Source: Azospirillum thermophilum
GTDB lineage: Bacteria; Pseudomonadota; Alphaproteobacteria; Azospirillales; Azospirillaceae
Length of the DNA: 64,000 nt
Assembly (NCBI RefSeq): GCF_003130795.1
Contig: NZ_CP029357.1
Location: 1 to 64,000 of the forward strand
Reading direction: 5' to 3'
Position 1 is the stretch's first letter. Each line of letters opens with the position of its first letter. Position numbers and translations under genes: made by a program. Shown here in pieces: positions 1 to 64,000 of the stretch. The notes beneath the pieces are model-generated. The model was not told the origin of the DNA. It worked only from the letters and a program-made list of their open reading frames with translations, and made no database searches.

Positions 1-535
1 CTTCTCGAAGCTGACCGGCGAACTGCGGACCCGGCTGGGGCTGCCGCCCACCCTCCGTTTCGCCGGCGAGGAGTGGGAGCTGTGGGACGAGGAGGAGTTG
101 GCGATCGACCTCGACGCCGGCATCCGCGGCCAATACACCAGGGACATCCTGCTGCCCGGCGAGAAGCTGTATTTCGGCGGCTCCCGCTACGGCCGCGGCT
201 ATTACTCCGGCGAGATCACCGGGGACCGCGGCTTCATCGCGGACCTGGAACTGGGCATCACCCGCAAGAACCTGCTGCTGTCCTTCGACCCCATCATCCG
301 CACCGACCTCACCCTGTACGGCTTCTACAACCAGGGCTTCGCCTACGACGTCGATCCCGATCATCCGCCGCGCCGGCGGGTGGAAAGCGCCGGCGGCGGC
401 CTGCGCTTCGACTTCGAACGGAAGCTGCGGATGGAGGTCGAATATGTCCGCCGGGCCCAGCGCCGTCCGGGCGGCGTCGGGACCGACCCGCTGGACCGCC
501 ACGCGGTCTACTGGCGGGTCGGCAGCCAGTTCTGA
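1..535 (+). CDS. TpsB/ShlB-family two-partner secretion pore, C-terminal part (cut by window edge)
   Basis: The frame is open from base 2 and ends at a TGA at 533-535, so only the last 177 residues are present. They alternate polar and hydrophobic residues as in a beta-barrel and end in a terminal aromatic (GSQF), typical of outer-membrane barrels. The segment GGSRYGRGYYSGEITGDRG matches the conserved haemolysin-activator region of ShlB/FhaC proteins. These are outer-membrane Omp85-type pores that export a TpsA partner. The next gene, 38 bases downstream on the same strand, is such a partner, which supports the call. The POTRA domains and signal peptide lie outside the window. Confidence 0.85.
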   Translation, partial: FSKLTGELRTRLGLPPTLRFAGEEWELWDEEELAIDLDAGIRGQYTRDILLPGEKLYFGGSRYGRGYYSGEITGDRGFIADLELGITRKNLLLSFDPIIRTDLTLYGFYNQGFAYDVDPDHPPRRRVESAGGGLRFDFERKLRMEVEYVRRAQRRPGGVGTDPLDRHAVYWRVGSQF

Positions 536-572
536 ATAAGGCCATTTCCAGGAAGAGAGGGGCTTGTCGATC

Positions 573-3500
573 ATGAAGGCCGGCATCGGAACCCGCGGAA
601 AGAAGCGCCGGAAGGGCGGCGCGGGCCGCACCAGCATCTCCGGACGCAACCCCGTCGCCGCGGGCGTGACCGTGACGCTGGTGATCGTGACGCTCGCCCC
701 CGATGCGCTCGCCAATCCGCAGAACGGCCAGGTGGTGGCGGGACAGGCGACCATCTCGTCCTCCGGCACGCGGCTGGAGGTCCGGCAGTCGACCGAGCAG
801 GCGATCGTCAACTGGCACAGCTTCAGCATCGGACCCGGCGAACATACCCATTTCCAGCAGCCGTCCGCGGCCTCGACGACGCTGAACCGGGTGACGGGGC
901 CGGACCCGTCGTCGATCGCCGGGAGGATGTCGGCGAACGGACGGGTGATCCTGGTCAATCCCAGCGGGATCGCCTTCAGCCGGGGCGCGCAGGTCGACGT
1001 CAACAGCCTGATCGCCACCACCGCCGACATCGCCAACCGCGACTTCATGGAAGGCCGGCTGCGCTTCGACCGTGCGTCGACCAAGCCCGGGGCCGCCGTG
1101 AGCAACGAGGGCGAAATCACCGTGCAGGAGGCCGGCCTGGCGGCGCTGGTCGCCCCCTCGGTCGCCAATTCCGGCACCATCAACGCCAGGCTCGGCAAGG
1201 TCGTGCTGGGCGGGGCGGAGGCCTTCGTGCTCGACCTGCACGGCGACGGCCTGATCTCCTTCCAGATCGTGGAGCCCGCGTCTCCGGACGCGGGCGGTGC
1301 GGCGGGACGGCGCTCCGCGTCCAACAGCGGTACGATCCGCGCCGACGGCGGATTGGTTGAAATCACTGCCGCCGACGCCCGCGGCGTGGTCGACGGCGTG
1401 GTCAACATGACGGGCGTGGTGTCCGCCCGCACGGTCCACCGGACGGGTGGCAAGGTGGTGATCGGCGGCGGGCGCACCGGCTCCGTCACGGTCGACGGGC
1501 GGGTCGACGTGTCGGGCGCCGCGCCGGGACAGACAGGCGGCTCGGTCGCCGTCCTGGGGCAGGACGTCCGGCTCGGCCCGGCGGCGCGGATCGACGCGTC
1601 CGGTCAGGCCGGTGGCGGACGCGTCGAGGTGGGCGGCAGCCTGCAGGGCCGCGGGCCGCAGCCGAACGCCAGGCGGACGCGCGTCGACAGTGGTGCCAGG
1701 ATCACGGCCGACGCGACCGGCTCCGGCAATGGTGGCACGGCGATCGTCTGGGCCGACGAATCGACCTGGTTCGCCGGCGCCATCTCCGCCCGCGGCGGCA
1801 CCGCCGGGGGCAACGGCGGCTTGGTCGAGGTTTCGGGCAAGCAGCAGCTGGTCTTCCGCGGCACCGTCGACACGCTGGCACCGGCGGGCCGCGCCGGCAC
1901 CACGCTGCTCGACCCCGTGGACATCGTGATCGCCTCGGCCGCGGTGAGCGACGACAGCCTGCTGGCGGGGGACGGCGTGCTTCACGGCGATACGATCTCC
2001 GGAGGCACCGCCACCTTCACGCCGACGGCGCTGGCGGGGCTGACCGGCGACGTCGTGCTGCAGGCCGCGCGTGACATCACCGTCACCGATCCGGTCACCT
2101 TCGGGGCGGGCGCAACCTCGGCCTCGCTGCAGGCCGGGCGCACCCTGTCCGTGAACGCGGCGGTCCAGACGACGGGCGGCGCCCGTCTCGACCTGCTGGC
2201 CGGCCGCAACTTCGATCCCGCCTATGGCGGTACGGCGGGAGCGCTGGTCACCACCGCGGCGGTCGGCGGCGGCGGGACCGGTGCCATCAGCTTCGCCGCC
2301 GGCACCGGCGGCATCACGCTGGGCGGCAACGTCACTGCCGCCGGAAGCATCTCCTTCACCCAGCCGGTGACGTTGGGTGGAACGGTGACGATCGACACGA
2401 CCAATGGCGGCGCTGCGCCGGCCGGGGGCGCGGTGCAGTTCTCCGGCGCGCTCGACGGCAACGGCGCCGGCCTGCGGATCGACGCCGGCAACGGCGGCGC
2501 GCTCTCCGTCGCCGGTGCGGCGAGCAACCTCGCCGGCCTGACGCTCACCGGCGGCGGCACGGCGAACTTCCAGGGCAGCCTGTCCATCAATGCCGGCGGG
2601 GCGCTGGACCTGTCGGGCAAGACGGGGGGAAGCGTGACGGTGCACGGCGCGCTCGCCACGCCGGACCTGACCACCTCGGGCAACGGCTATTCGGTGGCGC
2701 TGCTCGGCGGCGGCACGGTCGACAACGCCGTCACCTTCCTCAACACCGGCACCGTCACGCTGGGCAACGAAGCGACCGACACGCTGCGCTTCACCGGCGG
2801 CGTCACGGCGACGGCACCGTCGTCGAAGGTTCTGGCGGGGCAGGTCCAGACGACCAACACCGCCATCGACTTCGGCACCAGCCCGACCCGGCTGACCGCC
2901 GATACCGTGCTCAGCTCCGGTTCCGGAGCCGTCTCCCTCGCCGCGGTGACGGCGGAGACCGACGGCGGCGCCGGGCTGACGGTCACGGGTTCCGGCACGA
3001 CCAGCTTCAACGGCGCGGTCGGTGGGGCGGCGGGCGGCCCGAACCGGCTGTCGGCGCTGACGAGCAACGGCGGCGGCACCACCGTGCTCAGCGGCGACTC
3101 GGTGCACACCACCGGCAACCAGCTCTACGACGACGCGGTCCGGCTGGGCAGCGACATGACGCTGAGCGGGGTGGACGTCACCTTCTCCAGTACCGTCGAC
3201 TCGGTCAGCAGCACGCCCCCGGCACCCAGGGCGCTGGTGGTAAGCGGCAGCGGCATCACCAGCTTCAACGGCGCGGTGGGCGGCACGAACCCGCTGTCCC
3301 GGCTGACGCTCACCGGCGGCGGCACGGCGAACTTCCAGGGCAGCCTGTCCATCAATGCCGGCGGGGCACTGGACCTGTCGGGCAAGACGGGGGGAAGCGT
3401 GACGGTGCACGGCGCGCTTGCCACGCCGGACCTGACCACCTCGGGCAACGGCTATTCGGTGGCGCTGCTCGGTGGCGGCACGGTCGACAACGCCGTCACC

Positions 3501-6500
3501 TTCCTCAACACCGGCACCGTCACGCTGGGCAACGAAGCGACCGACACGCTGCGCTTCACCGGCGGCGTCACGGCGACGGCACCGTCGTCGAAGGTTCTGG
3601 CGGGGCAGGTCCAGACGACCAACACCGCCATCGACTTCGGCACCAGCCCGACCCGGCTGACCGCCGATACCGTGCTCAGCTCCGGTTCCGGAGCCGTCTC
3701 CCTCGCCGCGGTGACGGCGGAGACCGACGGCGGCGCCGGGCTGACGGTCACGGGTTCCGGCACGACCAGCTTCAACGGCGCGGTCGGTGGGGCGGCGGGC
3801 GGCCCGAACCGGCTGTCGGCGCTGACGAGCAACGGCGGCGGCACCACCGTGCTCAGCGGCGACTCGGTGCACACCACCGGCAACCAGCTCTACGACGACG
3901 CGGTCCGGCTGGGCAGCGACATGACGCTGAGCGGGGTGGACGTCACCTTCTCCAGTACCGTCGACTCGGTCAGCAGCACGCCCCCGGCACCCAGGGCGCT
4001 GGTGGTAAGCGGCAGCGGCATCACCAGCTTCAACGGCGCGGTGGGCGGCACGAACCCGCTGTCCCGGCTGACGCTCACCGGCGGCGGCACGGCGAACTTC
4101 CAGGGCAGCCTGTCCATCAATGCCGGCGGGGCGCTGGACCTGTCGGGCAAGACGGGGGGAAGCGTGACGGTGCACGGCGCGCTCGCCACGCCGGACCTGA
4201 CCACCTCGGGCAACGGCTATTCGGTGGCGCTGCTCGGTGGCGGCACGGTCGACAACGCCGTCACCTTCCTCAACACCGGCACCGTCACGCTGGGCAACGA
4301 AGCGACCGACACGCTGCGCTTCACCGGCGGCGTCACGGCGACGGCACCGTCGTCGAAGGTTCTGGCGGGGCAGGTCCAGACGACCAACACCGCCATCGAC
4401 TTCGGCACCAGCCCGACCCGGCTGACCGCCGATACCGTGCTCAGCTCCGGTTCCGGAGCCGTCTCCCTCGCCGCGGTGACGGCGGAGACCGACGGCGGCG
4501 CCGGGCTGACGGTCACGGGTTCCGGCACGACCAGCTTCAACGGCGCGGTCGGTGGGGCGGCGGGCGGCCCGAACCGGCTGTCGGCGCTGACGAGCAACGG
4601 CGGCGGCACCACCGTGCTCAGCGGCGACTCGGTGCACACCACCGGCAACCAGCTCTACGACGACGCGGTCCGGCTGGGCAGCGACATGACGCTGAGCGGG
4701 GTGGACGTCACCTTCTCCAGTACCGTCGACTCGGTCGACACCACGGCCAGGGCGCTGGTGGCGAGCGGCAGCGGCACCACCAGCTTCAAGGGCGCGGTGG
4801 GCGGTGCTGATGCGCTGTCGGCGCTGACGAGCGACAACGGCGGCACCACCGTGCTGAGCGGCGTCTCGGTGCACACCACCGGCAACCAGTCCTACAACGA
4901 CGCGGTGACGCTGAAGACGAGCTCCACGCTGACCTCCACGGCCAATGGACGGATCTCCTTCGGCGGGACGGTCGATCCGGAGTCCGACCTCGCGGCCGGC
5001 CTGGCGCTCGTCACCGGGGGCGACGTCGCGTTCACGGGGGCGCTCGGCAGCGCTTATCGCCTGGGGGCGTTGAGCGTCACCGGCGCCTACAACCTGTCGG
5101 CAGGCTCCTCCATCCGGGCGGCCAGCCTGTCTCACAGCGGCGGCGGCGGGACCAGCAACTTTGTCGGGTCGCTGGACACGAACGCTTCGCCCGGCATCTC
5201 GATCGTCAACGGCGGCGTCAGCATCGGCGGTCCGGTGAGGACCGGAAGCAACAACCTGGTCATTGCTGCCAGCGGCACGGGCCCGCTGGTCCTCGGCACC
5301 AGTTACGACGCCGGAACCGCGACCGCGCAGTTCGTCAGCGGCGGGCTCATCACGCAGACCGGCGGCACCATCACCGCCGGCACCCTGACCGGTTCGGCCG
5401 GAGGGTCCGCCAGCCTGACCCGGGCCAACAGCGTGACGACCCTCGGCGGCTTCACCACCGGCAGCGGCGGGTTCGCCTTCACCAACGCCTCCTCCCTGGC
5501 GGTATCCGGACCGGTCACGGCCGGCGGGGACCTGTCGCTGGTGGTTTCCAGCGCGGATGGAACACTGACTCTCGGCGGCGGCCTGTCGGCGGCCGGCCAT
5601 GCGATCGGCCTGAAGGCGGGCGGATCGATCTCCCAGGCCACCGGCAGCGCCGCCGCCGCCCTGACCGCGCAGACGCTGCTGGTGAGGGCGGGCGCCGGCG
5701 GCAGCGGTTCGGCGGAGCTGACGAACCGCTCCAACGCCATCGCCTCGGCCATCGCCGGGAGCGCGGCGGGCTCCTTCGACCTTGCCAGCAGGGGCACCCT
5801 GACGCTCGGCTCGCTGTCGGCGGTGGGAGCGGTCGAAGGAACGGCCGGACTGGCGGCGACCGGCAGCGGCGGAACCGTCCGCCTGCAGAGCGAGACCGGC
5901 GACGTCGTCCAGGCGGGCGGCGCCCCGATCACGGCGACCACCCTGCTCGTCCATGCCGGCCGGTCGTCGGGCAGCGGCAGCGTCCTGCTGGCCGACACCG
6001 GCAACCGGGTGTCGGGCGGCGTGGCGGGCAGCGCCGGCCAGAGCGGCGGCGGCTTCACCTTCACCAACGTCTCCGGCATCACCGTCGCCGACGACCGCAC
6101 CGTGACGGGCGCCGGCACCATCACGGCGCAGGCCGGCATCGTCGCAGCGGGATGGGACGGCGCCATCCGGCTTCGGACCCTGACCGGTGACATCACCCAG
6201 CAGGCGCAGGCCCCCCTGCGCACCACCATGGCGGATCTGCGGGCGGGGCTCTCCGGCGCTGGCTCGGTCGCGCTGGTCCGGGCGGCGAACATGGTCGGCG
6301 AACTTTCGGGGAGCGCCACGGGGAGCTTCGCGCTGTCCACCGGTTCCGCCCTGCGGATCACCGGCACCGGACTTGCCGCCGGCACGACCGCCCACCTGCA
6401 GGCGCAGGGCGGCGACCTGATCCAGGCGGCGGGGGCGAACCTTACGGCGCCGAAGCTGCTGGCGCAGGCGAGCGGCGGCATCGCGCTGATGAACCCGGGC

Positions 6501-7271
6501 AACGCGATCGGCACCGTCGCCGGGACGGCCGGAACGTCGATCAGGCTTCATGCCGGCGGCGACCTGACCGTCGGCAGCGTCGCGAGCCTCACGACCACCG
6601 AGGAGATCAAGGGGCTGACCGCCGCGGGCGACCTCGCCGAGATCAGGGTCGGGCGGCAAGGTGCCGGAAGCCTGACGCTGGACCAGCCGGTGCTGGCGAC
6701 CGACAAGACCTTCCTGCAGGCCCGCGGGGCCGTGACGGTGTCCCGCCCCGGCCGCTTCACCTCAAAGACGGTGGTGATCGACACCACCGACGACGCATCC
6801 TTCGGGCCGGGCGACTTCGCCGCCGGCGACGCGTCGCCGGACTTCCTGAAGCTCGCGAAGCGGCGGCCGGCACTGAACGGCAATATCGCACTGGGCGAGA
6901 CCTATGCGGGGAATTCGGAGTTCCGCCTGTTCGCAGGCAGCGGGACGATCACAGGCACCATCCATGCCAAGGGCCTGGGCGTCGCAGGCGTCGGCGGATC
7001 GGCAAGCCTGTTCGGCACGGTCGGCGGACGCCCCGGCACGGCCGCGGCGCAGCTGGTCTTCAAGCAGCTGCCCCGCGAGAACGCGTACAAGTTCAACAAC
7101 TGCGCGATCGGCGGCGTCACCTGCGTCGTGCTGCCGCCCTTCGAACCGGTGCGCCCGGAGCCGACCCTCGCCGGCCCCCTCTTCCACCAGGTCTTTCCTC
7201 CGGCCGATCCGATCAGGGACAACCTGATCAACACCGGCAACGAAGACTTCATCCGCAGATGGACGAAATGA
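573..7271 (+). CDS. Giant TpsA-type filamentous haemagglutinin/adhesin exoprotein
   Basis: A 2232-residue protein with a long basic N-terminus and hydrophobic stretch ending in ALA-NPQNG near residue 47, an extended Sec signal. Residues about 48-280 are the TPS secretion domain, with an NRV motif, VNPSGI (a variant of the family NPNGI motif) and a beta-helix pattern. The rest is Gly/Thr/Ser/Ala-rich beta-helix, including the 255-residue repeats annotated separately. The C-terminus has a small paired-Cys motif (NNCAIGGVTC). The ATG at 573 is chosen because AGGAAGAGAGG precedes it at good spacing; an in-frame TTG lies 9 bases upstream. It is exported by the adjacent TpsB. Its target or adhesive function is not evident. 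Confidence 0.9.
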   Translation: MKAGIGTRGKKRRKGGAGRTSISGRNPVAAGVTVTLVIVTLAPDALANPQNGQVVAGQATISSSGTRLEVRQSTEQAIVNWHSFSIGPGEHTHFQQPSAASTTLNRVTGPDPSSIAGRMSANGRVILVNPSGIAFSRGAQVDVNSLIATTADIANRDFMEGRLRFDRASTKPGAAVSNEGEITVQEAGLAALVAPSVANSGTINARLGKVVLGGAEAFVLDLHGDGLISFQIVEPASPDAGGAAGRRSASNSGTIRADGGLVEITAADARGVVDGVVNMTGVVSARTVHRTGGKVVIGGGRTGSVTVDGRVDVSGAAPGQTGGSVAVLGQDVRLGPAARIDASGQAGGGRVEVGGSLQGRGPQPNARRTRVDSGARITADATGSGNGGTAIVWADESTWFAGAISARGGTAGGNGGLVEVSGKQQLVFRGTVDTLAPAGRAGTTLLDPVDIVIASAAVSDDSLLAGDGVLHGDTISGGTATFTPTALAGLTGDVVLQAARDITVTDPVTFGAGATSASLQAGRTLSVNAAVQTTGGARLDLLAGRNFDPAYGGTAGALVTTAAVGGGGTGAISFAAGTGGITLGGNVTAAGSISFTQPVTLGGTVTIDTTNGGAAPAGGAVQFSGALDGNGAGLRIDAGNGGALSVAGAASNLAGLTLTGGGTANFQGSLSINAGGALDLSGKTGGSVTVHGALATPDLTTSGNGYSVALLGGGTVDNAVTFLNTGTVTLGNEATDTLRFTGGVTATAPSSKVLAGQVQTTNTAIDFGTSPTRLTADTVLSSGSGAVSLAAVTAETDGGAGLTVTGSGTTSFNGAVGGAAGGPNRLSALTSNGGGTTVLSGDSVHTTGNQLYDDAVRLGSDMTLSGVDVTFSSTVDSVSSTPPAPRALVVSGSGITSFNGAVGGTNPLSRLTLTGGGTANFQGSLSINAGGALDLSGKTGGSVTVHGALATPDLTTSGNGYSVALLGGGTVDNAVTFLNTGTVTLGNEATDTLRFTGGVTATAPSSKVLAGQVQTTNTAIDFGTSPTRLTADTVLSSGSGAVSLAAVTAETDGGAGLTVTGSGTTSFNGAVGGAAGGPNRLSALTSNGGGTTVLSGDSVHTTGNQLYDDAVRLGSDMTLSGVDVTFSSTVDSVSSTPPAPRALVVSGSGITSFNGAVGGTNPLSRLTLTGGGTANFQGSLSINAGGALDLSGKTGGSVTVHGALATPDLTTSGNGYSVALLGGGTVDNAVTFLNTGTVTLGNEATDTLRFTGGVTATAPSSKVLAGQVQTTNTAIDFGTSPTRLTADTVLSSGSGAVSLAAVTAETDGGAGLTVTGSGTTSFNGAVGGAAGGPNRLSALTSNGGGTTVLSGDSVHTTGNQLYDDAVRLGSDMTLSGVDVTFSSTVDSVDTTARALVASGSGTTSFKGAVGGADALSALTSDNGGTTVLSGVSVHTTGNQSYNDAVTLKTSSTLTSTANGRISFGGTVDPESDLAAGLALVTGGDVAFTGALGSAYRLGALSVTGAYNLSAGSSIRAASLSHSGGGGTSNFVGSLDTNASPGISIVNGGVSIGGPVRTGSNNLVIAASGTGPLVLGTSYDAGTATAQFVSGGLITQTGGTITAGTLTGSAGGSASLTRANSVTTLGGFTTGSGGFAFTNASSLAVSGPVTAGGDLSLVVSSADGTLTLGGGLSAAGHAIGLKAGGSISQATGSAAAALTAQTLLVRAGAGGSGSAELTNRSNAIASAIAGSAAGSFDLASRGTLTLGSLSAVGAVEGTAGLAATGSGGTVRLQSETGDVVQAGGAPITATTLLVHAGRSSGSGSVLLADTGNRVSGGVAGSAGQSGGGFTFTNVSGITVADDRTVTGAGTITAQAGIVAAGWDGAIRLRTLTGDITQQAQAPLRTTMADLRAGLSGAGSVALVRAANMVGELSGSATGSFALSTGSALRITGTGLAAGTTAHLQAQGGDLIQAAGANLTAPKLLAQASGGIALMNPGNAIGTVAGTAGTSIRLHAGGDLTVGSVASLTTTEEIKGLTAAGDLAEIRVGRQGAGSLTLDQPVLATDKTFLQARGAVTVSRPGRFTSKTVVIDTTDDASFGPGDFAAGDASPDFLKLAKRRPALNGNIALGETYAGNSEFRLFAGSGTITGTIHAKGLGVAGVGGSASLFGTVGGRPGTAAAQLVFKQLPRENAYKFNNCAIGGVTCVVLPPFEPVRPEPTLAGPLFHQVFPPADPIRDNLINTGNEDFIRRWTK
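2541..4736 (+). repeat. Three tandem 765-bp coding repeats in tpsA
   Basis: Units begin at 2541, 3306 and 4071, an exact period of 765 bases (255 codons) that keeps the frame. The third unit loses identity at about 4736, after DSV. The units are nearly identical at the DNA level; the few differences I found are single synonymous changes (for example gcg/gca Ala near 2610/3375 and ggc/ggt Gly near 2706/3471). A shorter, diverged partial unit follows to about 4980. Each unit encodes beta-helix sequence starting LTLTGGGTANFQG. Confidence 0.95.
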
Positions 7272-10200
7272 TGCGACGACTGGACCGCGCACTGTTTCCG
7301 GCACTGTCCGGCCGGGTCCTGCAGGACGGGCTCCGCCGCGGTCGGACGCTGGCCCTGCTTGCCGCGGTGGCGGCAGCGGGTGGCCTCGGCCTCGCGGCCT
7401 GCGAGGGACCGCGGCACGACCCCGTGCCACGCCCGCAAAGCCCTGCGGGTGGCCAGGCGGACGACCAGGCCGGTGACTGGCGGGCGGTCGGAATGCTGAC
7501 GAAGACCGCTGACCAAGGGAAGTTCTGCGCGCTCCGCCCCGTGCCGCCGGACATGCCGGACCTCGGCATCGACAAGGCCTGGCGCATCCAATGCGACATG
7601 CTTCCGCCGATCCCCGGCAAGCTGGTCCATCGCAGGTCGCCGCCCGGATGGCAGGCGACGGAGGACGACCTGAAGCAGATGCTGACGAAGGGCGCCTGGG
7701 CGACCCACGGCATGGCGCTGCTCGACTGCACGGGCAAGACGCCGGAAGTGAAGGCGCTTGGCGTCGGCGGGAGCCTCAGAGGCGCGGTACTGGAGTGCGA
7801 GGTGAAGTCCAGCAGCCTGTCCACGCTGGCTTCCCAAACTCATCCCGAGCCGGAATCCGACTCCTCCCCGGCATCGGAGTGGAGCGGGGACATACGGGCA
7901 GTGACTGCCTTCGCCGTGCCGGACGGAGAGGGGATCCACCTCGGTTACGTGGAACAGGGCCGCATCGGCGCGTGCAACTCAGGGAAAGACGACTCCGTCC
8001 CGGCTGTCCAGGCGGTCCTGGACAGAGCCCGGAACGTCGATCAGGGTCGGCAGGAAGAATGCGCGGGTAAGTTGAAGGGCTTTATCGGCAACGAGACGCA
8101 GTGGCGTAAACAACTTGAAATTGCAGGCGCGTACCACGATTTCGGCCTGTATTCCAACGCGGCCGGCAACTACAGCGACGCCAACCTGACACTGTTCACG
8201 CAGAAGGGCGTGCACGATCCGTCGCGCGCCGACGTCCTGCTTCAGCTCGCCCTCAACCTCAGCAACACCGGCCAGATCAAATCGGCCAAGGATACGTTGG
8301 AAGAAGCCGAGAGCCTGTTATGGGACATCGATCCTTCAGTGTCGGGCGGAGGCGCCCCCTCCTGGAAAAGAGTCATCTCCGACGTGCTGCTGCCGTTGAA
8401 AGCGCATCACTACTGTGTCGTCCATGGCTCCAACGAGATTGCGGCGTCATCGTCGGCCGAAGGGTCGGACCGGGAAAGCGCCGTCCGCAAGAAGATCGGT
8501 GATCTGATCGCGTCCTCGAAGACTGTCGAGAACACCTATTGCGAATTCATCGCCGAGGATGGCGCGCTGAAATCGACGATGCCCAGACAGCCGTCTTCCT
8601 GCTCGTGCGGAAATCTCAGCAAGAACAGGCCGGGGAACGCCGCGCCCTGTCCAAGAGACGTGCCGGCGACCCCCGAGAATGATCCCTGGTCACACTGTAC
8701 CGCCCTGTTGCGCGGTCGGCCGGCAGCGTCGGCACCGGCCGACAGGCCCGTGCCGACGCTGGAGAACCGGGTCTTCCTCGACCCCCGGATTCCGCAGGCA
8801 CGCTATGCGCTCTCCGAGATGCTGTATCATCGGTCCCTGCTCGAGGATGTCGGCGGCAACGCGGACGAGGCGGACCGGCTTCGCAGGGATGCCCGGCGCC
8901 TGCTGGTGAGCACTGGCCTCGCCGCACGCTCGACCGAGGCGCGGCTGCGTCAGGCCAGTGCCCGCAGCCATCTGGCGGCCGGCAATACGACCTCCGCCCT
9001 GTCGGACGTGGCATTCGCGCTGAAGACGCTCGAAGGTCTGAAGCCGGCCCCCGAGACGCCCGTGGACGAGCCGGCGCCATTCAAGGTCGACGATGTCGGA
9101 GCCGAGCTGCGCCGTCTCCCCCAGGCGGAGGCGCGGCTGGTCTTCCTCGCCGCGCAGGCCCTGGATCTGGCCGGGATCAGGGGGCGGACGGCCCGGCCCT
9201 GGAGACCGGCCGGGAGCTGTTCTCCAAAGCGGAACGGCTGTTCTACAGCCCGCCGCCGGCACTGCCGCAGAGCGCGATGCCGGATGAGCTGTATCGCCTT
9301 GCCTACCGCTTCCGCCGCGGCCTGTCGGATCATGCCATCGGCGCCTATCTCGACCATCTCTACCGCGATTTCGAACGGGCCGACGGTCCGGCGCGCAAGC
9401 CCCTGTTCGAGGCGATGTTCCGTGTCGCCCAGCTTCAGAAGCTGGGCGGGCTCCAGCTGTGCCGGCCGGCCTCCGGGAAGGCGGAGGGGTCCGAGAAGCC
9501 GGCCGACCTGGACGCGCTGTGCGACAGCCTGCAAGCCGTCGCCGAACGGGTCAACGACAGCCACCTGCCGCTGGACCGGCAGGGTAAGGCCCTGCATTCG
9601 TCGCCGGAAGGGAAACAGCCGGCGAAACGGGACGAGCTGGAGGAGAGGCTGAAGGATCTGCCTGCGCGCTTCGACAAATACTGCAGGAATAATCCCACCG
9701 GCTGCGCCCATATCCATGAGCAGGTCGTCGAGTATGGAAAGGTTCAGAACACGATAAGGAAGGCAGAGGAATCGTTCCTTCTTCTGACACCGACCCCTGC
9801 CCATGTCTATGGGTTCCTTGTCCGTAAGGACGAAGACCCCTGGATGTTCCGCGCGGACATGGACGCCCGGACATTGAACGACTACGCGCGCGCGGTCTGG
9901 CTCAGCGCCTCGGAGGTCACGCACAAGCGTGACCAAACCGGTGCAATCGAACCGAAGACGCTGGAGAATTTGAGGAACAAGAACCAGAAGAATAAATGCA
10001 GCTTCGGACCGAACGATCAGCGAGACGGGTATCTGTGTGCGGCGGGACTATACGAGACGATATTCCGCCACACCGTCGGCACGCCAGTTCGGGGAGGAGC
10101 ATCCGGCACTCTGTCCGGTCTCCTGAACGACACCAGGCTCCTGTCCATCGTGGCCGGCGGCGATCTCGGCCGGATTCCGTTCTCGATCCTGCCCACCGAC

Positions 10201-11088
10201 CGCAAGGCGCTGGAAGCGCTCATCGACGGTACGGAAGCGGCCGCAGCCGAGAAGTGGCCCTGGCTGATCTGGAAGCATGCCACCGCCTATGCGCCGACCG
10301 CAGCCGCCTATGTTCACAGCCGAAACATGGTGTACACGCCGTCGCGGAGTTACTCGATCTTCTCGGACCCGCTAAAACCAAGCACGCCGAGAGAAGCCGG
10401 CATCGCCTTCGAGTCATCCCGCTGTGAGTTGGACTACGAAAAAATACTCATGCTCAAGTCCACCGAGGCGGAGGAGATCGCACCACTCATCGCGAGATAT
10501 TTTCCCCAGAGCAGCAACAACGGCATCTGTAACCTCAAATCCGGGCGAATGAACCGCTGCGAGCAGGGAGACAATACGATCAAGAATCTCCAGGATGTGG
10601 CGGCGACCAACAGCGGCGGGTACATTCACCTGTATACCCATGGCTTTGGTCCGGGCAAGCTCACTTGTGCTCGCGAGGCATCGATCCTGATGTCTCCGTC
10701 GAAGGACTCCGACGGCCGCTATCAGCTTCTGCTCAAGGAAAGCAGAATCATGGGAATGTCCTTCAAGGGCGCAATGATCGTTTCCCAGGCCTGCGACGTC
10801 GTACAGGGTGACGAATATTGGGTAGGACCAAACGGCTGGGACGGGCTGGCCAGAGCCTTCCTGTTTGCCGGAGCGCGAGGATTCATCGGCAGTTACTGGC
10901 AATCGGACTACGATTCTTCCAACGAGATCATGCTGCGTCTGTTCGAACGCATCGGCCGCGACGGGATGGAGCCCTGGCAGGCCCTGTGGGAGGCGCAGAA
11001 ATCGATCATTCGCGCGCCCAAGAGTAGATACGATTGGTCTCATCCATACTACTGGGGGAATTTCGCGATCGGTGGAAATCCGATCTGA
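7268..11088 (+). pseudogene. TPR-CHAT (caspase-like) lipoprotein, reading frame broken by a one-base frameshift
   Basis: The start overlaps the tpsA stop as ATGA (an earlier in-frame ATG is at 7259). The N-terminus has a hydrophobic segment ending in the lipobox GLAAC, predicting a lipid-anchored protein. The middle holds weak TPR-like helices (about residues 270-360 and 500-620). The second half is a CHAT domain: LYTHGFG carries the candidate catalytic His (codon 10639-10641) and SQACD the candidate Cys (10792-10794). It ends in the family-typical YYWGNFAIGG. Frame 2 is correct to about 9184 and frame 1 afterwards; adding one G to the G5 run at 9180-9184 reads through and gives about 1273 residues. 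CHAT proteins are caspase-fold peptidases often linked to TPS loci. Sequencing error is more likely than true decay. Confidence 0.8.
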
Positions 11089-11133
11089 TCAGACCTGAGA
11101 AAACCGCAGTGATCCCGTCAAAGGAGATCAATC

Positions 11134-11697
11134 ATGTTCTTCAGCAAACGGCTCAAATATCTTCTCACACTCCTTGGGGTCCTGGCTTTCATGCAGACCC
11201 AGTCCTTATGCGCACAGGAAATGTCACCCGAAAAAAAGGCTGCCATGTGCCAGTTGGGACGCCATTTGCTTCCCAACAACCCGGGCTATAAGAAGAAATG
11301 CGAATGCAAGCCAAGTCCCACAGAAAACTGCACACTAGCCGCACCTGACCTCGATCCAAGGCAGGTGGCTAGAACCAAACATGGTGTCCACATACCATCA
11401 GGCAATATACCAGAGCCATTGGCCAATCTGCTGTTTGCATCTGTGAATCTGATATTTGTATCTGATCCTCGGGAAGACATCTGCATTTCAGTCAATTACC
11501 GTAAAGGAATAGTGACAGATGAAGATGCAGCCAGTTTCAGAAAAGCCATGGTAGCGTTCATTAACGGTAACGGCGGCGTCCCAAATAACCTGCACTTCAG
11601 AGAGGTAGGTTCAAATGCTGCCTTGAGCGGGAAAGGCATTGAGGGGACAGACAATGCCGCCGTTGTTTTTACAAGCGGAGTGTGCAGAAGGCAATAA
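11134..11697 (+). CDS. Secreted hypothetical protein, AT-rich
   Basis: 187 residues with a clear Sec signal (basic start, hydrophobic core LLTLLGVLAFM, cleavage near SLCA-QE). The first half of the mature part has three cysteines (MCQ, KCECK) plus NCT, and the end has VCRR, so it may form disulphides in the periplasm or outside the cell. A strong ribosome site, AAAGGAG, lies at 11119-11125. It follows the CHAT gene by 45 bases on the same strand and is much richer in A and T than the flanking genes, suggesting separate acquisition. I do not recognise a family. Its position suggests a partner or substrate of the TPS-CHAT system, by inference only. Confidence 0.7.
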   Translation: MFFSKRLKYLLTLLGVLAFMQTQSLCAQEMSPEKKAAMCQLGRHLLPNNPGYKKKCECKPSPTENCTLAAPDLDPRQVARTKHGVHIPSGNIPEPLANLLFASVNLIFVSDPREDICISVNYRKGIVTDEDAASFRKAMVAFINGNGGVPNNLHFREVGSNAALSGKGIEGTDNAAVVFTSGVCRRQ

Positions 11698-11744
11698 AAA
11701 ACTGAATTCAACCGCCAATTGATCATGAATATCGAGGACGCGCC

Positions 11745-12281
11745 ATGAATGACAACAACAAGAGTGAAAACAATACAATACCAGCACTCACATTTGTAGC
11801 TACAGCATGTTGCGCACTAGCTGCAGGGCTACAGTATTATGCCGCAGAAAGTCAGTCCAATACTTCAGAATTCACTCTCGCTATGTCTATGTCAGAAGAA
11901 TTCAGCGAAATCACAGATACTGTATATCGTGTGAGAGAAGAGTATGATTTCGATAATCGCGTTAAAGATGTCAATTACAGAGACACCGCGAAAAAAACAC
12001 TCGACAAACTTGAAATAATGTCAGCTTACGTCAATGATCGAAAGATCGGAGAAAGGATATTTGATTTGTGGCGAAAAGTATATAGCAGCGCTATCATAGA
12101 GCTATCGGATTTTATTATTGATGCTCGATCCGAAAAAAATGGTGATAATTATATTGAAATAGTGACAACGTGCAAAAGCTATAAACTTGACTGTTTCAGA
12201 GTTCTATCTGGAAAGCAAAAGACGTCGGTCGCGAGTAAAAAGCGAAAGATGTCGGTTGCGAGCGGAGAGAGAGATCTCTGA
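11745..12281 (+). CDS. Single-pass membrane hypothetical protein, AT-rich
   Basis: 178 residues. After a polar start, residues about 14-34 form one membrane helix (ALTFVATACCALAAGLQYY); the rest is predicted helical and soluble, without a recognised domain. The overall form resembles small DUF4760-like membrane-tethered helical proteins, but I cannot assign it. The codons are strikingly AT-rich (for example the stretch near 12100-12170), unlike the window as a whole. The last 25 residues contain a short repeat, KQKTSVAS/KRKMSVAS. It lies 48 bases after the previous AT-rich gene and probably shares a transcript with it. Confidence 0.6.
   Translation: MNDNNKSENNTIPALTFVATACCALAAGLQYYAAESQSNTSEFTLAMSMSEEFSEITDTVYRVREEYDFDNRVKDVNYRDTAKKTLDKLEIMSAYVNDRKIGERIFDLWRKVYSSAIIELSDFIIDARSEKNGDNYIEIVTTCKSYKLDCFRVLSGKQKTSVASKKRKMSVASGERDL
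12214..12262 (+). repeat. Two 22-bp direct repeats at the end of the AT-rich membrane gene
   Basis: AGCAAAAGACGTCGGTCGCGAG at 12214-12235 recurs at 12241-12262 with three base changes, a 27-bp pitch. It is coding (KTSVAS/KMSVAS) but marks the border where AT-rich DNA returns to high GC ahead of parA. It could be a coding duplication, a ParA-region binding site or a recombination scar. Confidence 0.6.
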
Positions 12282-12575
12282 CCTCTCCGGCTGCAACGGC
12301 GGAACGACCACCGCAGGGGCCACCCTCCATACCGGCGCCCCGTTGCCCGTTGCCCCGTTGCCCGGCGGACGATGCCGCCGGGCAGATCGATCGACTGATG
12401 GCGCAGGGACAACCTGTCCAGCCTATCCCCTCCCCCGCTTCTTCCAGCTGACCGGCAGCCGCCCCAAATCTGCACTGGGCGGCGCGCAATCGTCTCATCC
12501 GGGTGTTGCGGCGTCGCCATGGCTTGACGGAGGAGGCCCCTTTCCCGCACTTTCCAGGGCACAAGGGGGATCATC
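12282..12575. promoter_or_regulatory. Intergenic region ahead of parA with a perfect hairpin
   Basis: 294 bases without a supported gene. It contains three CCCGTTGC-type short direct repeats (about 12338-12363) and a perfect 10-bp inverted repeat with a 6-base loop at 12359-12384 (TGCCCGGCGG/CCGCCGGGCA). No T-run follows, so it is not a clear terminator. Its position just before parA makes it a candidate operator or centromere-like site; function is inferred from position only. A ribosome site, AAGGGGGATC, lies just before the parA ATG. Confidence 0.4.
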
Positions 12576-13211
12576 ATGCCGATCATTGCGATAGCCAGCA
12601 CCAAGGGCGGTCCTGGGAAGACGACGCTTGCGGTCTGTCTTGCCGACTGGTGGCGCCGCCAGGGAAAGCGTGTGACCTGCCTGGATACCGACCCCAACCG
12701 CAATCTGTTGAGCTGGATCGGCAAGCGGGCCGACGACGGGCTCGACTGCCGGGCGGTGGGCGAAGACGACGTGATCGCCGAGGCGCGGGCGGCGGCGAAG
12801 GTGGCGGACATCGTCATCATCGACGTCGCCGGCTTCCTGGCGCGGGGACTGCTCTATGCCGTCGGCGTGGCCGACGCCGTGCTGATCCCCTGCCGCCCGG
12901 CCAAGGGCGACGTCATCGAGGCCGGCCGCACCCAGCAGCAGATCAACAATGCCGCCGACCTCTCGGGCCGCAGCATCCCGCATGCCGCGGTGCTGACCCA
13001 GGTGAACCGCCGCGCCTCGGTCACCAGCCACAGCCGCGGGCAGCTCGCGGCGCTCGGGATCCCGACGCTGGCCGCCGACTTCCCGCTGCGCGCAATCTAT
13101 CAGGCGGCGTGGTACCAGGGGGCGACGCCGATCGAGCTTGGCGACAATTCCGCCACCACCGAGATCCAGGCGATCGCCGGCGAGGTCGAACAGATGCTGG
13201 AGGCCCGCTGA
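12576..13211 (+). CDS. parA: ParA-family partition ATPase
   Basis: 211 residues, the size of small type Ib-like ParA/MinD proteins without an N-terminal DNA-binding domain. The deviant Walker A motif STKGGPGKTTL is near residues 8-18, switch I CLDTDPN near 45-51 and Walker B-like DIVIIDVAG near 82-90. Such proteins position plasmid DNA by ATP-driven gradients on the nucleoid. The stop codon overlaps the ATG of the next gene (TGATG), so the two are co-translated as in partition operons. No classical ParB is present. It lies about 14 kb from repA on the same strand, consistent with one replicon's maintenance genes separated by cargo. Confidence 0.88.
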   Translation: MPIIAIASTKGGPGKTTLAVCLADWWRRQGKRVTCLDTDPNRNLLSWIGKRADDGLDCRAVGEDDVIAEARAAAKVADIVIIDVAGFLARGLLYAVGVADAVLIPCRPAKGDVIEAGRTQQQINNAADLSGRSIPHAAVLTQVNRRASVTSHSRGQLAALGIPTLAADFPLRAIYQAAWYQGATPIELGDNSATTEIQAIAGEVEQMLEAR

Positions 13212-13906
13212 TGGCCCGCAAACGGCAGCTCGAATCCATCGACGCCGACGAGCTGAAGCGCATGCTGGAGCCGGCGGCTGCCCGGCTTCCGTCTTCTGCC
13301 GCCCCGGGCGCCGCCCCAGGACCCGCACCGGCCGCCAAGCCGGCGCCCAGACCGGTGGTCGAGGCTGGGGGAATGAATGGCGAGGTGTTGCCGCCGCCGA
13401 CCCTGGCGCGGCCATCCGAACTCTTCGCACGCGAAGACTTTGCCAACGAGATCCGGCGGCTGTGGACACGCGGGCAGCAGACCTTCATCGAGGTCGGCCG
13501 CTATCTGATCCACGCGAAGGCGCGGCTGCCGCACGGCGAGTTCATGGCGATGGTGGCGGCCGATCTTCCCTTCCAGCATCCGACCGCCAACAAGCTGATG
13601 AGCGTGGCGCGGCTGGTCGATGGCGGCGAGGTCGATACCCGGCTGCTGCCGCCCTCCTCGGAGACCTGCTACCAGATCGCCACGCTGACCGATGACGAGC
13701 GCAAACGCGCCGTCCGGGAGGGGGTGATCCGGCCGGAGATGCGGCGCGAGGACATCGTCTCGTTCAAGAAGCGGCTGCGCGTGCGCACGCGGCCGGAGAC
13801 GGAGCAGAAGCGGGCGGAGCTGGCCCGCCTGCTCGCCGAACGTCAGCGCATCGAAACGCGGATCGCCGCCCTGCGCGCCGAGCTGGGAGACGAGGCGGAG
13901 GATTGA
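13211..13906 (+). CDS. DUF3102-like protein, probable ParA partner
   Basis: 231 residues. The start ATG overlaps the parA stop. After a Pro/Ala-rich linker (residues about 25-55), residues about 75-140 match the DUF3102 pattern found on plasmids (GRYLIHAKARLPHGEFMAMV, then FQHPTANKLMSVARL). This resembles the KfrA/ParB-adjacent helix-rich DNA-binding type proteins. The C-terminus is a charged helical segment (KRAELARLLAERQRIETR) likely to form a coiled coil. Because it replaces parB in the operon, it is the best candidate for the centromere-binding adaptor. That role is an inference from position and architecture, not from a recognised ParB motif. Confidence 0.7.
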   Translation: MARKRQLESIDADELKRMLEPAAARLPSSAAPGAAPGPAPAAKPAPRPVVEAGGMNGEVLPPPTLARPSELFAREDFANEIRRLWTRGQQTFIEVGRYLIHAKARLPHGEFMAMVAADLPFQHPTANKLMSVARLVDGGEVDTRLLPPSSETCYQIATLTDDERKRAVREGVIRPEMRREDIVSFKKRLRVRTRPETEQKRAELARLLAERQRIETRIAALRAELGDEAED

Positions 13907-13943
13907 GGCGCCGCCCGCCGGCCCGTTCCGGCCGAAAATGACG

Positions 13944-13978
13944 AAGGGCGGTGACGAAGGCTCGTCACCGCCCTTTTT
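13944..13978 (+). terminator. Rho-independent terminator after the partition operon
   Basis: A perfect 14-bp stem, AAGGGCGGTGACGA/TCGTCACCGCCCTT, with a 4-base loop (AGGC at 13958-13961) is followed by Ts (13974-13978). It lies between the convergent partition gene (ends 13906) and the oxidoreductase (ends 14004). The A-run on the other side allows it to work in both directions. Confidence 0.9.
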
Positions 13979-14003
13979 CGTGGCCGCCGGCTGCCGCGCG
14001 GGC

Positions 14004-15518
14004 TTACAGCGGCTTGATGCCCTGCCGGTAGGTGAACAGCCCGGACCGGTCGTAGGCGGTCTTCACCTGCCGCAGCCTGGCATAGTTGCTGCCGTAATAG
14101 GCGGTGGACCAGTCCGTCAGCGACGGATCGGGGAAGTTCTGGAAGGCGCCCGTTCCCTTCGCCATCGCGTTGACGGCGGCGTAGAAGCGCTCCTGCCAGG
14201 CGAGGTTCTCGTCGACCAGCGCCTTGGGGTCCTTGCGGTCCCACCAGTTCACCTCGGACGAGAACAGCCAGTCATAGCCGCGGTGGACATAGGCGGTGGC
14301 GCCGGCCGCCGTGGCGTTCACCTTGCCGCCGACCTGGAAGAACTTGAAGGCGTTGGGCATGGAGGTGCCCGGCATCAGGCGGGCCAGCCCGACCATCGCG
14401 GCGACGGCGTCGGGCGTGATGTCGGCCGCCCGCATGTAGGACGACTTTTCCTGATAGAAGTAGGGGTAGGTGAACTCGCTGAGGAAATCCTGCGCCGGCC
14501 AGTAGGGCATGTCCCTGTGGATCGTCTTGTCCGACGCATCGAGCAGCACCGGGCCGATGATGTCCTCCAGCGGAACCTTGCATTTGTGGAGCTGCCCGAG
14601 GAGGGAGACGGTCAGCGGCGGGCCGCCGCTGCCGCGCGCCGGCCTGGTGACGCTGATCTTGCTGCCGAACTCCGGCGGCGCTTCGGCCAGCCGCGTCAGC
14701 AGGCTGTGCAGCACCTCCTCCACCTTGCCGGTCCAGGTGATGTTGAAGACGGTGGCCGTCTCCACCGGGAAGGTCTGCAGGGTGAAGGAGGTGTTGATGC
14801 CGAAATTGCCGCCGGCGCCGCCCCGGCAGGCCCAGAACAGGTCGCGGTCGGCGCCGCTGTCGGAGATGTCGCGCCGCAGTTCGCCGTCCGCCGTCACGAT
14901 GCTGGTCGCCTGCAGCAGATCCGACCCCATGCCGTACAGGCGCATGTTGAAGCCGATGCCGCCGCCGAGCAGGAAGCCGGCCGCCCCGACCGTCGTGCAG
15001 CGGCCATGGGTCAGGCTGCGGTTCAGCCGCTCCAGCGCCTGATAGACCGCGCCGTTGATGGCGCCGCCGCTGACCTTCACCAGCCCATCGCCGCCGGGCA
15101 CCAGCGAGATGCCGCTCATCGGCGTCATGTCGATCAGCAGACCCGGGGTGGTGGAGAAGCCGGCATAGTTGTGGCCGCCGCTGCGCACGGCGAAGCGGAC
15201 GCCATGCTTCCTGACCCAGTCGACGCAGGCCTTCACGTCGTCGTCGCTGGAACAGCGCGCGATGGCGGCGGGCAGCGTGCGGAAGCGCAGGTTGTTCGGC
15301 CGGGCATAGTCGCCGAAGAACGGGTCGTCGGGCAGCACGACGCCGCCCTTCACCGCGGCGGCAAGGTCCTTGAGCGCCGAGGATTCGATCCGGCGGGCGG
15401 CGCCGTCGACCGCGGCGCCGGCGGGGAACGGGAGGGTGGTGGCCAGTGCCGATGCGGCGGCGAAGCGGCCGGCTCCGACGAGGAAGGTCCGGCGGCTGGG
15501 CTGGAGGGGAATGAGCAT
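14004..15518 (-). CDS. Tat-exported FAD-linked oxidoreductase, berberine-bridge-enzyme type
   Basis: 504 residues. The N-terminus SRRTFLVGAGRF is a twin-arginine signal followed by an Ala-rich hydrophobic segment, so the enzyme is exported folded with its cofactor. SGGHNYAG supplies the His, and HGRCTTVGAAG the Cys, that in this family bind FAD at two points. A BBE domain closes the protein (YYGSNYARLRQVKTAYD near the C-terminus). Family members oxidise alcohols, sugars or alkaloid-like substrates with oxygen; the substrate here is unknown. It is monocistronic, between a terminator downstream and the speDE terminators upstream. Confidence 0.88.
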   Translation of the reverse strand: MLIPLQPSRRTFLVGAGRFAAASALATTLPFPAGAAVDGAARRIESSALKDLAAAVKGGVVLPDDPFFGDYARPNNLRFRTLPAAIARCSSDDDVKACVDWVRKHGVRFAVRSGGHNYAGFSTTPGLLIDMTPMSGISLVPGGDGLVKVSGGAINGAVYQALERLNRSLTHGRCTTVGAAGFLLGGGIGFNMRLYGMGSDLLQATSIVTADGELRRDISDSGADRDLFWACRGGAGGNFGINTSFTLQTFPVETATVFNITWTGKVEEVLHSLLTRLAEAPPEFGSKISVTRPARGSGGPPLTVSLLGQLHKCKVPLEDIIGPVLLDASDKTIHRDMPYWPAQDFLSEFTYPYFYQEKSSYMRAADITPDAVAAMVGLARLMPGTSMPNAFKFFQVGGKVNATAAGATAYVHRGYDWLFSSEVNWWDRKDPKALVDENLAWQERFYAAVNAMAKGTGAFQNFPDPSLTDWSTAYYGSNYARLRQVKTAYDRSGLFTYRQGIKPL

Positions 15519-15575
15519 GGCGTCTCCTGCTGTGTTTTGCCGGAGACTCTACAACCGATAACGATGATGAGAAAA

Positions 15576-15604
15576 CCGCCTGCTCGCATGGGGCGAACAG
15601 GCGG
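15576..15604 (-). terminator. Rho-independent terminator after speDE
   Basis: On the minus strand, CCGCCTG/CAGGCGG arms (15598-15604 and 15576-15582) enclose an inner TCGC/GCGA stem and are followed by TTTTC (15575-15571). It lies downstream of the speE stop and before the oxidoreductase start. Confidence 0.75.
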
Positions 15605-15653
15605 CGGGGTACGGCCGATAAATTGAAGGGGTTCGGGCGGAGCCGCCGCCGGA

Positions 15654-16513
<860 letters not shown>

Positions 16514-16517
<4 letters not shown>

Positions 16518-17029
16518 TCGCCGATCTCGCCGCGCAGCAGTTCGTCGCAGGTGATGCCGGTGGGGGTGAAGGCGCGCTCCAGCACCGGGATGGTCTTCAT
16601 CGGTTCGGCGTCGCCGCACATGAAGACGTCGAGCGCCGCATAGCCCCGCTCCGGCCAGGAGTGGATGGAGATGTGGGATTCCGCCAGCACCGCCACGCCG
16701 GAAATGCCGCCGTTCGGGGTGAAATGGTGCAGGTGGATGTGCAGCAGCGTGGCGCCGGCGACGCGCACCGCCTCGACCAGCGTCTCGCGCACGTGATCGA
16801 GATCGTCGAGCCGCGACGCCCCCCACAGGTCGATGATCAGATGGGTGCCGGCGAACAACCTGCCGTTGCGTGAGATGAAATGGTCCTTCTGGGCCTCCCC
16901 GCCCTCGCCGGCGGTCCAGGGTCCCTGGGTGATGTTGGACTGGCCGGTGGCCGGATGGTCCGCCAGCGCCGTCCTGCACTGAGCCGCCCGGTCCGTCCCC
17001 GTCCGGATGAGAGCAGCGGATTTTGCCAA
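16514..17029 (-). CDS. speD: S-adenosylmethionine decarboxylase proenzyme
   Basis: 171 residues, longer than the 120-130 usual for the prokaryotic class 1B enzyme because of a 50-residue polar N-terminal extension; the core starts near GTHLIIDLWG. The enzyme self-cleaves to make a pyruvoyl cofactor at a serine, here Ser118 in LAESHISIHSWPE. His123 and Cys138 fall at +5 and +20 from that serine, the same spacing as in the Thermotoga enzyme. It supplies decarboxylated AdoMet to SpeE, whose gene overlaps its stop by four bases. The start at 17029 is the first ATG; a shorter start is possible because the extension is poorly conserved in appearance. Confidence 0.93.
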
Positions 17030-17564
17030 TTTCGTATCCCCCTTCAGCGTTGCGTGGTTGTGGTCGATGGCGGTTGCCCGGCCGCGGCGGGCGGACGGAC
17101 GGTTCGCGGAGGCCGGCAGCCGGCACGGCGCTGGCGATGTGGCGGTGACAGGTGTCAGGCTTGGGTGGTCCCCGGGGCCTGGATGTGTCGGGCCCCGGAC
17201 GGATCGGTGCGATCCCTACGCGCCGAAATCCGGGGCGGGCGTGCCTGCAAGCATGCGGCCCGCGCGTTGGAACAGTCGGATATCGGTACGAGCAATCATC
17301 ATGATGGCCGGGATCATGGCCGAACCCGCGCCGGAATTCAAGACCCTGTCGCCCCTGCCGGCACAGCCCGAAAGATTGGCCGAAGCCCCGTGCCGGACGG
17401 CCAGCATCGCCGTTGCGGGCCGATTGTAACGCGCCGGCCAGGCGGCTGGCTTTCCTGTCGCCTGTTCCAGGACGGACTTGGCGGGCACAGGCACGTCTTC
17501 TTTCCGGAACTCGAACACCAGACGGTGCGCTTCCATTGGTCTTCCCCGTGCAAGGAGCGGCGTC
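17030..17564. other. Intergenic region between speD and the Nudix gene
   Basis: 535 bases with no gene I can support. Open frames on both strands have poor composition and no ribosome sites; the minus-strand one at 17216-17536 contains LSGC but no usable signal peptide ahead of it. The region probably holds the speDE promoter near 17040-17150. I see no strong hairpin. Confidence 0.5.
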
Positions 17565-18008
17565 TCATTCCTTGGACGGGCTTCGCGCCGTCTCCTCTTC
17601 CAGGGCCAGCAGGATGTCCACCAGATCGGCCTCGCTCACCAGCCGGGCCGCCTGCGTCGGCGCCAGCCAGCGCCGCCGGCGCTGGTCCTTCTCCGGCCAG
17701 TCGTCCAGCTCCCGCGTCACCTTGAGAAGGAAGACATCCACCCGGCAGGGCACCCACGTCGTTTCCGTCAGCCGCTTGTCATAGCGGAAGGACCCCAGCG
17801 GCCGCTTGGACGCCTTGCCGACGATGCCCGCCTCCTCATAGGCCTCCAGCGCGGCCAGCTTGTGCGGCTTCACCCCCTTCTTCGGCCAGCCCTTGGGGAT
17901 GATCCAGCGCCGTGTCTCGCGCGAGGTGACCAGCAGAACCCGAGGTCCGCCGTCGGTCATGCTGACGGGCAGGGCGGCATACTGGGTGCGGGGCTTGGCG
18001 TTTTCCAT
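17565..18008 (-). CDS. NUDIX hydrolase of the diphosphoinositol-phosphate type
   Basis: 147 residues, one Nudix fold. The box region PKGWPKKGVKPHKLAALEAYEEAG keeps the metal-binding E-x2-EE (EAYEEAG), but the upstream Glu of the G-x5-E part is Val and the Arg of RE is Leu. This variant (W-P-x-K-G-x-K-P-H) is common in the alphaproteobacterial DIPP-like group. Such enzymes hydrolyse nucleoside diphosphate-X or polyphosphate substrates; the substrate here is unknown. The ATG at 18008 starts MENAKPRTQYAALP; upstream in-frame sequence is low-complexity and was excluded. The gene stands alone, facing the palindrome at 18055. Confidence 0.85.
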   Translation of the reverse strand: MENAKPRTQYAALPVSMTDGGPRVLLVTSRETRRWIIPKGWPKKGVKPHKLAALEAYEEAGIVGKASKRPLGSFRYDKRLTETTWVPCRVDVFLLKVTRELDDWPEKDQRRRRWLAPTQAARLVSEADLVDILLALEEETARSPSKE

Positions 18009-18489
18009 GATGATGGATGAACAGCGGGAAGAGGATCTTGATCCCGCGGCCCCCCATGAACAGTTGTTCATGTCCCTCTTCCGGGCAGGGCTGTGTCGCC
18101 CGGCGGCCGGATTGTGCGCCGGGGCCGCGCCAGGCTGTTGCGCAGCGGCCCCGGCTCGGCGACAATTCCGTGCCCGCCGCCCCGAGCCCGCCGCCGCATT
18201 TCCCGCTGTTCCTGACACTGTCCGGCTGCTGATGATACCCAACTCGCGGTTCGCTTCCGAATCCGCCCAGGCCCCTTCCCCCTCCACCGGCCGCTGCCGG
18301 CAGGCGGGGGCGGAGGATTTTCTGCGCTTCAGGTAATTGAACGATGGCCGACGGCACTCTCCGTCTGAATGGCACGGCGGCAGCCTCACGCAACCGCCGC
18401 CGCGATCGTCGTCGAAAAACGGCTTTTGTGCGCGGTACGGATCGCGCATAAAGGCGGCCAGTACAATTTTATCTGCCGAGGCATCGGTG
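18009..18489. promoter_or_regulatory. Divergent intergenic region with an 18-bp palindrome
   Basis: 481 bases separate the Nudix gene from the TPR gene. At 18055-18072, CATGAACA and TGTTCATG form perfect 8-bp arms around GT, 47 bases upstream of the Nudix start, a suitable operator position. The remainder is GC-rich and I see no gene or terminator in it. The regulator is unknown. Confidence 0.45.
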
Positions 18490-19998
18490 ATGTCATCCCT
18501 ACAGCCGAATATCGCCTGCCCGCATCCCGACGATCATTTGCGGACCGGTGGCCGGGCGTATGATGAGAAACGGTATCATGAGGCGGTGACGGCATTATCA
18601 TGCCACCTCGATCGGCACCCCGGCTGTGCGGAGGCCCTTTTCAACATCGGCGCCGCATTGGAAGCAGCCGGTGATTTTGCGAATGCCGCAACGCAGTTCC
18701 GTGAAGTAACGAGGCTGTTCCCGGATCATCTCGAGTCCTGGCAGCGCACGCTGATGGCGTTCGCCAAATCCCGCCAGGCCGATCCGTTCGCCGACACTCT
18801 CGTTTCGTTCATCAGGGCCTGCGAAGAGCACGGCATCTTCTGGAAGTGGCCCTACTACATGCTCCAGCATGCCTGCGAGCATCACATGGCACAAAACGAA
18901 CCGGCGGTCGCCTTTGCCTTCTTCAATGCGACGATCGGCCGGTCCCAGCACTATGGCCGCTTGCACATGTGCTGGTTCATCTTCCTGTTCGGCGGCTACT
19001 TCATACGGACCGGCGACACGGAGAATGCCGCCAGATGCCTGAACTTCGCTGCGAAGGAGGTGAACTTCCTGGTCCATGCCTGCTTCGGTGACGAGTTCAA
19101 CCAGCGCATCGGTTCGGTGCCCGACGATCTCCTGCACCGTTTCGAGCGGAGCATCGTCTTCGACGGCGAGGACCCGACCGGACATCCGGGCAGCGGGTGC
19201 GTCGTCCTCAGTGCCTGCGATGCGGTCTATTTCAAACGATTCGGCCTGTTGATGGCCCTGTCCATCGACCTGTTCTCCCGGGAACCCCGGATCGTCCACT
19301 TCCACGTCGTCGATGCCGACGACGGATGCGATGCACTGGTGGCCCGCCTGAGATCGATCATGCGCAAGACCCGGATCGGGTACAGCCGGCAGCCCGATTT
19401 CCAGGACCTTCCGCGCGAGGACCGCATCACCTACTTCACATGCTCTCGCTTCATGGTCGCCGACCGGGTCATGGATCGCTACCGGCTTCCCGTCATGATC
19501 GCCGATGTGGACGGGCTGTTCCTCGACGACCCGGTTCTGTTCGCAGACCAGCTTTCCGCGGAAGCGCCCCTCGCCCTCCTCTACAGCCCGGAGCGCCTCG
19601 ACTCCCTCTACAACGGCGTGGGCGGCGGATTGGTCGGGATTTACCCGACGGGGGCCGCAACGGCGGTGCTCGACCTCGTCAAGCGGTACATGCTCTACTG
19701 GTACGATCGAAAAAAGATGGTGTGGTTCTTCGATCAGTTGAGCTGGGTCTGCGCCATCGAGGAGGCCAAGCGACGGAACTGGAACCTGCCGATAACCCGT
19801 CTTCGCATGGATCGGGGCCGGATCACGCTGGGATCGGCCAAGTTCTTCCAGGTCTTCGACGAGAAGAAGGAAAGCGGCTTCGACGAGACGCTCCAGTCAT
19901 TCCTCGAGGAGGTCGCCGCCCTCTGGCAAGCCGGCGCGCTTTCGCCGGTCGAGGCAAGGACCCGGTACAAATCCTTCTTCGGCCTCGACGACATGTAA
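18490..19998 (+). CDS. TPR protein with a glycosyltransferase-like C-terminal domain
   Basis: 502 residues. Residues about 20-110 contain TPR helices (GRAYDEKRYHEAVTALSCHL, then AEALFNIGAALEAAGDFANAATQFREVTRL). From about residue 230 a second domain begins (GCVVLSACDAVYFKRFGLLMALSI). It contains LPVMIADVDGLFLDDP, whose DVD resembles the metal-binding DXD of GT-A glycosyltransferases, and FDQLSW, a common acceptor-side motif. It may glycosylate a protein or surface polymer in the cytoplasm; donor and acceptor are not evident. The ATG at 18490 (ATGTCATCC) is preferred over an in-frame upstream start because the extra N-terminus is low-complexity. It is monocistronic. Confidence 0.7.
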   Translation: MSSLQPNIACPHPDDHLRTGGRAYDEKRYHEAVTALSCHLDRHPGCAEALFNIGAALEAAGDFANAATQFREVTRLFPDHLESWQRTLMAFAKSRQADPFADTLVSFIRACEEHGIFWKWPYYMLQHACEHHMAQNEPAVAFAFFNATIGRSQHYGRLHMCWFIFLFGGYFIRTGDTENAARCLNFAAKEVNFLVHACFGDEFNQRIGSVPDDLLHRFERSIVFDGEDPTGHPGSGCVVLSACDAVYFKRFGLLMALSIDLFSREPRIVHFHVVDADDGCDALVARLRSIMRKTRIGYSRQPDFQDLPREDRITYFTCSRFMVADRVMDRYRLPVMIADVDGLFLDDPVLFADQLSAEAPLALLYSPERLDSLYNGVGGGLVGIYPTGAATAVLDLVKRYMLYWYDRKKMVWFFDQLSWVCAIEEAKRRNWNLPITRLRMDRGRITLGSAKFFQVFDEKKESGFDETLQSFLEEVAALWQAGALSPVEARTRYKSFFGLDDM

Positions 19999-20090
19999 TC
20001 GCCGGCGGCGACCGCCGCCACACCGCACCTGCGGCGGAACCAGACCGCTGAACGCCGCCCGGTCCGGCCGCCGGGCGGGCGGGGCCGGCG

Positions 20091-21194
20091 TCAGATCCGC
20101 GTCAGGTGGTTGTCCCAGCGATAGGCCGGCAGCCGGTGCCCGTCTCCCGCCACGGCGTCCGGGACGGCGACCGTCTCGACCATGCCGAGGCCGCTGGTGG
20201 CGAGGAAGCCTCCGCCGGCGGGCGCGACGCCGCAACCGTCGGGCAGCGCCGCCGCCCCCAGCCAGCGGCCGTCGGCGGCGTCCCACAGGCCGATCAGCCC
20301 GCCCTTGGGCGAGCTCGCCGCGACGACGCTCCCCTCGGCCGCGACGCTGCCGATATAGCCGTCGAGCCGGGTCAGCACATCCTCGGGCGTGGCGAACAGG
20401 CGGACCGCCCCGCTGCCCGGCCGGTGGGCGCCCGTCAGCGGCTGCAGCTCGCCGGTCGGGCGCTCGTCCTGGGTGCCGAAAGCGACGCCGCCGTCGGGCA
20501 GGGCGGCGAGGTGGCGGATGCCGAGGTTGCTGTGCTCCTCCGGCAGCCGCAGCTTGTCGAGCAGCCGGCCGCTCGCCGCCTCGACATAGGTGAGGGAGGA
20601 GTCCATGTCCTCCAGGTTCAGCTTGGCCCGGCCGGTGTCGGGGTGGGTGATGACGCCGCCGTTGGCGACCGCCAGCACGCCGCCGCCGATCATCACCAGC
20701 TCGTGCGGGCCGAGGCCGTGGGTCGGCAGGGCGTCCAGCCGGCGATAGCCGTCGGCGGCGTCATAGACGGCGATGGCGCCGGCCTCCTTCGGCACGTCGT
20801 CCTCCGCCACGAACAGCAGCCGCCCGTCGGGGGAGAAGGCGCCATGGCCGGTGAAGCGGCGGTCCTCCGGCGCCTTCACCACCGGGCCGGCGGCGCCGTC
20901 CGCCAGCGACAGCGGCAGGAACCAGCGGCCGGGACGGCGGGCGAAGGCCACCGCCTCGGCCCGCACCGGGTTCGGCACCACCGCATGGGCGCGGCCGGGG
21001 GTGGCGGTGGCGAAGCGCAGGCCGCCCGCCGCGTCCAGCGCCGCCACGCCATAGGCGGGGGAGGCGTCGGCGGTGGCGTAGGCGTTGAGATAGAGCGGGC
21101 CGGCGGCGGTCGCCGCCCGCACCGGCCCCGTCAGGGCCGCCAGCAGCCCGCCGCCCAGCAGGGCCAGGACGTCCCGGCGCGTCGCCGCGGTCAT
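20091..21194 (-). CDS. DUF1513 periplasmic beta-propeller-like protein
   Basis: 367 residues with a Tat-like signal (TRRDVLALLGGGLLAALTG, cleaved near VRA-AT). The body has repeated propeller-like segments such as GAFSPDGRLLFVAEDD and GIRHLAALPDGGVAFGTQDE, and the DUF1513 signature HGLGPHEL. It is the last gene of the minus-strand iron-type cluster, starting four bases from the imelysin stop. In proteobacteria this DUF commonly ends imelysin/di-haem operons induced by iron limitation. The biochemical role is unknown; a periplasmic binding or scaffold role is likely. Confidence 0.85.
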   Translation of the reverse strand: MTAATRRDVLALLGGGLLAALTGPVRAATAAGPLYLNAYATADASPAYGVAALDAAGGLRFATATPGRAHAVVPNPVRAEAVAFARRPGRWFLPLSLADGAAGPVVKAPEDRRFTGHGAFSPDGRLLFVAEDDVPKEAGAIAVYDAADGYRRLDALPTHGLGPHELVMIGGGVLAVANGGVITHPDTGRAKLNLEDMDSSLTYVEAASGRLLDKLRLPEEHSNLGIRHLAALPDGGVAFGTQDERPTGELQPLTGAHRPGSGAVRLFATPEDVLTRLDGYIGSVAAEGSVVAASSPKGGLIGLWDAADGRWLGAAALPDGCGVAPAGGGFLATSGLGMVETVAVPDAVAGDGHRLPAYRWDNHLTRI

Positions 21195-21197
21195 GGC

Positions 21198-22313
21198 TCA
21201 GTCCCCGTCCAGTTCGTTGAAGCCCAGCGTGATGTCGAGCAGCGGCGCCATCGTCACCACGATCTCCGCCCGCACCCCCTTCACCGCGCGCAGCGCGCGT
21301 TCGACCGCCTTGCGCCTGCCGGCATCGGCGACCGCCTGGGGCAGCGGGCCGGGGATCGCCTCGACCGCCATCAGGGCGTCGGCCAGCGCGGCGTCGATCG
21401 CCTCGCGGGCGTTGCTTCCGTCCGGCGTGCCGGGCAGCAGCGCCGTGTAGCCGGGGCCGCCGTTCTCGCCCAGCATCAGGCCGCGCAGGGCCTGCAGGTT
21501 CAGGGCGATGTTGCGCACCGACCGGCCGCTGCGCAGGGCCTCCGCCACCGCCGGCTTGGCGCTGGCGAGGTCGGCGCCCAGCGGGGCCAGCAGCTTCTGG
21601 TCGGTGATGACCTGGACCTGGGTGATCGCCGCGGTGAACAGGGCGTTCAGCGCCCAGGTGGCGTCGGGGCCGAGCGCGGTCTGCCGGTTGGCGGCCAGCG
21701 GCGCCTCCATCGCCGCCCAGTCGGCGCGCAGCTCGGCGGCGATGGCGGCGAGGTTGCGGCCGGCCGCGGCGGCCAGCGCGCCGCGATAGCGTCTGGCGTC
21801 GTCGCCGTCGAAGTCCGCCGCGGTCACGCCCTCGTCGAACAGCAGGCGCTCCAGCACCGTCAGCCCCTGGACGGCGGCGCTCTGGCGGCCCAGCGCGCCG
21901 GGCTCCAGCAGTTTGGGATCGCGGTTGTGCAGGAGGGTGCCGATCTGGCGCTGGACCACCCCCGGCCGCTCCGGCCAGAAGGAGAAGCGGTCGGCGCGCA
22001 AGCCGGCCATCAGCGGGCCGGGGCGCAGGTGCTGCACCCCCTCCCAGGCGTCCCACACCGCGCCGTGCGCCTCGCGGCAGGCCTCCAGCCCGGCGGGGGA
22101 GGGGGCGGCGGCGAAGCGCTCCAGCCGTTCGGCGGACTGCGCGGTGGCGGCGACCAGCGCATCCAGCCGCGGCAGGATGTGGGTGCGGACCATGCCGGCC
22201 ATCACCTCCGCGTCCCGGGCGGCCTCACGGGCGGCCAGGGCCGGCAGAGGCGGCAGCAGGGCCGCGACGGCGGCGGCCGACATCAGGCCAAGCAGCAGAC
22301 GGCGCTTCATCAT
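21198..22313 (-). CDS. Imelysin-family periplasmic protein (second copy)
   Basis: 371 residues with a Sec signal (MMKRRLLLGLMSAAAVAALLPPLPALA). It is a helical imelysin/IrpA-type protein. RDPKLLEPGALGRQSAAVQGLTVLERLLF is the region equivalent to the GxHxxE-containing core, but here the exact GxHxxE is replaced by Q-G-L-T-V-L-E, as in the shorter family branch. Imelysins are associated with iron uptake or haem handling and are usually iron-repressed. The start is one of several close ATGs (22310, 22313, 22325). The next gene downstream (DUF1513) follows by three bases. Confidence 0.82.
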   Translation of the reverse strand: MMKRRLLLGLMSAAAVAALLPPLPALAAREAARDAEVMAGMVRTHILPRLDALVAATAQSAERLERFAAAPSPAGLEACREAHGAVWDAWEGVQHLRPGPLMAGLRADRFSFWPERPGVVQRQIGTLLHNRDPKLLEPGALGRQSAAVQGLTVLERLLFDEGVTAADFDGDDARRYRGALAAAAGRNLAAIAAELRADWAAMEAPLAANRQTALGPDATWALNALFTAAITQVQVITDQKLLAPLGADLASAKPAVAEALRSGRSVRNIALNLQALRGLMLGENGGPGYTALLPGTPDGSNAREAIDAALADALMAVEAIPGPLPQAVADAGRRKAVERALRAVKGVRAEIVVTMAPLLDITLGFNELDGD

Positions 22314-22396
22314 CCTCGTTCCCATCCTTCCCCCGGCCGGCGGCCGGCTCTCGCCACGGCGTCTCTCACCGCCCCGACTCTTGTAGCCCCCGACTC

Positions 22397-23671
22397 TTAT
22401 AGCCCGAGGACGAAGCGCGCCAGATGGCGCCGCTCGGCCGCCGGCAGCGCCATGAAGGCGCTGCGCGCGCCGGCCGCCTCGCCGCCATGCCACAGGATCG
22501 CCTCGGTCACGCTGCGGGCCCGCCCGTCATGCAGCAGGGACAGCCGGCCGTCCCCGCCGGCCCGCCGCTGCAGACCCCACAGCGGCGTGGTCCGCCAGTC
22601 CTGGCCGCGGGCCTCGCCCATCGGCACCCCGTCGGCCAGATCGGGTCCGAGGTCGTGCAGCAGCAGGTCGCTGAAGGGGAAGATCCGCCGCCGCGACAGG
22701 TCGGGGTGCGCCGGGTCCTCGGCGGTGGTGAAGGACGGGCGGTGGCAGGCGGCGCAGCCGGTGGCGGCGAACAGGGCCGAGCCCGCCGCGTCCTTCGGCG
22801 GTTCCAGCCCGCCGTCGGGCGGCAGCCCGCGCAGGTAGCCGTCGATCAGCCCGATGATGGTGGAGGGGATCTCCAGCCCCTCATATTGCGGGGAGGAGCC
22901 GTGCGGCCCCCGGCGGCAGTCGCCCTGGGCCTCGGTGCAGTCGCCCCAGGGATCGGGGAAGGCCGGCGTCGACATGCCGATGTCGAGGCTGAAGGCCTCC
23001 GAATCCTGCCGGGTCAGGGTGGGGTGCGTCGCCTTCCAGCCGAAGCGGCCGAGCTGCGGCACGCCGTCCACCGTGATCCGGTTGGGCCGGCCGCGCACGC
23101 CGTCGCCGTTGCGGTCGTCCGGATCGGCGCCGGCCAGGATGTCGGCCTCCGGGATCCGCTCCAGCAGCCCCATGCCGTGGACCGGCGGGGCGACGCGGGC
23201 GGACAGGGCCGTCGCCCCGGCCAGCGGACCGTAGCCGAGGTCGGCGATCTCCAGCACCGGCCGGCGCAGCCGGACCGTCCCTCCGTCGGGCAGGCGCACC
23301 GCCTCCTCCCGGTAGCGCAGCCGGGGCCGCCCCTCGATCGTCTGGCCCAGCACGGCGTTGGTCTGGATCTGCCGGCCATAGACCGGGTCGCCGTTCAGCT
23401 TGACCAGATAGCCGACGCCCTGGTCCCCCTCCGCCGCCGGGTCGGGCGGGCGGCCGCCGCCGCCCTTCGGGTGGCAGGTGGCGCAGGACCGGGCGTTGTA
23501 GAGCGGCCCCAGCCCGTCGTTGGCGTGGGTCACGGTGGGGGCGGTCACCCACATCCGGCGGAACAGCGCCTCGCCGATGCGGGCGTCGAGCCCGTCGCCG
23601 GCCAGCGCCGGCAGGGCGGTCAGGGCGACAGACAGGGCCAGGGGGGCGGCGAGGCGTCTTGCGGTCGTCAC
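22397..23671 (-). CDS. Di-haem oxidoreductase (DUF1111, cytochrome c peroxidase-like 'thiol oxidoreductase')
   Basis: 424 residues, Sec signal ending ALA-GDG. Two haem c sites are visible: CATCH near residues 63-67 and CAACH near residue 310. Typical family segments are NDGLGPLYNARSCATCH at the N-terminus and a C-terminal LHDGRARSVTEAILWHGGEA. The protein is periplasmic and probably receives electrons from, or passes them to, the multicopper oxidase upstream. It starts at a GTG (23671) overlapping the region of the multicopper oxidase stop at 23673-23675, showing tight coupling. It commonly occurs between two imelysin genes, as here. Confidence 0.9.
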   Translation of the reverse strand: MTTARRLAAPLALSVALTALPALAGDGLDARIGEALFRRMWVTAPTVTHANDGLGPLYNARSCATCHPKGGGGRPPDPAAEGDQGVGYLVKLNGDPVYGRQIQTNAVLGQTIEGRPRLRYREEAVRLPDGGTVRLRRPVLEIADLGYGPLAGATALSARVAPPVHGMGLLERIPEADILAGADPDDRNGDGVRGRPNRITVDGVPQLGRFGWKATHPTLTRQDSEAFSLDIGMSTPAFPDPWGDCTEAQGDCRRGPHGSSPQYEGLEIPSTIIGLIDGYLRGLPPDGGLEPPKDAAGSALFAATGCAACHRPSFTTAEDPAHPDLSRRRIFPFSDLLLHDLGPDLADGVPMGEARGQDWRTTPLWGLQRRAGGDGRLSLLHDGRARSVTEAILWHGGEAAGARSAFMALPAAERRHLARFVLGL

Positions 23672-23672
23672 G

Positions 23673-25157
23673 TCAGGCCACCCGGATATAGCCCATCATA
23701 CCGGTCTCCTGGTGCTCGATGATGTGGCAGTGGAACATCCAGTCTCCGGGATTGTCGGCCTTGATGGCGACGCGCAGCCGCTCCTTCGGCTCCAGCAGCA
23801 CGGTGTCGGCATGGTGCGGCACCACCTGCCGCTGGTCCGACGACAGCACCTTGAAGGTGTAGCCGTGGATGTGGATGGGGTGCAGATGCGGCGTCAGGTT
23901 GGCGAGCTCGAAGACATAGCTGCGGCCCTTCTGCAGGGTGGCGATCGGCGGCGGCAGCCGTTCGTGCCCACCCTCCGGCCAGCTCTGCTGGTTGATCGCC
24001 CAGAAGGTCTTCTGCGCCAGGCAGAGCTGGTCGGCATAGGGCAGGCTGGTCAGCAGCACGCTGTCGAAGCTCTGCGCCGCGCCGGCCGCCGAGAAGGCCA
24101 TGGGGATGACCTGGGCCGCCTTCAGGTCGGGTTCCGGGATGTTGGCCGGCGGCAGCGGGCGGGGGGCGAAGCGCTTGTTCGGCAGGGCGGCGCCGGCGGC
24201 GCGGAAGCTGGCCAGCGGCTTCGGCTCCGCCGCATAGACGTTGGTCAGGCGGACGGTCTTGCCGGCCTCCTTCGGGGCGCGGAAGACCACGTCGATCCGC
24301 ATCGCCGGCCCCATCGGCCAGCCGTCGAGCGGACGCGGCGGCAGCGGGTTGCCGTCCACCGCGATGATCCAGGCCTCCGCCCCCTCGATCCGCGGGTCGA
24401 TGACGCGGGTGTTGTCGACGTTGTAGAGGCGCAGCCGGACGTCGCCGTTCGTCGGCACCTCGATGGTCGGGCCGATCTCGCCGTTGACGGTGGTGACGGT
24501 GCCGAAGGTCCCGGCGCGCGAGGCGCCGCGGTCGCTGGTGAAGGCGCCGAACTGCCCGGTCTTGTCGAGCTGCCAGTCCTTGACCAGACAGACCTGGTCG
24601 GCGTCGAAGCGGGGGCCGCCCTCCTCCTCGACGATCAGCACGCCGGCCAGCCCGCGGCCCAGCAGCTCGATCGTGTTGCAGTGGGGATGGAAGAAGAAGG
24701 AGCCGGAATCCGGCGGGGTGAACTCGTAGACGTGCCGCTCGCCCGGCTTGGTCGGCGGCTGGGTCAGGAAGGGAACGCCGTCCTCCAGATTGGGCAGGCG
24801 GATGCCGTGCCAGTGGATGGAGGTGTGCTCCTTCAGCTCGTTGACCAGCGTCGCGCGCAGCCTCTGTCCCTTGCGCAGCCGGATGACCGGGCCGGGGAAG
24901 CGGTCGGCGTAGGTCACCAGCGGCGACAGGCCGGCCGGCTCCGGCAGGATGCGCTGCAGCCGCTCCCTGGCCACCAGCTCGACCTCGACCAGATCGGCCG
25001 GTCCGGCCAGGAGGCGCCCACCGCCGAGGCCGGCGGCGGCAACGGACAGGCCGCCGGCGCGCAGCAGGGCACGGCGGGACAGGCGGACATCGAACGGGCG
25101 GAGCATCGGGCGGGCGTCCGGAACAGGCGGGGGAGGGAAGGGGCGAAGGGGAAACAT
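23673..25157 (-). CDS. Multicopper oxidase, Tat-exported (candidate ferroxidase)
   Basis: 494 residues. The twin-arginine motif LSRRALLRAGG precedes three cupredoxin-type domains. All four copper motifs are present: HWHG, FHPHC, HPIHIHG and HCHIIEHQETGMM, the last containing the HCH of the T1/T3 centre and an axial Met. It couples oxidation of a substrate, possibly Fe(II) given the neighbours, to reduction of oxygen to water in the periplasm. The first ATG is used; an internal ATG at 25106 would put the RR motif near residue 10, a more usual Tat length. The gene sits inside an imelysin/di-haem operon, which is not its common context. Confidence 0.9.
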   Translation of the reverse strand: MFPLRPFPPPPVPDARPMLRPFDVRLSRRALLRAGGLSVAAAGLGGGRLLAGPADLVEVELVARERLQRILPEPAGLSPLVTYADRFPGPVIRLRKGQRLRATLVNELKEHTSIHWHGIRLPNLEDGVPFLTQPPTKPGERHVYEFTPPDSGSFFFHPHCNTIELLGRGLAGVLIVEEEGGPRFDADQVCLVKDWQLDKTGQFGAFTSDRGASRAGTFGTVTTVNGEIGPTIEVPTNGDVRLRLYNVDNTRVIDPRIEGAEAWIIAVDGNPLPPRPLDGWPMGPAMRIDVVFRAPKEAGKTVRLTNVYAAEPKPLASFRAAGAALPNKRFAPRPLPPANIPEPDLKAAQVIPMAFSAAGAAQSFDSVLLTSLPYADQLCLAQKTFWAINQQSWPEGGHERLPPPIATLQKGRSYVFELANLTPHLHPIHIHGYTFKVLSSDQRQVVPHHADTVLLEPKERLRVAIKADNPGDWMFHCHIIEHQETGMMGYIRVA

Positions 25158-25161
25158 GGCT

Positions 25162-25206
25162 GCGGCCCCGCCACCGGCCCGGCAGGGCCGGAAGGGGCGG
25201 GGCCGC
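25162..25206 (-). terminator. Long intra-operon hairpin between imelysin and multicopper oxidase genes
   Basis: Arms of 11 bp (25162-25172 and 25196-25206) are perfect reverse complements, and an inner pair CCGGCCC/GGGCCGG (25174-25180, 25185-25191) extends the stem. There is no U-run. It probably attenuates read-through or stabilises the upstream imelysin mRNA, giving more imelysin than downstream enzymes. Confidence 0.65.
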
Positions 25207-25230
25207 GGCGGACGGGCGCGGGGATGCCGG

Positions 25231-26511
<1,281 letters not shown>

Positions 26512-26557
26512 GGAGGTCTCCTTGGGCATCGATGGGCTGGATGCTTGGCCGTGAAAG

Positions 26558-26596
26558 TGCGAATGATTTGCAAAGACAGGCGCGAATCATTCTTGA
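26558..26596 (-). promoter_or_regulatory. Two Fur/Irr-like operator boxes upstream of the imelysin operon
   Basis: TGCGAATGATTTGCA at 26558-26572 is a near-perfect 7-1-7 palindrome. CGCGAATCATTCTTG at 26581-26595 repeats the GCGAATNATT core 23 bases away. They lie 46-85 bases before the start of the first gene, the normal place for iron-responsive repression. Confidence 0.65.
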
Positions 26597-26675
26597 TGTC
26601 AAGCCCAAACGGATATGACCCGGCGCGTCCGGTGGTCGCGGCATCCGGGCTTGACCGGCCCGCCCACCGGTGCCG

Positions 26676-26939
26676 TCGAGGTTTGACACACCGTCTGTCG
26701 AGGGATCGCCCACCGGTCCGCAGGTTTCGCACACCGCAGTCGAGGTTTCGCACACCGGCGACGGATATCCGCCCCTTCCGCCGTCGAGGTTTGACACACC
26801 ACCCCTTCCCGCCGCGGATATCACCCACCGGGACTCGAGGCTCCGGACACCGATCTTCGAGGTTCCACCCACCACGACTCGCGGCCCCGCACACCGGGAG
26901 TCGTGGCCCCACCCACCGGAATCGTGGCAAGTCCTTGAA
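26676..26939 (+). repeat. Iteron array of the replication origin (10 direct copies plus a degenerate one)
   Basis: The 17-bp unit TCGAGGTTTCGCACACC (variants allowed) begins at 26676, 26698, 26719, 26740, 26784, 26813, 26835, 26857, 26879 and 26901, with an eroded copy at 26923. Most starts are 21-22 bases apart, about two helical turns, so bound initiator molecules would sit on one face of the DNA. The better-conserved units are on the left; units toward repA are more degenerate. Confidence 0.92.
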
Positions 26940-27087
26940 CCGGCAGCCGGAATCCGGCCCGTAACCTCTTAATCCCCTAACTTTCTATCTTCCTAACAGG
27001 ATCCTCTTCCAGGACCTGAGGGAAACGGGAACCCGGTCCCGGCGCCGCATCGACCCGCCATGAGGCAGGCTTTCGGCCATCCGAGTC
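26940..27087. other. AT-richer unwinding candidate between iteron arrays
   Basis: The stretch 26960-27000 (CTTAATCCCCTAACTTTC and neighbours) is clearly lower in GC than the surroundings and lies between direct and inverted iterons, the expected place for the DNA-unwinding element of an iteron origin. I did not find a convincing DnaA box. Confidence 0.45.
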
Positions 27088-27223
27088 GGTGGGTGAGACC
27101 TCGAAACAGTCCAAACCGGCCCGTTTGAAACGGTGGGTAGAACCTCGACGGAACGGCTCTCCCTTCGGATCGTCCGGCATGGCAACGCTCACGCCGCCCC
27201 GCAGATGGTGGGCGGAACCTCGA
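27088..27223 (-). repeat. Three inverted iterons
   Basis: GGTGGGTGAGACCTCGA (27088-27104), GGTGGGTAGAACCTCGA (27132-27148) and GGTGGGCGGAACCTCGA (27207-27223) are reverse-orientation copies of the origin iteron with wider spacing (44 and 75 bases, the first being two 22-bp pitches). Confidence 0.88.
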
Positions 27224-27289
27224 CCTGTGAATCGCGGGACCGGAGTCGTGAGACGGCCGCCCGCCCGGATGAAAGCCGAATGGAAACCG

Positions 27290-27350
27290 TCGAGGTCTCA
27301 CCCACCTGTCTTCGAGGTTCCACCCACCGAACGTCGAGGTCACACACACC
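27290..27350 (+). repeat. Three direct iterons in the repA promoter region
   Basis: Units at 27290-27306, 27312-27328 and 27334-27350 (TCGAGGT + YYCACCCACC type) keep an exact 22-bp pitch and end 69 bases before the repA start. This position suits autorepression of repA by its own product. Confidence 0.9.
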
Positions 27351-27419
27351 AAACAGCCCCGCCCCTGGACGCTCCCGGTGCGACCCCCCATGATGGCGCG
27401 GTGTGGAGGGCGGTGATCG

Positions 27420-28502
27420 ATGGTGCGAGCGAGCAAGACGGATTCGGCGGCAGGTTCTGCGGAGAATCCCCGGAAACGGCCGGCCACGCGGCGGACGAAG
27501 GCGGACCGTGCCATGCCGCCGGCCGACCTGCTCCAGCCCGACCTGTTCGAGGAGGTGGCGGCCAAGAGCGCCGAACGGCCGGATTCGCCCCTGGTCGGAT
27601 CGGTCAAGAACGCCCGCACCATGATGGTCTGGAGCTTCTTCTCGCTGGGCAAGGAGCGGGTGACCGAACTGCCGGTCTACAATGACGGCCGGGTGTGGAT
27701 CGAGGTCACCGGGACGAAGCACGGCGTCCCGACCATGCTCGACAAGGAAGTGCTGATCTACATCGTCAGCCTGATCCAGGACAAGATGAACCGCGGCGAG
27801 GCGACGAGCCGCGTCGTCACCTTCAAGGCCAACGATTTCTTCGCGCGCAGCGGCCGCAAGCCGGCCGGCACCGCCTATGACTGGCTGGAGGAGGCGCTGG
27901 TCCGCCTCAAGGGCACGCTGATCCGCACCAACATCGAGGCCGGCGACGGCGTCAGCGGGGCTAACGAAGGCTTCTCGTGGATCGACCGCTACCGATTCCG
28001 CTACACCAAGTCGGAGACCGGCGAGAAGGTCGGCGACACGGTGGTCGTCATGATCTCCGACTGGCTCTACAGCCTCGTCACCGGCGGCAACGCGATCCTC
28101 ACCTACAATCCCAGCTATTTCGACCTGAAGCCGCTGGAACGGCGGCTCTACGAGGTCGCGCGCGCCCATTGCGGCAAGCAGAGCGGCTTCCGCATGAACA
28201 TCGAGAAGCTGCGGCTGCGCGCCGGGTCGGATGCTCCGCTGAAGGAATTCAAGCGGATGCTGACCAACATCGCGGCCAGCCGGAAATTCGCGCTGATCGA
28301 CTATGGCTTCATCATCCGCGATCCCCGCATCGCGCGGATGCCCGCCGCGGACCAGGCGGTGAAGCGCCGCACGCCGCTGAAGGCCTACGAGGTCTTCTTC
28401 TTCCCGCGCGACGGCGTCATGGCGGCAATGACGGAGGATCACAAGGGCGACAGCCCGCTGATCGACGAAGGCGACGTCTTTCCGACACCGGACGATTTCT
28501 GA
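27420..28502 (+). CDS. repA: Plasmid replication initiator (RPA/RepA family)
   Basis: 360 residues. After a basic, disordered N-terminus (about 50 residues, KRPATRRTK), the body matches the replication initiator protein A family found on alphaproteobacterial plasmids: MMVWSFFSLGKERVTELPVYNDG, then a winged-helix-like region (TFKANDFFARSGRKPAGTAYDWLEEALVRLKGTLIRTNI) and a second one (YFDLKPLERRLYEVARAHCGKQSGF). Such proteins bind iterons to open the origin. Iterons flank the gene on both sides, supporting the role directly. GGAGG lies 10 bases before the ATG. Confidence 0.93.
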   Translation: MVRASKTDSAAGSAENPRKRPATRRTKADRAMPPADLLQPDLFEEVAAKSAERPDSPLVGSVKNARTMMVWSFFSLGKERVTELPVYNDGRVWIEVTGTKHGVPTMLDKEVLIYIVSLIQDKMNRGEATSRVVTFKANDFFARSGRKPAGTAYDWLEEALVRLKGTLIRTNIEAGDGVSGANEGFSWIDRYRFRYTKSETGEKVGDTVVVMISDWLYSLVTGGNAILTYNPSYFDLKPLERRLYEVARAHCGKQSGFRMNIEKLRLRAGSDAPLKEFKRMLTNIAASRKFALIDYGFIIRDPRIARMPAADQAVKRRTPLKAYEVFFFPRDGVMAAMTEDHKGDSPLIDEGDVFPTPDDF

Positions 28503-28526
28503 TCCCGGCATTTCCCGATCCGGTGC

Positions 28527-28570
28527 GGTGGGCGAAACCTCGACCATTCCGACTCGAGGTTTCGCCCACC
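28527..28570. repeat. Perfect inverted iteron pair downstream of repA
   Basis: GGTGGGCGAAACCTCGA (28527-28543) and its exact reverse complement (28554-28570) flank a 10-base centre, 24 bases after the repA stop. It could be a terminator-like hairpin for repA, an initiator handcuffing site or both. It lies between the convergent repA and MFS genes. Confidence 0.9.
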
Positions 28571-28643
28571 GGACGGCCCGAACGGAAAGGGCCCGCCGGC
28601 ACGCCGCAGCGCAACCGGCAGGCCCCTTCCTGAAATCGGCGGG

Positions 28644-29978
28644 TCAGTGCGACGGGCCGTCCTGTCCGTGCCCTTCCGCCAGCCGCTTGTTCAGCCGCAG
28701 TGCGATCAGCGTGCAGATGGCGCCCGACAGCAGGTAGGCGCCGGCCGACACCAGCCCGAAGCTGCTCGACAGGGCCAGCGCCACGAAGGGGGCGAAGCCG
28801 GCGCCGAACATCCAGGCGAGGTCGGAGGTCATGGCCGAGCCGGTGTAGCGGAAATGGCGCGAGAAGCTCGACGCCACCGCTCCCGACGACTGGCCGAAGG
28901 ACAGGCCCAGTATGACGAATCCGACGATCATGAAGACCGCCTCGCCCAGGTCGCCGCCGTCCAGCAGCTTGGGCGCCACGCCGCTGAACAGGGCGATGGC
29001 CACGGCAGAGCTTCCCAGCAAGGTCCGGCGGCCGATCCGGTCGGCGACCGCACCGGACAGGATGATGGCGCCGAGGCCGAAGACCGCGGCGATCGCCTCG
29101 ATCACCAGGAAGCGGGTCGCCCCCTCCTGGGTGAACAGGAAGATCCAGGACAGCGGGAACACCGTCACCATGTGGAACAGGGCGAAGCTGGCCAGCGGGG
29201 CGAAGGCGCCGATGACGATCTTCCTCCCTTCGCTGCGCCAGGTCTCCATCACCGGGGCGGGCTGCAGCTCCCGGCTTTCGAACAGGTGGGTGAATTCGGG
29301 CGTCACCACCATGCGCAGGCGGGCGAACAGCGCGACGACGTTGATCGCGAAGGCGACGAAGAACGGATAGCGCCAGCCCCAGGCGAAGAAATCCTCCTCC
29401 GACAGGTTGCCGACGAAGAAGGCGAACAGCCCGCTGGCGACGATCAGCCCGATGGGAGCGCCGAGCTGCGGGATCATCGCGTACCAGCCGCGCCGGTTCT
29501 CCGGCGCGTTCATCGCCAGCAGCGAGGCGAGCCCGTCCCAGGTGCCGCCCAGCGCGATGCCCTGGCCGATGCGGAACAGGGCGAGCAGCCAGGCGGAGGC
29601 CGCACCGATCTGCTCGTAGCCCGGCAGGAAGGCCAGCGCCACCGTCGAGGTACCGAGCATGAGCAGCGCGATCGTCAGCTTGGCGCTGCGCCCGTGGGCG
29701 CGGTCGATCGAAATGAACAGGATGCTGCCCAGCGGGCGGGCGATGAAGGCGAGAGCGAAGATAGCGAAGGACCAGAGCGTGCCGGTCAGCGGATCGGCAT
29801 AGGGGAAAACCAGCCTCGGAAAAACAATGACCGAAGCGATGGCATAAACAAAAAAGTCAAAGAACTCCGATGTCCGGCCAAGGATCACGCCGATCGCGAT
29901 TTCACCCGGATCGACCTTGTGGTGCCGGGTGTTGACCAGTCGTGCATCTCTTTCTGCCGTCGCTATCGATTGGCTCAT
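28644..29978 (-). CDS. MFS transporter, metabolite:H+ symporter type
   Basis: 444 residues with 12 predicted membrane helices. The N-terminus ends IGVILGRTSEFFDFFVYAIAS, resembling the FEWYDF/FDFFVY motif of the MHS group (KgtP, ShiA, ProP). The RPLGSILF segment and a conserved DRAHGRSAKLTIALLMLGTST loop (loop 2-3) are also present. Substrates in this group are organic acids, aromatic acids or osmolytes; the specific one is unknown. The ATG at 29978 has GGAG 8 bases upstream. It is divergent from cyoA, with a perfect palindrome between them. Confidence 0.85.
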   Translation of the reverse strand: MSQSIATAERDARLVNTRHHKVDPGEIAIGVILGRTSEFFDFFVYAIASVIVFPRLVFPYADPLTGTLWSFAIFALAFIARPLGSILFISIDRAHGRSAKLTIALLMLGTSTVALAFLPGYEQIGAASAWLLALFRIGQGIALGGTWDGLASLLAMNAPENRRGWYAMIPQLGAPIGLIVASGLFAFFVGNLSEEDFFAWGWRYPFFVAFAINVVALFARLRMVVTPEFTHLFESRELQPAPVMETWRSEGRKIVIGAFAPLASFALFHMVTVFPLSWIFLFTQEGATRFLVIEAIAAVFGLGAIILSGAVADRIGRRTLLGSSAVAIALFSGVAPKLLDGGDLGEAVFMIVGFVILGLSFGQSSGAVASSFSRHFRYTGSAMTSDLAWMFGAGFAPFVALALSSSFGLVSAGAYLLSGAICTLIALRLNKRLAEGHGQDGPSH

Positions 29979-30092
29979 GAGCAAAGCTCCGGTCGATAGG
30001 TTGCGGGACAGGCGGAAGGCCGGCGCGACGATAGGCCGCAGCCGCACAGACTGATGTGTTGCGTGGGGGGCCGCTCTTCAACGACCGGCGGT

Positions 30093-30111
30093 ATTGGACA
30101 ATTTGTCCAAT
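30093..30111. promoter_or_regulatory. Perfect 19-bp palindrome between the MFS gene and cyoA
   Basis: ATTGGACA and TGTCCAAT are exact 8-bp arms around ATT. The position is 115 bases upstream of the MFS start and 66 bases upstream of the cyoA start. The form is like GntR/FadR-type operators, but the regulator is not in this window. Tandem GTGCAGTGTGCAGTGCGG follows at 30112-30129. Confidence 0.5.
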
Positions 30112-30176
30112 GTGCAGTGTGCAGTGCGGTAGCTAGCTGTCCCTCCCAAAGCAAACCTGCGTCAAAAGGTCCTGCC

Positions 30177-31346
30177 TTGAGCCGTTTCCGCGTCCTCGCC
30201 GCGCTGCCGCTGATGGCGGCACTGAGCGGCTGCAATATGGTCGTGCTGAACCCGTCCGGCGACGTGGCTCAGCAGCAGGCCAACCTCGTGGTCATCTCGA
30301 CCGTCCTCATGCTGCTCATCATCGTGCCGGTGATGGCACTGACGGTGCTGTTCGCATGGCGATACCGCAAGTCCAATAGCACGGCGCGCTACGAACCGGA
30401 CTGGGACCATTCGACGCAGCTCGAGCTGGTCATCTGGGCGGCGCCGCTGCTGATCATCATCTGCCTCGGCGCCATCACCTGGATCACCACCCACCTGCTC
30501 GACCCCTACCGTCCGCTCGACCGCATCGCGGCCGACCGCCCGATTCCCCCCGGCACCAGGACGCTGGAGGTGGATGTCGTGGCGATGGACTGGAAGTGGC
30601 TGTTCCTCTACCCCGAGCAGGGCATCGCGCTGGTGAACGAGATGGCGGCCCCGGTCGACCGGCCGATCCGCTTCAACATCACCGCGTCGTCGGTGATGAA
30701 CTCCTTCTACGTCCCGGCGCTGGCCGGCCAGGTCTATGCCATGCCCGGCATGCAGACCCAGTTGCACGCGGTGATCAACAAGCCGGGCAGCTACCGCGGC
30801 TTTTCCGCCAACTACAGCGGCGCCGGCTTCTCCCAGATGCGCTTCACCTTCCACGGCCTGTCCGAAGGCGACTTCGACCGCTGGGTGGCCGACGTGAAGG
30901 CGTCGGGCGGCAAGCTCGACCGCAGCGGCTACCAGCAGCTTGCGAAGCCCAGCGTGGACGAGCCGGTGCGGCGCTACGGCGCGGTCGAGGACGGCCTGTT
31001 CAAGGCGGTGGTCGGCATGTGCGTCGAACCCGGCAAGATGTGCATGCACGACATGATGGCGATCGACGCCAGGGGCGGCCTCGGCATGGCCGGCATCAAC
31101 TCCGTGATGCCGCGGCAGGACGACGGGCAGGCCCGTCGCGCCTCCGCCGTCTTCGGCCCGGCGCCCTCCTATGTCGCCGCCGGCATCTGCAGCGTCGCCG
31201 AACTCGGCGATGCGGCGGTCGCCGATGCGGTGGGCGGGGCCGCCTCCTTCCTCGGCGCGGACCGGCCGCGCTCGTCCCTCACGCCGACCGAAGCGTCCGC
31301 GGCCCCGTCTCCGGCCGGCGCGGCGCTGCGGCCGTCCACTCTTTGA
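30177..31346 (+). CDS. cyoA: Cytochrome o-type quinol oxidase subunit II
   Basis: 389 residues. A TTG start at 30177, with AAAGG upstream, gives a lipoprotein signal with lipobox ALSGC, the normal form of CyoA. Two membrane helices follow ([21 protein letters not shown] and [18 protein letters not shown]), then a periplasmic cupredoxin domain ([33 protein letters not shown]) without the CuA ligands, as expected for a quinol oxidase. The C-terminus has [14 protein letters not shown], seen in alphaproteobacterial CyoA. It is the first gene of cyoABCD-surf1; the stop overlaps the cyoB start. Confidence 0.93.
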
Positions 31347-33364
31347 TGCGGCAATCCGGCATGATCGAATCCTCCGCTGCCATCCATCCGATCTTCGGGC
31401 GCCTCAGCCTGGAGTCCCTTCCCCTTCACGAGCCCATCGTGGTGGCGACCTTCGCCGCCGTCGCGCTGGGCGGCGTCGCGCTGGTCGCGGCGCTGACCTA
31501 TTTCCGCCTGTGGGGCTATCTCTGGAAGGAGTGGTTCACCACGGTCGATCACAAGCGCATCGGCATCATGTACATGATCCTCGGCCTTGTGATGCTGCTG
31601 CGCGGCTTCGCCGACGCGGTCATGATGCGCCTGCAGCAGGCGATCGCCTTCGGCGGGTCCGAGGGATACCTCAACGCCCATCACTACGACCAGATCTTCA
31701 CCGCCCACGGCGTGATCATGATCTTCTTCGTGGCGATGCCGCTGGTGACCGGGCTGATGAACTATGTCGTGCCGCTGCAGATCGGCGCGCGCGACGTGTC
31801 CTTCCCCTTCCTCAACAACTTCAGCTTCTGGATGACCGCGGGCGGCGCGGTGCTGGTCATGATCTCGCTGTTCGTCGGCGAGTTCGCGCGCACCGGCTGG
31901 CTGGCCTATCCGCCGCTGTCGGGCATCCAGTACAGCCCCGACGTCGGTGTGGACTATTACATCTGGGCGCTGCAGGTGGCGGGTGTCGGCACCTTGCTGT
32001 CGGGCGTGAACCTCGTCTGCACCATCGTGAAGATGCGCGCCCCCGGCATGACCATGATGAAGATGCCGGTCTTCACCTGGACCGCGCTCTGCACCAACGT
32101 CCTGATCGTCGCGGCCTTCCCGGTCCTGACCGCCGTGCTGGTGCTGCTGTCGCTCGACCGCTACGTCGGCACCAACTTCTTCACGAACGACTTCGGGGGC
32201 AACCCGATGATGTACGTGAACCTGATCTGGATCTGGGGCCACCCCGAAGTCTACATCCTGATCCTGCCCTGCTTCGGCATCTTCTCGGAGGTCACCTCGA
32301 CCTTCTCGGGCAAGAAGCTGTTCGGCTACACCTCGATGGTCTATGCGACGGTGGTCATCACGATCCTGTCCTACCTGGTGTGGCTGCACCACTTCTTCAC
32401 CATGGGCTCAGGCGCCAGCGTGAACTCGTTCTTCGGGATCACGACGATGATCATCTCGATCCCGACGGGTGCGAAGATCTTCAACTGGCTGTTCACCATG
32501 TACCGCGGCCGCATCCGGTTCGAGCTGCCGATGATGTGGACGGTCGCCTTCATGCTGACCTTCGTGATCGGCGGCATGACCGGCGTGCTGCTGGCGGTCC
32601 CGCCGGCCGACTTCGTGCTGCACAACAGCCTGTTCCTGATCGCCCACTTCCACAACGTCATCATCGGCGGCGTGCTGTTCGGCCTGTTCGCCGGCATCTA
32701 CTACTGGTGGCCGAAGGCCTTCGGCTTCAAGCTCGACCCGTTCTGGGGCAAGCTGTCCTTCTGGTTCTGGGTGATCGGCTTCTATGCTGCCTTCATGCCG
32801 CTCTATGTGCTGGGGCTGATGGGCGTCACCCGCCGCCTGCGCGTCTTCGACGACCCGTCGCTGCAGATCTGGTTCGTCATCGCCGCCATCGGCGCCGCCC
32901 TGATCGCGCTCGGCATCGGCTGCTTCCTGATCCAGATCGCCGTCAGCGTCCTCTACCGCCACAAGCGGCGCGACCTCACCGGCGACCCGTGGGACGGCCG
33001 CACGCTGGAATGGGCGACCTCCTCGCCGCCGCCGGCCTACAACTTCGCCTTCACGCCGGTCATCCATGACAACGATGCCTGGTGGGACATGAAGCAGCGC
33101 GGCTACAGGCGTCCGCTGGACGGCTTCCGGGCCATCCACATGCCGAGCAACACCGGCACGGGCGTCATCCTGGCGGGGCTCAGCGTCGTGCTGTCCTTCG
33201 CGCTGATCTGGTACATCTGGTGGCTCGCCGCCGCCAGCTTCGTGGCGCTGCTGGCCGTCGCCATCGGCCATACCTTCAACTACCACCGCGACTTCCACAT
33301 TCCCGCCGACGAGGTCGTGCGGACCGAGAACGAGCGGACGCGCCTTCTGGCCGGGCAGGTGTAA
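31346..33364 (+). CDS. cyoB: Cytochrome o-type quinol oxidase subunit I
   Basis: 672 residues with about 15 membrane helices. It contains the haem and CuB core: [12 protein letters not shown] (low-spin haem ligand), [14 protein letters not shown] (CuB His and cross-linked Tyr), LVWLHHFF (CuB His pair) and LIAHFHNV (haem ligands). It reduces oxygen to water with electrons from quinol and pumps protons across the inner membrane. The start ATG overlaps the cyoA stop by one base; a second ATG is at 31361. There is no cyoE or ctaB in the operon, so whether the high-spin haem is O or A cannot be told. Confidence 0.96.
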
Positions 33365-33366
33365 CG

Positions 33367-34011
33367 ATGACGATGACCGCGACCGCACACGCAGCCACCC
33401 TGAAGACCGGGGATGCCCCGGTCTTCCACGAGGTCGAGGAGCACGCGCATCCCGAAGGCTCCAGCACCATGCTGGGCTTCTGGATCTACCTGATGAGCGA
33501 CTGCCTCATCTTCGCCGTGCTGTTCGCGACCTACGGCGTGCTGGGCGGCAGCTATGCCGCGGGTCCCTCGCCGAAGGATTTGTTCGACCTGCCGCTGGTG
33601 GCGCTGAACACCTCGATGCTGCTGCTCTCCTCCATCACCTACGGCTTCGCCATGCTGACGATGGAGAAGGGGCGGGTGGGGCAGACCCAGGCCTGGCTGG
33701 CGATCACCGGGCTGTTCGGCCTCGCCTTCCTGTCGATCGAGCTCTACGAGTTCGCCCACATGATCCATCTGGGGGCGACGCCGCAGCGCAGCGCCTTCCT
33801 GTCCTCCTTCTTCACCCTGGTCGGCACGCACGGGCTGCACGTCACCTTCGGCATCATCTGGCTGGTGACGCTGATGGTGCAGGTGGCGCGGCACGGGCTG
33901 ATCCCGGCCAACCGGCGGCGCCTGATGTGCCTCAGCATGTTCTGGCACTTCCTCGACGTCATCTGGATCGGCGTCTTCACCTTCGTCTATCTGATGGGAA
34001 TGCTGCGATGA
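33367..34011 (+). CDS. cyoC: Cytochrome o-type quinol oxidase subunit III
   Basis: 214 residues with five membrane helices, the CyoC size. Typical segments are STMLGFWIYLMSDCLIFAVLFATY at the first helix, SIELYEF, GTHGLHVTFG and the C-terminal FWHFLDVIWIGVFTFVYL. It is a structural subunit of the quinol oxidase in the inner membrane. It starts two bases after the cyoB stop; the cyoD start overlaps its stop (ATGA). Confidence 0.95.
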   Translation: MTMTATAHAATLKTGDAPVFHEVEEHAHPEGSSTMLGFWIYLMSDCLIFAVLFATYGVLGGSYAAGPSPKDLFDLPLVALNTSMLLLSSITYGFAMLTMEKGRVGQTQAWLAITGLFGLAFLSIELYEFAHMIHLGATPQRSAFLSSFFTLVGTHGLHVTFGIIWLVTLMVQVARHGLIPANRRRLMCLSMFWHFLDVIWIGVFTFVYLMGMLR

Positions 34012-34385
34012 CCGCTCACGCGCACGGCGACCACCACGGGAGCGACCACCACGGCGATGCCCACGCCCACGGCTCCTTCCGCAGCTACATGATCGGCTTC
34101 CTGCTGTCGGTCGTGCTGACGGCGGTGCCCTTCTGGCTGGTGATGGGGGAGGTGATGGACCCGTCCCTCACCACCGTCGCCATCCTGGGGCTGGGCGTGG
34201 TGCAGATCGTGGTCCACATGGTCTACTTCCTCCACATGAACAGCCGGTCCGAGAATGGCTGGACCATGCTGGCGCTGATCTTCACCCTGATCCTGGTCGT
34301 CATCACGCTGACCGGGTCGCTCTGGGTGATGTACCACCTCAACGCCAACATGATGCCGGTCCACGACATGAGCCGGATGCCCTGA
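34008..34385 (+). CDS. cyoD: Cytochrome o-type quinol oxidase subunit IV
   Basis: 125 residues. After a His-rich N-terminus (HAHGDHHGSDHHGDAHAHG), it has the three helices of CyoD, including VVQIVVHMVYFLHMNSRSENGW, the family signature. The His-rich tail might bind metal, but similar tails occur in other CyoD proteins. It is the last structural subunit of the oxidase; surf1 follows after 14 bases. Confidence 0.94.
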   Translation: MTAHAHGDHHGSDHHGDAHAHGSFRSYMIGFLLSVVLTAVPFWLVMGEVMDPSLTTVAILGLGVVQIVVHMVYFLHMNSRSENGWTMLALIFTLILVVITLTGSLWVMYHLNANMMPVHDMSRMP

Positions 34386-34399
34386 GGCCGGACGCCGCG

Positions 34400-35185
34400 A
34401 TGGGAAGGACGATCCCCCTGCCGCCCGGTCCCGGTCCTGCCGGCCCCCGGGCGGCCCGGGTCCGCCCGCGGTGGGCGCTGGTGCTGGTCGGGCTTCTCTC
34501 GCTCGCCGGCATCGGCGTCCTGACGGCGCTCGGTGTCTGGCAGCTCGAACGGCGGGTCTGGAAGCTCGACCTGATCGAACGGGTGGAGCAGCGCATCCAC
34601 GCCGCCCCCGTGCCCGCTCCCGGTCCCGAGACCTGGGCGTCGGTCACCGCCGCCACCGACGAATACCGCCGCGTCCGTGTCACCGGCCGCTTCCTCGACG
34701 ACCGCGAGACGCTGGTCCAGGCGGTGACCGGCCTCGGCGGCGGCTACTGGGTGCTCACCCCCTTTCAAACCACCGGGGGCTTTACCGTCCTGGTCAACCG
34801 CGGCTTCGTCCCGCCGGAGCGGCGGGCCCCCGGCAGCCGGGCCGCCGGCCGGATCGACGGCGAGACGACGGTGACCGGCCTCCTGCGCCTGAGCGAGCCG
34901 AAGGGTGGCTTCCTGCGCGGCAACGATCCCGCCGGCGACCGCTGGCATTCCCGCGACGTCCAGGCGATCGCCGCCGCCCGCGGCCTGACCGGCGTCGCCC
35001 CCTACTTCATCGATGCCGAGGCCACCCGCCTGCCGGAGGGCGCGCCGGTCGGCGGGCTGACCGTGGTCAGCTTCCCCAACAACCACCTGGTGTACGCCCT
35101 GACCTGGTTCGCGCTCGCCCTCATGCTGGCCGGCGGCCTCACCCATGTCCTGCGCAGTGAATACCGGCGGCGGCGGCCGCAATAG
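34400..35185 (+). CDS. SURF1-family oxidase assembly protein
   Basis: 261 residues with a membrane helix at each end (WALVLVGLLSLAGIGVLTALGVWQLERR near residues 25-50 and NNHLVYALTWFALALMLAG near 220-245) and a periplasmic middle. The GVWQLERRVWKLDLI and NRGFVPPE segments are SURF1 hallmarks. In Paracoccus a Surf1q paralogue encoded with the quinol oxidase operon helps insert haem a into that enzyme. Its position right after cyoD suggests the same job here, which would hint at a ba3-type oxidase. Confidence 0.9.
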   Translation: MGRTIPLPPGPGPAGPRAARVRPRWALVLVGLLSLAGIGVLTALGVWQLERRVWKLDLIERVEQRIHAAPVPAPGPETWASVTAATDEYRRVRVTGRFLDDRETLVQAVTGLGGGYWVLTPFQTTGGFTVLVNRGFVPPERRAPGSRAAGRIDGETTVTGLLRLSEPKGGFLRGNDPAGDRWHSRDVQAIAAARGLTGVAPYFIDAEATRLPEGAPVGGLTVVSFPNNHLVYALTWFALALMLAGGLTHVLRSEYRRRRPQ

Positions 35186-35364
35186 CCGCGGATCCGCAAG
35201 GTCTATCACGGAAAAACCTTTCTGGAAAAAGGGATAAGCCGCTCCGGACAGCCGCGGCCCTTCGCCTTTTGCTTCGCCCGCCTTCAGCCCGGACTTGACG
35301 CTTTGGGCTCCCAACCGGCGCTTCGTCGTCTATATAGAAGGGACCGACGGGACCGACGCGGACG

Positions 35365-36651
35365 ATGACCATTTCCCTTCTCGATGCAACCGACAAGCGC
35401 AATCTGCTGCTTCTGGTCCAGCTCCGCTGGCTGGCGGTCGTCGGGCAGGTGGTCACCATCCTGGTCGTCCATTACCAGATGCGGGTGGCGCTGCCCCTGC
35501 CGCCGATGGCCGGCGTCGTCCTGTTCCTGGTCGGGCTGAACCTCGTCACGCTGCTGCAGCTCCGCCGGCAGAGCAGCGTCACCAACACGCACCTGTTCGT
35601 CGAGCTGCTGATCGACGTCGCGGCGCTGACGGTGCAGCTCTATCTCAGCGGCGGCGCCACCAACCCCTTCATCTCGCTCTACCTGTTGCAGGTCACGCTG
35701 GGGGCGGTGCTGCTGGAGGCCTGGTCGGCCTGGACGCTGGTGCTGCTCGCCACGGTCTGCTTCACCTGGCTCAGCGGCTCCTACCGGCCGCTCGCCCTGC
35801 CGCCGGAGCGGATGGACGACCTGCTCGACCTGCACATCCAGGGCATGTTCATCTGCTTCGTCCTGGCGGCCTGCCTGCTGGTGCCCTTCATCACGCGGAT
35901 CAACCGCAACCTGCGCGCCCACGACGCCCATCTGGCGGATCTCAGGCAGCGCACGATGGAGGAGGACCACATCGTCCGCATGGGGCTGCTGGCCTCCGGC
36001 GCCGCGCACGAGCTGAGCACGCCGCTCGCCACCCTCTCGGTGATCGTCAACGACTGGCGCCGCATGCCGGCGATGATGTCCAACCCCGACATCGCCGAGG
36101 AGATCGGCGAGATGCAGGGCCAGATCGACCGCTGCAAGGCGATCGTCTCCGGCATCCTGCTGTCGTCGGGCGAGGCGCGGGGGGAGGGGACCGTCCGCAC
36201 GACCATCACCGACTTCCTGGACGAGGCGGTCGCCGAATGGCGCTCCAGCCGCTCGCCCGCCCGCTTCGACTACGAGAACCGGCTGCGCTCCAACCAGCGC
36301 ATCATCTCCGACCTCGTCCTGAAGCAGGTGCTGTTCAACGTCCTCGACAACGCGCTGGAAGCCTCGCCGGGCTGGGTCGGCGTCTGGGTCGGGAGGCAGG
36401 CGGGCAATCTCCTCGTCACGGTGAACGACGCCGGCCCCGGCTTCGCCGCCGGCATGCTGGAGGATCTCGGCAAGCCCTACCGCTCGACCAAGGGGCGGCC
36501 CGGCAGCGGGCTCGGCCTCTTCCTCGTCGTCAACACCGTCCGCAAGCTCGGCGGATCGGTGGCGGCGCGCAACCGGCCCGGGGGTGGCGCGTCGGTGACG
36601 CTGACCCTGCCCCTGGCGTCCCTCTGTCCGCGGGGTGCCGATGCAGCCTGA
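35365..36651 (+). CDS. regB: RegB/PrrB-type redox sensor histidine kinase
   Basis: 428 residues. Six N-terminal membrane helices contain GGATNPFISLYLLQV, the GGxxNPF quinone-binding motif of RegB. The kinase core has the H-box LLASGAAHELSTPLATL, the N-box NVLDNALEASPG, and G-boxes NDAGPGFA and GSGLGLFLVVNTV. RegB senses the ubiquinone pool and thiol redox state and phosphorylates RegA. It lies just after the cyo-surf1 operon and overlaps the response regulator gene, so a role in controlling quinol oxidase expression is likely. The redox Cys of classical RegB is not evident near the H-box. Confidence 0.88.
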   Translation: MTISLLDATDKRNLLLLVQLRWLAVVGQVVTILVVHYQMRVALPLPPMAGVVLFLVGLNLVTLLQLRRQSSVTNTHLFVELLIDVAALTVQLYLSGGATNPFISLYLLQVTLGAVLLEAWSAWTLVLLATVCFTWLSGSYRPLALPPERMDDLLDLHIQGMFICFVLAACLLVPFITRINRNLRAHDAHLADLRQRTMEEDHIVRMGLLASGAAHELSTPLATLSVIVNDWRRMPAMMSNPDIAEEIGEMQGQIDRCKAIVSGILLSSGEARGEGTVRTTITDFLDEAVAEWRSSRSPARFDYENRLRSNQRIISDLVLKQVLFNVLDNALEASPGWVGVWVGRQAGNLLVTVNDAGPGFAAGMLEDLGKPYRSTKGRPGSGLGLFLVVNTVRKLGGSVAARNRPGGGASVTLTLPLASLCPRGADAA

Positions 36652-37207
36652 CCCGATCCCGGAACCGCTTCGCCAGCCGGCCGGCCGCCGCTTGGTGATC
36701 GTCGAGGACGACGTCTCCTTCGCCCGGGTGCTCCGCCGCTCCTTCGAGCGCCGGGGCTACGCCGTCCACTGCTGCGACGGGCTCGACAGCCTGCAGATGC
36801 TGCTGGACTCGGTGCAGCCCGACCATGCCGTGGTCGACCTGAAGCTGAACAGCGGCTCCGGCCTCGACTGCGTCAAGCTGCTGCACGACAGCGACCCGGA
36901 GACGAAGATCGTCGTGCTGACCGGCTTCGCCAGCATCGCCACCGCGGTGGAGGCGATCAAGCTCGGCGCCTGCCACTATCTCGCCAAGCCCTCCAACACC
37001 GACGACATCGAGGCCGCCTTCGCCCGGACCGAGGGAGACGCCTCCATCGCCGTCGGCGGCCGCTCCACCTCGCTCAAGACCCTGGAGTGGGAGCGCATCC
37101 ACGAAACGCTGGTCGACACCGGCTTCAACATCTCGGAGACCGCCCGCCGCCTCGGCATGCACCGCCGCACGCTGGCCCGCAAGCTGGAGAAGAAGCGGGT
37201 GACCTGA
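36641..37207 (+). CDS. regA: RegA/PrrA-type response regulator
   Basis: 188 residues. The receiver domain has the acidic pocket IVEDD, phospho-acceptor Asp in AVVDLKLNSGSG, Thr in VVLTGFAS and Lys in YLAKPSNTDD. The C-terminal Fis-type helix-turn-helix is ISETARRLGMHRRTLARKLEKK, the RegA/PrrA/ActR DNA-binding region. The gene overlaps the end of the kinase; a GTG six bases upstream is an alternative start. In relatives this regulator controls respiratory oxidases, nitrogen and carbon fixation. Confidence 0.9.
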   Translation: MQPDPIPEPLRQPAGRRLVIVEDDVSFARVLRRSFERRGYAVHCCDGLDSLQMLLDSVQPDHAVVDLKLNSGSGLDCVKLLHDSDPETKIVVLTGFASIATAVEAIKLGACHYLAKPSNTDDIEAAFARTEGDASIAVGGRSTSLKTLEWERIHETLVDTGFNISETARRLGMHRRTLARKLEKKRVT

Positions 37208-37217
37208 CCCGCCCGCC

Positions 37218-39014
37218 TCACCCGCCGGTCGCCTCCAGCTCCCCGCCCAGCCCCGGACCGTAGAGGCCGGCGTGGCCGCGCCGGATGCGGGCGTCGAGCA
37301 CCGCCACCTCCGGCAGGTGCCGTTCCATGAAATAGCGGGCGAGCCCGATGCGCGCCTCCAGGAAGGCCGGGTCGTAGCCGGCCGGCCGGCGGGCCGCCGC
37401 GGCGGCCATCAGCGCCCACATCCAGCCATAGGCGGTGAGCGCGACCAGCCGCAGCGTGTCGGTCGCGCCGGCCGCCGGATCGAGCGGGGTCTCCGCCCCC
37501 GCCTCGCGCAGCCAGCCCAGCACGCCCTGCAGCCGTGCCGCCGCGTCGCGCAGGGCGGGGGCCATGTCGCGGGTCGCCGGCTCCGCCTCCAACCCGGCCG
37601 CCGCCTGCTCCAGCTCGGCCAGAAGCCGGTCCGCCGGCCGCCCGCCCTTCATCCCCAGCTTGCGCTGCACGAGGTCGAGCGCCTGGATGCCGTTGGTCCC
37701 CTCGTAGATCTGCGTGGCGCGTACGTCGCGGACGAGCTGCTCCACCCCCCACTCCCGGATATAGCCGTGGCCGCCCATCACCTGCTGGGCGAGGACCGCC
37801 GCCTCGAAGCCGAAGTCGGTGCCGGCCGCCTTGACGACCGGGGTCAGCAGCGCCGCCCAGTCCTCCGCCTCCTCCTCCGCCTCCTCCGCCAGGGGCGCGT
37901 CGCCGCCCTGCCGCGCCCGGTCCAGCCACAGCGCCGTCCAGGCGGCGAGCGCCCGGCCGGCATCGGTCAGCACGCGGGCCGACAGCACCATGCGCCGCAC
38001 GTCCGGATGGTGCAGGATCGGGTCGGCCGGCCGGTCGGCGCGGTGCGGCCCGTCGGGCGCCCGGCCCTGCTCGCGCTGCCGCGCATAGGCCAGCGCGGCC
38101 TGCGCGGCGCGCTCCCCGACGCCGATCCCCTGGATGCCGACGAACAGCCGCTCGTGGTTCATCATGGTGAACATGGCGGCGAGCCCGCGGTTGGGCGCCC
38201 CGACCATCCAGCCCACCGCCCCCTCATAGGCCACCACGCAGGTGGGGGAGGCATGCAAGCCCATCTTCTTCTCCGACGACAGCACCGACCAGCCGTTGCG
38301 CGTCCCGTCCGGCAGGCGCTTGGGCACCAGGAACAGGCTGATGCCGCGCGTGCCGGCCGGCGCGTCGGGCAGCCGCGCCAGCACCAGATGGACGAGGTTG
38401 TCCGTCAGGTCATGGTCGGCGGAGGAGATGAACATCTTCTGCCCGGTGATGCGGTGGCCGCCGCCGGCCGCCGGCTCCGCCCGGGTGCGCAGCAGGCCGA
38501 GGTCGGTGCCGGCCTGCGGTTCGGTCAGCGCCATCGCCCCGGTCCATTCCCCGGCGATCATCGGCGGCAGGCACCAGCCCTTCAGCCCGTCGTCGGCATG
38601 GGCGGCGATGGCGCGGATCGCCCCCTGCGTCAGGCCCGGCGTGATGCTGAAGGCGAGGTTGGCGGCGCACACCATCTCCGTCACCAGCGTGTCCAGCAGG
38701 GCCGGCAGCCCCTGGCCGCCATGGGCCGGGTCGCCGGCCAGCCCGGTCCAGCCGCCGTCGCGCCAGACGGTCCAGGCCTCGCGGAAGCCCGCCGGCATGC
38801 GCACCCCGCCGCGCTCCACCACGACCCCCTCCTCGTCGCCCGTCCGGTTCAGCGGAGCGAGCAGTTCCGCCGCGACACGGCCGGCCTGGGCCAGCACCTC
38901 GTCGAACAGCGCGCCCGCCTCCCCCCGGCCCGCCGCGGCCAGCACGGCCGGTGCGTCCAGCACCTCCCTCACCAGGAAGCGCAGGGTCTGGAGAGGCGGC
39001 TGGTACGGAATCAT
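37218..39014 (-). CDS. Acyl-CoA dehydrogenase, long form with C-terminal extension
   Basis: 598 residues, the AcdH/FadE-like long class. Visible are the FAD/substrate motifs MALTEPQAGTDLGLLRTRA and GQKMFISSADHDL, the QVMGGHGYIREWGVEQLVRD region and the active-site YEGTNGIQALDL, where the Glu is the catalytic base. It oxidises acyl-CoA to enoyl-CoA in the cytoplasm, passing electrons to ETF. Chain length is not evident. It converges on regA with only 10 bases between, and a TetR-like inverted repeat lies in its upstream region. Confidence 0.92.
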   Translation of the reverse strand: MIPYQPPLQTLRFLVREVLDAPAVLAAAGRGEAGALFDEVLAQAGRVAAELLAPLNRTGDEEGVVVERGGVRMPAGFREAWTVWRDGGWTGLAGDPAHGGQGLPALLDTLVTEMVCAANLAFSITPGLTQGAIRAIAAHADDGLKGWCLPPMIAGEWTGAMALTEPQAGTDLGLLRTRAEPAAGGGHRITGQKMFISSADHDLTDNLVHLVLARLPDAPAGTRGISLFLVPKRLPDGTRNGWSVLSSEKKMGLHASPTCVVAYEGAVGWMVGAPNRGLAAMFTMMNHERLFVGIQGIGVGERAAQAALAYARQREQGRAPDGPHRADRPADPILHHPDVRRMVLSARVLTDAGRALAAWTALWLDRARQGGDAPLAEEAEEEAEDWAALLTPVVKAAGTDFGFEAAVLAQQVMGGHGYIREWGVEQLVRDVRATQIYEGTNGIQALDLVQRKLGMKGGRPADRLLAELEQAAAGLEAEPATRDMAPALRDAAARLQGVLGWLREAGAETPLDPAAGATDTLRLVALTAYGWMWALMAAAAARRPAGYDPAFLEARIGLARYFMERHLPEVAVLDARIRRGHAGLYGPGLGGELEATGG

Positions 39015-39465
39015 GCGTCTGCTCCCTGGGTGGCGCGGCCCGCCTTCCTACTCATCGGAATGCATTCTACTGACAAGTAGGTTGGAGCGAAACGCGGCGC
39101 TGGTCAACAATCTCCTTTGCAAGCATAACGGGACGGCATCTCCCACCGGTCGCGCCAATTCTCCGGAGGACGGCAGGGCGCCGGAATGGAATACACTCTG
39201 AACAGATAAAATATCCGGCAAACAGGGACGTCCAGACCGAAGCATGCCGGCAGTCCTATCCTCCGATCCGGTCTTCCAGCCATTTGGTGCCGGGTCATAC
39301 GAAACAATATGACGATAATCCGTCATTTACATGACGGCGCGCTTCGCTAGAGTGCGCCGAAATTTCCGGCGCTCAGCAATGACCGGATAGCGATGAACCG
39401 GCCCGCCCGAGGGCGCCCCACGGGGATGAGGCCGGGCAAGAGGAAAAGAACCAGACGGGACCCCC
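39015..39465. promoter_or_regulatory. Divergent promoter region with candidate operators
   Basis: 451 bases without a gene. CTACT-GACA-AGTAG at 39066-39079 is an inverted repeat like TetR-family operators, 52 bases before the acyl-CoA dehydrogenase start, and the palindrome GAATGCATTC (39058-39067) touches it. On the PAS side, ATGACG-N6-CGTCAT (39309-39326) and a third half-site TGACGG (39332-39337) form a compact cluster that can also fold as a hairpin. Confidence 0.5.
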
Positions 39466-39990
39466 ATGACCAGAACCGCCATCCGCCCGACCGGGGTGGA
39501 AAGTCCCTTCGGCGAGGAAGAGATCATCGTCAGCAAGACCGACCTGAAGGGCCGCATCACCTACGCCAACGACGTCTTCCTGCGCGTCTCCCGCTTCGAC
39601 GCCAGGGAGGTCATCGGCGCGCCGCACAACCTGATCCGCCATCCGGACATGCCGCGCTGCGTCTTCAAACTGATGTGGGACACCATCCAGGCGGGCGGCG
39701 AGATCTTCGCCTATGTGCTGAACATGGCGTCGAACGGCGACCATTACTGGGTCTTCGCCCATGTCACCCCCAGCCGCGACGGGCGCGGGCAGGTGATCGG
39801 CTACCACTCCAACCGGCGCAAGCCGGCGGCCGCGCAGGTCGCCCGCATCGCCCCCCTCTACCGCAGCCTGCGGCAGCAGGAGGACGCGAGCCCCGGCCGC
39901 AAGGACGGGATGAACACCGCCTATGGTTCGATGATGGCCATGCTGCGCGACACGGGGATGGATTATGAGCAGTTTGTCTTCTCTCTCTAA
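39466..39990 (+). CDS. PAS-domain protein, aerotaxis-sensor (Aer) type
   Basis: 174 residues, essentially one PAS domain (about residues 20-130): [28 protein letters not shown], then [20 protein letters not shown] and [29 protein letters not shown]. These match the FAD-binding PAS of Aer-like proteins, including the IRHPDMP segment. It lacks any membrane or signalling domain. The next gene, a chemoreceptor without its own sensor domain, overlaps by 26 bases, suggesting a two-protein receptor in which this one senses redox or oxygen. Confidence 0.85.
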
Positions 39991-41260
39991 GGTCCGGCTC
40001 CTGCTGGCCGCCGCCGCAGCGCTGCTGGCGCTCGACGCGACGGGGCTGTTCCCGGCCGTACCGCACCTGCCGCCGTCCATCGCCGCCCTGGCCCTGCTGG
40101 CCCCGGCGGTCCTGCTCGCCGGCCGGACGGACTCCAGGCTGCGGACCGCCGCGGAGGTCTGCGCCGCCGCCGCCCGCGGCGACCTGGAAGCCCGCATCCC
40201 CGGCGTGGCGGAGGCCGGGACCCTCGGCACGCTCCAGCGCAGCATCAACGCGCTGCTCGACATCACCGACGCCTTCGTGCGCGAGGCGAGCGGCTCGATG
40301 CAGGCGGTCAGCCGGGGCCGCTTCCACCGCAAGGTCCTGCTGCGCGGCCTTCCCGGCGCCTTCCGCAGCACGGCGACGGACATCAACCGCGCCGCCGACC
40401 TGATGGAGCGGCAGGCCGGCGACCTGAGCGGCTATGCCGACCGGCTGGAGGCCAGCGTCGCCTCCGTCGTCACCAGCGTGACGGACTCCTCGTCCGGCAT
40501 GCGCGAGGATGCCGAGCGGATGACCCGCATCGCCGCCGACACCTCCAGCCAGGCGGCGATGATCGCGGCGGCCACCGAGCAGACCTCGACCAACGTCCAG
40601 ACCGTCGCCGCCGCGACGGAGGAGCTGGCCGCCTCGGTCCAGGAGATCGAGCGGCAGGTCACCCTGTCCTCGCGCATCTCGCGCGACGCGGTGGAGCGGG
40701 CGCGCCAGACCGGCGTCGTCGTCCGCGACCTCAGCGAGGTGACCCGGCAGGTCGGCGACGTCATCCAGCTCATCAACTCCATCGCCACCCAGACCAACCT
40801 GCTGGCGCTGAACGCGACCATCGAGGCCGCCCGCGCCGGGGAGGCGGGCAAGGGCTTCGCCGTCGTCGCGCAGGAGGTCAAGAGCCTCGCGCGCCAGACC
40901 GCCGCCGCGACCGAGGAGGTCAGCGCCAAGCTCGGCGCCATCACCGGCGCCACCGACCTGACCGTGGATGCCATCCGCACCATCGACGGCATCATCTCGG
41001 AGATGAGCGACATCGCCCAGTCGGTCGCCGCGGCGATCGAGCAGCAGGGGGCCGCGACCCAGGAGATCACGCGCAACGTCCAGCAGGCGGCCGTCGGCAC
41101 GCGGGAGATCGCCCACAGCGTGTCGCGCATGAGGGACGCGGCGACGCAGACCGGCACCGCCGCCACCCAGGTGCTGGCCGGCGCCTCCGGCCTGTCGGAA
41201 CAGGCCGCCCGCCTGCGCGAGAGCGTCGCCAGCTTCCTCGCCAGGGCGCGGGCCGCCTGA
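39965..41260 (+). CDS. Methyl-accepting chemotaxis protein without periplasmic sensor domain
   Basis: 431 residues. Two N-terminal hydrophobic stretches (residues about 10-60) are joined by only a short loop. A HAMP-like region and a second short segment follow to about 150. The signalling tip is [47 protein letters not shown], the universally conserved hairpin. It would sit in the inner membrane and control CheA. Starting inside the PAS gene, it is probably translated with it and signals for it, replacing the fused layout of Aer. Confidence 0.9.
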
Positions 41261-41300
41261 CGCGCCGTCGTTGCCAGTCGCCGCAGGCCGACCGGGCCAA

Positions 41301-41402
41301 GGTGTGTGAAACCACGACGTGCCGCCGCCGCGACCGCGGTTTTGCTGGCTTTCGCCCCGCCGCGGAGGCCTTCGCGGGGCCTCCTGCGTGGTTTCACCCA
41401 CC
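41301..41402. repeat. Remote pair of iteron-like repeats in inverted orientation
   Basis: GGTGTGTGAAACCACGA at 41301-41317 and GCGTGGTTTCACCCACC at 41386-41402 resemble the replication iterons of the 27-kb origin (consensus GGTGGGTGAAACCTCGA and reverse). They lie in the 385-base gap (41261-41645) after the chemoreceptor gene. Between them is a GC-rich hairpin (GCCCCGC/GCGGGGC near 41354-41380) that could terminate that gene. The rest of the gap, 41450-41620, is AT-richer and probably carries the promoter of the next receptor; no gene is seen there. Confidence 0.6.
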
Positions 41403-41645
41403 AAGAGCGGCCCGCCCCGTCCCGTCGCTGATGGTTGCTCGCAAAAGCAGAGGATGGATTGGACGGCAACAGGCATACGTATACAAATATTAACGCACCG
41501 TTTACCTTGCCGGTGTCAGTTTCGACACTGTACAAACAGCTTGCGGAAACGGTTTTATCTCTAATATTTTTCACCGGTCTTAATGAGGCCTGGATGGCTT
41601 GGGCGGGCAACAGGCTGTCCGGGGAACCGGCAAGGGGGGAATGCT

Positions 41646-43346
41646 ATGGGAAGGACGCTGTTTTCCTGGCCGCGCGGCATCGCGGCCAAGCTGGTGGCGA
41701 TCGTCGGCTTCATGGCGCTGGCGCTGGCGGTGGTCGGCGGGATCGGGCTCCACAGCCTGCGCGATCTGATGTTCAGCGACCGCGTCGACAAGATCCGCGC
41801 CATCGTCGAGGTGGCCCACGACATGGCCAACTCCTTCGAGCGCGACGTGCGGTCGGGCAAGCTGCCGAAGGAGGAGGCGATCGCGCGCTTCCGCGACCGG
41901 GTGCGGGCCATGCGCTATGACGGGGGCAAGGAATATGTCTTCGTCTACGACATGCGCGGCTACGCCGTCGTGGCCGCCGACCCCGCGCAGGACGGCACCG
42001 ACCGCAGCGGCACCCGCGACCCCAACGGCGTCTACATCGTCAAGGAGTTCATCAGGCTGGTCCAGAGCGCCGGGGAAGGGCGCGTCGACTACGCCTTCCC
42101 CCGCCCCGGCCAGACCGCGCCCCTGCCCAAGATCAGCTACGTCCGCGGCTTCGAGCCCTGGGGCTTCATCATCGGCACCGGCGTCTATGTCGACGACATC
42201 GACGCGCGCTTCCGGCAGGAGCTGACCAGCCTCGGGCTCGTCATCGGCGGTATCCTGCTGGTCTCTCTGCTGGTCGCCTGGGCCACCGCGCGCAGCTTCA
42301 CCCGCCCCCTGGCGGAGCTGGAGACGCAGATGGAGGCGCTGGCCACCGGCGACCTCGCCGTGGACATCCCCGGCACCGCCCGCCGCGACGAGATCGGCCG
42401 CATGGCCCGCGCGGTCGCGGTGTTCAAGACCAACTCGCAGGAGATGCGCCGGCTGGAGGCCGAGCATGCCGCCGCCCAGGAGCGGGCGGAACAGGACCGC
42501 CGCGCCGCCGTGGTGGCGCTCGCCGACCAGTTCGAGGCCAGCATCAAGGGCGTGGTGGAGATGGTCGCCTCCGCCGCGACGGAGATGCAGCAGGCCGCCA
42601 GCACCATGTCCGCCACGGCCGAGCAGACCAGCCAGCAGGCCCGCGCCGTCACCGCCGCGTCGGAACAGGCGTCCGGCAACGTCCAGACCGTCGCCGCCGC
42701 CACCGAGGAGCTGACCAGCTCCATCGGCGAGATCAGCCGCCAGGTCACCACCTCGACCCGGATCTCCGCCCAGGCGGTGGAGGAGGCGATGCGCACCACC
42801 ACGACCATCGACGGGCTGGTGGAGGCCGCCCAGCAGATCGGGGAGGTGGTGCAGCTCATCAACGACATCGCCAGCCAGACCAACCTGCTGGCGCTGAACG
42901 CCACCATCGAGGCGGCGCGGGCCGGCGAAGCGGGCAAGGGCTTCGCCGTCGTGGCGAGCGAGGTCAAGAGCCTCGCCGCCCAGACCGGCCGCGCCACCGA
43001 GGAGATCCAGGCCAAGGTGCAGGAGATCCAGGCGGCCACCACCGGCGCCCAGCAGGCGATCGAGAGCATCGGCCGCACCATCGGGCAGGTGAACGAGATC
43101 GCCACCACCATCGCCTCGGCGGTGGAGCAGCAGAACGCCGCGACCGCCGACATCGCCGCCAACGTCCAGCAGGCGGCGACCGGCACGACCGAGGTCTCGA
43201 CCAACATCACCGGCGTCAACCAGGCGGCGTCGGAGACCGGGGCCGCGGCCAGCCAGGTGCTCGGCGCCGCCTCCAGCCTGTCGCGCGAGGCCGAGCATCT
43301 GCGCAGCGAGGTCGCCACCTTCATCGCCAGGGTCCGCGCCTCCTGA
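41646..43346 (+). CDS. Methyl-accepting chemotaxis protein with single Cache sensor
   Basis: 566 residues. A membrane helix (residues about 12-32) is followed by a periplasmic sCache_2-type domain: [40 protein letters not shown] and [16 protein letters not shown] second helix is near 200-220, then HAMP ([19 protein letters not shown]) and the signalling domain with the tip [45 protein letters not shown]. sCache_2 receptors often bind small organic acids. The ligand here is unknown. AGGGGGG lies just before the start. Confidence 0.93.
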
Positions 43347-43773
43347 CCGGCCGCGGAAAGGGAAATAGTCCCCCCGCCGCCGCCCGCGGTCCCCGTTGCA
43401 GCCCTTCGTTGCCGCTGCCGGCGGCCTCCGCTAGAATTGCGGCCGCCGGCACCCGGACTGCGTCCGGCGCCGGCGCCTTGTGCAACCCATGCACAACGGC
43501 TTTTCCGTCACTCAGGTGCAAGCCTTTGTCCGGAAAGGGAAAACACCCTGTCGACCGATTGTGCGCCGGAAACGCGCTGCCCAATCGTCACAGTGACGCA
43601 CCGGGGGCCGCCTGCAGGACGGGGCGTCTGCGGGGGGCAGGGCGGCGGGTGCGATCGCCGGCGGAATTGATGGGGATCAATTCCCCGGACCGCGGAACAG
43701 CTTAGCCTCTACACATCTTCGTCAGCACCGCCGGGCAGGGGCTCGCGACCCGGTGCCCGCGGGGGGCTTTTCC
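43347..43773. other. Intergenic region upstream of the LytS-type kinase
   Basis: 427 bases. I see no supported gene: open frames have unlikely composition and lack ribosome sites. The region is GC-rich with short imperfect hairpins (CCGGACTGCGTCCGG near 43454) and probably holds the promoter of the two-component operon. Confidence 0.5.
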
Positions 43774-45516
43774 ATGTCCGCAGTACCCGTCAGCCTGATC
43801 CTCTCCCTGCTGCAGCAGATGTGCGTCTATCTGGTGATCGCCTATCTGCTCAGCCGGACGCCGCTGTTCCTGCCGCTGATGCACGTCACGGTGCGCTGGC
43901 CCCACAAGCTGGCCTGCTACCTGATCTTCTCGATGTTCTGCATCATGGGCACCTACTTCGGGCTGCAGATCGACGATTCCATCGCCAACACCCGCGCCAT
44001 CGGGGCGGTGCTCGGCGGCATCCTCGGCGGGCCGTCGGTCGGCGTGTCGGTCGGGCTGACCGGCGGGCTGCACCGCTACTCGCTCGGCGGCATGTCGGCG
44101 GTCGCCTGCGCCATCTCCACGGTGGTGGAGGGGCTGATCGGCGGGCTGGTCCACCGGCACTTCATGCGCCGCCGCCGCATCGACGCCCTGTTCGATCCGG
44201 TGCGGGTCGGCGTCGTGACGCTGGCCGCCGAGGTGATCCAGATGCTGATCATCCTGCTGGTCGCCCGGCCCTTCCCGGCGGCGGTCCATCTGGTGGAGGT
44301 GGTGTCGCTGCCGATGATGACCGCCAACTCCATCGGCGCGGCGCTGTTCATGCTGATCCTGCTCGACCGCCGGGCGCTGATCGAGAAGCAGTCGAGCGCC
44401 TTCTCGGCCAAGGCGCTGAAGATCGCCGCCCGGGCGGACGGCGTGCTGCGCCAGGGCTTCAACCAGGAAAACAGCATGAAGGTCGCCCGCATCATCTACG
44501 AGGAGACGGGCGTCGGCGCGGTCGCCATCACCGACCGGGAGAAGCTGCTGGCCTTCATCGGCGTCGGCGACGACCATCATCTGCCGGGCACCCCGATCAC
44601 CTCGCGCCAGACGCAGCAGGCCATCGCCAACAACCAGGTCATCTATGCCGACGGCAACGAGGTGGCCTACCAGTGCTCGATCAGCCCGCACTGCCGGCTC
44701 GGCGCCTCGCTCGTCATCCCGCTGGTCGGCGAGGACGACCGGGTGATCGGTGCCATCAAGCTCTACGAGCCCAAGACCAAGATCTTCTCGACCATCAACC
44801 GCACGCTCGGCGAAGGCATCGCCCGCCTGCTGTCCAGCCAGATCCTCGCCGGCCGCTACGAACGCCAGAAGGCGCTGCTGGCGCAGTCGGAGATCAAGCT
44901 GCTGCACGCCCAGGTCAACCCGCACTTCCTGTTCAACGCGCTGAACACCATCTCCGCGGTGATCCGCATCGACCCGGAGCGCGCCCGCCAGCTCGTCCAG
45001 AGCCTCTCGACCTTCTTCCGCAAGAACCTGAAACGGCCGAGCGAGGACTCCTCGCTCGGTGACGAGATCGAGCATGTGAACGCCTATCTGCAGATCGAGC
45101 TCGCCCGCTTCACCGGCCGCCTGACCGTCGACATCGACGTGCCGGACGAGCTGCGGCAGGCGCGGCTGCCGGCCTTCTCCCTCCAGCCGCTGGTGGAGAA
45201 CGCCATCAAGCACGGCACCTCGCAGCTCATCGACCACGGCCACCTGCGCATCCTGGCCAGGCGCGCCGGGGGCGACCTCCTGCTGTCGGTCGAGGACAAT
45301 GCCGGCCTTTATGAAGAGCGTCCGGGCGGCGACGGGCTCGGCATGACCATCGTGGACCGCCGGGTGCGGAACCGCTACGGCGAGCGCTACGGGGTCGACG
45401 TCGCCTGCGTGCCCGACCGCTCGACCCGCGTGACGCTGCGCGTGCCGCTCACCATCCCCGCCCCCGCCGAACCGTCCAAGCCGGAGGCTGCCGCCGTGAC
45501 GGAGGCTGCCGAATGA
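43774..45516 (+). CDS. btsS: LytS/BtsS-type membrane sensor histidine kinase
   Basis: 580 residues. Five to six helices of the 5TM-LYT receptor class fill residues 1-200 ([30 protein letters not shown] is the signature loop), followed by a GAF domain (about 215-360) and a His_kinase domain with [19 protein letters not shown] as H-box and [12 protein letters not shown] as N-box. E. coli BtsS (YehU) binds pyruvate with high affinity and partners BtsR. The match in architecture is clear, but paralogues sense other signals. Its stop overlaps the regulator start. An upstream in-frame GTG at 43753 is less likely than this ATG. Confidence 0.85.
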
Positions 45517-46232
45517 TGAATGTCCTGATCGTCGACGACGAACCCCTGGCGCGGGACGAGCTGCGCCGCCTGCTGGCCGAGTCCACCGACCTCCACGTCA
45601 TGGGCGAATGCGGCAATGCCATCGAGGCGATCGGCGCCATCAACCGCCAGTCGCCCGACGTGGTGTTTCTCGACATCCAGATGCCGCGGGTCAGCGGGCT
45701 GGAGATGCTGGGCATGCTCGACCCCGACCGCATGCCGCGCATCGTCTTCCTGACCGCGCATGACGAATATGCCGTCCAGGCCTTCGAGGAACACGCCTTC
45801 GACTATCTGCTGAAGCCGGTGGATCCGGCGCGGCTGGCCAAGACCCTGCAGCGGCTGCGGCGCGAGCGGGCGCCCCAGGATCTGGGCGTGCTGAAGCAGG
45901 CGGGGCCGCTGCGCCAGATCCCCTGTTCCGGCCACAACCGCATCTCGTTGCTGAAGCTGGAGGAGGTGGAATACGTCGTCTCCAGGGCCAGCGGGGTCTT
46001 CGTCGTCGGTCCCGACGGGGAGGAGCGCTTCACCGAGCTGACCCTGCACACGCTGCAGGAAAAGACCCCGCTCTTCCGCTGCCACCGCCAGTACCTCGTC
46101 AATCCGGACCGCATCCGCGAGATCCGGCTGATCGACAACGGGCTGGCGGAGATCCTGACGGTGGCCGGCCAGACCATCCCGGTCAGCCGCCGTTTCCTCG
46201 GGCCGCTGAAGGAACGGCTGGGCATCGGATAG
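45513..46232 (+). CDS. btsR: LytTR-family response regulator (BtsR type)
   Basis: 239 residues. The receiver has DDEP, phospho-acceptor Asp in [10 protein letters not shown], and YLLKPVDP. The C-terminal LytTR DNA-binding domain (about residues 135-236) shows [22 protein letters not shown], the typical [17 protein letters not shown] and [16 protein letters not shown]. coli BtsR activates btsT, a CstA-family pyruvate transporter. A cstA gene lies 15 kb away in this window and is a plausible target. The start overlaps the kinase stop by four bases. Confidence 0.88.
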
Positions 46233-46324
46233 GCCACCCCCGCTCCGAAAGGGTGCTTGAGCCGGTCCGGCCGCCTGCCGCAGGATGGTCGCGAAGCCTC
46301 CGGCAAACTGTTCGGACGGACGAC

Positions 46325-46660
46325 ATGACGAGATCAGCGGTCTTCATCGCGGCTCTGCTGGCCGGCATCGGTCCGGCCCGGGCCGAGGACGGCTACCCGA
46401 CCACCGCGCGCGTCGACTATGTGCTGGGCTGCATGGCCGCCAACGGCCAGACCCAGGAGATGATGCGCAAATGCGCCTGCAGCATCGACGAGATCGCCGG
46501 CCACCTGCCCTACGACAAGTATGTGGCGGTGGAGACGGCGCGCGTGATGCAGGACATGCCGGGGGAGCGCGCCTCCGTCATGCGCGGCGCGGCCTGGCTC
46601 AAGGACCTGCAGGAGGAGTTCCGGCAGATCCAGGTCGCCGCCGACCTCAAGTGCTTCTGA
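46325..46660 (+). CDS. Small secreted Cys-containing protein at the edge of the PQQ cluster
   Basis: 111 residues with a Sec signal (FIAALLAGIGPARA-ED). The mature part has LGCMAANGQTQEMMRKCACSIDEIA, three conserved-looking cysteines, and a C-terminal KCF. Proteins with this LGCM-x-ANG/KC-x-CSID pattern are frequently encoded beside PQQ dehydrogenase genes. The function is unknown; a disulphide-stabilised periplasmic helper is likely. It converges on the SoxYZ-like gene with three bases between. Confidence 0.75.
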   Translation: MTRSAVFIAALLAGIGPARAEDGYPTTARVDYVLGCMAANGQTQEMMRKCACSIDEIAGHLPYDKYVAVETARVMQDMPGERASVMRGAAWLKDLQEEFRQIQVAADLKCF

Positions 46661-46663
46661 CGC

Positions 46664-47470
46664 TCAGGACCCGGATGCGGCGTGGACCGGCCAGCTCTGC
46701 CGGAAGACCGCGCCCTTGGTGTCCTCCGCCGTCACCTCCAGCGTGCCGCTCTTCTCCGGCACCAGGGTGAAGTGGATGCTGGGGTCTTCGCTCAGCGAGA
46801 TGTCGGACTCCACCTCCAGCACCGGCGCTCCGTTGTAGCGGATGGCGATCGACTTCACGTAGTGGGCGGGGATGACGTAGCGGTTCACCTGATCGAACTG
46901 CATCCCGGTGTAGTTGGGATGGCTGATCAGGAGCTGCGCCGTCACCGGCTGGCCGGCGGTCATGGCCTCGGGCAGGTTCAGCTTCATCCGGCCGAGCCGG
47001 CCGAGCGCCGCCTCGGCGTTCTTCAGGGCCGGTGCCGAGCAGCCGCCGGCCGCCTTGACGAAGCGGGTCGTCTTCAGCAGCCGTCCGTCCGCCGTCTCCG
47101 CGATGGCCGTGACGTTGGTGTAGGCATCGACCCGCACCCGCGTCTCGATGGCGTGCGGCCCGCTGTCCGGGAAGCGGAAGACGGCGGCGCGCGGGATCGG
47201 GTTGTTGTCGATGATCAGGTGCAGCGCCGTCACCTGCACGCCGCCCTCCGGGCTGCTGGCGACGCGGACCGGCACCAGCGCCGCGTCGCCCGCCCGCTTC
47301 GGCGCCTCGATGGTCAGCACCGGCCCGGCCTCCTCGACCGTCCGGCCGGAATAATACATGTCGTGCAGCAGCTCCCACCGCTCCTCCTCCGGGCTCGCCG
47401 CCGCCGCTCCGGCAGCGCCGCCGCAGAGAAGGAGCAGCAGGGCCACCCCGACGCCAGACCGCTTCGCCAT
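46664..47470 (-). CDS. Quinoprotein dehydrogenase-associated SoxYZ-like carrier
   Basis: 268 residues with a Sec signal (GVALLLLLCGGAAGAAAA). It fuses a SoxY-like half (VTALHLIIDNNPIPRAAVFRF near residues 80-100, then KAAGGCSAP near 145, whose Cys resembles the SoxY carrier cysteine) and a SoxZ-like half (HPNYTGMQFDQVNRYVIPAHYVKSIAIRYNG, from about 185). Fused SoxYZ-like proteins are a known companion family of PQQ dehydrogenases, possibly part of a periplasmic relay. It is encoded 17 bases after the metallohydrolase and probably co-transcribed. Confidence 0.9.
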   Translation of the reverse strand: MAKRSGVGVALLLLLCGGAAGAAAASPEEERWELLHDMYYSGRTVEEAGPVLTIEAPKRAGDAALVPVRVASSPEGGVQVTALHLIIDNNPIPRAAVFRFPDSGPHAIETRVRVDAYTNVTAIAETADGRLLKTTRFVKAAGGCSAPALKNAEAALGRLGRMKLNLPEAMTAGQPVTAQLLISHPNYTGMQFDQVNRYVIPAHYVKSIAIRYNGAPVLEVESDISLSEDPSIHFTLVPEKSGTLEVTAEDTKGAVFRQSWPVHAASGS

Positions 47471-47487
47471 GTCCGTCTCCTTCCGCT

Positions 47488-48444
47488 CTACTCCGGTTCG
47501 GCCCATTCCAGTTCGGCGAACGCCGCCGTCACGTTGCGGGGGTGGTAGTCGTCGAACAGCCGCCACTTCGGCCGCTCCTCGGTGCCGACCCGGTCGATCG
47601 CCTGCCGGATCGTGCCGCCGGCCTTCTGCACCTCGCGGATCCCGGCGACCAGCCGGCCGAGATAGCCCTGCAGATCCGACGCCGCCTCCGGCCAGGGCGC
47701 GGCGGCCGGGCCGTGGCCCGGCACCACCCGCGCCGCCGGCACCGCCGTCAGCGTCCTCAGCACCTTCAGCCAGCCGAGCACGCTGCCGTCGATGGCCGGG
47801 GCCCGCTCCATGAAGATGAGGTCGCCGGCCCACAGCGTTGCCGTCCGCCGATCGAACACCGTCAGGTCGTTGTCGGTGTGGGCCGGCGGGTGCGCCACCA
47901 GCTCCAGGACGCGGCCGCCCAGGTCGATCTCCATCCGGCCGGCCACGGCCTGCGTCGGCGGCACGACCTCCACCGCCGTCCCCGTCGCCTCCGCGAAGCG
48001 GCGACCATAATGGTCGGCGCGCGCCATCAGCGCCGCCTCGAGGTTGCGGTGAGCCAGGAAGACCGGCTCGTCCGTCAGGAAGGCGGCGTTGCCGAACAGA
48101 TGGTCCGGATGCATGTGGGTGGTGATGACGTAGCGGATCGGCCGGTCGGTGTGCCGGCGGATCGCCTCGCGCAGCCGCTCCCCGACCGCCGGGCCGCCGC
48201 CGCTGTCGATCACCGCCACCGCCTCCGCCCCGACGATGAAGCCGCAGTTGGCGATGTCGCCCTGGTTGCCGCCGTCCGCCTCCTCATGCAGGCCGGCATG
48301 GACGAAGACGCCGGGCGCCACCTCCTCCACCGCGAGCGCGGCGGCGAACGCCGCTGCCGGCAGCCCCGCACCGGCCGTCAGCGCGGCGGACCAGAGGAGG
48401 CCGCAGGTCTTGATCGATAGTACAATTCGATTCTTCCACGGCAT
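47488..48444 (-). CDS. Quinoprotein relay system zinc metallohydrolase (metallo-beta-lactamase fold)
   Basis: 318 residues. A Sec signal (LLWSAALTAGAGLPAAAFA) starts from the ATG at 48444. The MBL motif THMHPDHLFGNAAF carries the zinc ligands, with later HPPAHTDNDLTVF, WAGDLIF and VPGHGP completing the metal site. SoxH-related hydrolases of this type accompany SoxYZ-like carriers near PQQ dehydrogenases. The substrate is not known. The upstream frame beyond the ATG lacks a start and was excluded. It is divergent from the ABC operon starting at 48673. Confidence 0.9.
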   Translation of the reverse strand: MPWKNRIVLSIKTCGLLWSAALTAGAGLPAAAFAAALAVEEVAPGVFVHAGLHEEADGGNQGDIANCGFIVGAEAVAVIDSGGGPAVGERLREAIRRHTDRPIRYVITTHMHPDHLFGNAAFLTDEPVFLAHRNLEAALMARADHYGRRFAEATGTAVEVVPPTQAVAGRMEIDLGGRVLELVAHPPAHTDNDLTVFDRRTATLWAGDLIFMERAPAIDGSVLGWLKVLRTLTAVPAARVVPGHGPAAAPWPEAASDLQGYLGRLVAGIREVQKAGGTIRQAIDRVGTEERPKWRLFDDYHPRNVTAAFAELEWAEPE

Positions 48445-48672
48445 CGTCGATGATATCTTCGGGAAGAAATCGGGCGCAACGCGTCGGAAGTATTTCTGCG
48501 ACGCAGCATCCCCGGTTTTTCCGCACAAACCGCCCGGCCGCCGGCTCCTGCACGGGGCGGGCGGTGGGGGTATGCCGGAAGAGCGGCGCACCGGCGTCCG
48601 GCCCTTCCGCCAGGCTGATGAAAACAAAGACGAAAGCCCCTCGACGGGCTCTGCTGCACGGGAAGGACGCCG

Positions 48673-49689
48673 ATGGTTCGAAGGTGGATGTGGGCTGCCG
48701 TCCTGGCGCTGGCCATCGTCTGGCCGGCAGCCGGCCGGGCGGCCGAGGGAAGGACGGTCACGCTTGGCCTCGCCAAGTTCGGCACGGTGAGCTGGGAGAT
48801 CGACACCATCCGGCGCCACGGGCTCGACAAGGCGGCGGGGCTGGAGCTGAAGCTGGTCGACCTCGCCAACACCGAGGCTGGCAAGATCGCCCTGATGGGC
48901 GGCAGCGTGGACATGATCGTCAGCGACTGGATCTGGACCAGCCGCCAGCGCAGCGACGGCGCCCTGCTCAGCTTCATCCCCTTCTCGGCGTCGGTCGGGT
49001 CGGTGATGGTCGGGCGGGAGTCGCCGCTCGCCTCGCTCGCCGACCTGCGCGGCCGGCGGATCGGCGTCGCCGGCGGGCCGCTCGACAAGAACTGGCTTCT
49101 GCTGCGGGCGCTGGCGATCCGGGAGTTCGGCTTCGATCCGGCCCGGGAGGCCCAGCCGGTCTTCGCGGCCCCCCCTCTGCTGAACCAGCAGATGACGGCG
49201 GGCCAGCTCGACGCCGTGCTGACCTACTGGCAGTTCGCCGCCCGTCTCGACGCGCAGGGGCATCGCCGCCTGCTCGACATCCAGGATGTGGCGGCCCGTC
49301 TCGGCGTGCCGGGGGAGACGCCGGCGCTCGGCTATGTCTTCCGCGAGGACTGGGGCCGCGGTCATGCCGACGCCGTCGCCGCCTTCTTCGCGGCGGGCCT
49401 GAAGGCCAAGGAGATCCTGCGGACCTCCGATGCGGAGTGGGAGGCGCTGCGCCCGCTGGTCCGGGCGGAGGACGAGGCGACCTTCACGGCGCTGCGCCAG
49501 GGCTACCGCGCCGGCATCCCCACCCGTTGGGGGGAGGGCGAGAAGGCCGCCGCGGCCAGCCTGTTCGCCCTCATAGCCGGGCTCGGCGGTCCCGACCTCG
49601 TCGGGCGGGAAGGGCGGCTGGCGGAGGGCACCTTCTGGCCCGGCCTGTCCATTCCGGCGGTCCCCGCTGCGGCGGCGCCATCGCCGTGA
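48673..49689 (+). CDS. ABC transporter substrate-binding protein (NitT/TauT-like) of the PQQ cluster
   Basis: 338 residues with a Sec signal (WMWAAVLALAIVWPAAGRA-AE). The fold is of the NMT1/SsuA type: VTLGLAKFGTVSWEIDTIRRHGLD, then GGSVDMIVSDWIWTSRQRSDG and LRGRRIGVAGGPLDKNWLLLRA. Related proteins occur beside xoxF or other PQQ dehydrogenase genes, and the imported ligand is unknown. The stop overlaps the permease start (GTGATG), making a three-gene importer with the ATPase. Confidence 0.87.
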   Translation: MVRRWMWAAVLALAIVWPAAGRAAEGRTVTLGLAKFGTVSWEIDTIRRHGLDKAAGLELKLVDLANTEAGKIALMGGSVDMIVSDWIWTSRQRSDGALLSFIPFSASVGSVMVGRESPLASLADLRGRRIGVAGGPLDKNWLLLRALAIREFGFDPAREAQPVFAAPPLLNQQMTAGQLDAVLTYWQFAARLDAQGHRRLLDIQDVAARLGVPGETPALGYVFREDWGRGHADAVAAFFAAGLKAKEILRTSDAEWEALRPLVRAEDEATFTALRQGYRAGIPTRWGEGEKAAAASLFALIAGLGGPDLVGREGRLAEGTFWPGLSIPAVPAAAAPSP

Positions 49690-50441
49690 TGCCGGCGATC
49701 CTGGTGAAGTCGGCGCAGCGCGGGCTGTCCCTGCTGCTCCTGCTGGCGGTCTGGCAGGTTGCGGCGAGCGCCGCGGCAAGCCGCCTGCTGCCCGCCCCGC
49801 CGGAGGTGCTGGAGGCCGTGCTGCGCGGGGTGGCGAGCGGCGAGCTGCCCTTCCACCTCGCCATGACGCTGGGCCGGGTGGCGGCGAGCTTCGCCGTCTC
49901 CATGCTGATCGGGGCCGCCATCGGCATCGCGCTCGGCCGGTTGGCCCTGCTGGACCGGCTGTTCGACGGCTGGCTGGTGCTGTTCCTGAACCTGCCGGCG
50001 CTGGTCGTCATCATCCTCTGCTACGTCTGGTTCGGCATGGGGGAGGCGGCGGCCGTGCTGGCGGTCTCCATCAACAAGATCCCCAACGTGGCGGTCATCC
50101 TGCGCGAAGGGGCGCGCGCCCTCGACCGGGATTTCCTCGACGTGGCCCAGGTCTACCGGCTGGGACCGCTGCGCACGGCCCGCCATGTCGTCCTGCCGCA
50201 GCTCGCCCCCTACTTCCTGGCCGCGGCGCGGTCGGGGCTGGCGCTGATCTGGAAGATCGTGCTGGTGGTGGAGCTGCTGGGGCGGAGCAACGGCGTCGGC
50301 TTCCAGATCAACCTCTATTTCCAGCTCTTCGACGTCACCGCCATCCTGGCCTACACCTTCGTCTTCATCGCGCTGGTGATGGCGATCGAAGCGGCGGTCC
50401 TCCAGCCGCTCGACCGCCGCCTCGCGCGCTGGCGGCGCTGA
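49689..50441 (+). CDS. ABC transporter permease of the PQQ cluster
   Basis: 250 residues with six predicted helices. The binding-protein-dependent transport loop is visible as REGARALDRDFLDVAQVYRLGPLRTARHVVLPQLAPYF (about residues 140-178), the EAA-type motif that touches the ATPase. It resembles NitT/TauT family permeases. It sits in the inner membrane and pairs with the binding protein before it and the ATPase after it. Confidence 0.9.
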   Translation: MPAILVKSAQRGLSLLLLLAVWQVAASAAASRLLPAPPEVLEAVLRGVASGELPFHLAMTLGRVAASFAVSMLIGAAIGIALGRLALLDRLFDGWLVLFLNLPALVVIILCYVWFGMGEAAAVLAVSINKIPNVAVILREGARALDRDFLDVAQVYRLGPLRTARHVVLPQLAPYFLAAARSGLALIWKIVLVVELLGRSNGVGFQINLYFQLFDVTAILAYTFVFIALVMAIEAAVLQPLDRRLARWRR

Positions 50442-50582
50442 GCGGGCTTCTCCCGGCCGAGGCTCAGCCGGAAAGGGGTATCCTTTCGGGAAGATGGTTC
50501 GCGGGGCAAACAAATGCCACTCTGGTGGGCGCCACCAGGGGTGGCGACGCCGGGCCACCGGCGCCAGCCGGAGGAAGACCGC

Positions 50583-51416
50583 GTGACGACCGGACCTGCC
50601 ATGGACCTGCCCCTGGACGAGCTGGACAGGACGCGAGCCGGCCGATGCCCGGCGGCGGGGGCGGAGGTGCTGTCGCTCGACATCCGGTCGAAGCGCTACC
50701 CGGCCCGTGACCGCGACGGTGCCGCCGGCCATGCGGTGTTCGAGAATTTCCGCCTGACGCTGCCGGCCGGCGGCGTCCACGCCATCGTCGGGCCGTCCGG
50801 CTGCGGCAAGACCACGCTCCTGAACATCGTCGCCGGTCTGGACCGCGCCTATCAGGGCAGCGTCCGCCTGCCGGGGGCTGCGGGGCGCGAGCCGGTGCTG
50901 GGCTATGTCTTCCAGACCCCGCGCCTGCTTCCCTGGCGGACGGTGGCGGAGAACCTGTCGCTCGTCCTGCACGGTGTCCCGGACCGCGAGGAGCGCGTCG
51001 CCCGCTGGCTGCGCGAGGTCGGGCTGGACGGGCAGGGCGGCGTCTACCCGTCCCGGCTGTCCGGCGGGATGAGCCGCCGCGTCGCGCTCGCCCGCGCCTT
51101 CGCGGTGGAGCCGGACCTGCTGCTGATGGACGAACCCTTCGTCTCGCTCGACGAGCCGACCGCCCGCCACCTGCGGCAGCTGCTGACCCGCATCCTGCAG
51201 GCCCATCCGACCACGGTCCTGTTCGTCACCCACGACCTGCGCGAGGCGATCACGCTCGCCGACCGCATCCTGTTCCTCTCGCGCCCGCCGACCCGGCTGC
51301 TGCTGGACCTGCCGATCCCCCTCACCGCCGCCGAGCGGGCGGACGAGGCCCGGGTGGAGGCCCTGTGGTCGGCGCTGCGGCGCGACCATGCGGCGACGCT
51401 GGAGGGGGGGACATGA
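50583..51416 (+). CDS. ABC transporter ATP-binding protein of the PQQ cluster
   Basis: 277 residues. Walker A is GPSGCGKTTLL, the Q-loop FQTPRLLPWRTV, the signature LSGGMSRRVALARA and Walker B LLLMDEPFVSLDE, with H-loop VTHD. A GTG start at 50583 is chosen because GGAGGAAG precedes it by seven bases; an in-frame ATG at 50601 is possible. It energises the importer formed with the two preceding genes. The stop overlaps the next start (ATGA). Confidence 0.9.
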   Translation: MTTGPAMDLPLDELDRTRAGRCPAAGAEVLSLDIRSKRYPARDRDGAAGHAVFENFRLTLPAGGVHAIVGPSGCGKTTLLNIVAGLDRAYQGSVRLPGAAGREPVLGYVFQTPRLLPWRTVAENLSLVLHGVPDREERVARWLREVGLDGQGGVYPSRLSGGMSRRVALARAFAVEPDLLLMDEPFVSLDEPTARHLRQLLTRILQAHPTTVLFVTHDLREAITLADRILFLSRPPTRLLLDLPIPLTAAERADEARVEALWSALRRDHAATLEGGT

Positions 51417-52626
51417 CGGCGCTCCTCCGCCGGCTTCTACTCGTGCTGGCCCTGCCGGCTGCCGGTCCCGCCGCCGGTCCCGCCGTCGCGCAAGCCGTCG
51501 CGCAGGATCCGCAGGTGGTCCGCATCGGCTACCTGACCCGGGAGGAGGAGCCGCACATCCCCCTGACCTTCCTGGAGCCGGTGGTGGAGGACGAGGGGGT
51601 GCAGGGCGCCCGCCTCGGCATCGCCGACAACGACACGACCGGCCGCTTCACCAACCAGCGCTTCGAACTGGTCGAGGTCACCGTGCCGATGGACGGCAGC
51701 GTGGAGCAGGCGGTGCGCGACCTGTCCGGCCAGGGCATCCGCCTGCTCGTCGCCGACCTGCGGGCCGATGCGCTGCTCGCCGCCGCCGCGGTGCCGGAGG
51801 CGACGGACATGCTGGTCTTCAACACCCGCGCCCCCGACGACGCCCTGCGCAACGAGCAGTGCCGCGCCAACCTCCTGCATGTGGCGCCCAGCCGGCGGAT
51901 GCTGGCGGATGCGCTGGCGCAGTATCTGGCGCTGCGGCGCTGGTCGACCTGGATGCTGGTCGTCGGCCGCGCGCCCGAGGATGCCGGCTACGCCGAGGCG
52001 ATGCGCCGGGCCGCCAAGCGCTACGGCGCCCGCATCGTCGAGGAGAAGGGCTGGACCTTCGAGGATGCCAACCGCCGCACCGATACCGGCCACGTCACCC
52101 TGCAGACGGAGATCCCGCCCTTCACCCAGGGGCGCGACTACGACGTGCTGATCGTGGCCGACGAGGCGGACGTCTTCGGCGAGTATCTCGCCTACCGGAC
52201 CTGGCTGCCGCGGCCGGTCGCCGGCACCCATGGGCTTGTCCCGGCCTCCTGGTCCCGCGTCCACGAGCAATGGGGGCGACCCAGCTCCACAGCCGGTTCG
52301 AGCGGCAGGCGAACCGCTGGATGCGTCCGCGCGACTATACCGCCTGGATCGCCGTCCGCGCGGTGGGGGAGGCGGCGACCCGCACCCGGTCCGCCGATCC
52401 GGCGGCGCTGGCCGCCTTCATCCGCGGGCCGGATTTCTCGCTGCCGGCCTTCAAGGGCCAGGGCCTCAGCTTTCGCGACTGGGACGGGCAACTGCGGCAG
52501 CCGGTCCTGCTGGCCGGTCCGCGGACGCTGATCTCGGTCTCGCCCCAGCCGGGGTTCCTGCATCAGTTCTCGGAGCTCGACACGCTCGGCGACGACCGGC
52601 CGGAAAGCCGCTGCCGCAACCGATGA
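51413..52626 (+). pseudogene. PQQ-dependent catabolism-associated periplasmic binding protein, frameshifted
   Basis: A Sec signal (LLLVLALPAAGPAAGPAVA) leads into a periplasmic binding-protein fold of the branched-chain amino acid type: VVRIGYLTREEEPHIPLTFLEPVVEDEG, DNDTTGRFTNQRF, and RYGARIVEEKGW. The frame is lost after HEQWG at the G5 run 52272-52276. Adding one G joins it to the downstream frame (ATQLHSRFERQANRWMRPRDYTAW... to 52626), giving about 404 residues. Members of this family sit with the beta-propeller and ABC genes that follow. It is probably intact in the organism. Confidence 0.82.
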
Positions 52627-52673
52627 GACCAGACCCGCCGGCGGCCGGGCCGGCGCCAGGGAGGAAAGACCGC

Positions 52674-53642
52674 ATGCCGATGATGAAGGGCGCCGTCCTG
52701 GCGCTGCTCGGGCTGAGCCTGGCCCTGCCGGTGGAGGCGGAGACCGTCTTCGTCTCCAATGAACGCAGCAACAGCATCTCGGTCCTCGACGGGGAGAAGC
52801 TGCAGACCGTCGCCACGATCAAGGTCGGCCGGCGGCCGCGCGGCATCACCTTCAACAAGGACATGACGCGCATCTACGTCTGCGTCGGCGACGACAACCG
52901 GATCGACGTGATCGACGTGGCAAGCCGCAAGGTGGTGGACCGGCTGCCCTCCGGCCCCGACCCGGAGCTGTTCGTCCTGGAGCCGGCCGGACGTCTGCTC
53001 TACGTCGCGAACGAGGACGACAACAAGGTCTCCGTGGTCGACACCGAGACCCGGAAGATCGTCGGCGAGATCCAGGTGGGGGTGGAGCCGGAGGGAATGG
53101 GGATCAGCCCGGACGGCAGGATCCTGGTCAACACCTCGGAAACCACCAACATGGCCCACTTCATCGACACGTCGAGCCACCGGATCGTCGACAACGTGCT
53201 GGTGGATGCGCGCCCCCGCGTCGCCCGCTTCACACCCGACGGGCGCCATGTCTGGGTATCGGCCGAGGTCGGCGGCACGGTCAGCATCATCGATCCCTCG
53301 GTCCACAAGGTCGTCCACAAGATCAGCTTCGCCATCCAGGGTGTCCCGCGCGAGGCGATCCAGCCGGTCGGCATCCAGATGACCGGCGACGGCAAGCGGG
53401 CCTTCGTCGCCCTCGGCCCCGCCAACCGCGTGGCCGAGATCGATGCCGAGACCTATGAGGTCAAGCGCTACCATCTGGTCGGGCAGCGGGTCTGGAACCT
53501 GGCCCTCTCGCCGGACGAGAAGCGGCTCTACACCACCAACGGCGTCAGCAACGACGTTTCCGTTCTCGACATGGAGCGGGGCCGCGTCGTCAAGTCCGTC
53601 GCGGTCGGCGGCGCGCCGTGGGGCGTGATCGTCAAGCCGTGA
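52674..53642 (+). CDS. PQQ-dependent catabolism-associated beta-propeller protein
   Basis: 322 residues with a Sec signal (AVLALLGLSLALPVEA-ET). It has seven YVTN/YncE-type repeats such as VFVSNERSNSISVLDGEKL, RIYVCVGDDNRIDVIDVAS and LYVANEDDNKVSVVDTETR, each about 40 residues. The fold is a periplasmic seven-bladed propeller; family members accompany PQQ alcohol dehydrogenases, but their exact role is unproven. A good ribosome site, GGGAGGAAAG, lies before the ATG. The following ATPase gene overlaps its stop. Confidence 0.92.
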   Translation: MPMMKGAVLALLGLSLALPVEAETVFVSNERSNSISVLDGEKLQTVATIKVGRRPRGITFNKDMTRIYVCVGDDNRIDVIDVASRKVVDRLPSGPDPELFVLEPAGRLLYVANEDDNKVSVVDTETRKIVGEIQVGVEPEGMGISPDGRILVNTSETTNMAHFIDTSSHRIVDNVLVDARPRVARFTPDGRHVWVSAEVGGTVSIIDPSVHKVVHKISFAIQGVPREAIQPVGIQMTGDGKRAFVALGPANRVAEIDAETYEVKRYHLVGQRVWNLALSPDEKRLYTTNGVSNDVSVLDMERGRVVKSVAVGGAPWGVIVKP

Positions 53643-54424
53643 CGGACGGCGGCACGGGCAGGACCATGGCCGGCCCGGAAGCGGTCGCCGCACCGGTCCT
53701 GTCGGTGGAGGACGTGAGCCACAGCTTCGGCCGCCGCAAGGCGCTGGACGGCGTCTCCTTCGCCATCCCGGCCGGCCGCTTCGCCGTCCTCCTGGGGTTG
53801 AACGGGGCCGGCAAGACCACGCTCTTCTCCCTCATCACGCGGCTCTACAACAACCGGTCCGGCAGCATACGGGTATTCGGGTTCGACATGCGCCGCCAGC
53901 CGTCCCAGGCGCTGGCACGCATGGGTGTCGTCTTCCAGCAGCCGACCCTTGACCCCGACCTGACGGTGATGCAGAACCTGCGCTATCACGGCGGGCTGCA
54001 TGGCCTGCCGCGCGCCGTGATCGAGGAGCGGGCGGGCGAGGAGCTTTCCCGCATCGGCCTGTCCGACCGGGCCGGCGAGCGGGTGCGGACGCTCTCCGGC
54101 GGCCAGCGCCGGCGGGTCGAGATCGCCCGCGCGCTGCTGCACCGTCCCGGCCTGTTGCTGCTCGACGAGCCGACCGTCGGGCTCGACGTCGAGCTTCGCC
54201 GCCTCGTCCTCGGCCATGTGCACGGACTCTGCCGCGACCGCGGCCTTGCCGTGCTGTGGGCCACCCACCTGATCGACGAGGCGCTGCCGAGGGATGGCGT
54301 GATCGTGCTGCACCGCGGCCGGGTGCTGGCGTCCGGGCTGATGGAGGAGGTCTGCGCCGCCGCCGGGGCCGCCACGCTCGACGAGTCCTTCGCACGCCTG
54401 ACCGGAATGGGGAGGGTGCGATGA
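53639..54424 (+). CDS. ABC transporter ATPase of the PQQ-dependent alcohol dehydrogenase system
   Basis: About 261 residues. Walker A LNGAGKTTL, Q-loop FQQPTLDPDLTVMQNL, signature LSGGQRRRVEIARA, Walker B LLLLDEPTVGLD and H-loop ATHLIDE are complete. It is of the ABC-2 exporter (NodI/CcmA-like) type and pairs with the ABC-2 permease that follows. The GTG at 53639 overlaps the propeller stop (GTGA); an ATG at 53666 is an alternative. The likely cargo is not evident. Related pairs belong to the ethanol-oxidation regulon in Pseudomonas. Confidence 0.88.
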   Translation: MTDGGTGRTMAGPEAVAAPVLSVEDVSHSFGRRKALDGVSFAIPAGRFAVLLGLNGAGKTTLFSLITRLYNNRSGSIRVFGFDMRRQPSQALARMGVVFQQPTLDPDLTVMQNLRYHGGLHGLPRAVIEERAGEELSRIGLSDRAGERVRTLSGGQRRRVEIARALLHRPGLLLLDEPTVGLDVELRRLVLGHVHGLCRDRGLAVLWATHLIDEALPRDGVIVLHRGRVLASGLMEEVCAAAGAATLDESFARLTGMGRVR

Positions 54425-55242
54425 CCGCGAGCCTCTACTGGCGCTGCCTGTGCAGCATCGTGGTGCGCGAGGGGCTGCGCTTCGTCCATCAGCGGGAGCG
54501 GTTCTTCGCCGCCCTGGTCCGGCCGCTGGTCTGGCTCGCCATCTTCGCGGTGGGGTTCCGGGCGGTGCTGGGCCTGTCGATCATCCCGCCCTACGAGACC
54601 TACATCCTGTACGAGGAGTATGTCGTGCCCGGGCTGGTCGGCATGATCCAGCTCTTCAACGGCATGCAAAGCTCCCTCTCCATGGTCTACGACCGCGAGA
54701 CGGGCAGCATGAAGACGCTGCTGGTCAGCCCGCTGCCGCGCTGGTACCTGCTGCTGTGCAAGCTGCTTGCCGGGGTTCTGGTGTCGGTCGTGCAGGCCTA
54801 CGTCTTCCTGGCCGTGGCCTGGTTCTGGGACGTCCGCCCGCCGCCGCTCGGCTATCTCGCGGTGTTCCCGGCGCTGCTGCTCGGCGGACTGATGCTGGGG
54901 GCGCTGGGCTTGCTGCTCTCCTCCTTCGTCAGGCAGCTTGAGAATTTCGCGGGCGTGATGAATTTCGTGATCTTCCCGATGTTCTTCGCCTCCACCGCCC
55001 TCTATCCGCTCTGGCGCATCCGCGAGGGAAGCCCGACCCTGGCCCGCGTGGCGGAGGCCAATCCCTTCACCCATGCGGTGGAGCTGATCCGCTTCGCGCT
55101 CTATCTCGGCTTCGACCGCACGGCCCTGCTGGCCGTGGCAGGATCGCTCCTGCTGTTCCTCGGCGGCGCCATCCTCGCCTACGACCCCGGCCGCGGCTTC
55201 TGGGCGCGGCGCGGCGGTCCGGCCGGGCAGGGCGGCGCCTGA
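54421..55242 (+). CDS. ABC-2 type permease of the PQQ-dependent alcohol dehydrogenase system
   Basis: 273 residues with six predicted helices. The REGLRFVHQRERFFAALVRPLVWLAIFAVGF start and the YDRETGSMKTLLVSPLPRWYLLLCKL cytoplasmic loop are the ABC-2 permease signature (NodJ/PedC-like). FPMFFASTALYPLWRI is the last conserved loop. It starts right after the ATPase (ATGA overlap) and completes a two-subunit exporter in the inner membrane. Confidence 0.9.
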   Translation: MTASLYWRCLCSIVVREGLRFVHQRERFFAALVRPLVWLAIFAVGFRAVLGLSIIPPYETYILYEEYVVPGLVGMIQLFNGMQSSLSMVYDRETGSMKTLLVSPLPRWYLLLCKLLAGVLVSVVQAYVFLAVAWFWDVRPPPLGYLAVFPALLLGGLMLGALGLLLSSFVRQLENFAGVMNFVIFPMFFASTALYPLWRIREGSPTLARVAEANPFTHAVELIRFALYLGFDRTALLAVAGSLLLFLGGAILAYDPGRGFWARRGGPAGQGGA

Positions 55243-55339
55243 CCGGCACCGGGATCAACGGACGATCCGGATGTTGACTGTATCGACGGGGCCCGGACGA
55301 AGAGCGGGCCTCCCATCACCAATCCGGAGGGAACGTCCC

Positions 55340-55738
55340 ATGAGGGATTTGCGCAACGCATCCATCGCGTCCATGCTGGCCGCCGCACTGGGCTTGGCGG
55401 CGGGCTTGGCGGCAGTCCCGGCAATCGCCCAATCCCCGGCGTCCGGCGGTACCGGCACCCAGGGAAGCACCCGGGGATCGGGCGCCACCACCGGTACCCT
55501 GCCGGACAATTCCCTGGCCGGACAGCGGCAGGGCACCATCGACGGCGGCGAGGCCCGGCAGGGCGAGCAGGGGCCGGCCTCCGGACAGAGCGGCTCCACG
55601 GCGTCGCCCACCGGCAGCTTGCCGGACAACTCGCTGGCCGGGCAGCGCCAGGGCACCATCGGCGGCGGCTCCGTCAGCCAGGGCGGCAGCGGTTCGACCG
55701 AGTCCCCGCAGCAGCCCCGCCAGGGCACCGGCCAGTAG
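55340..55738 (+). CDS. Small secreted Gly/Ser/Gln-rich protein with a duplicated motif
   Basis: 132 residues with a clear Sec signal (IASMLAAALGLAAGLAAVPAIA-QS). The mature part is low-complexity and carries LPDNSLAGQRQGTI twice, near residues 53-67 and 94-108, each followed by GG. It has no cysteines. GGAGGG lies nine bases before the ATG. I do not recognise the family. It is the last plus-strand gene of the ABC block, 97 bases after the permease, and is probably periplasmic and disordered. Confidence 0.75.
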   Translation: MRDLRNASIASMLAAALGLAAGLAAVPAIAQSPASGGTGTQGSTRGSGATTGTLPDNSLAGQRQGTIDGGEARQGEQGPASGQSGSTASPTGSLPDNSLAGQRQGTIGGGSVSQGGSGSTESPQQPRQGTGQ

Positions 55739-55762
55739 GCGGCCCGCTGGCTCCCTGCCACC

Positions 55763-56263
55763 TCAGCGGGAGGGGGCCAGGATGCGATGGCGCAGCAGCC
55801 AGTCGACGCCGCGCCGCCAGGACCGCTCGTTGTCCCCGCGGATGTCGGCGACACCGCGGGCGACGACGCTGCCGTCCTCGACGTTCCGCAAGGTGATGTC
55901 GATGCTGAGGATCAGGCTGCTGACCTTGCGGATCACCCCCGTCGCGACCACCGCCGCCCCGGCCCGGCGGCCGAGATCGAGTTCGCAGCCGCTGCAGGCG
56001 GCGACGGAGGGGGGCGGCGCGTCGGCGGCCCCGGACTGCCCGGCCGGCATGACGCTGTAGCGTCCGGAGGACTCCAACTCCGTCCGCATCAGGTCGGTCA
56101 CGCGCTTCAGCCGGCCGGCATGGTCGGGGTGCTCCCCTTCGCCGCTGCTGTCGAGAAGCTCGACGTCGAACAGCAGCAGCCGGGCCGGCCGCTCCTCCGC
56201 CCGGGCGCCGGCGGGGATCGCGAGCAGGGCCGCCAGCAGACACGCGGATGCGATGGAGGTCAT
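55763..56263 (-). CDS. DUF2380-like secreted protein
   Basis: 166 residues with a Sec signal (ASACLLAALLAIPAGARA-EE). The body has RLLLFDVELLDSSGEGEHPDHAGRLKRVTDLMRTELESSGRY and SSLILSIDITLRNVEDGSVVARGVADIRGDNERSW, typical of the DUF2380 family. One Cys pair (ACSGC) is visible. Members lie near PQQ dehydrogenase genes in other alphaproteobacteria. The role is unknown. It is transcribed against its neighbours. Confidence 0.78.
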   Translation of the reverse strand: MTSIASACLLAALLAIPAGARAEERPARLLLFDVELLDSSGEGEHPDHAGRLKRVTDLMRTELESSGRYSVMPAGQSGAADAPPPSVAACSGCELDLGRRAGAAVVATGVIRKVSSLILSIDITLRNVEDGSVVARGVADIRGDNERSWRRGVDWLLRHRILAPSR

Positions 56264-56326
56264 CGGCCTGGTCCTATCCGAAAGAGATTCTAGTCAGGAC
56301 CCGGCCGCCGTCCGCACAATTCCCCC

Positions 56327-56935
56327 ATGGCGAACCGCAGGGCCCTGTCCATTCCGTTTCTGCTCGCGCTGCTGTCCGTTCCGTCGCTTCCCGCGACGGC
56401 GGCGGAGCCGGCATCCGACTGGCCATGCCAGCAGATCCTGGTGCCGGCCCTGTCGCCCGCGCAAATCTGGGCCGGCGACCCGATCGGGGGGAAGGAAGGC
56501 GCCTGGCGCGACGTCGCGGGCCTGGAGCCTGTCCTGCGGCAGGCGGTCGACGGCTCCGTCGACGTCGAGGCGGCGGAGGAGGCCATCGACCGCTATGCCG
56601 GATCGCTGGGGCCCGACAGGAACGCCGTGCTGACCATCCTCTTCGCAGGCGTGTTCGACACGCTGAACCGGCAGCGCAGCGAGGCGATCTCCGCCATTCA
56701 GCGGTATACGCGCCAGCAGCGCGCCATGCTCGACCGCATCGGCGAGGAGCTGACGCGCATGCAATCGCTGCCGCCCCGGTCGCCGGAGGCGGAGTCGCTG
56801 GCCCGGGAGATCTCGTGGCAGCGGCGGGTCCTGGATGAGCGGCGGCGCTACCAGTCCGCGCTGTGCGACCAGCCGGTCCGGATGGAGCAGCGGGTCGGGC
56901 GCCTTGCCCGCGCCATCGGCGCCCATCTCGACTGA
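56327..56935 (+). CDS. Secreted hypothetical helical protein of the PQQ cluster
   Basis: 202 residues, Sec signal (FLLALLSVPSLPATA-AE). The mature part is mainly helical, with a coiled-coil-like stretch near residues 125-190 (YTRQQRAMLDRIGEELTRMQ and later EISWQRRVLDERRR). The first half has WPCQQILVPALSPAQIWAGDPI. Two cysteines are widely spaced (residue 33 and near 183). Similar proteins are annotated as hypothetical in XoxF clusters. It converges on the XoxJ-type gene seven bases away. Confidence 0.75.
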   Translation: MANRRALSIPFLLALLSVPSLPATAAEPASDWPCQQILVPALSPAQIWAGDPIGGKEGAWRDVAGLEPVLRQAVDGSVDVEAAEEAIDRYAGSLGPDRNAVLTILFAGVFDTLNRQRSEAISAIQRYTRQQRAMLDRIGEELTRMQSLPPRSPEAESLAREISWQRRVLDERRRYQSALCDQPVRMEQRVGRLARAIGAHLD

Positions 56936-56942
56936 TCCGCCG

Positions 56943-58255
56943 TCAGTTCGTCGTTCCGGTCGCGACGGGGGTCACCGGCGCCACCGGATATCCCGCCTCC
57001 TGCCAGCGCGACACGCCGTCGGCATACCAGTAGACATTGCCGTAACCCCACTCCATGGCCCGCTTGGCCGCGTTCCAGGACATCCAGCAGTTCGGCTCGC
57101 AGAACAGCACCAGCCCGGCCTTGCGGTCGCCGCCGGTGATCTGCTCCAGCCCGCTGCGGAAATAGCGTTCCTGCTCCTTCGACAGGGTGCCGTAGCCGAC
57201 ATTCGGCAGCCAGACGGCGCCCGGCAGGCTCTGGCGCGGCAGCGGTGCCCAGAGGGCGGGCGGCGGGCGGTCCGCCGGGCGTTGCGGCGCCGGCATGACA
57301 TCGACCAGACGCAGGCCGGGCGACCGCTCCATCAGATGCCTCAGCGCGGGCAGGGTGAGGGTGGTGGCGCCGCGCAGGCCGGCGGGAACGGGGGCGCGGT
57401 AGCCGTCCGTCCGGTAGCCGTCGGGCTCCATCGCCTCCGCCGTCTTCAGGGTGCCGTCGGGGCCGATCAGCGGCACATGGTAGCGCAGCAGGATGGCGTC
57501 GATGTCGGCCTGCCGGCGCTTGATGAAGTCGTTCAGCCAGTGCTTCCACTCCGGTTCGTCGGCCCGGATGCCCATGGAGATGTCGAACTGCAGCCGCGCG
57601 GCCGCCGGTTCCTGCACCATCGGCACGACGACCAGCGGCTCCTGCTGCTGCGCCGCGTAATAGCCGGCGATCGGCCCCAGATCACCGCCGCGTCCGTCCG
57701 CCCCTTCGCCACGTCCTCGATCGCGTCGCGGGCCGGGTTGCCCGCCCGCGTGTCGGTGTTGAGCTGGTAGGGCTCCATCCGCGTCAGGCCGTAGCGGCGC
57801 ATCAGCGACGCCGCCGGCGTCTTCTCGACGATGCCGATCCGTGCCTCCTTCAGCGACGGGTCGCCCAGCGTCCGTGCCGTCAGGCCGGACGCCTTGCGGT
57901 AGACCAGCGCGTAGACCGTGCGATAGTAGGGGTTGGTGTTCTGCATCAGCTCCTCGCCCGAAGCCGTTCCCATGACGAGGTCGCACTGCCGGGCGCGCAG
58001 CGTGTTGCGGACGAAGCCGATGGTCTGCGGCCACCAGAAATAGGTCACCGGCCGCTGCAGATCCTCGCCGATCAGGCGGGCGATCTCGTTCTCGAATCCC
58101 TCCAGGCGCTCGTTGGAAAAGGGCAGCAGGTTGGCGTCGGCACAGACGCGGACGGCCTCCCTGTCGCTGGCTTCGATGGCGATCGCCCCGCTTGACGCCG
58201 TCAGGACGACGCCGGCCAGCACTGCGGCGATGCGCGCCGGGATTGCCGCCGTCAC
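56943..58255 (-). pseudogene. xoxJ: XoxJ/MoxJ-type binding protein fused to a CXXCW rhodanese-like domain, frameshifted
   Basis: About 437 residues once repaired. A GTG start at 58255, with GAGGGG upstream, gives a Sec signal and an SBP_bac_3-like domain (VRVCADANLLPFSNERLEGFENEIA, YYRTVYALVYRK) equivalent to XoxJ. The frame breaks at DAAVIWG: the minus-strand G4 run at 57675-57678 needs one more G to continue as PIAGYYAAQQQEPL. The last 160 residues match the PQQ-associated CXXCW family (EPDGYRTDGYRAPVP, then FCEPNCWMSWNAAKRA), normally a separate gene. XoxJ is thought to help mature or partner XoxF. The frameshift is probably a sequencing error. Confidence 0.82.
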
Positions 58256-58265
58256 GGCCGGCCCC

Positions 58266-58721
58266 TCAGCTTCCGTACCGCTTGGGACGCCCGCCGGGCA
58301 GGGCGCCGTCGGCGCGGGCCTTCAGGTAGCGGTAGATGTCGTCGAGATTCTGCACCACGTTGGGATCGAGCCCGAAGGTCGGCATCACCTTGTCTCCGGT
58401 GGCGCCCTGGGTCTGGCGGCCGTTGATGACGACCTCCTTGAACTCGTCGTAGCTCAGTCTCTTGAGGGAATCGACCAGCGGCGGCGCGAAGGACGATCCG
58501 CTGGCGTCGAAGCCATGGCAGGTATGGCAGACCGAGTGGAAGCGGCGGTAGCCGTTGTAGGTGCCGCGGTCGACAAGGCCCTCTTTCACCTCGTAGGTCG
58601 GCACCCCGTCCGGGGTCATCGGCGGTTCCTCCTCGGCCATGGCCGGGCCGATCACGGCGGCGCCGGCCAGGCCGATCGCCAACAGGCACGAGCGCGCGCG
58701 AAATCGCAGGGTCATCGTCAT
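58266..58721 (-). CDS. xoxG: Periplasmic c-type cytochrome, likely XoxF electron acceptor
   Basis: 151 residues with a Sec signal (LLAIGLAGAAVIGPAMA-EE). One haem site, CHTCH near residue 65, and a later Met candidate (KVMPTFGLDPN) for the sixth ligand are visible, with FHSVCHTCHGFDASGSSFAPPLVDSL typical of methanol-metabolism-related cytochromes. It should take electrons from XoxF, whose gene is 70 bases upstream, and pass them to the respiratory chain. The start ATG has close alternatives at 58715. Confidence 0.9.
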   Translation of the reverse strand: MTMTLRFRARSCLLAIGLAGAAVIGPAMAEEEPPMTPDGVPTYEVKEGLVDRGTYNGYRRFHSVCHTCHGFDASGSSFAPPLVDSLKRLSYDEFKEVVINGRQTQGATGDKVMPTFGLDPNVVQNLDDIYRYLKARADGALPGGRPKRYGS

Positions 58722-58791
58722 CAGCTGTCCTCGATGGCCGGCAGGCCCGGCGCCTCCCGGCGGTGATGCGCGGGAGGCGCCGGGGGATGCC

Positions 58792-60672
58792 TCACTTCTG
58801 GTCGGGAACGTGGAACACCGTCAGCACCCCGCCGAGCTGGGTGTACTCGCCGAGCGAGGCATGCGCGCCGACGGCACCCAGGCCGGCCGTTGCCACCGTT
58901 CCGGGCTGGTGGCCGGGATGCACCGCCTCGTGCCAGGCGGTGGCGCCGCTCTCCTGCGTCAGGCCGGCCGCAAGGCCGATACCGGCCCAGCCGCCCACCC
59001 CCGACAGGACCGCGATGTACTGCTTGCCGTTGTGGGTGTAGGTGTTGATGTTGCCGATGATCCCCGAGGGCGTCTTGAAGCGCCACAGCTCCTTGCCGTC
59101 CTTCATGTTGACGGCGATGAGATAGCCTTCCAGCGTCCCGTAATAGGCGACGCCGCCCTTGGTGGTCAGGGCGCCGCTCCACACCGCGAAGCGTTCCGGA
59201 CGCGACCAGACGATCTTGCCGGCCGCCGCGTCCCAGGCGATGAAGTTGCCCATGCCGCCGTGGGAGTTCGGCGTCGGATACATCGAGACGGTCGAACCGA
59301 CATAGGCCTGCCCCGCCGTATAGGCGACGGAGAAGGGCTCGTAATCCATGCAGATATGGTTGGTCGGGACGTAGAACAGCCCGGTGTCCGGCGAGAAGGA
59401 GGCCGGCTGCTGGTCCTTGGTGCCGAGGGCCGCGGGGCAGACGCCGGTCGTGTTGGTGTCCTCTCCGTTGGCGAACGTGCTGTACTTCTCGTTCACCTTC
59501 GGTCGGCCGGTCTTCATGTCGACCTCGGTCGCCCAGTTGACGGTCGGATCGTACTTCTGGGCGACCAGCAGCTCGCCGGTGGCCCGGTCGATGGTGTAGG
59601 CGAATCCGTTGCGGTCGAAGTTGACCAGAACCTTGCGCTGCTGGCCGTTCATCGTGATGTTGGCCAGGATGTTCTCGTTGACGCCGTCGAAGTCCCACTC
59701 GTCGAACGGCGTCTTCTGGTAGACCCATTTCGCCTCGCCGGTGTCGGGGTCGCGGGCGAAGATGGTCATCGACCACTTGTTGTCGCTCTTGTTGCGATCC
59801 TTGTCGACCGCCCGCTGGACCGGGTTCCAGGTTCCCGGATTGCCGGTTCCGTAATAGACGAGGTTCAGTTCCGGATCGTAGGTGTACCAGCCCCAGGTGG
59901 TGCCGCCGCCGCGCTTCCACTCGTCACCGGGCCATGTGCTGACGCCGAGATCCTTCGCGCCGATGGGCTTGCCCATCATCATCGTCTTCGACGGGTCGAT
60001 CTTCACGTCGGCGTCCGGTCCGGTCGAATAGGCGCGCCAGACCATCTTGCCGCTGTTGGTGTCATAGGCGGTGAGGTGGCCGCGCACGCCGAACTCGCCG
60101 CCGCTGATGCCGACCAGGACCTTGTCCTTGACCACCACCGGAGCCGCCGTCAGCGTCTCGCCCTTGGTGTGGTCGCCGTTCTTGACCTTCCACAGCTCCT
60201 TGCCGTTCTTCGCGTCGAGCGCGACCAGCACGTTGTCAGCCTGGGCCAGGAAGACCTTGCCGTCCGCGACCGCGACGCCGCGGTTCACCGTGTCGCAGCA
60301 CATCACCGGGATGACGGTCGGGTCCTGCACCGACTCGTATTTCCAGATCACCCGGCCGGGGTTGTTCAGGTCCAGGGCGAAGACCTTGTTCGGGAAAGGC
60401 GTGTGGATGTACATCACGTCGCCGATGACGATCGGTCCGCCCTCATGGCCGCGCAACACCCCGGTCGAGAAGCTCCAGGCGACCTGCAGGTTCTTGACGT
60501 TGTCCGCCGTGATCTGATTGAGCGGGCTGTAGCGCTGGCCGGCATAATTTCCCAGCTGCATGGCCCAGTTGTTCGGGTCCGACTGGATTTTCAGGACGCT
60601 TTCATTGGCGGCGGCCGAACCGGCGGCAAAGACGGCAGCAGAAGCCAGCAACCAGAGTGACAAGGCTTTCAT
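58792..60672 (-). CDS. xoxF: Lanthanide-type PQQ-dependent methanol/alcohol dehydrogenase
   Basis: 626 residues with a Sec signal ([21 protein letters not shown]). It is an eight-bladed quinoprotein propeller with the vicinal disulphide MCCDTV (Cys125-Cys126), W-docking repeats, and [13 protein letters not shown]. Asp327 is the catalytic base and Asp329, two residues on, is the extra ligand that marks XoxF/ExaF lanthanide enzymes (Ala in calcium MxaF). It oxidises methanol or other primary alcohols in the periplasm. GGAGGGAGC precedes the ATG. No mxaI-like small subunit is nearby, as expected for XoxF. PQQ biosynthesis genes are not in the window. Confidence 0.95.
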
Positions 60673-61176
60673 GGCGCTCCCTCCCATTGTTGGCGCGAAT
60701 CGCTACCTGCAAAAGCAATGGAACTGGATGCAAGACAGCACTCGCAGCACCAAATACCGCGATTTCGGTTCGGTAGTCGCTGTGCGCCAATCGGAGACAT
60801 GAGCTTATGGTGGATGTTAGAACCCGTCAAGTATCGGCCGGAGCGCTATCCTAATTATGGATGCGGAATATCGATATTGTTTGATACGATGGCGCTATTT
60901 GGTGGTACATGTTTTTGTGCTCCCGATGTATCTGATAAAAACCAGGAAAATGGCGAAGTTCTATTTGCAGCGCAACATGTATGGGTTTGCGGTGCGGCAT
61001 GCTTCCTGGCTTGAGCTCGGCTTTCATGTCGCTTCGAGAGGATCAAGGAATTTCTGCTTAGTGAAATTGACCGGCATACTTCTGTTATCCTGTTCCGGGT
61101 GGGATTGCCGGAGCGATACGGACAGCACTGCCCGGCAGCGATGCCCTCTCTTCCACCCGTTCAGAAAGCTTTTACT
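60673..61176. promoter_or_regulatory. Intergenic region upstream of xoxF, AT-richer
   Basis: 504 bases between the divergent xoxF and the small gene at 61177. The stretch 60840-61080 is distinctly AT-rich for this window and holds the likely xoxF promoter or another regulatory region. Open frames present (for example 60857-61318) have implausible composition and were not called. I see no clear operator palindrome. Confidence 0.5.
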
Positions 61177-61371
61177 ATGTTTGAGCTTGTCCTCGTGGTC
61201 TGCCTGCTGTCCGATCCCGACCGATGCTCGATCGAGCGACCCGCCTTTATTGAGCGCTTTCCCAATGTCGCGAGCTGCACGCGCAATGGTTACGTCAACG
61301 CCGTGCAATGGCAGATGACCCACCCGAGCTGGAGCGTCCGCCGCTGGCGCTGCGCCCAGCCGGAGACCTGA
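61177..61371 (+). CDS. Small conserved hypothetical protein
   Basis: 64 residues: MFELVLVVCLLSDPDRCSIE... ending HPSWSVRRWRCAQPET. Small alphaproteobacterial proteins of this size share the pattern of a hydrophobic start with C-LLSDP-x-RC and an ending HP-x-W-x-V-x-R-W-x-C. The start ATG is internal to a longer frame whose extra N-terminus is low-quality; the ribosome site is weak (AGAAAG). Four cysteines and a short hydrophobic N-terminus suggest an envelope location. The function is unknown. Confidence 0.65.
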   Translation: MFELVLVVCLLSDPDRCSIERPAFIERFPNVASCTRNGYVNAVQWQMTHPSWSVRRWRCAQPET

Positions 61372-61539
61372 GGCGGCGCGCGCCGGGGAGGCCGGGGGCA
61401 GGGCGGGGCATGGGGCTTCGCCACTCGTTCCCGGTTTCCGACCGCTCGCGAGCGCATTTTGCCGCTCTCCGGACTCGAGCCCCACCGCCTACCGCGTGCT
61501 TCCTAGAATGGCGGCAGATCCTTTCCAAGGAGAGCTGTC

Positions 61540-63351
61540 ATGGATCACGCAATAACCTTTGTGATCGCGACACTCTGCATCCTCGCGCTCTGCTACCGCT
61601 TTTACGGCGTGTTCTTCGTGCGCAAGGTGCTCCGTGCCGATGATTCGGAAGTCACCCCGTCCCACATCCTCGAGGACGGCCGCAACTACGTTCCCACCAA
61701 GAAGTGGGTCACCGCCGGGCAGCATTTCGCGGCGATCGCCGCCGCCGGCCCGCTGGTCGGTCCCGTGCTCGCCGCCCAGTTCGGCTACCTGCCGAGCTTC
61801 CTGTGGCTGCTGATCGGCTGCGTCATCGGCGGTGCCGTGCACGACACGGTCGTGCTCTTCGCCTCGATGAAGCACAAGGGCCAGTCCCTGTCCGAGGTCG
61901 CGAAGGCCGAACTCGGTCCCGTCGCCGGCTGGTGCACCGGCCTCGCCATGCTGTTCATCATCACGATCACCATGGCCGGCCTGTCGATGGTCGTCGTCCA
62001 TGCCCTGGAGCGCAACGCCTGGGGCGCCTTCGCGGTCTTCATGACCATCCCGATCGCCATCGCGCTCGGCCTCTACGAGCGGCTGACCGGCAGCTCCAAG
62101 GGCGCCACCTATGTCGGTGTCGCCGCCATCGCCGCCTCGGTCGTGGCCGGCCCCTACATCCAGGGCACCGTGCTGGGCAACTGGCTGACCCTGCATGCCG
62201 AGACCGTGGCGCTGATCCTGCCGATCTACGCCTTCTTCGCCACCGCCCTGCCGGTGTGGCTGCTGCTGACCCCGCGCGGCTACCTGTCGAGCTTCATGAA
62301 GATCGGCGTGTTCGGCGCGCTCGTCATCGGCGTCGTCTTCATCAACCCGGAGATCCGCTTCCCGGCCCTGACCGACTTCATCTACGGCGGCGGCCCGGTG
62401 CTGAAGGGCCCGGTGTGGCCGTTCATCTCGATCACCATCGCCTGCGGCGCCATCTCCGGCTTCCATGCCTTCATCGGGTCGGGCACCACGCCCAAGCTGA
62501 TCGACAAGTGGAGCGACATCCGTCCGGTGGCCTTCGGCGGCATGCTGGCGGAATGCGTGGTCGGCGTCATGGCGCTGATCGCCGCCACCGCCCTGCACCC
62601 GGCCGACTATTTCGCCATCAACTCCGCGCCGGCCGCCTTCCAGGCGCTGGGCATGCAGGTGGTCGACCTGCCGCGGCTGAGCCAGGAGATCGGCCTCGAC
62701 CTCTACGGCCGCACCGGCGGCGCCGTGACGCTGGCCGTCGGCATGACCGAGATCTTCACCCGCCTGCCGTGGTTCAGCAGCCTCGCCTCCTACTTCTTCC
62801 AGTTCGTCGTGATGTTCGAGGCGGTGTTCATCCTGACCGCCGTGGACAGCGGCACCCGCGTCGCCCGTTACCTGATCCAGGACCTGGGTGGCGACCTCTA
62901 TGCCCCGCTGAAGCGGCTCGACTGGGTCCCCGGTTCGATCGGTGCGAGCGTGCTGGCCTGCGTGGCCTGGGGCTACCTGCTGACCTCGGGCGACATCAAC
63001 TCGGTCTGGGCCCTGTTCGGCGTGTCGAACCAGCTGATGGCCTCGGTCGGCCTGATCATCGGCGCCACCATCATCCTGCGCCTGTCGCAGAAGCGGGCCT
63101 ACATGCTGACCTGCCTGGTCCCGCTGGCCTACCTGTTCGTCACGGTGAACTATGCCGGCTACTGGATGATCGCCAACGTCTACCTGAACCCCGGCGTCAA
63201 GGGCTACAGCGTCTTCAACGCCGCCATCTCGATCATCATGCTGGCGCTGGGCTTCATCATCCTCTTCGCCGCCCTGAAGAAGTGGAAGGAACTGCTGCAG
63301 GTCCACAAGGCCACCCTGGCCGATACGGTGGCCGCCACCGCGGCCGAGTGA
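61540..63351 (+). CDS. cstA: Carbon starvation protein A (CstA-family transporter)
   Basis: 603 residues with about 16 membrane helices. The CstA signature is clear: HFAAIAAAGPLVGPVLAAQFGYLPSFLWLLIGCVIGGAVHD near residues 65-110, then the internal SGFHAFIGSGTTPKLID and DSGTRVARYLIQD. E. coli CstA and BtsT import peptides or pyruvate. At 603 residues it is shorter than those (about 700), lacking the C-terminal extension. AAGGAG precedes the ATG. pflB follows after 78 bases and may be co-transcribed. BtsSR homologues in the window could regulate it. Confidence 0.93.
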   Translation: MDHAITFVIATLCILALCYRFYGVFFVRKVLRADDSEVTPSHILEDGRNYVPTKKWVTAGQHFAAIAAAGPLVGPVLAAQFGYLPSFLWLLIGCVIGGAVHDTVVLFASMKHKGQSLSEVAKAELGPVAGWCTGLAMLFIITITMAGLSMVVVHALERNAWGAFAVFMTIPIAIALGLYERLTGSSKGATYVGVAAIAASVVAGPYIQGTVLGNWLTLHAETVALILPIYAFFATALPVWLLLTPRGYLSSFMKIGVFGALVIGVVFINPEIRFPALTDFIYGGGPVLKGPVWPFISITIACGAISGFHAFIGSGTTPKLIDKWSDIRPVAFGGMLAECVVGVMALIAATALHPADYFAINSAPAAFQALGMQVVDLPRLSQEIGLDLYGRTGGAVTLAVGMTEIFTRLPWFSSLASYFFQFVVMFEAVFILTAVDSGTRVARYLIQDLGGDLYAPLKRLDWVPGSIGASVLACVAWGYLLTSGDINSVWALFGVSNQLMASVGLIIGATIILRLSQKRAYMLTCLVPLAYLFVTVNYAGYWMIANVYLNPGVKGYSVFNAAISIIMLALGFIILFAALKKWKELLQVHKATLADTVAATAAE

Positions 63352-63381
63352 GCGACCCGGCAGTTCTCCTCGGAACCAGGA

Positions 63382-63407
63382 GGGGGGCCGCCAGCGGGCG
63401 GCCTCCC
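63382..63407 (+). terminator. Hairpin between cstA and pflB
   Basis: An 11-bp stem (63382-63392 with 63397-63407, one G-T pair) encloses a 4-base loop. Only TTG follows, so it is a weak or partial terminator, consistent with some read-through into pflB. Confidence 0.6.
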
Positions 63408-63429
63408 TTGAAACCGGAAGGTCAAGACA

Positions 63430-64000
63430 ATGGATACGCTGTTGACGGAATCGATGGTCCCTTCGCTGGCCGAGACGCCGTCCCTCAACCCCTGGCGCGG
63501 CTTCGCCGGTGGAACCTGGCGGCAGGAGGTCAACGTCCGCGACTTCATCCTGCAGAACGTGACGCCCTACGAGGGTGATGCGGCCTTCGTTGCGGGCCCG
63601 ACGGGCAAGACGAAGCAGCTCTGGGACGAGGTGGCGGAGCTCCTGAAGAAGGAGCGGGCGAGCAAAGGCGGCGTGCTCGACGCCGATACCGAGGTCTTCT
63701 CCTCGATCACCTCGCACGCCCCGGGCTACATCGACCAGGACCTCGAGCTCATCGTCGGCCTGCAGACCGAAAAGCCCCTCAAGCGCGCCATCTTGCCCTT
63801 CGGCGGCTGGCGCATGGTCAAGAACGGCCTCGAGGCCTACGGCTACACCCCCTCGCCCAAGCTCGAGGAGGTCTTCCCGGCCCTGCGCAAGACCCACAAC
63901 GACGGCGTCTTCGACGCCTACTCCGAGGAGGCCCTGCGCTGCCGCAAGTCCGGCGTCATCACCGGGCTGCCCGACGCCTACGGCCGCGGCCGCATCATCG
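63430..64000 (+). CDS. pflB: Formate C-acetyltransferase (pyruvate formate-lyase), N-terminal part
   Basis: The first 190 residues are present; the gene runs off the right edge. NPWRGFAGGTWRQEVNVRDFILQNVTPYEGD and LPFGGWRMVKNGLEAYGYTP match the PflB N-terminal domain. The enzyme splits pyruvate with CoA into acetyl-CoA and formate, using a glycyl radical near its C-terminus (not in the window) that oxygen destroys. GGAAGG precedes the ATG. Pairing with a pyruvate-type importer (cstA) points to low-oxygen pyruvate use. Confidence 0.93.
   Translation, partial: MDTLLTESMVPSLAETPSLNPWRGFAGGTWRQEVNVRDFILQNVTPYEGDAAFVAGPTGKTKQLWDEVAELLKKERASKGGVLDADTEVFSSITSHAPGYIDQDLELIVGLQTEKPLKRAILPFGGWRMVKNGLEAYGYTPSPKLEEVFPALRKTHNDGVFDAYSEEALRCRKSGVITGLPDAYGRGRII

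What the first reader, a model, noticed from the sequence alone, without database searches (positions are those of the whole stretch)
26676..27350. Large iteron origin with 22-bp pitch in both orientations
At least 16 iteron copies (10 direct, 3 inverted, 3 direct) surround an AT-richer segment and lead into repA. The half-and-half orientation and the graded degeneracy toward repA suggest separate roles: opening, autorepression and copy control. This is strong evidence that the window belongs to a secondary replicon.
Basis: partly seen in the sequence, partly recalled or inferred. Interest (0 to 1): 0.7.

Follow-up and report, generated by a model that had tools for sequence, protein, structure and literature searches.

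The report
Iteron replication origin with TAAC ladder
This looks like the start site for copying a 672,000-base secondary DNA circle in an Azospirillum-type soil bacterium; its protein-binding repeats and a neighbouring strand-opening ladder keep nearly the same spacing in related bacteria.

Summary
26676-27350 carries a 17-bp iteron at ~22-bp pitch: an 11-slot direct array (nine clear, two degenerate), three inverted copies, three direct copies before repA (27420-28502). RepA is an RPA-family (PF10134) initiator whose predicted fold matches RctB, RepE and Pi. The contig (672 kb) is probably circular. "Graded degeneracy toward repA" is wrong: the six copies nearest repA are uniformly strong. 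Missed: inverted iteron pairs behind repA and at 41.3 kb.

The main new finding is in the "AT-richer segment": TAAC-like tetramers at exact 8-bp pitch (26962-26997), 44 bp from the long array. Of 70 RPA regions, 19 of 20 with RepA at least 47.8% identical score 14/20 or more, against 2 of 50 others (both bounds set after looking). Array-to-ladder spacing is nearly constant while iterons diverge. The cassette occurs in three arrangements around rep.

Best reading: an oriV where initiator on iterons opens the DUE and then holds the ladder as single strand, as RctB does on ATCA repeats. No binding or replication was tested; GC skew gives no support.

The parts
26676..26917 (+). Long iteron array, 11 slots at ~22-bp pitch (offsets 0,22,43,64,86,108,137,159,181,203,225); slots at 26762 and 26813 degenerate
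   Evidence: L006 has the same offsets
26762..26778 (+). Non-iteron slot (-200 from the ladder); a DnaA box lies in this slot in L160, L037 and the R. marmotae plasmid (3 of 22 loci), only a 6/9 match here
26918..26961 (.). 44-bp gap between the last iteron and the ladder; an ungapped stack of 15 loci keeps about this length
26962..26997 (+). Ladder of TAAC, TAAT, TAAC, TATC, TAAC at exact 8-bp pitch: predicted DNA unwinding element
   Evidence: 18 of 20 letters; shuffle maximum 13
27088..27104 (-). Inverted iteron facing the ladder
27132..27148 (-). Inverted iteron facing the ladder
27207..27223 (-). Inverted iteron facing the ladder
27290..27350 (+). Three rep-proximal iterons at 22-bp pitch, pointing at repA
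27366..27394 (+). Candidate repA promoter (TGGACG, 17 bp, CATGAT), read by eye; weak
   Evidence: alignment, letters checked; the promoter scan found 0
27420..28502 (+). repA, 360-aa RPA-family (PF10134) replication initiator
28523..28574 (.). Inverted pair of full-strength iterons (28527-28543 -, 28554-28570 +), 21-nt arms 95% complementary, just behind the repA stop
   Evidence: RNA fold z -5.5
41301..41402 (.). Satellite inverted pair of iteron-like sites (41301-41317 -, 41386-41402 +) between two chemoreceptor genes
12576..13211 (+). ParA/VirC1-like ATPase, candidate partition gene of this replicon
13211..13906 (+). DUF3102 (PF11300) protein overlapping the end of the parA-like gene; candidate partition partner. 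None of the genome's nine ParB_N matches lies on this contig

Best explanation
The segment is the theta-type origin (oriV) of a 672-kb secondary replicon, run by an RPA-family winged-helix initiator. Inferred mechanism: RepA monomers fill the 22-bp-pitch array; the array opens the DUE that starts 44 bp away; RepA (or RepA with DnaA) then holds one strand through the TAAC tetramers, one per 8 nt, so that helicase can load. Inverted iterons beyond the DUE face it and probably clamp or loop the origin. The rep-proximal iterons, which point at repA, probably serve autoregulation. The extra inverted pairs (behind repA, 41.3 kb) probably titrate RepA or pair with the origin. Shown here: sequence, predicted fold, spacing and their conservation. 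Inferred: all binding, opening and regulation.
Against: GC skew gives no origin signal: cumulative skew has its maximum, not minimum, at 26,641 in linear coordinates, and the half-circle contrast at 27 kb is about zero (-130 against extremes of +3686 and -3712); local contrasts are negative at five of six scales. No DnaA box within 1 mismatch near the window's ladder. L163 (48.0% identical), L167 and L168 (47.1 and 46.5%) score 13, at the null. The 14/20 and 47.8% bounds were chosen after seeing the scores. A four-unit TAAC pattern with one mismatch also occurs elsewhere: 12 of 385 genomes of the class (4 of the 12 are simple tandem repeats), and the same pattern read backwards hits more genomes than that. 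None of the genome's ParB_N proteins is on the contig.
Confidence: 0.85

Rival explanations
1. The repeats are only an operator and copy-control region of repA; replication starts elsewhere on the contig, or this is a relic origin.
For: No GC-skew signal here; initiator sites can also be operators (PMC11711613 passage on the 29-mer of rctB); the genome holds another RPA on C2.
Against: The origin geometry is preserved between species with drifting spacers; ladder and array travel together even when they lie on the other side of rep (L007/L008); the RPA searches of the genome found no second RPA gene on C6. Initiators of other families on C6 were not searched for.
Confidence: 0.08
2. The TAAC ladder is an AT-rich accident or shared ancestry without function; only A+T richness matters for opening.
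For: The ladder lies in the most AT-rich 50 bp of the 1,561-bp region; related loci share ancestry; six loci were used to discover the ladder.
Against: Of 29 regions fetched after discovery (L144-L172 without L161, which repeats L036, plus R. marmotae), 12 score at least 14, and of the 13 with RepA identity of 47.8% or more 12 do (seven of the 12 come from one genus). Six other pitches give at most 11-14 in the 70 regions. The four positions between tetramers are not conserved.
Confidence: 0.2
3. The inverted pair behind repA is a transcription terminator between the convergent repA and MFS genes, not a RepA site.
For: 21-nt arms with a 10-nt loop, RNA fold z -5.5, placed between convergent genes.
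Against: Each arm is a full-strength iteron, 26.2 bits, and no T-run follows: the terminator scan found 0. Both roles may hold.
Confidence: 0.35

Closest known systems
Iteron plasmid origins (RK2/TrfA, F/RepE, R6K/Pi, P1, pPS10)
   Same: Winged-helix initiator, iterons next to a DUE with short repeats, 17-bp iterons as in RK2 (PMC4980987, passages); initiator fold matches RepE and Pi.
   Different: More iterons than the up to five (RK2, P1) or seven (R6K) named in the passage; DUE repeats are 8-bp-pitched TAAC rather than the four 13-mers of RK2; inverted iterons face the DUE from the far side; initiator is RPA family.
Vibrio cholerae chromosome 2 ori2 / RctB
   Same: Best fold match of the initiator; regularly spaced iterons plus regularly spaced tetramers in the DUE (ATCA x6, PMC11711613, passages); sites outside the minimal origin (PMC6090056, passages).
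   Different: Iteron length and sequence and tetramer sequence differ; 39-mer-like sites and crtS were not searched for.
Azospirillum brasilense MTCC4039 plasmid p3 (NZ_CP032349.1)
   Same: RepA 78-80% identical, same 11 slot offsets, same ladder (15/20), 3 inverted and 3 direct iterons.
   Different: Spacers and gap lengths around the inverted group differ; ParA/ParB genes near repA there; the inverted pair behind repA is at best degenerate (15.4 and 11.2 bits).
Iteron plasmids of Paracoccus
   Same: Iterons upstream of rep, in some with an inverted partial iteron at the rep start (PMC3832669, passages).
   Different: The iteron origins in the passages have 2-5 repeats, and two plasmids have none; whether any of their Rep proteins is PF10134 was not checked.

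Membership tests
RPA family (PF10134) | Profile match above the curated cut-off | tested here: met
   181.5 bits against 27
Two-winged-helix initiators (Rep_3/RctB type) | Shared fold over both winged-helix domains | tested here: met
Two-winged-helix initiators (Rep_3/RctB type) | Sequence match to the Rep3_N or TrfA profile (not filed as Rep_3 by sequence) | tested here: not met
   only PF10134 for the window protein at E 0.001 and for P0002 at E 0.1; P0025 and P0055 do match Rep3_N
Iteron-type theta origin | Regularly spaced direct repeats next to an AT-rich DUE and a rep gene | tested here: met
Iteron-type theta origin | Initiator binds the repeats and the segment replicates autonomously | not testable with these tools
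   needs binding and replication assays
Iteron-type theta origin | DnaA box in the origin (found in many such plasmids, not in all) | tested here: inconclusive
   none within 1 mismatch near the window's ladder; 10 in 15 loci against 3.2 expected; a box in the -200 slot in 3 of 22 loci
RctB/ori2 chromid system | Regular tetramer repeats in the DUE bound as single strand | tested here: inconclusive
   regular TAAC ladder present; binding not testable
RctB/ori2 chromid system | crtS checkpoint on the main chromosome | not tested
   no search made for a crtS-like site
repABC replicon | ParA- and ParB-type genes in one operon with the initiator | tested here: not met
   none of nine ParB_N matches is on C6; the initiator is PF10134. 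PMC3899980 (passages) says the non-chromosomal replicons of the strains it studied have repABC/parAB-type systems
Chromid | Plasmid-type replication plus core genes and chromosome-like composition | tested here: inconclusive
   70.0% G+C of called bases and one tRNA-Gly on C6; 7.5 kb reads N; rRNA could not be judged; core genes and chromosome composition not surveyed

The most novel reading that the evidence does not exclude
A clade of RPA-family replicons in Azospirillaceae and relatives uses one rigid origin cassette: a run of iterons at 22-bp pitch with a 28-30-bp step and a non-iteron slot that can hold a DnaA box, a gap of about 44 bp, then an 8-bp TAAC ladder that the initiator reads as single strand, with iterons facing it from beyond. 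The cassette has been inverted and moved around rep during evolution while its internal spacing stayed almost fixed, and it parallels the ATCA code of Vibrio chromosome 2, hinting that single-strand tetramer codes are a general feature of RctB-like initiators.
Probability: 0.5. Interest if true: 0.65.

Novelty: new variant of a known kind. Interest (0 to 1): 0.5.

Why it matters
Relatives of this RepA are encoded in 1070 of 72,556 plasmid records, and by 66 of 82 genomes of the family searched. A predicted origin core, with a sequence rule for its opening element in one clade, helps to locate these origins, shows that the cassette can be inverted or moved around rep, and offers a second natural system beside RctB for testing how an initiator holds an opened strand. 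L007/L008 give a natural separation of origin iterons from rep-proximal iterons.

Tried and rejected
GC skew as independent proof of the origin: no support. rRNA on the contig: the Rfam SSU search found none in the whole genome and rang in only 9 of 14 controls, and a universal 16S primer pattern found none, so it cannot be judged; C6 holds 7.5 kb of N at 492501-500000. The search for related loci in genome contigs found no relative. Single iteron-like sites at 319585, 359764 (about 3 kb from the point opposite the origin) and 479516 of C6 were not pursued; with the same matrix the A. brasilense replicon has 198567 (22.8 bits) and four weaker ones (13.7-16.4) outside its origin. The four-unit TAAC pattern as an origin finder: rejected; 12 of 385 genomes, 4 of them plain tandem repeats, and the backwards control hit more genomes. 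Most RPA regions under about 47.8% identity show no ladder (48 of 50 below 14). Ladder controls are first-order Markov resamplings of each region, not exact shuffles. No shuffled control was made for the count of inverted iterons beyond the ladder, and direct-sense copies are found there too, in 13 of 23 loci.

Error found and corrected: searches took the first ~1,500 bases as upstream for genome-search loci whose match is on the minus strand, but those loci are not turned; one search established orientation and searches use it. seeds its matrix at the -61 register, so its core positions are not independent; one search is unseeded. Left out: L001, L003, L004 (repeats of the window or of L002), L005 (no RepA match), L035 (repeat of L006); L142 and L143 were used as one. 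Repeats kept among the 70: L036/L161, L031/L041, L040/L171, and the near-identical L007/L008.

Papers: passages only, no whole text, of PMC3832669, PMC13342612, PMC3899980, PMC3925955, PMC6090056, PMC4980987, PMC10797057, PMC11711613; all others only as search listings. In the listings of ten searches and these passages I saw no description of RPA-family iterons or of a TAAC ladder; the library lacks most subscription papers, and the paper I recalled on RctB and single-stranded DNA was not held.

Full report
Where it lies. The window is bases 1-64000 of contig C6 (672,413 bp) of a 6.78-Mb, 9-contig genome. The closest repA lies on G019:C5, which has the length and repA position of A. brasilense MTCC4039 plasmid p3, NZ_CP032349.1; the tool calls G019 the same genus as the window's genome. 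So the host is most likely an Azospirillum (inference). C6 is probably circular: a POTRA (ShlB-type) match lies within its last 1.3 kb and the C-terminal ShlB part of such a transporter in its first 535 bases; the short piece between matched no family. The ends do not overlap.

Observation. A 17-bp repeat, TCGAGGTTTCACMCACC, recurs at about 22-bp pitch: nine clear and two degenerate direct copies at 26676-26917, three inverted at 27088, 27132 and 27207, three direct at 27290, 27312 and 27334. In a scan of all C6, 15 of 22 hits over 13 bits fall in the stated interval; ten permuted matrices gave 0-15 over 13 and 0-1 over 20 bits.

Conserved spacing. L006 has the same offsets 0, 22, 43, 64, 86, 108, 137, 159, 181, 203, 225 for its array. 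Over these slots the 17-mers are 138 of 187 identical, the five bases after each 20 of 55 (summed from its table). The rep-proximal 22-bp trio is kept; the distances of the inverted trio are not (44 and 75 bp here, 52 and 51 there).

TAAC ladder. The AT-rich stretch next to the array reads TAAC, TAAT, TAAC, TATC, TAAC at 26962, 26970, 26978, 26986, 26994. I noticed the 8-bp pitch in six loci (window, L006, L007, L036, L037, L038). With orientation corrected, 70 RPA regions were scored for five tetramers at 8-bp pitch, maximum 20 (recounted). Of 20 regions whose RepA is at least 47.8% identical to the window's, 19 score 14-20 (L163 scores 13). Of the other 50, two score at least 14 (L037 16, L044 14) and six score 13. 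Twenty resamplings per region peaked at 11-15; six other pitches peaked at 11-14. Both bounds (14 and 47.8%) were set after seeing the scores. Of 29 regions fetched after the ladder was noticed, 12 score at least 14; of the 13 among them at 47.8% or more, 12 do, seven of these being one genus. Over 15 loci the letters T, A, A, C are present at 72, 84, 80 and 77% of units, and no letter exceeds 44% at the four spacer positions (these loci were chosen by the ladder or its neighbourhood).

Cassette geometry. The stack of 15 loci from last iteron to ladder needs no gaps. Inverted iterons lie 50-350 bp beyond the ladder in 18 of 23 loci, none in L160, L161, L163, L167, L168; direct-sense copies lie there in 13 of 23. 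The slot near -200 holds no good iteron in the window or L006; a DnaA box sits there in L160 (9/9), the R. marmotae plasmid (9/9) and L037 (8/9), 3 of 22 loci; the window has 6/9.

Arrangements. Relative to rep the cassette has three forms: upstream with the ladder in rep sense (window, L006); upstream in the opposite sense (the other ladder-bearing loci of the clade); and behind the rep gene (L007, L008). In L007 and L008 a group of four rep-sense and two opposite iterons stays at the rep start.

Extra sites. A full-strength inverted pair follows the repA stop (28527 -, 28554 +) and can fold into a strong hairpin without a T-run. L006 has only a weak counterpart (15.4 and 11.2 bits with its own matrix). 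A second pair lies at 41301/41386 between two chemoreceptor genes. Titration or pairing with the origin is my inference from known iteron systems.

Partition. A ParA-like ATPase at 12576-13211, overlapped by a DUF3102 protein at 13211-13906, is the only candidate partition pair I saw; none of the genome's nine ParB_N matches lies on C6.

Comparison and novelty. In kind this is an iteron origin. The RctB precedent is close: iterons beside a DUE with six regularly spaced ATCA tetramers engaged as single strand (PMC11711613, passages); RK2 has four 13-mers (PMC4980987, passages). I saw no print of RPA-family iterons or this ladder in ten searches of an open library (named under Tried and rejected), which is not proof of absence. 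I rate it a new variant of a known kind.

Noticed in passing
window 41301-41402: Inverted pair of iteron-like sites between two methyl-accepting chemotaxis genes, 14 kb from the origin.
   Followed up: partly
G000:C6 359764: A single strong iteron-like site (24.4 bits) about 3 kb from the point opposite the origin on the 672-kb circle; may be chance.
   Followed up: no
L010, L012, L015, L016, L020, L025-L028, L031, L032, L034, L039, L041: Another RPA group in Azospirillum (RepA about 38-46% identical) shows recurring repeat spacings of 33, then about 66, 89-110 and 53-62 bp upstream of rep instead of 22-bp arrays and TAAC ladders (plus-strand loci only).
   Followed up: no
window 12576-13906: ParA-like ATPase with an overlapping DUF3102 gene and no ParB_N match on the contig: a possible unusual partition pair.
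   Followed up: partly
window 2-7271 and the end of C6 (L078): Two-partner-secretion transporter split over the contig ends with frame shifts, followed by a large exoprotein-like gene with internal repeats 765 bp apart.
   Followed up: partly
window 26640-27440: GANTC sites are dense (8 in 801 bp; 80 in the 64-kb window), as if cell-cycle methylation could act here.
   Followed up: no
G036:C4 315538 (L115): TAAC ladder-like run (17 of 20) in an intergenic spot of another same-genus genome; I recognised no RPA gene by eye among the ORFs of the 3-kb locus.
   Followed up: partly
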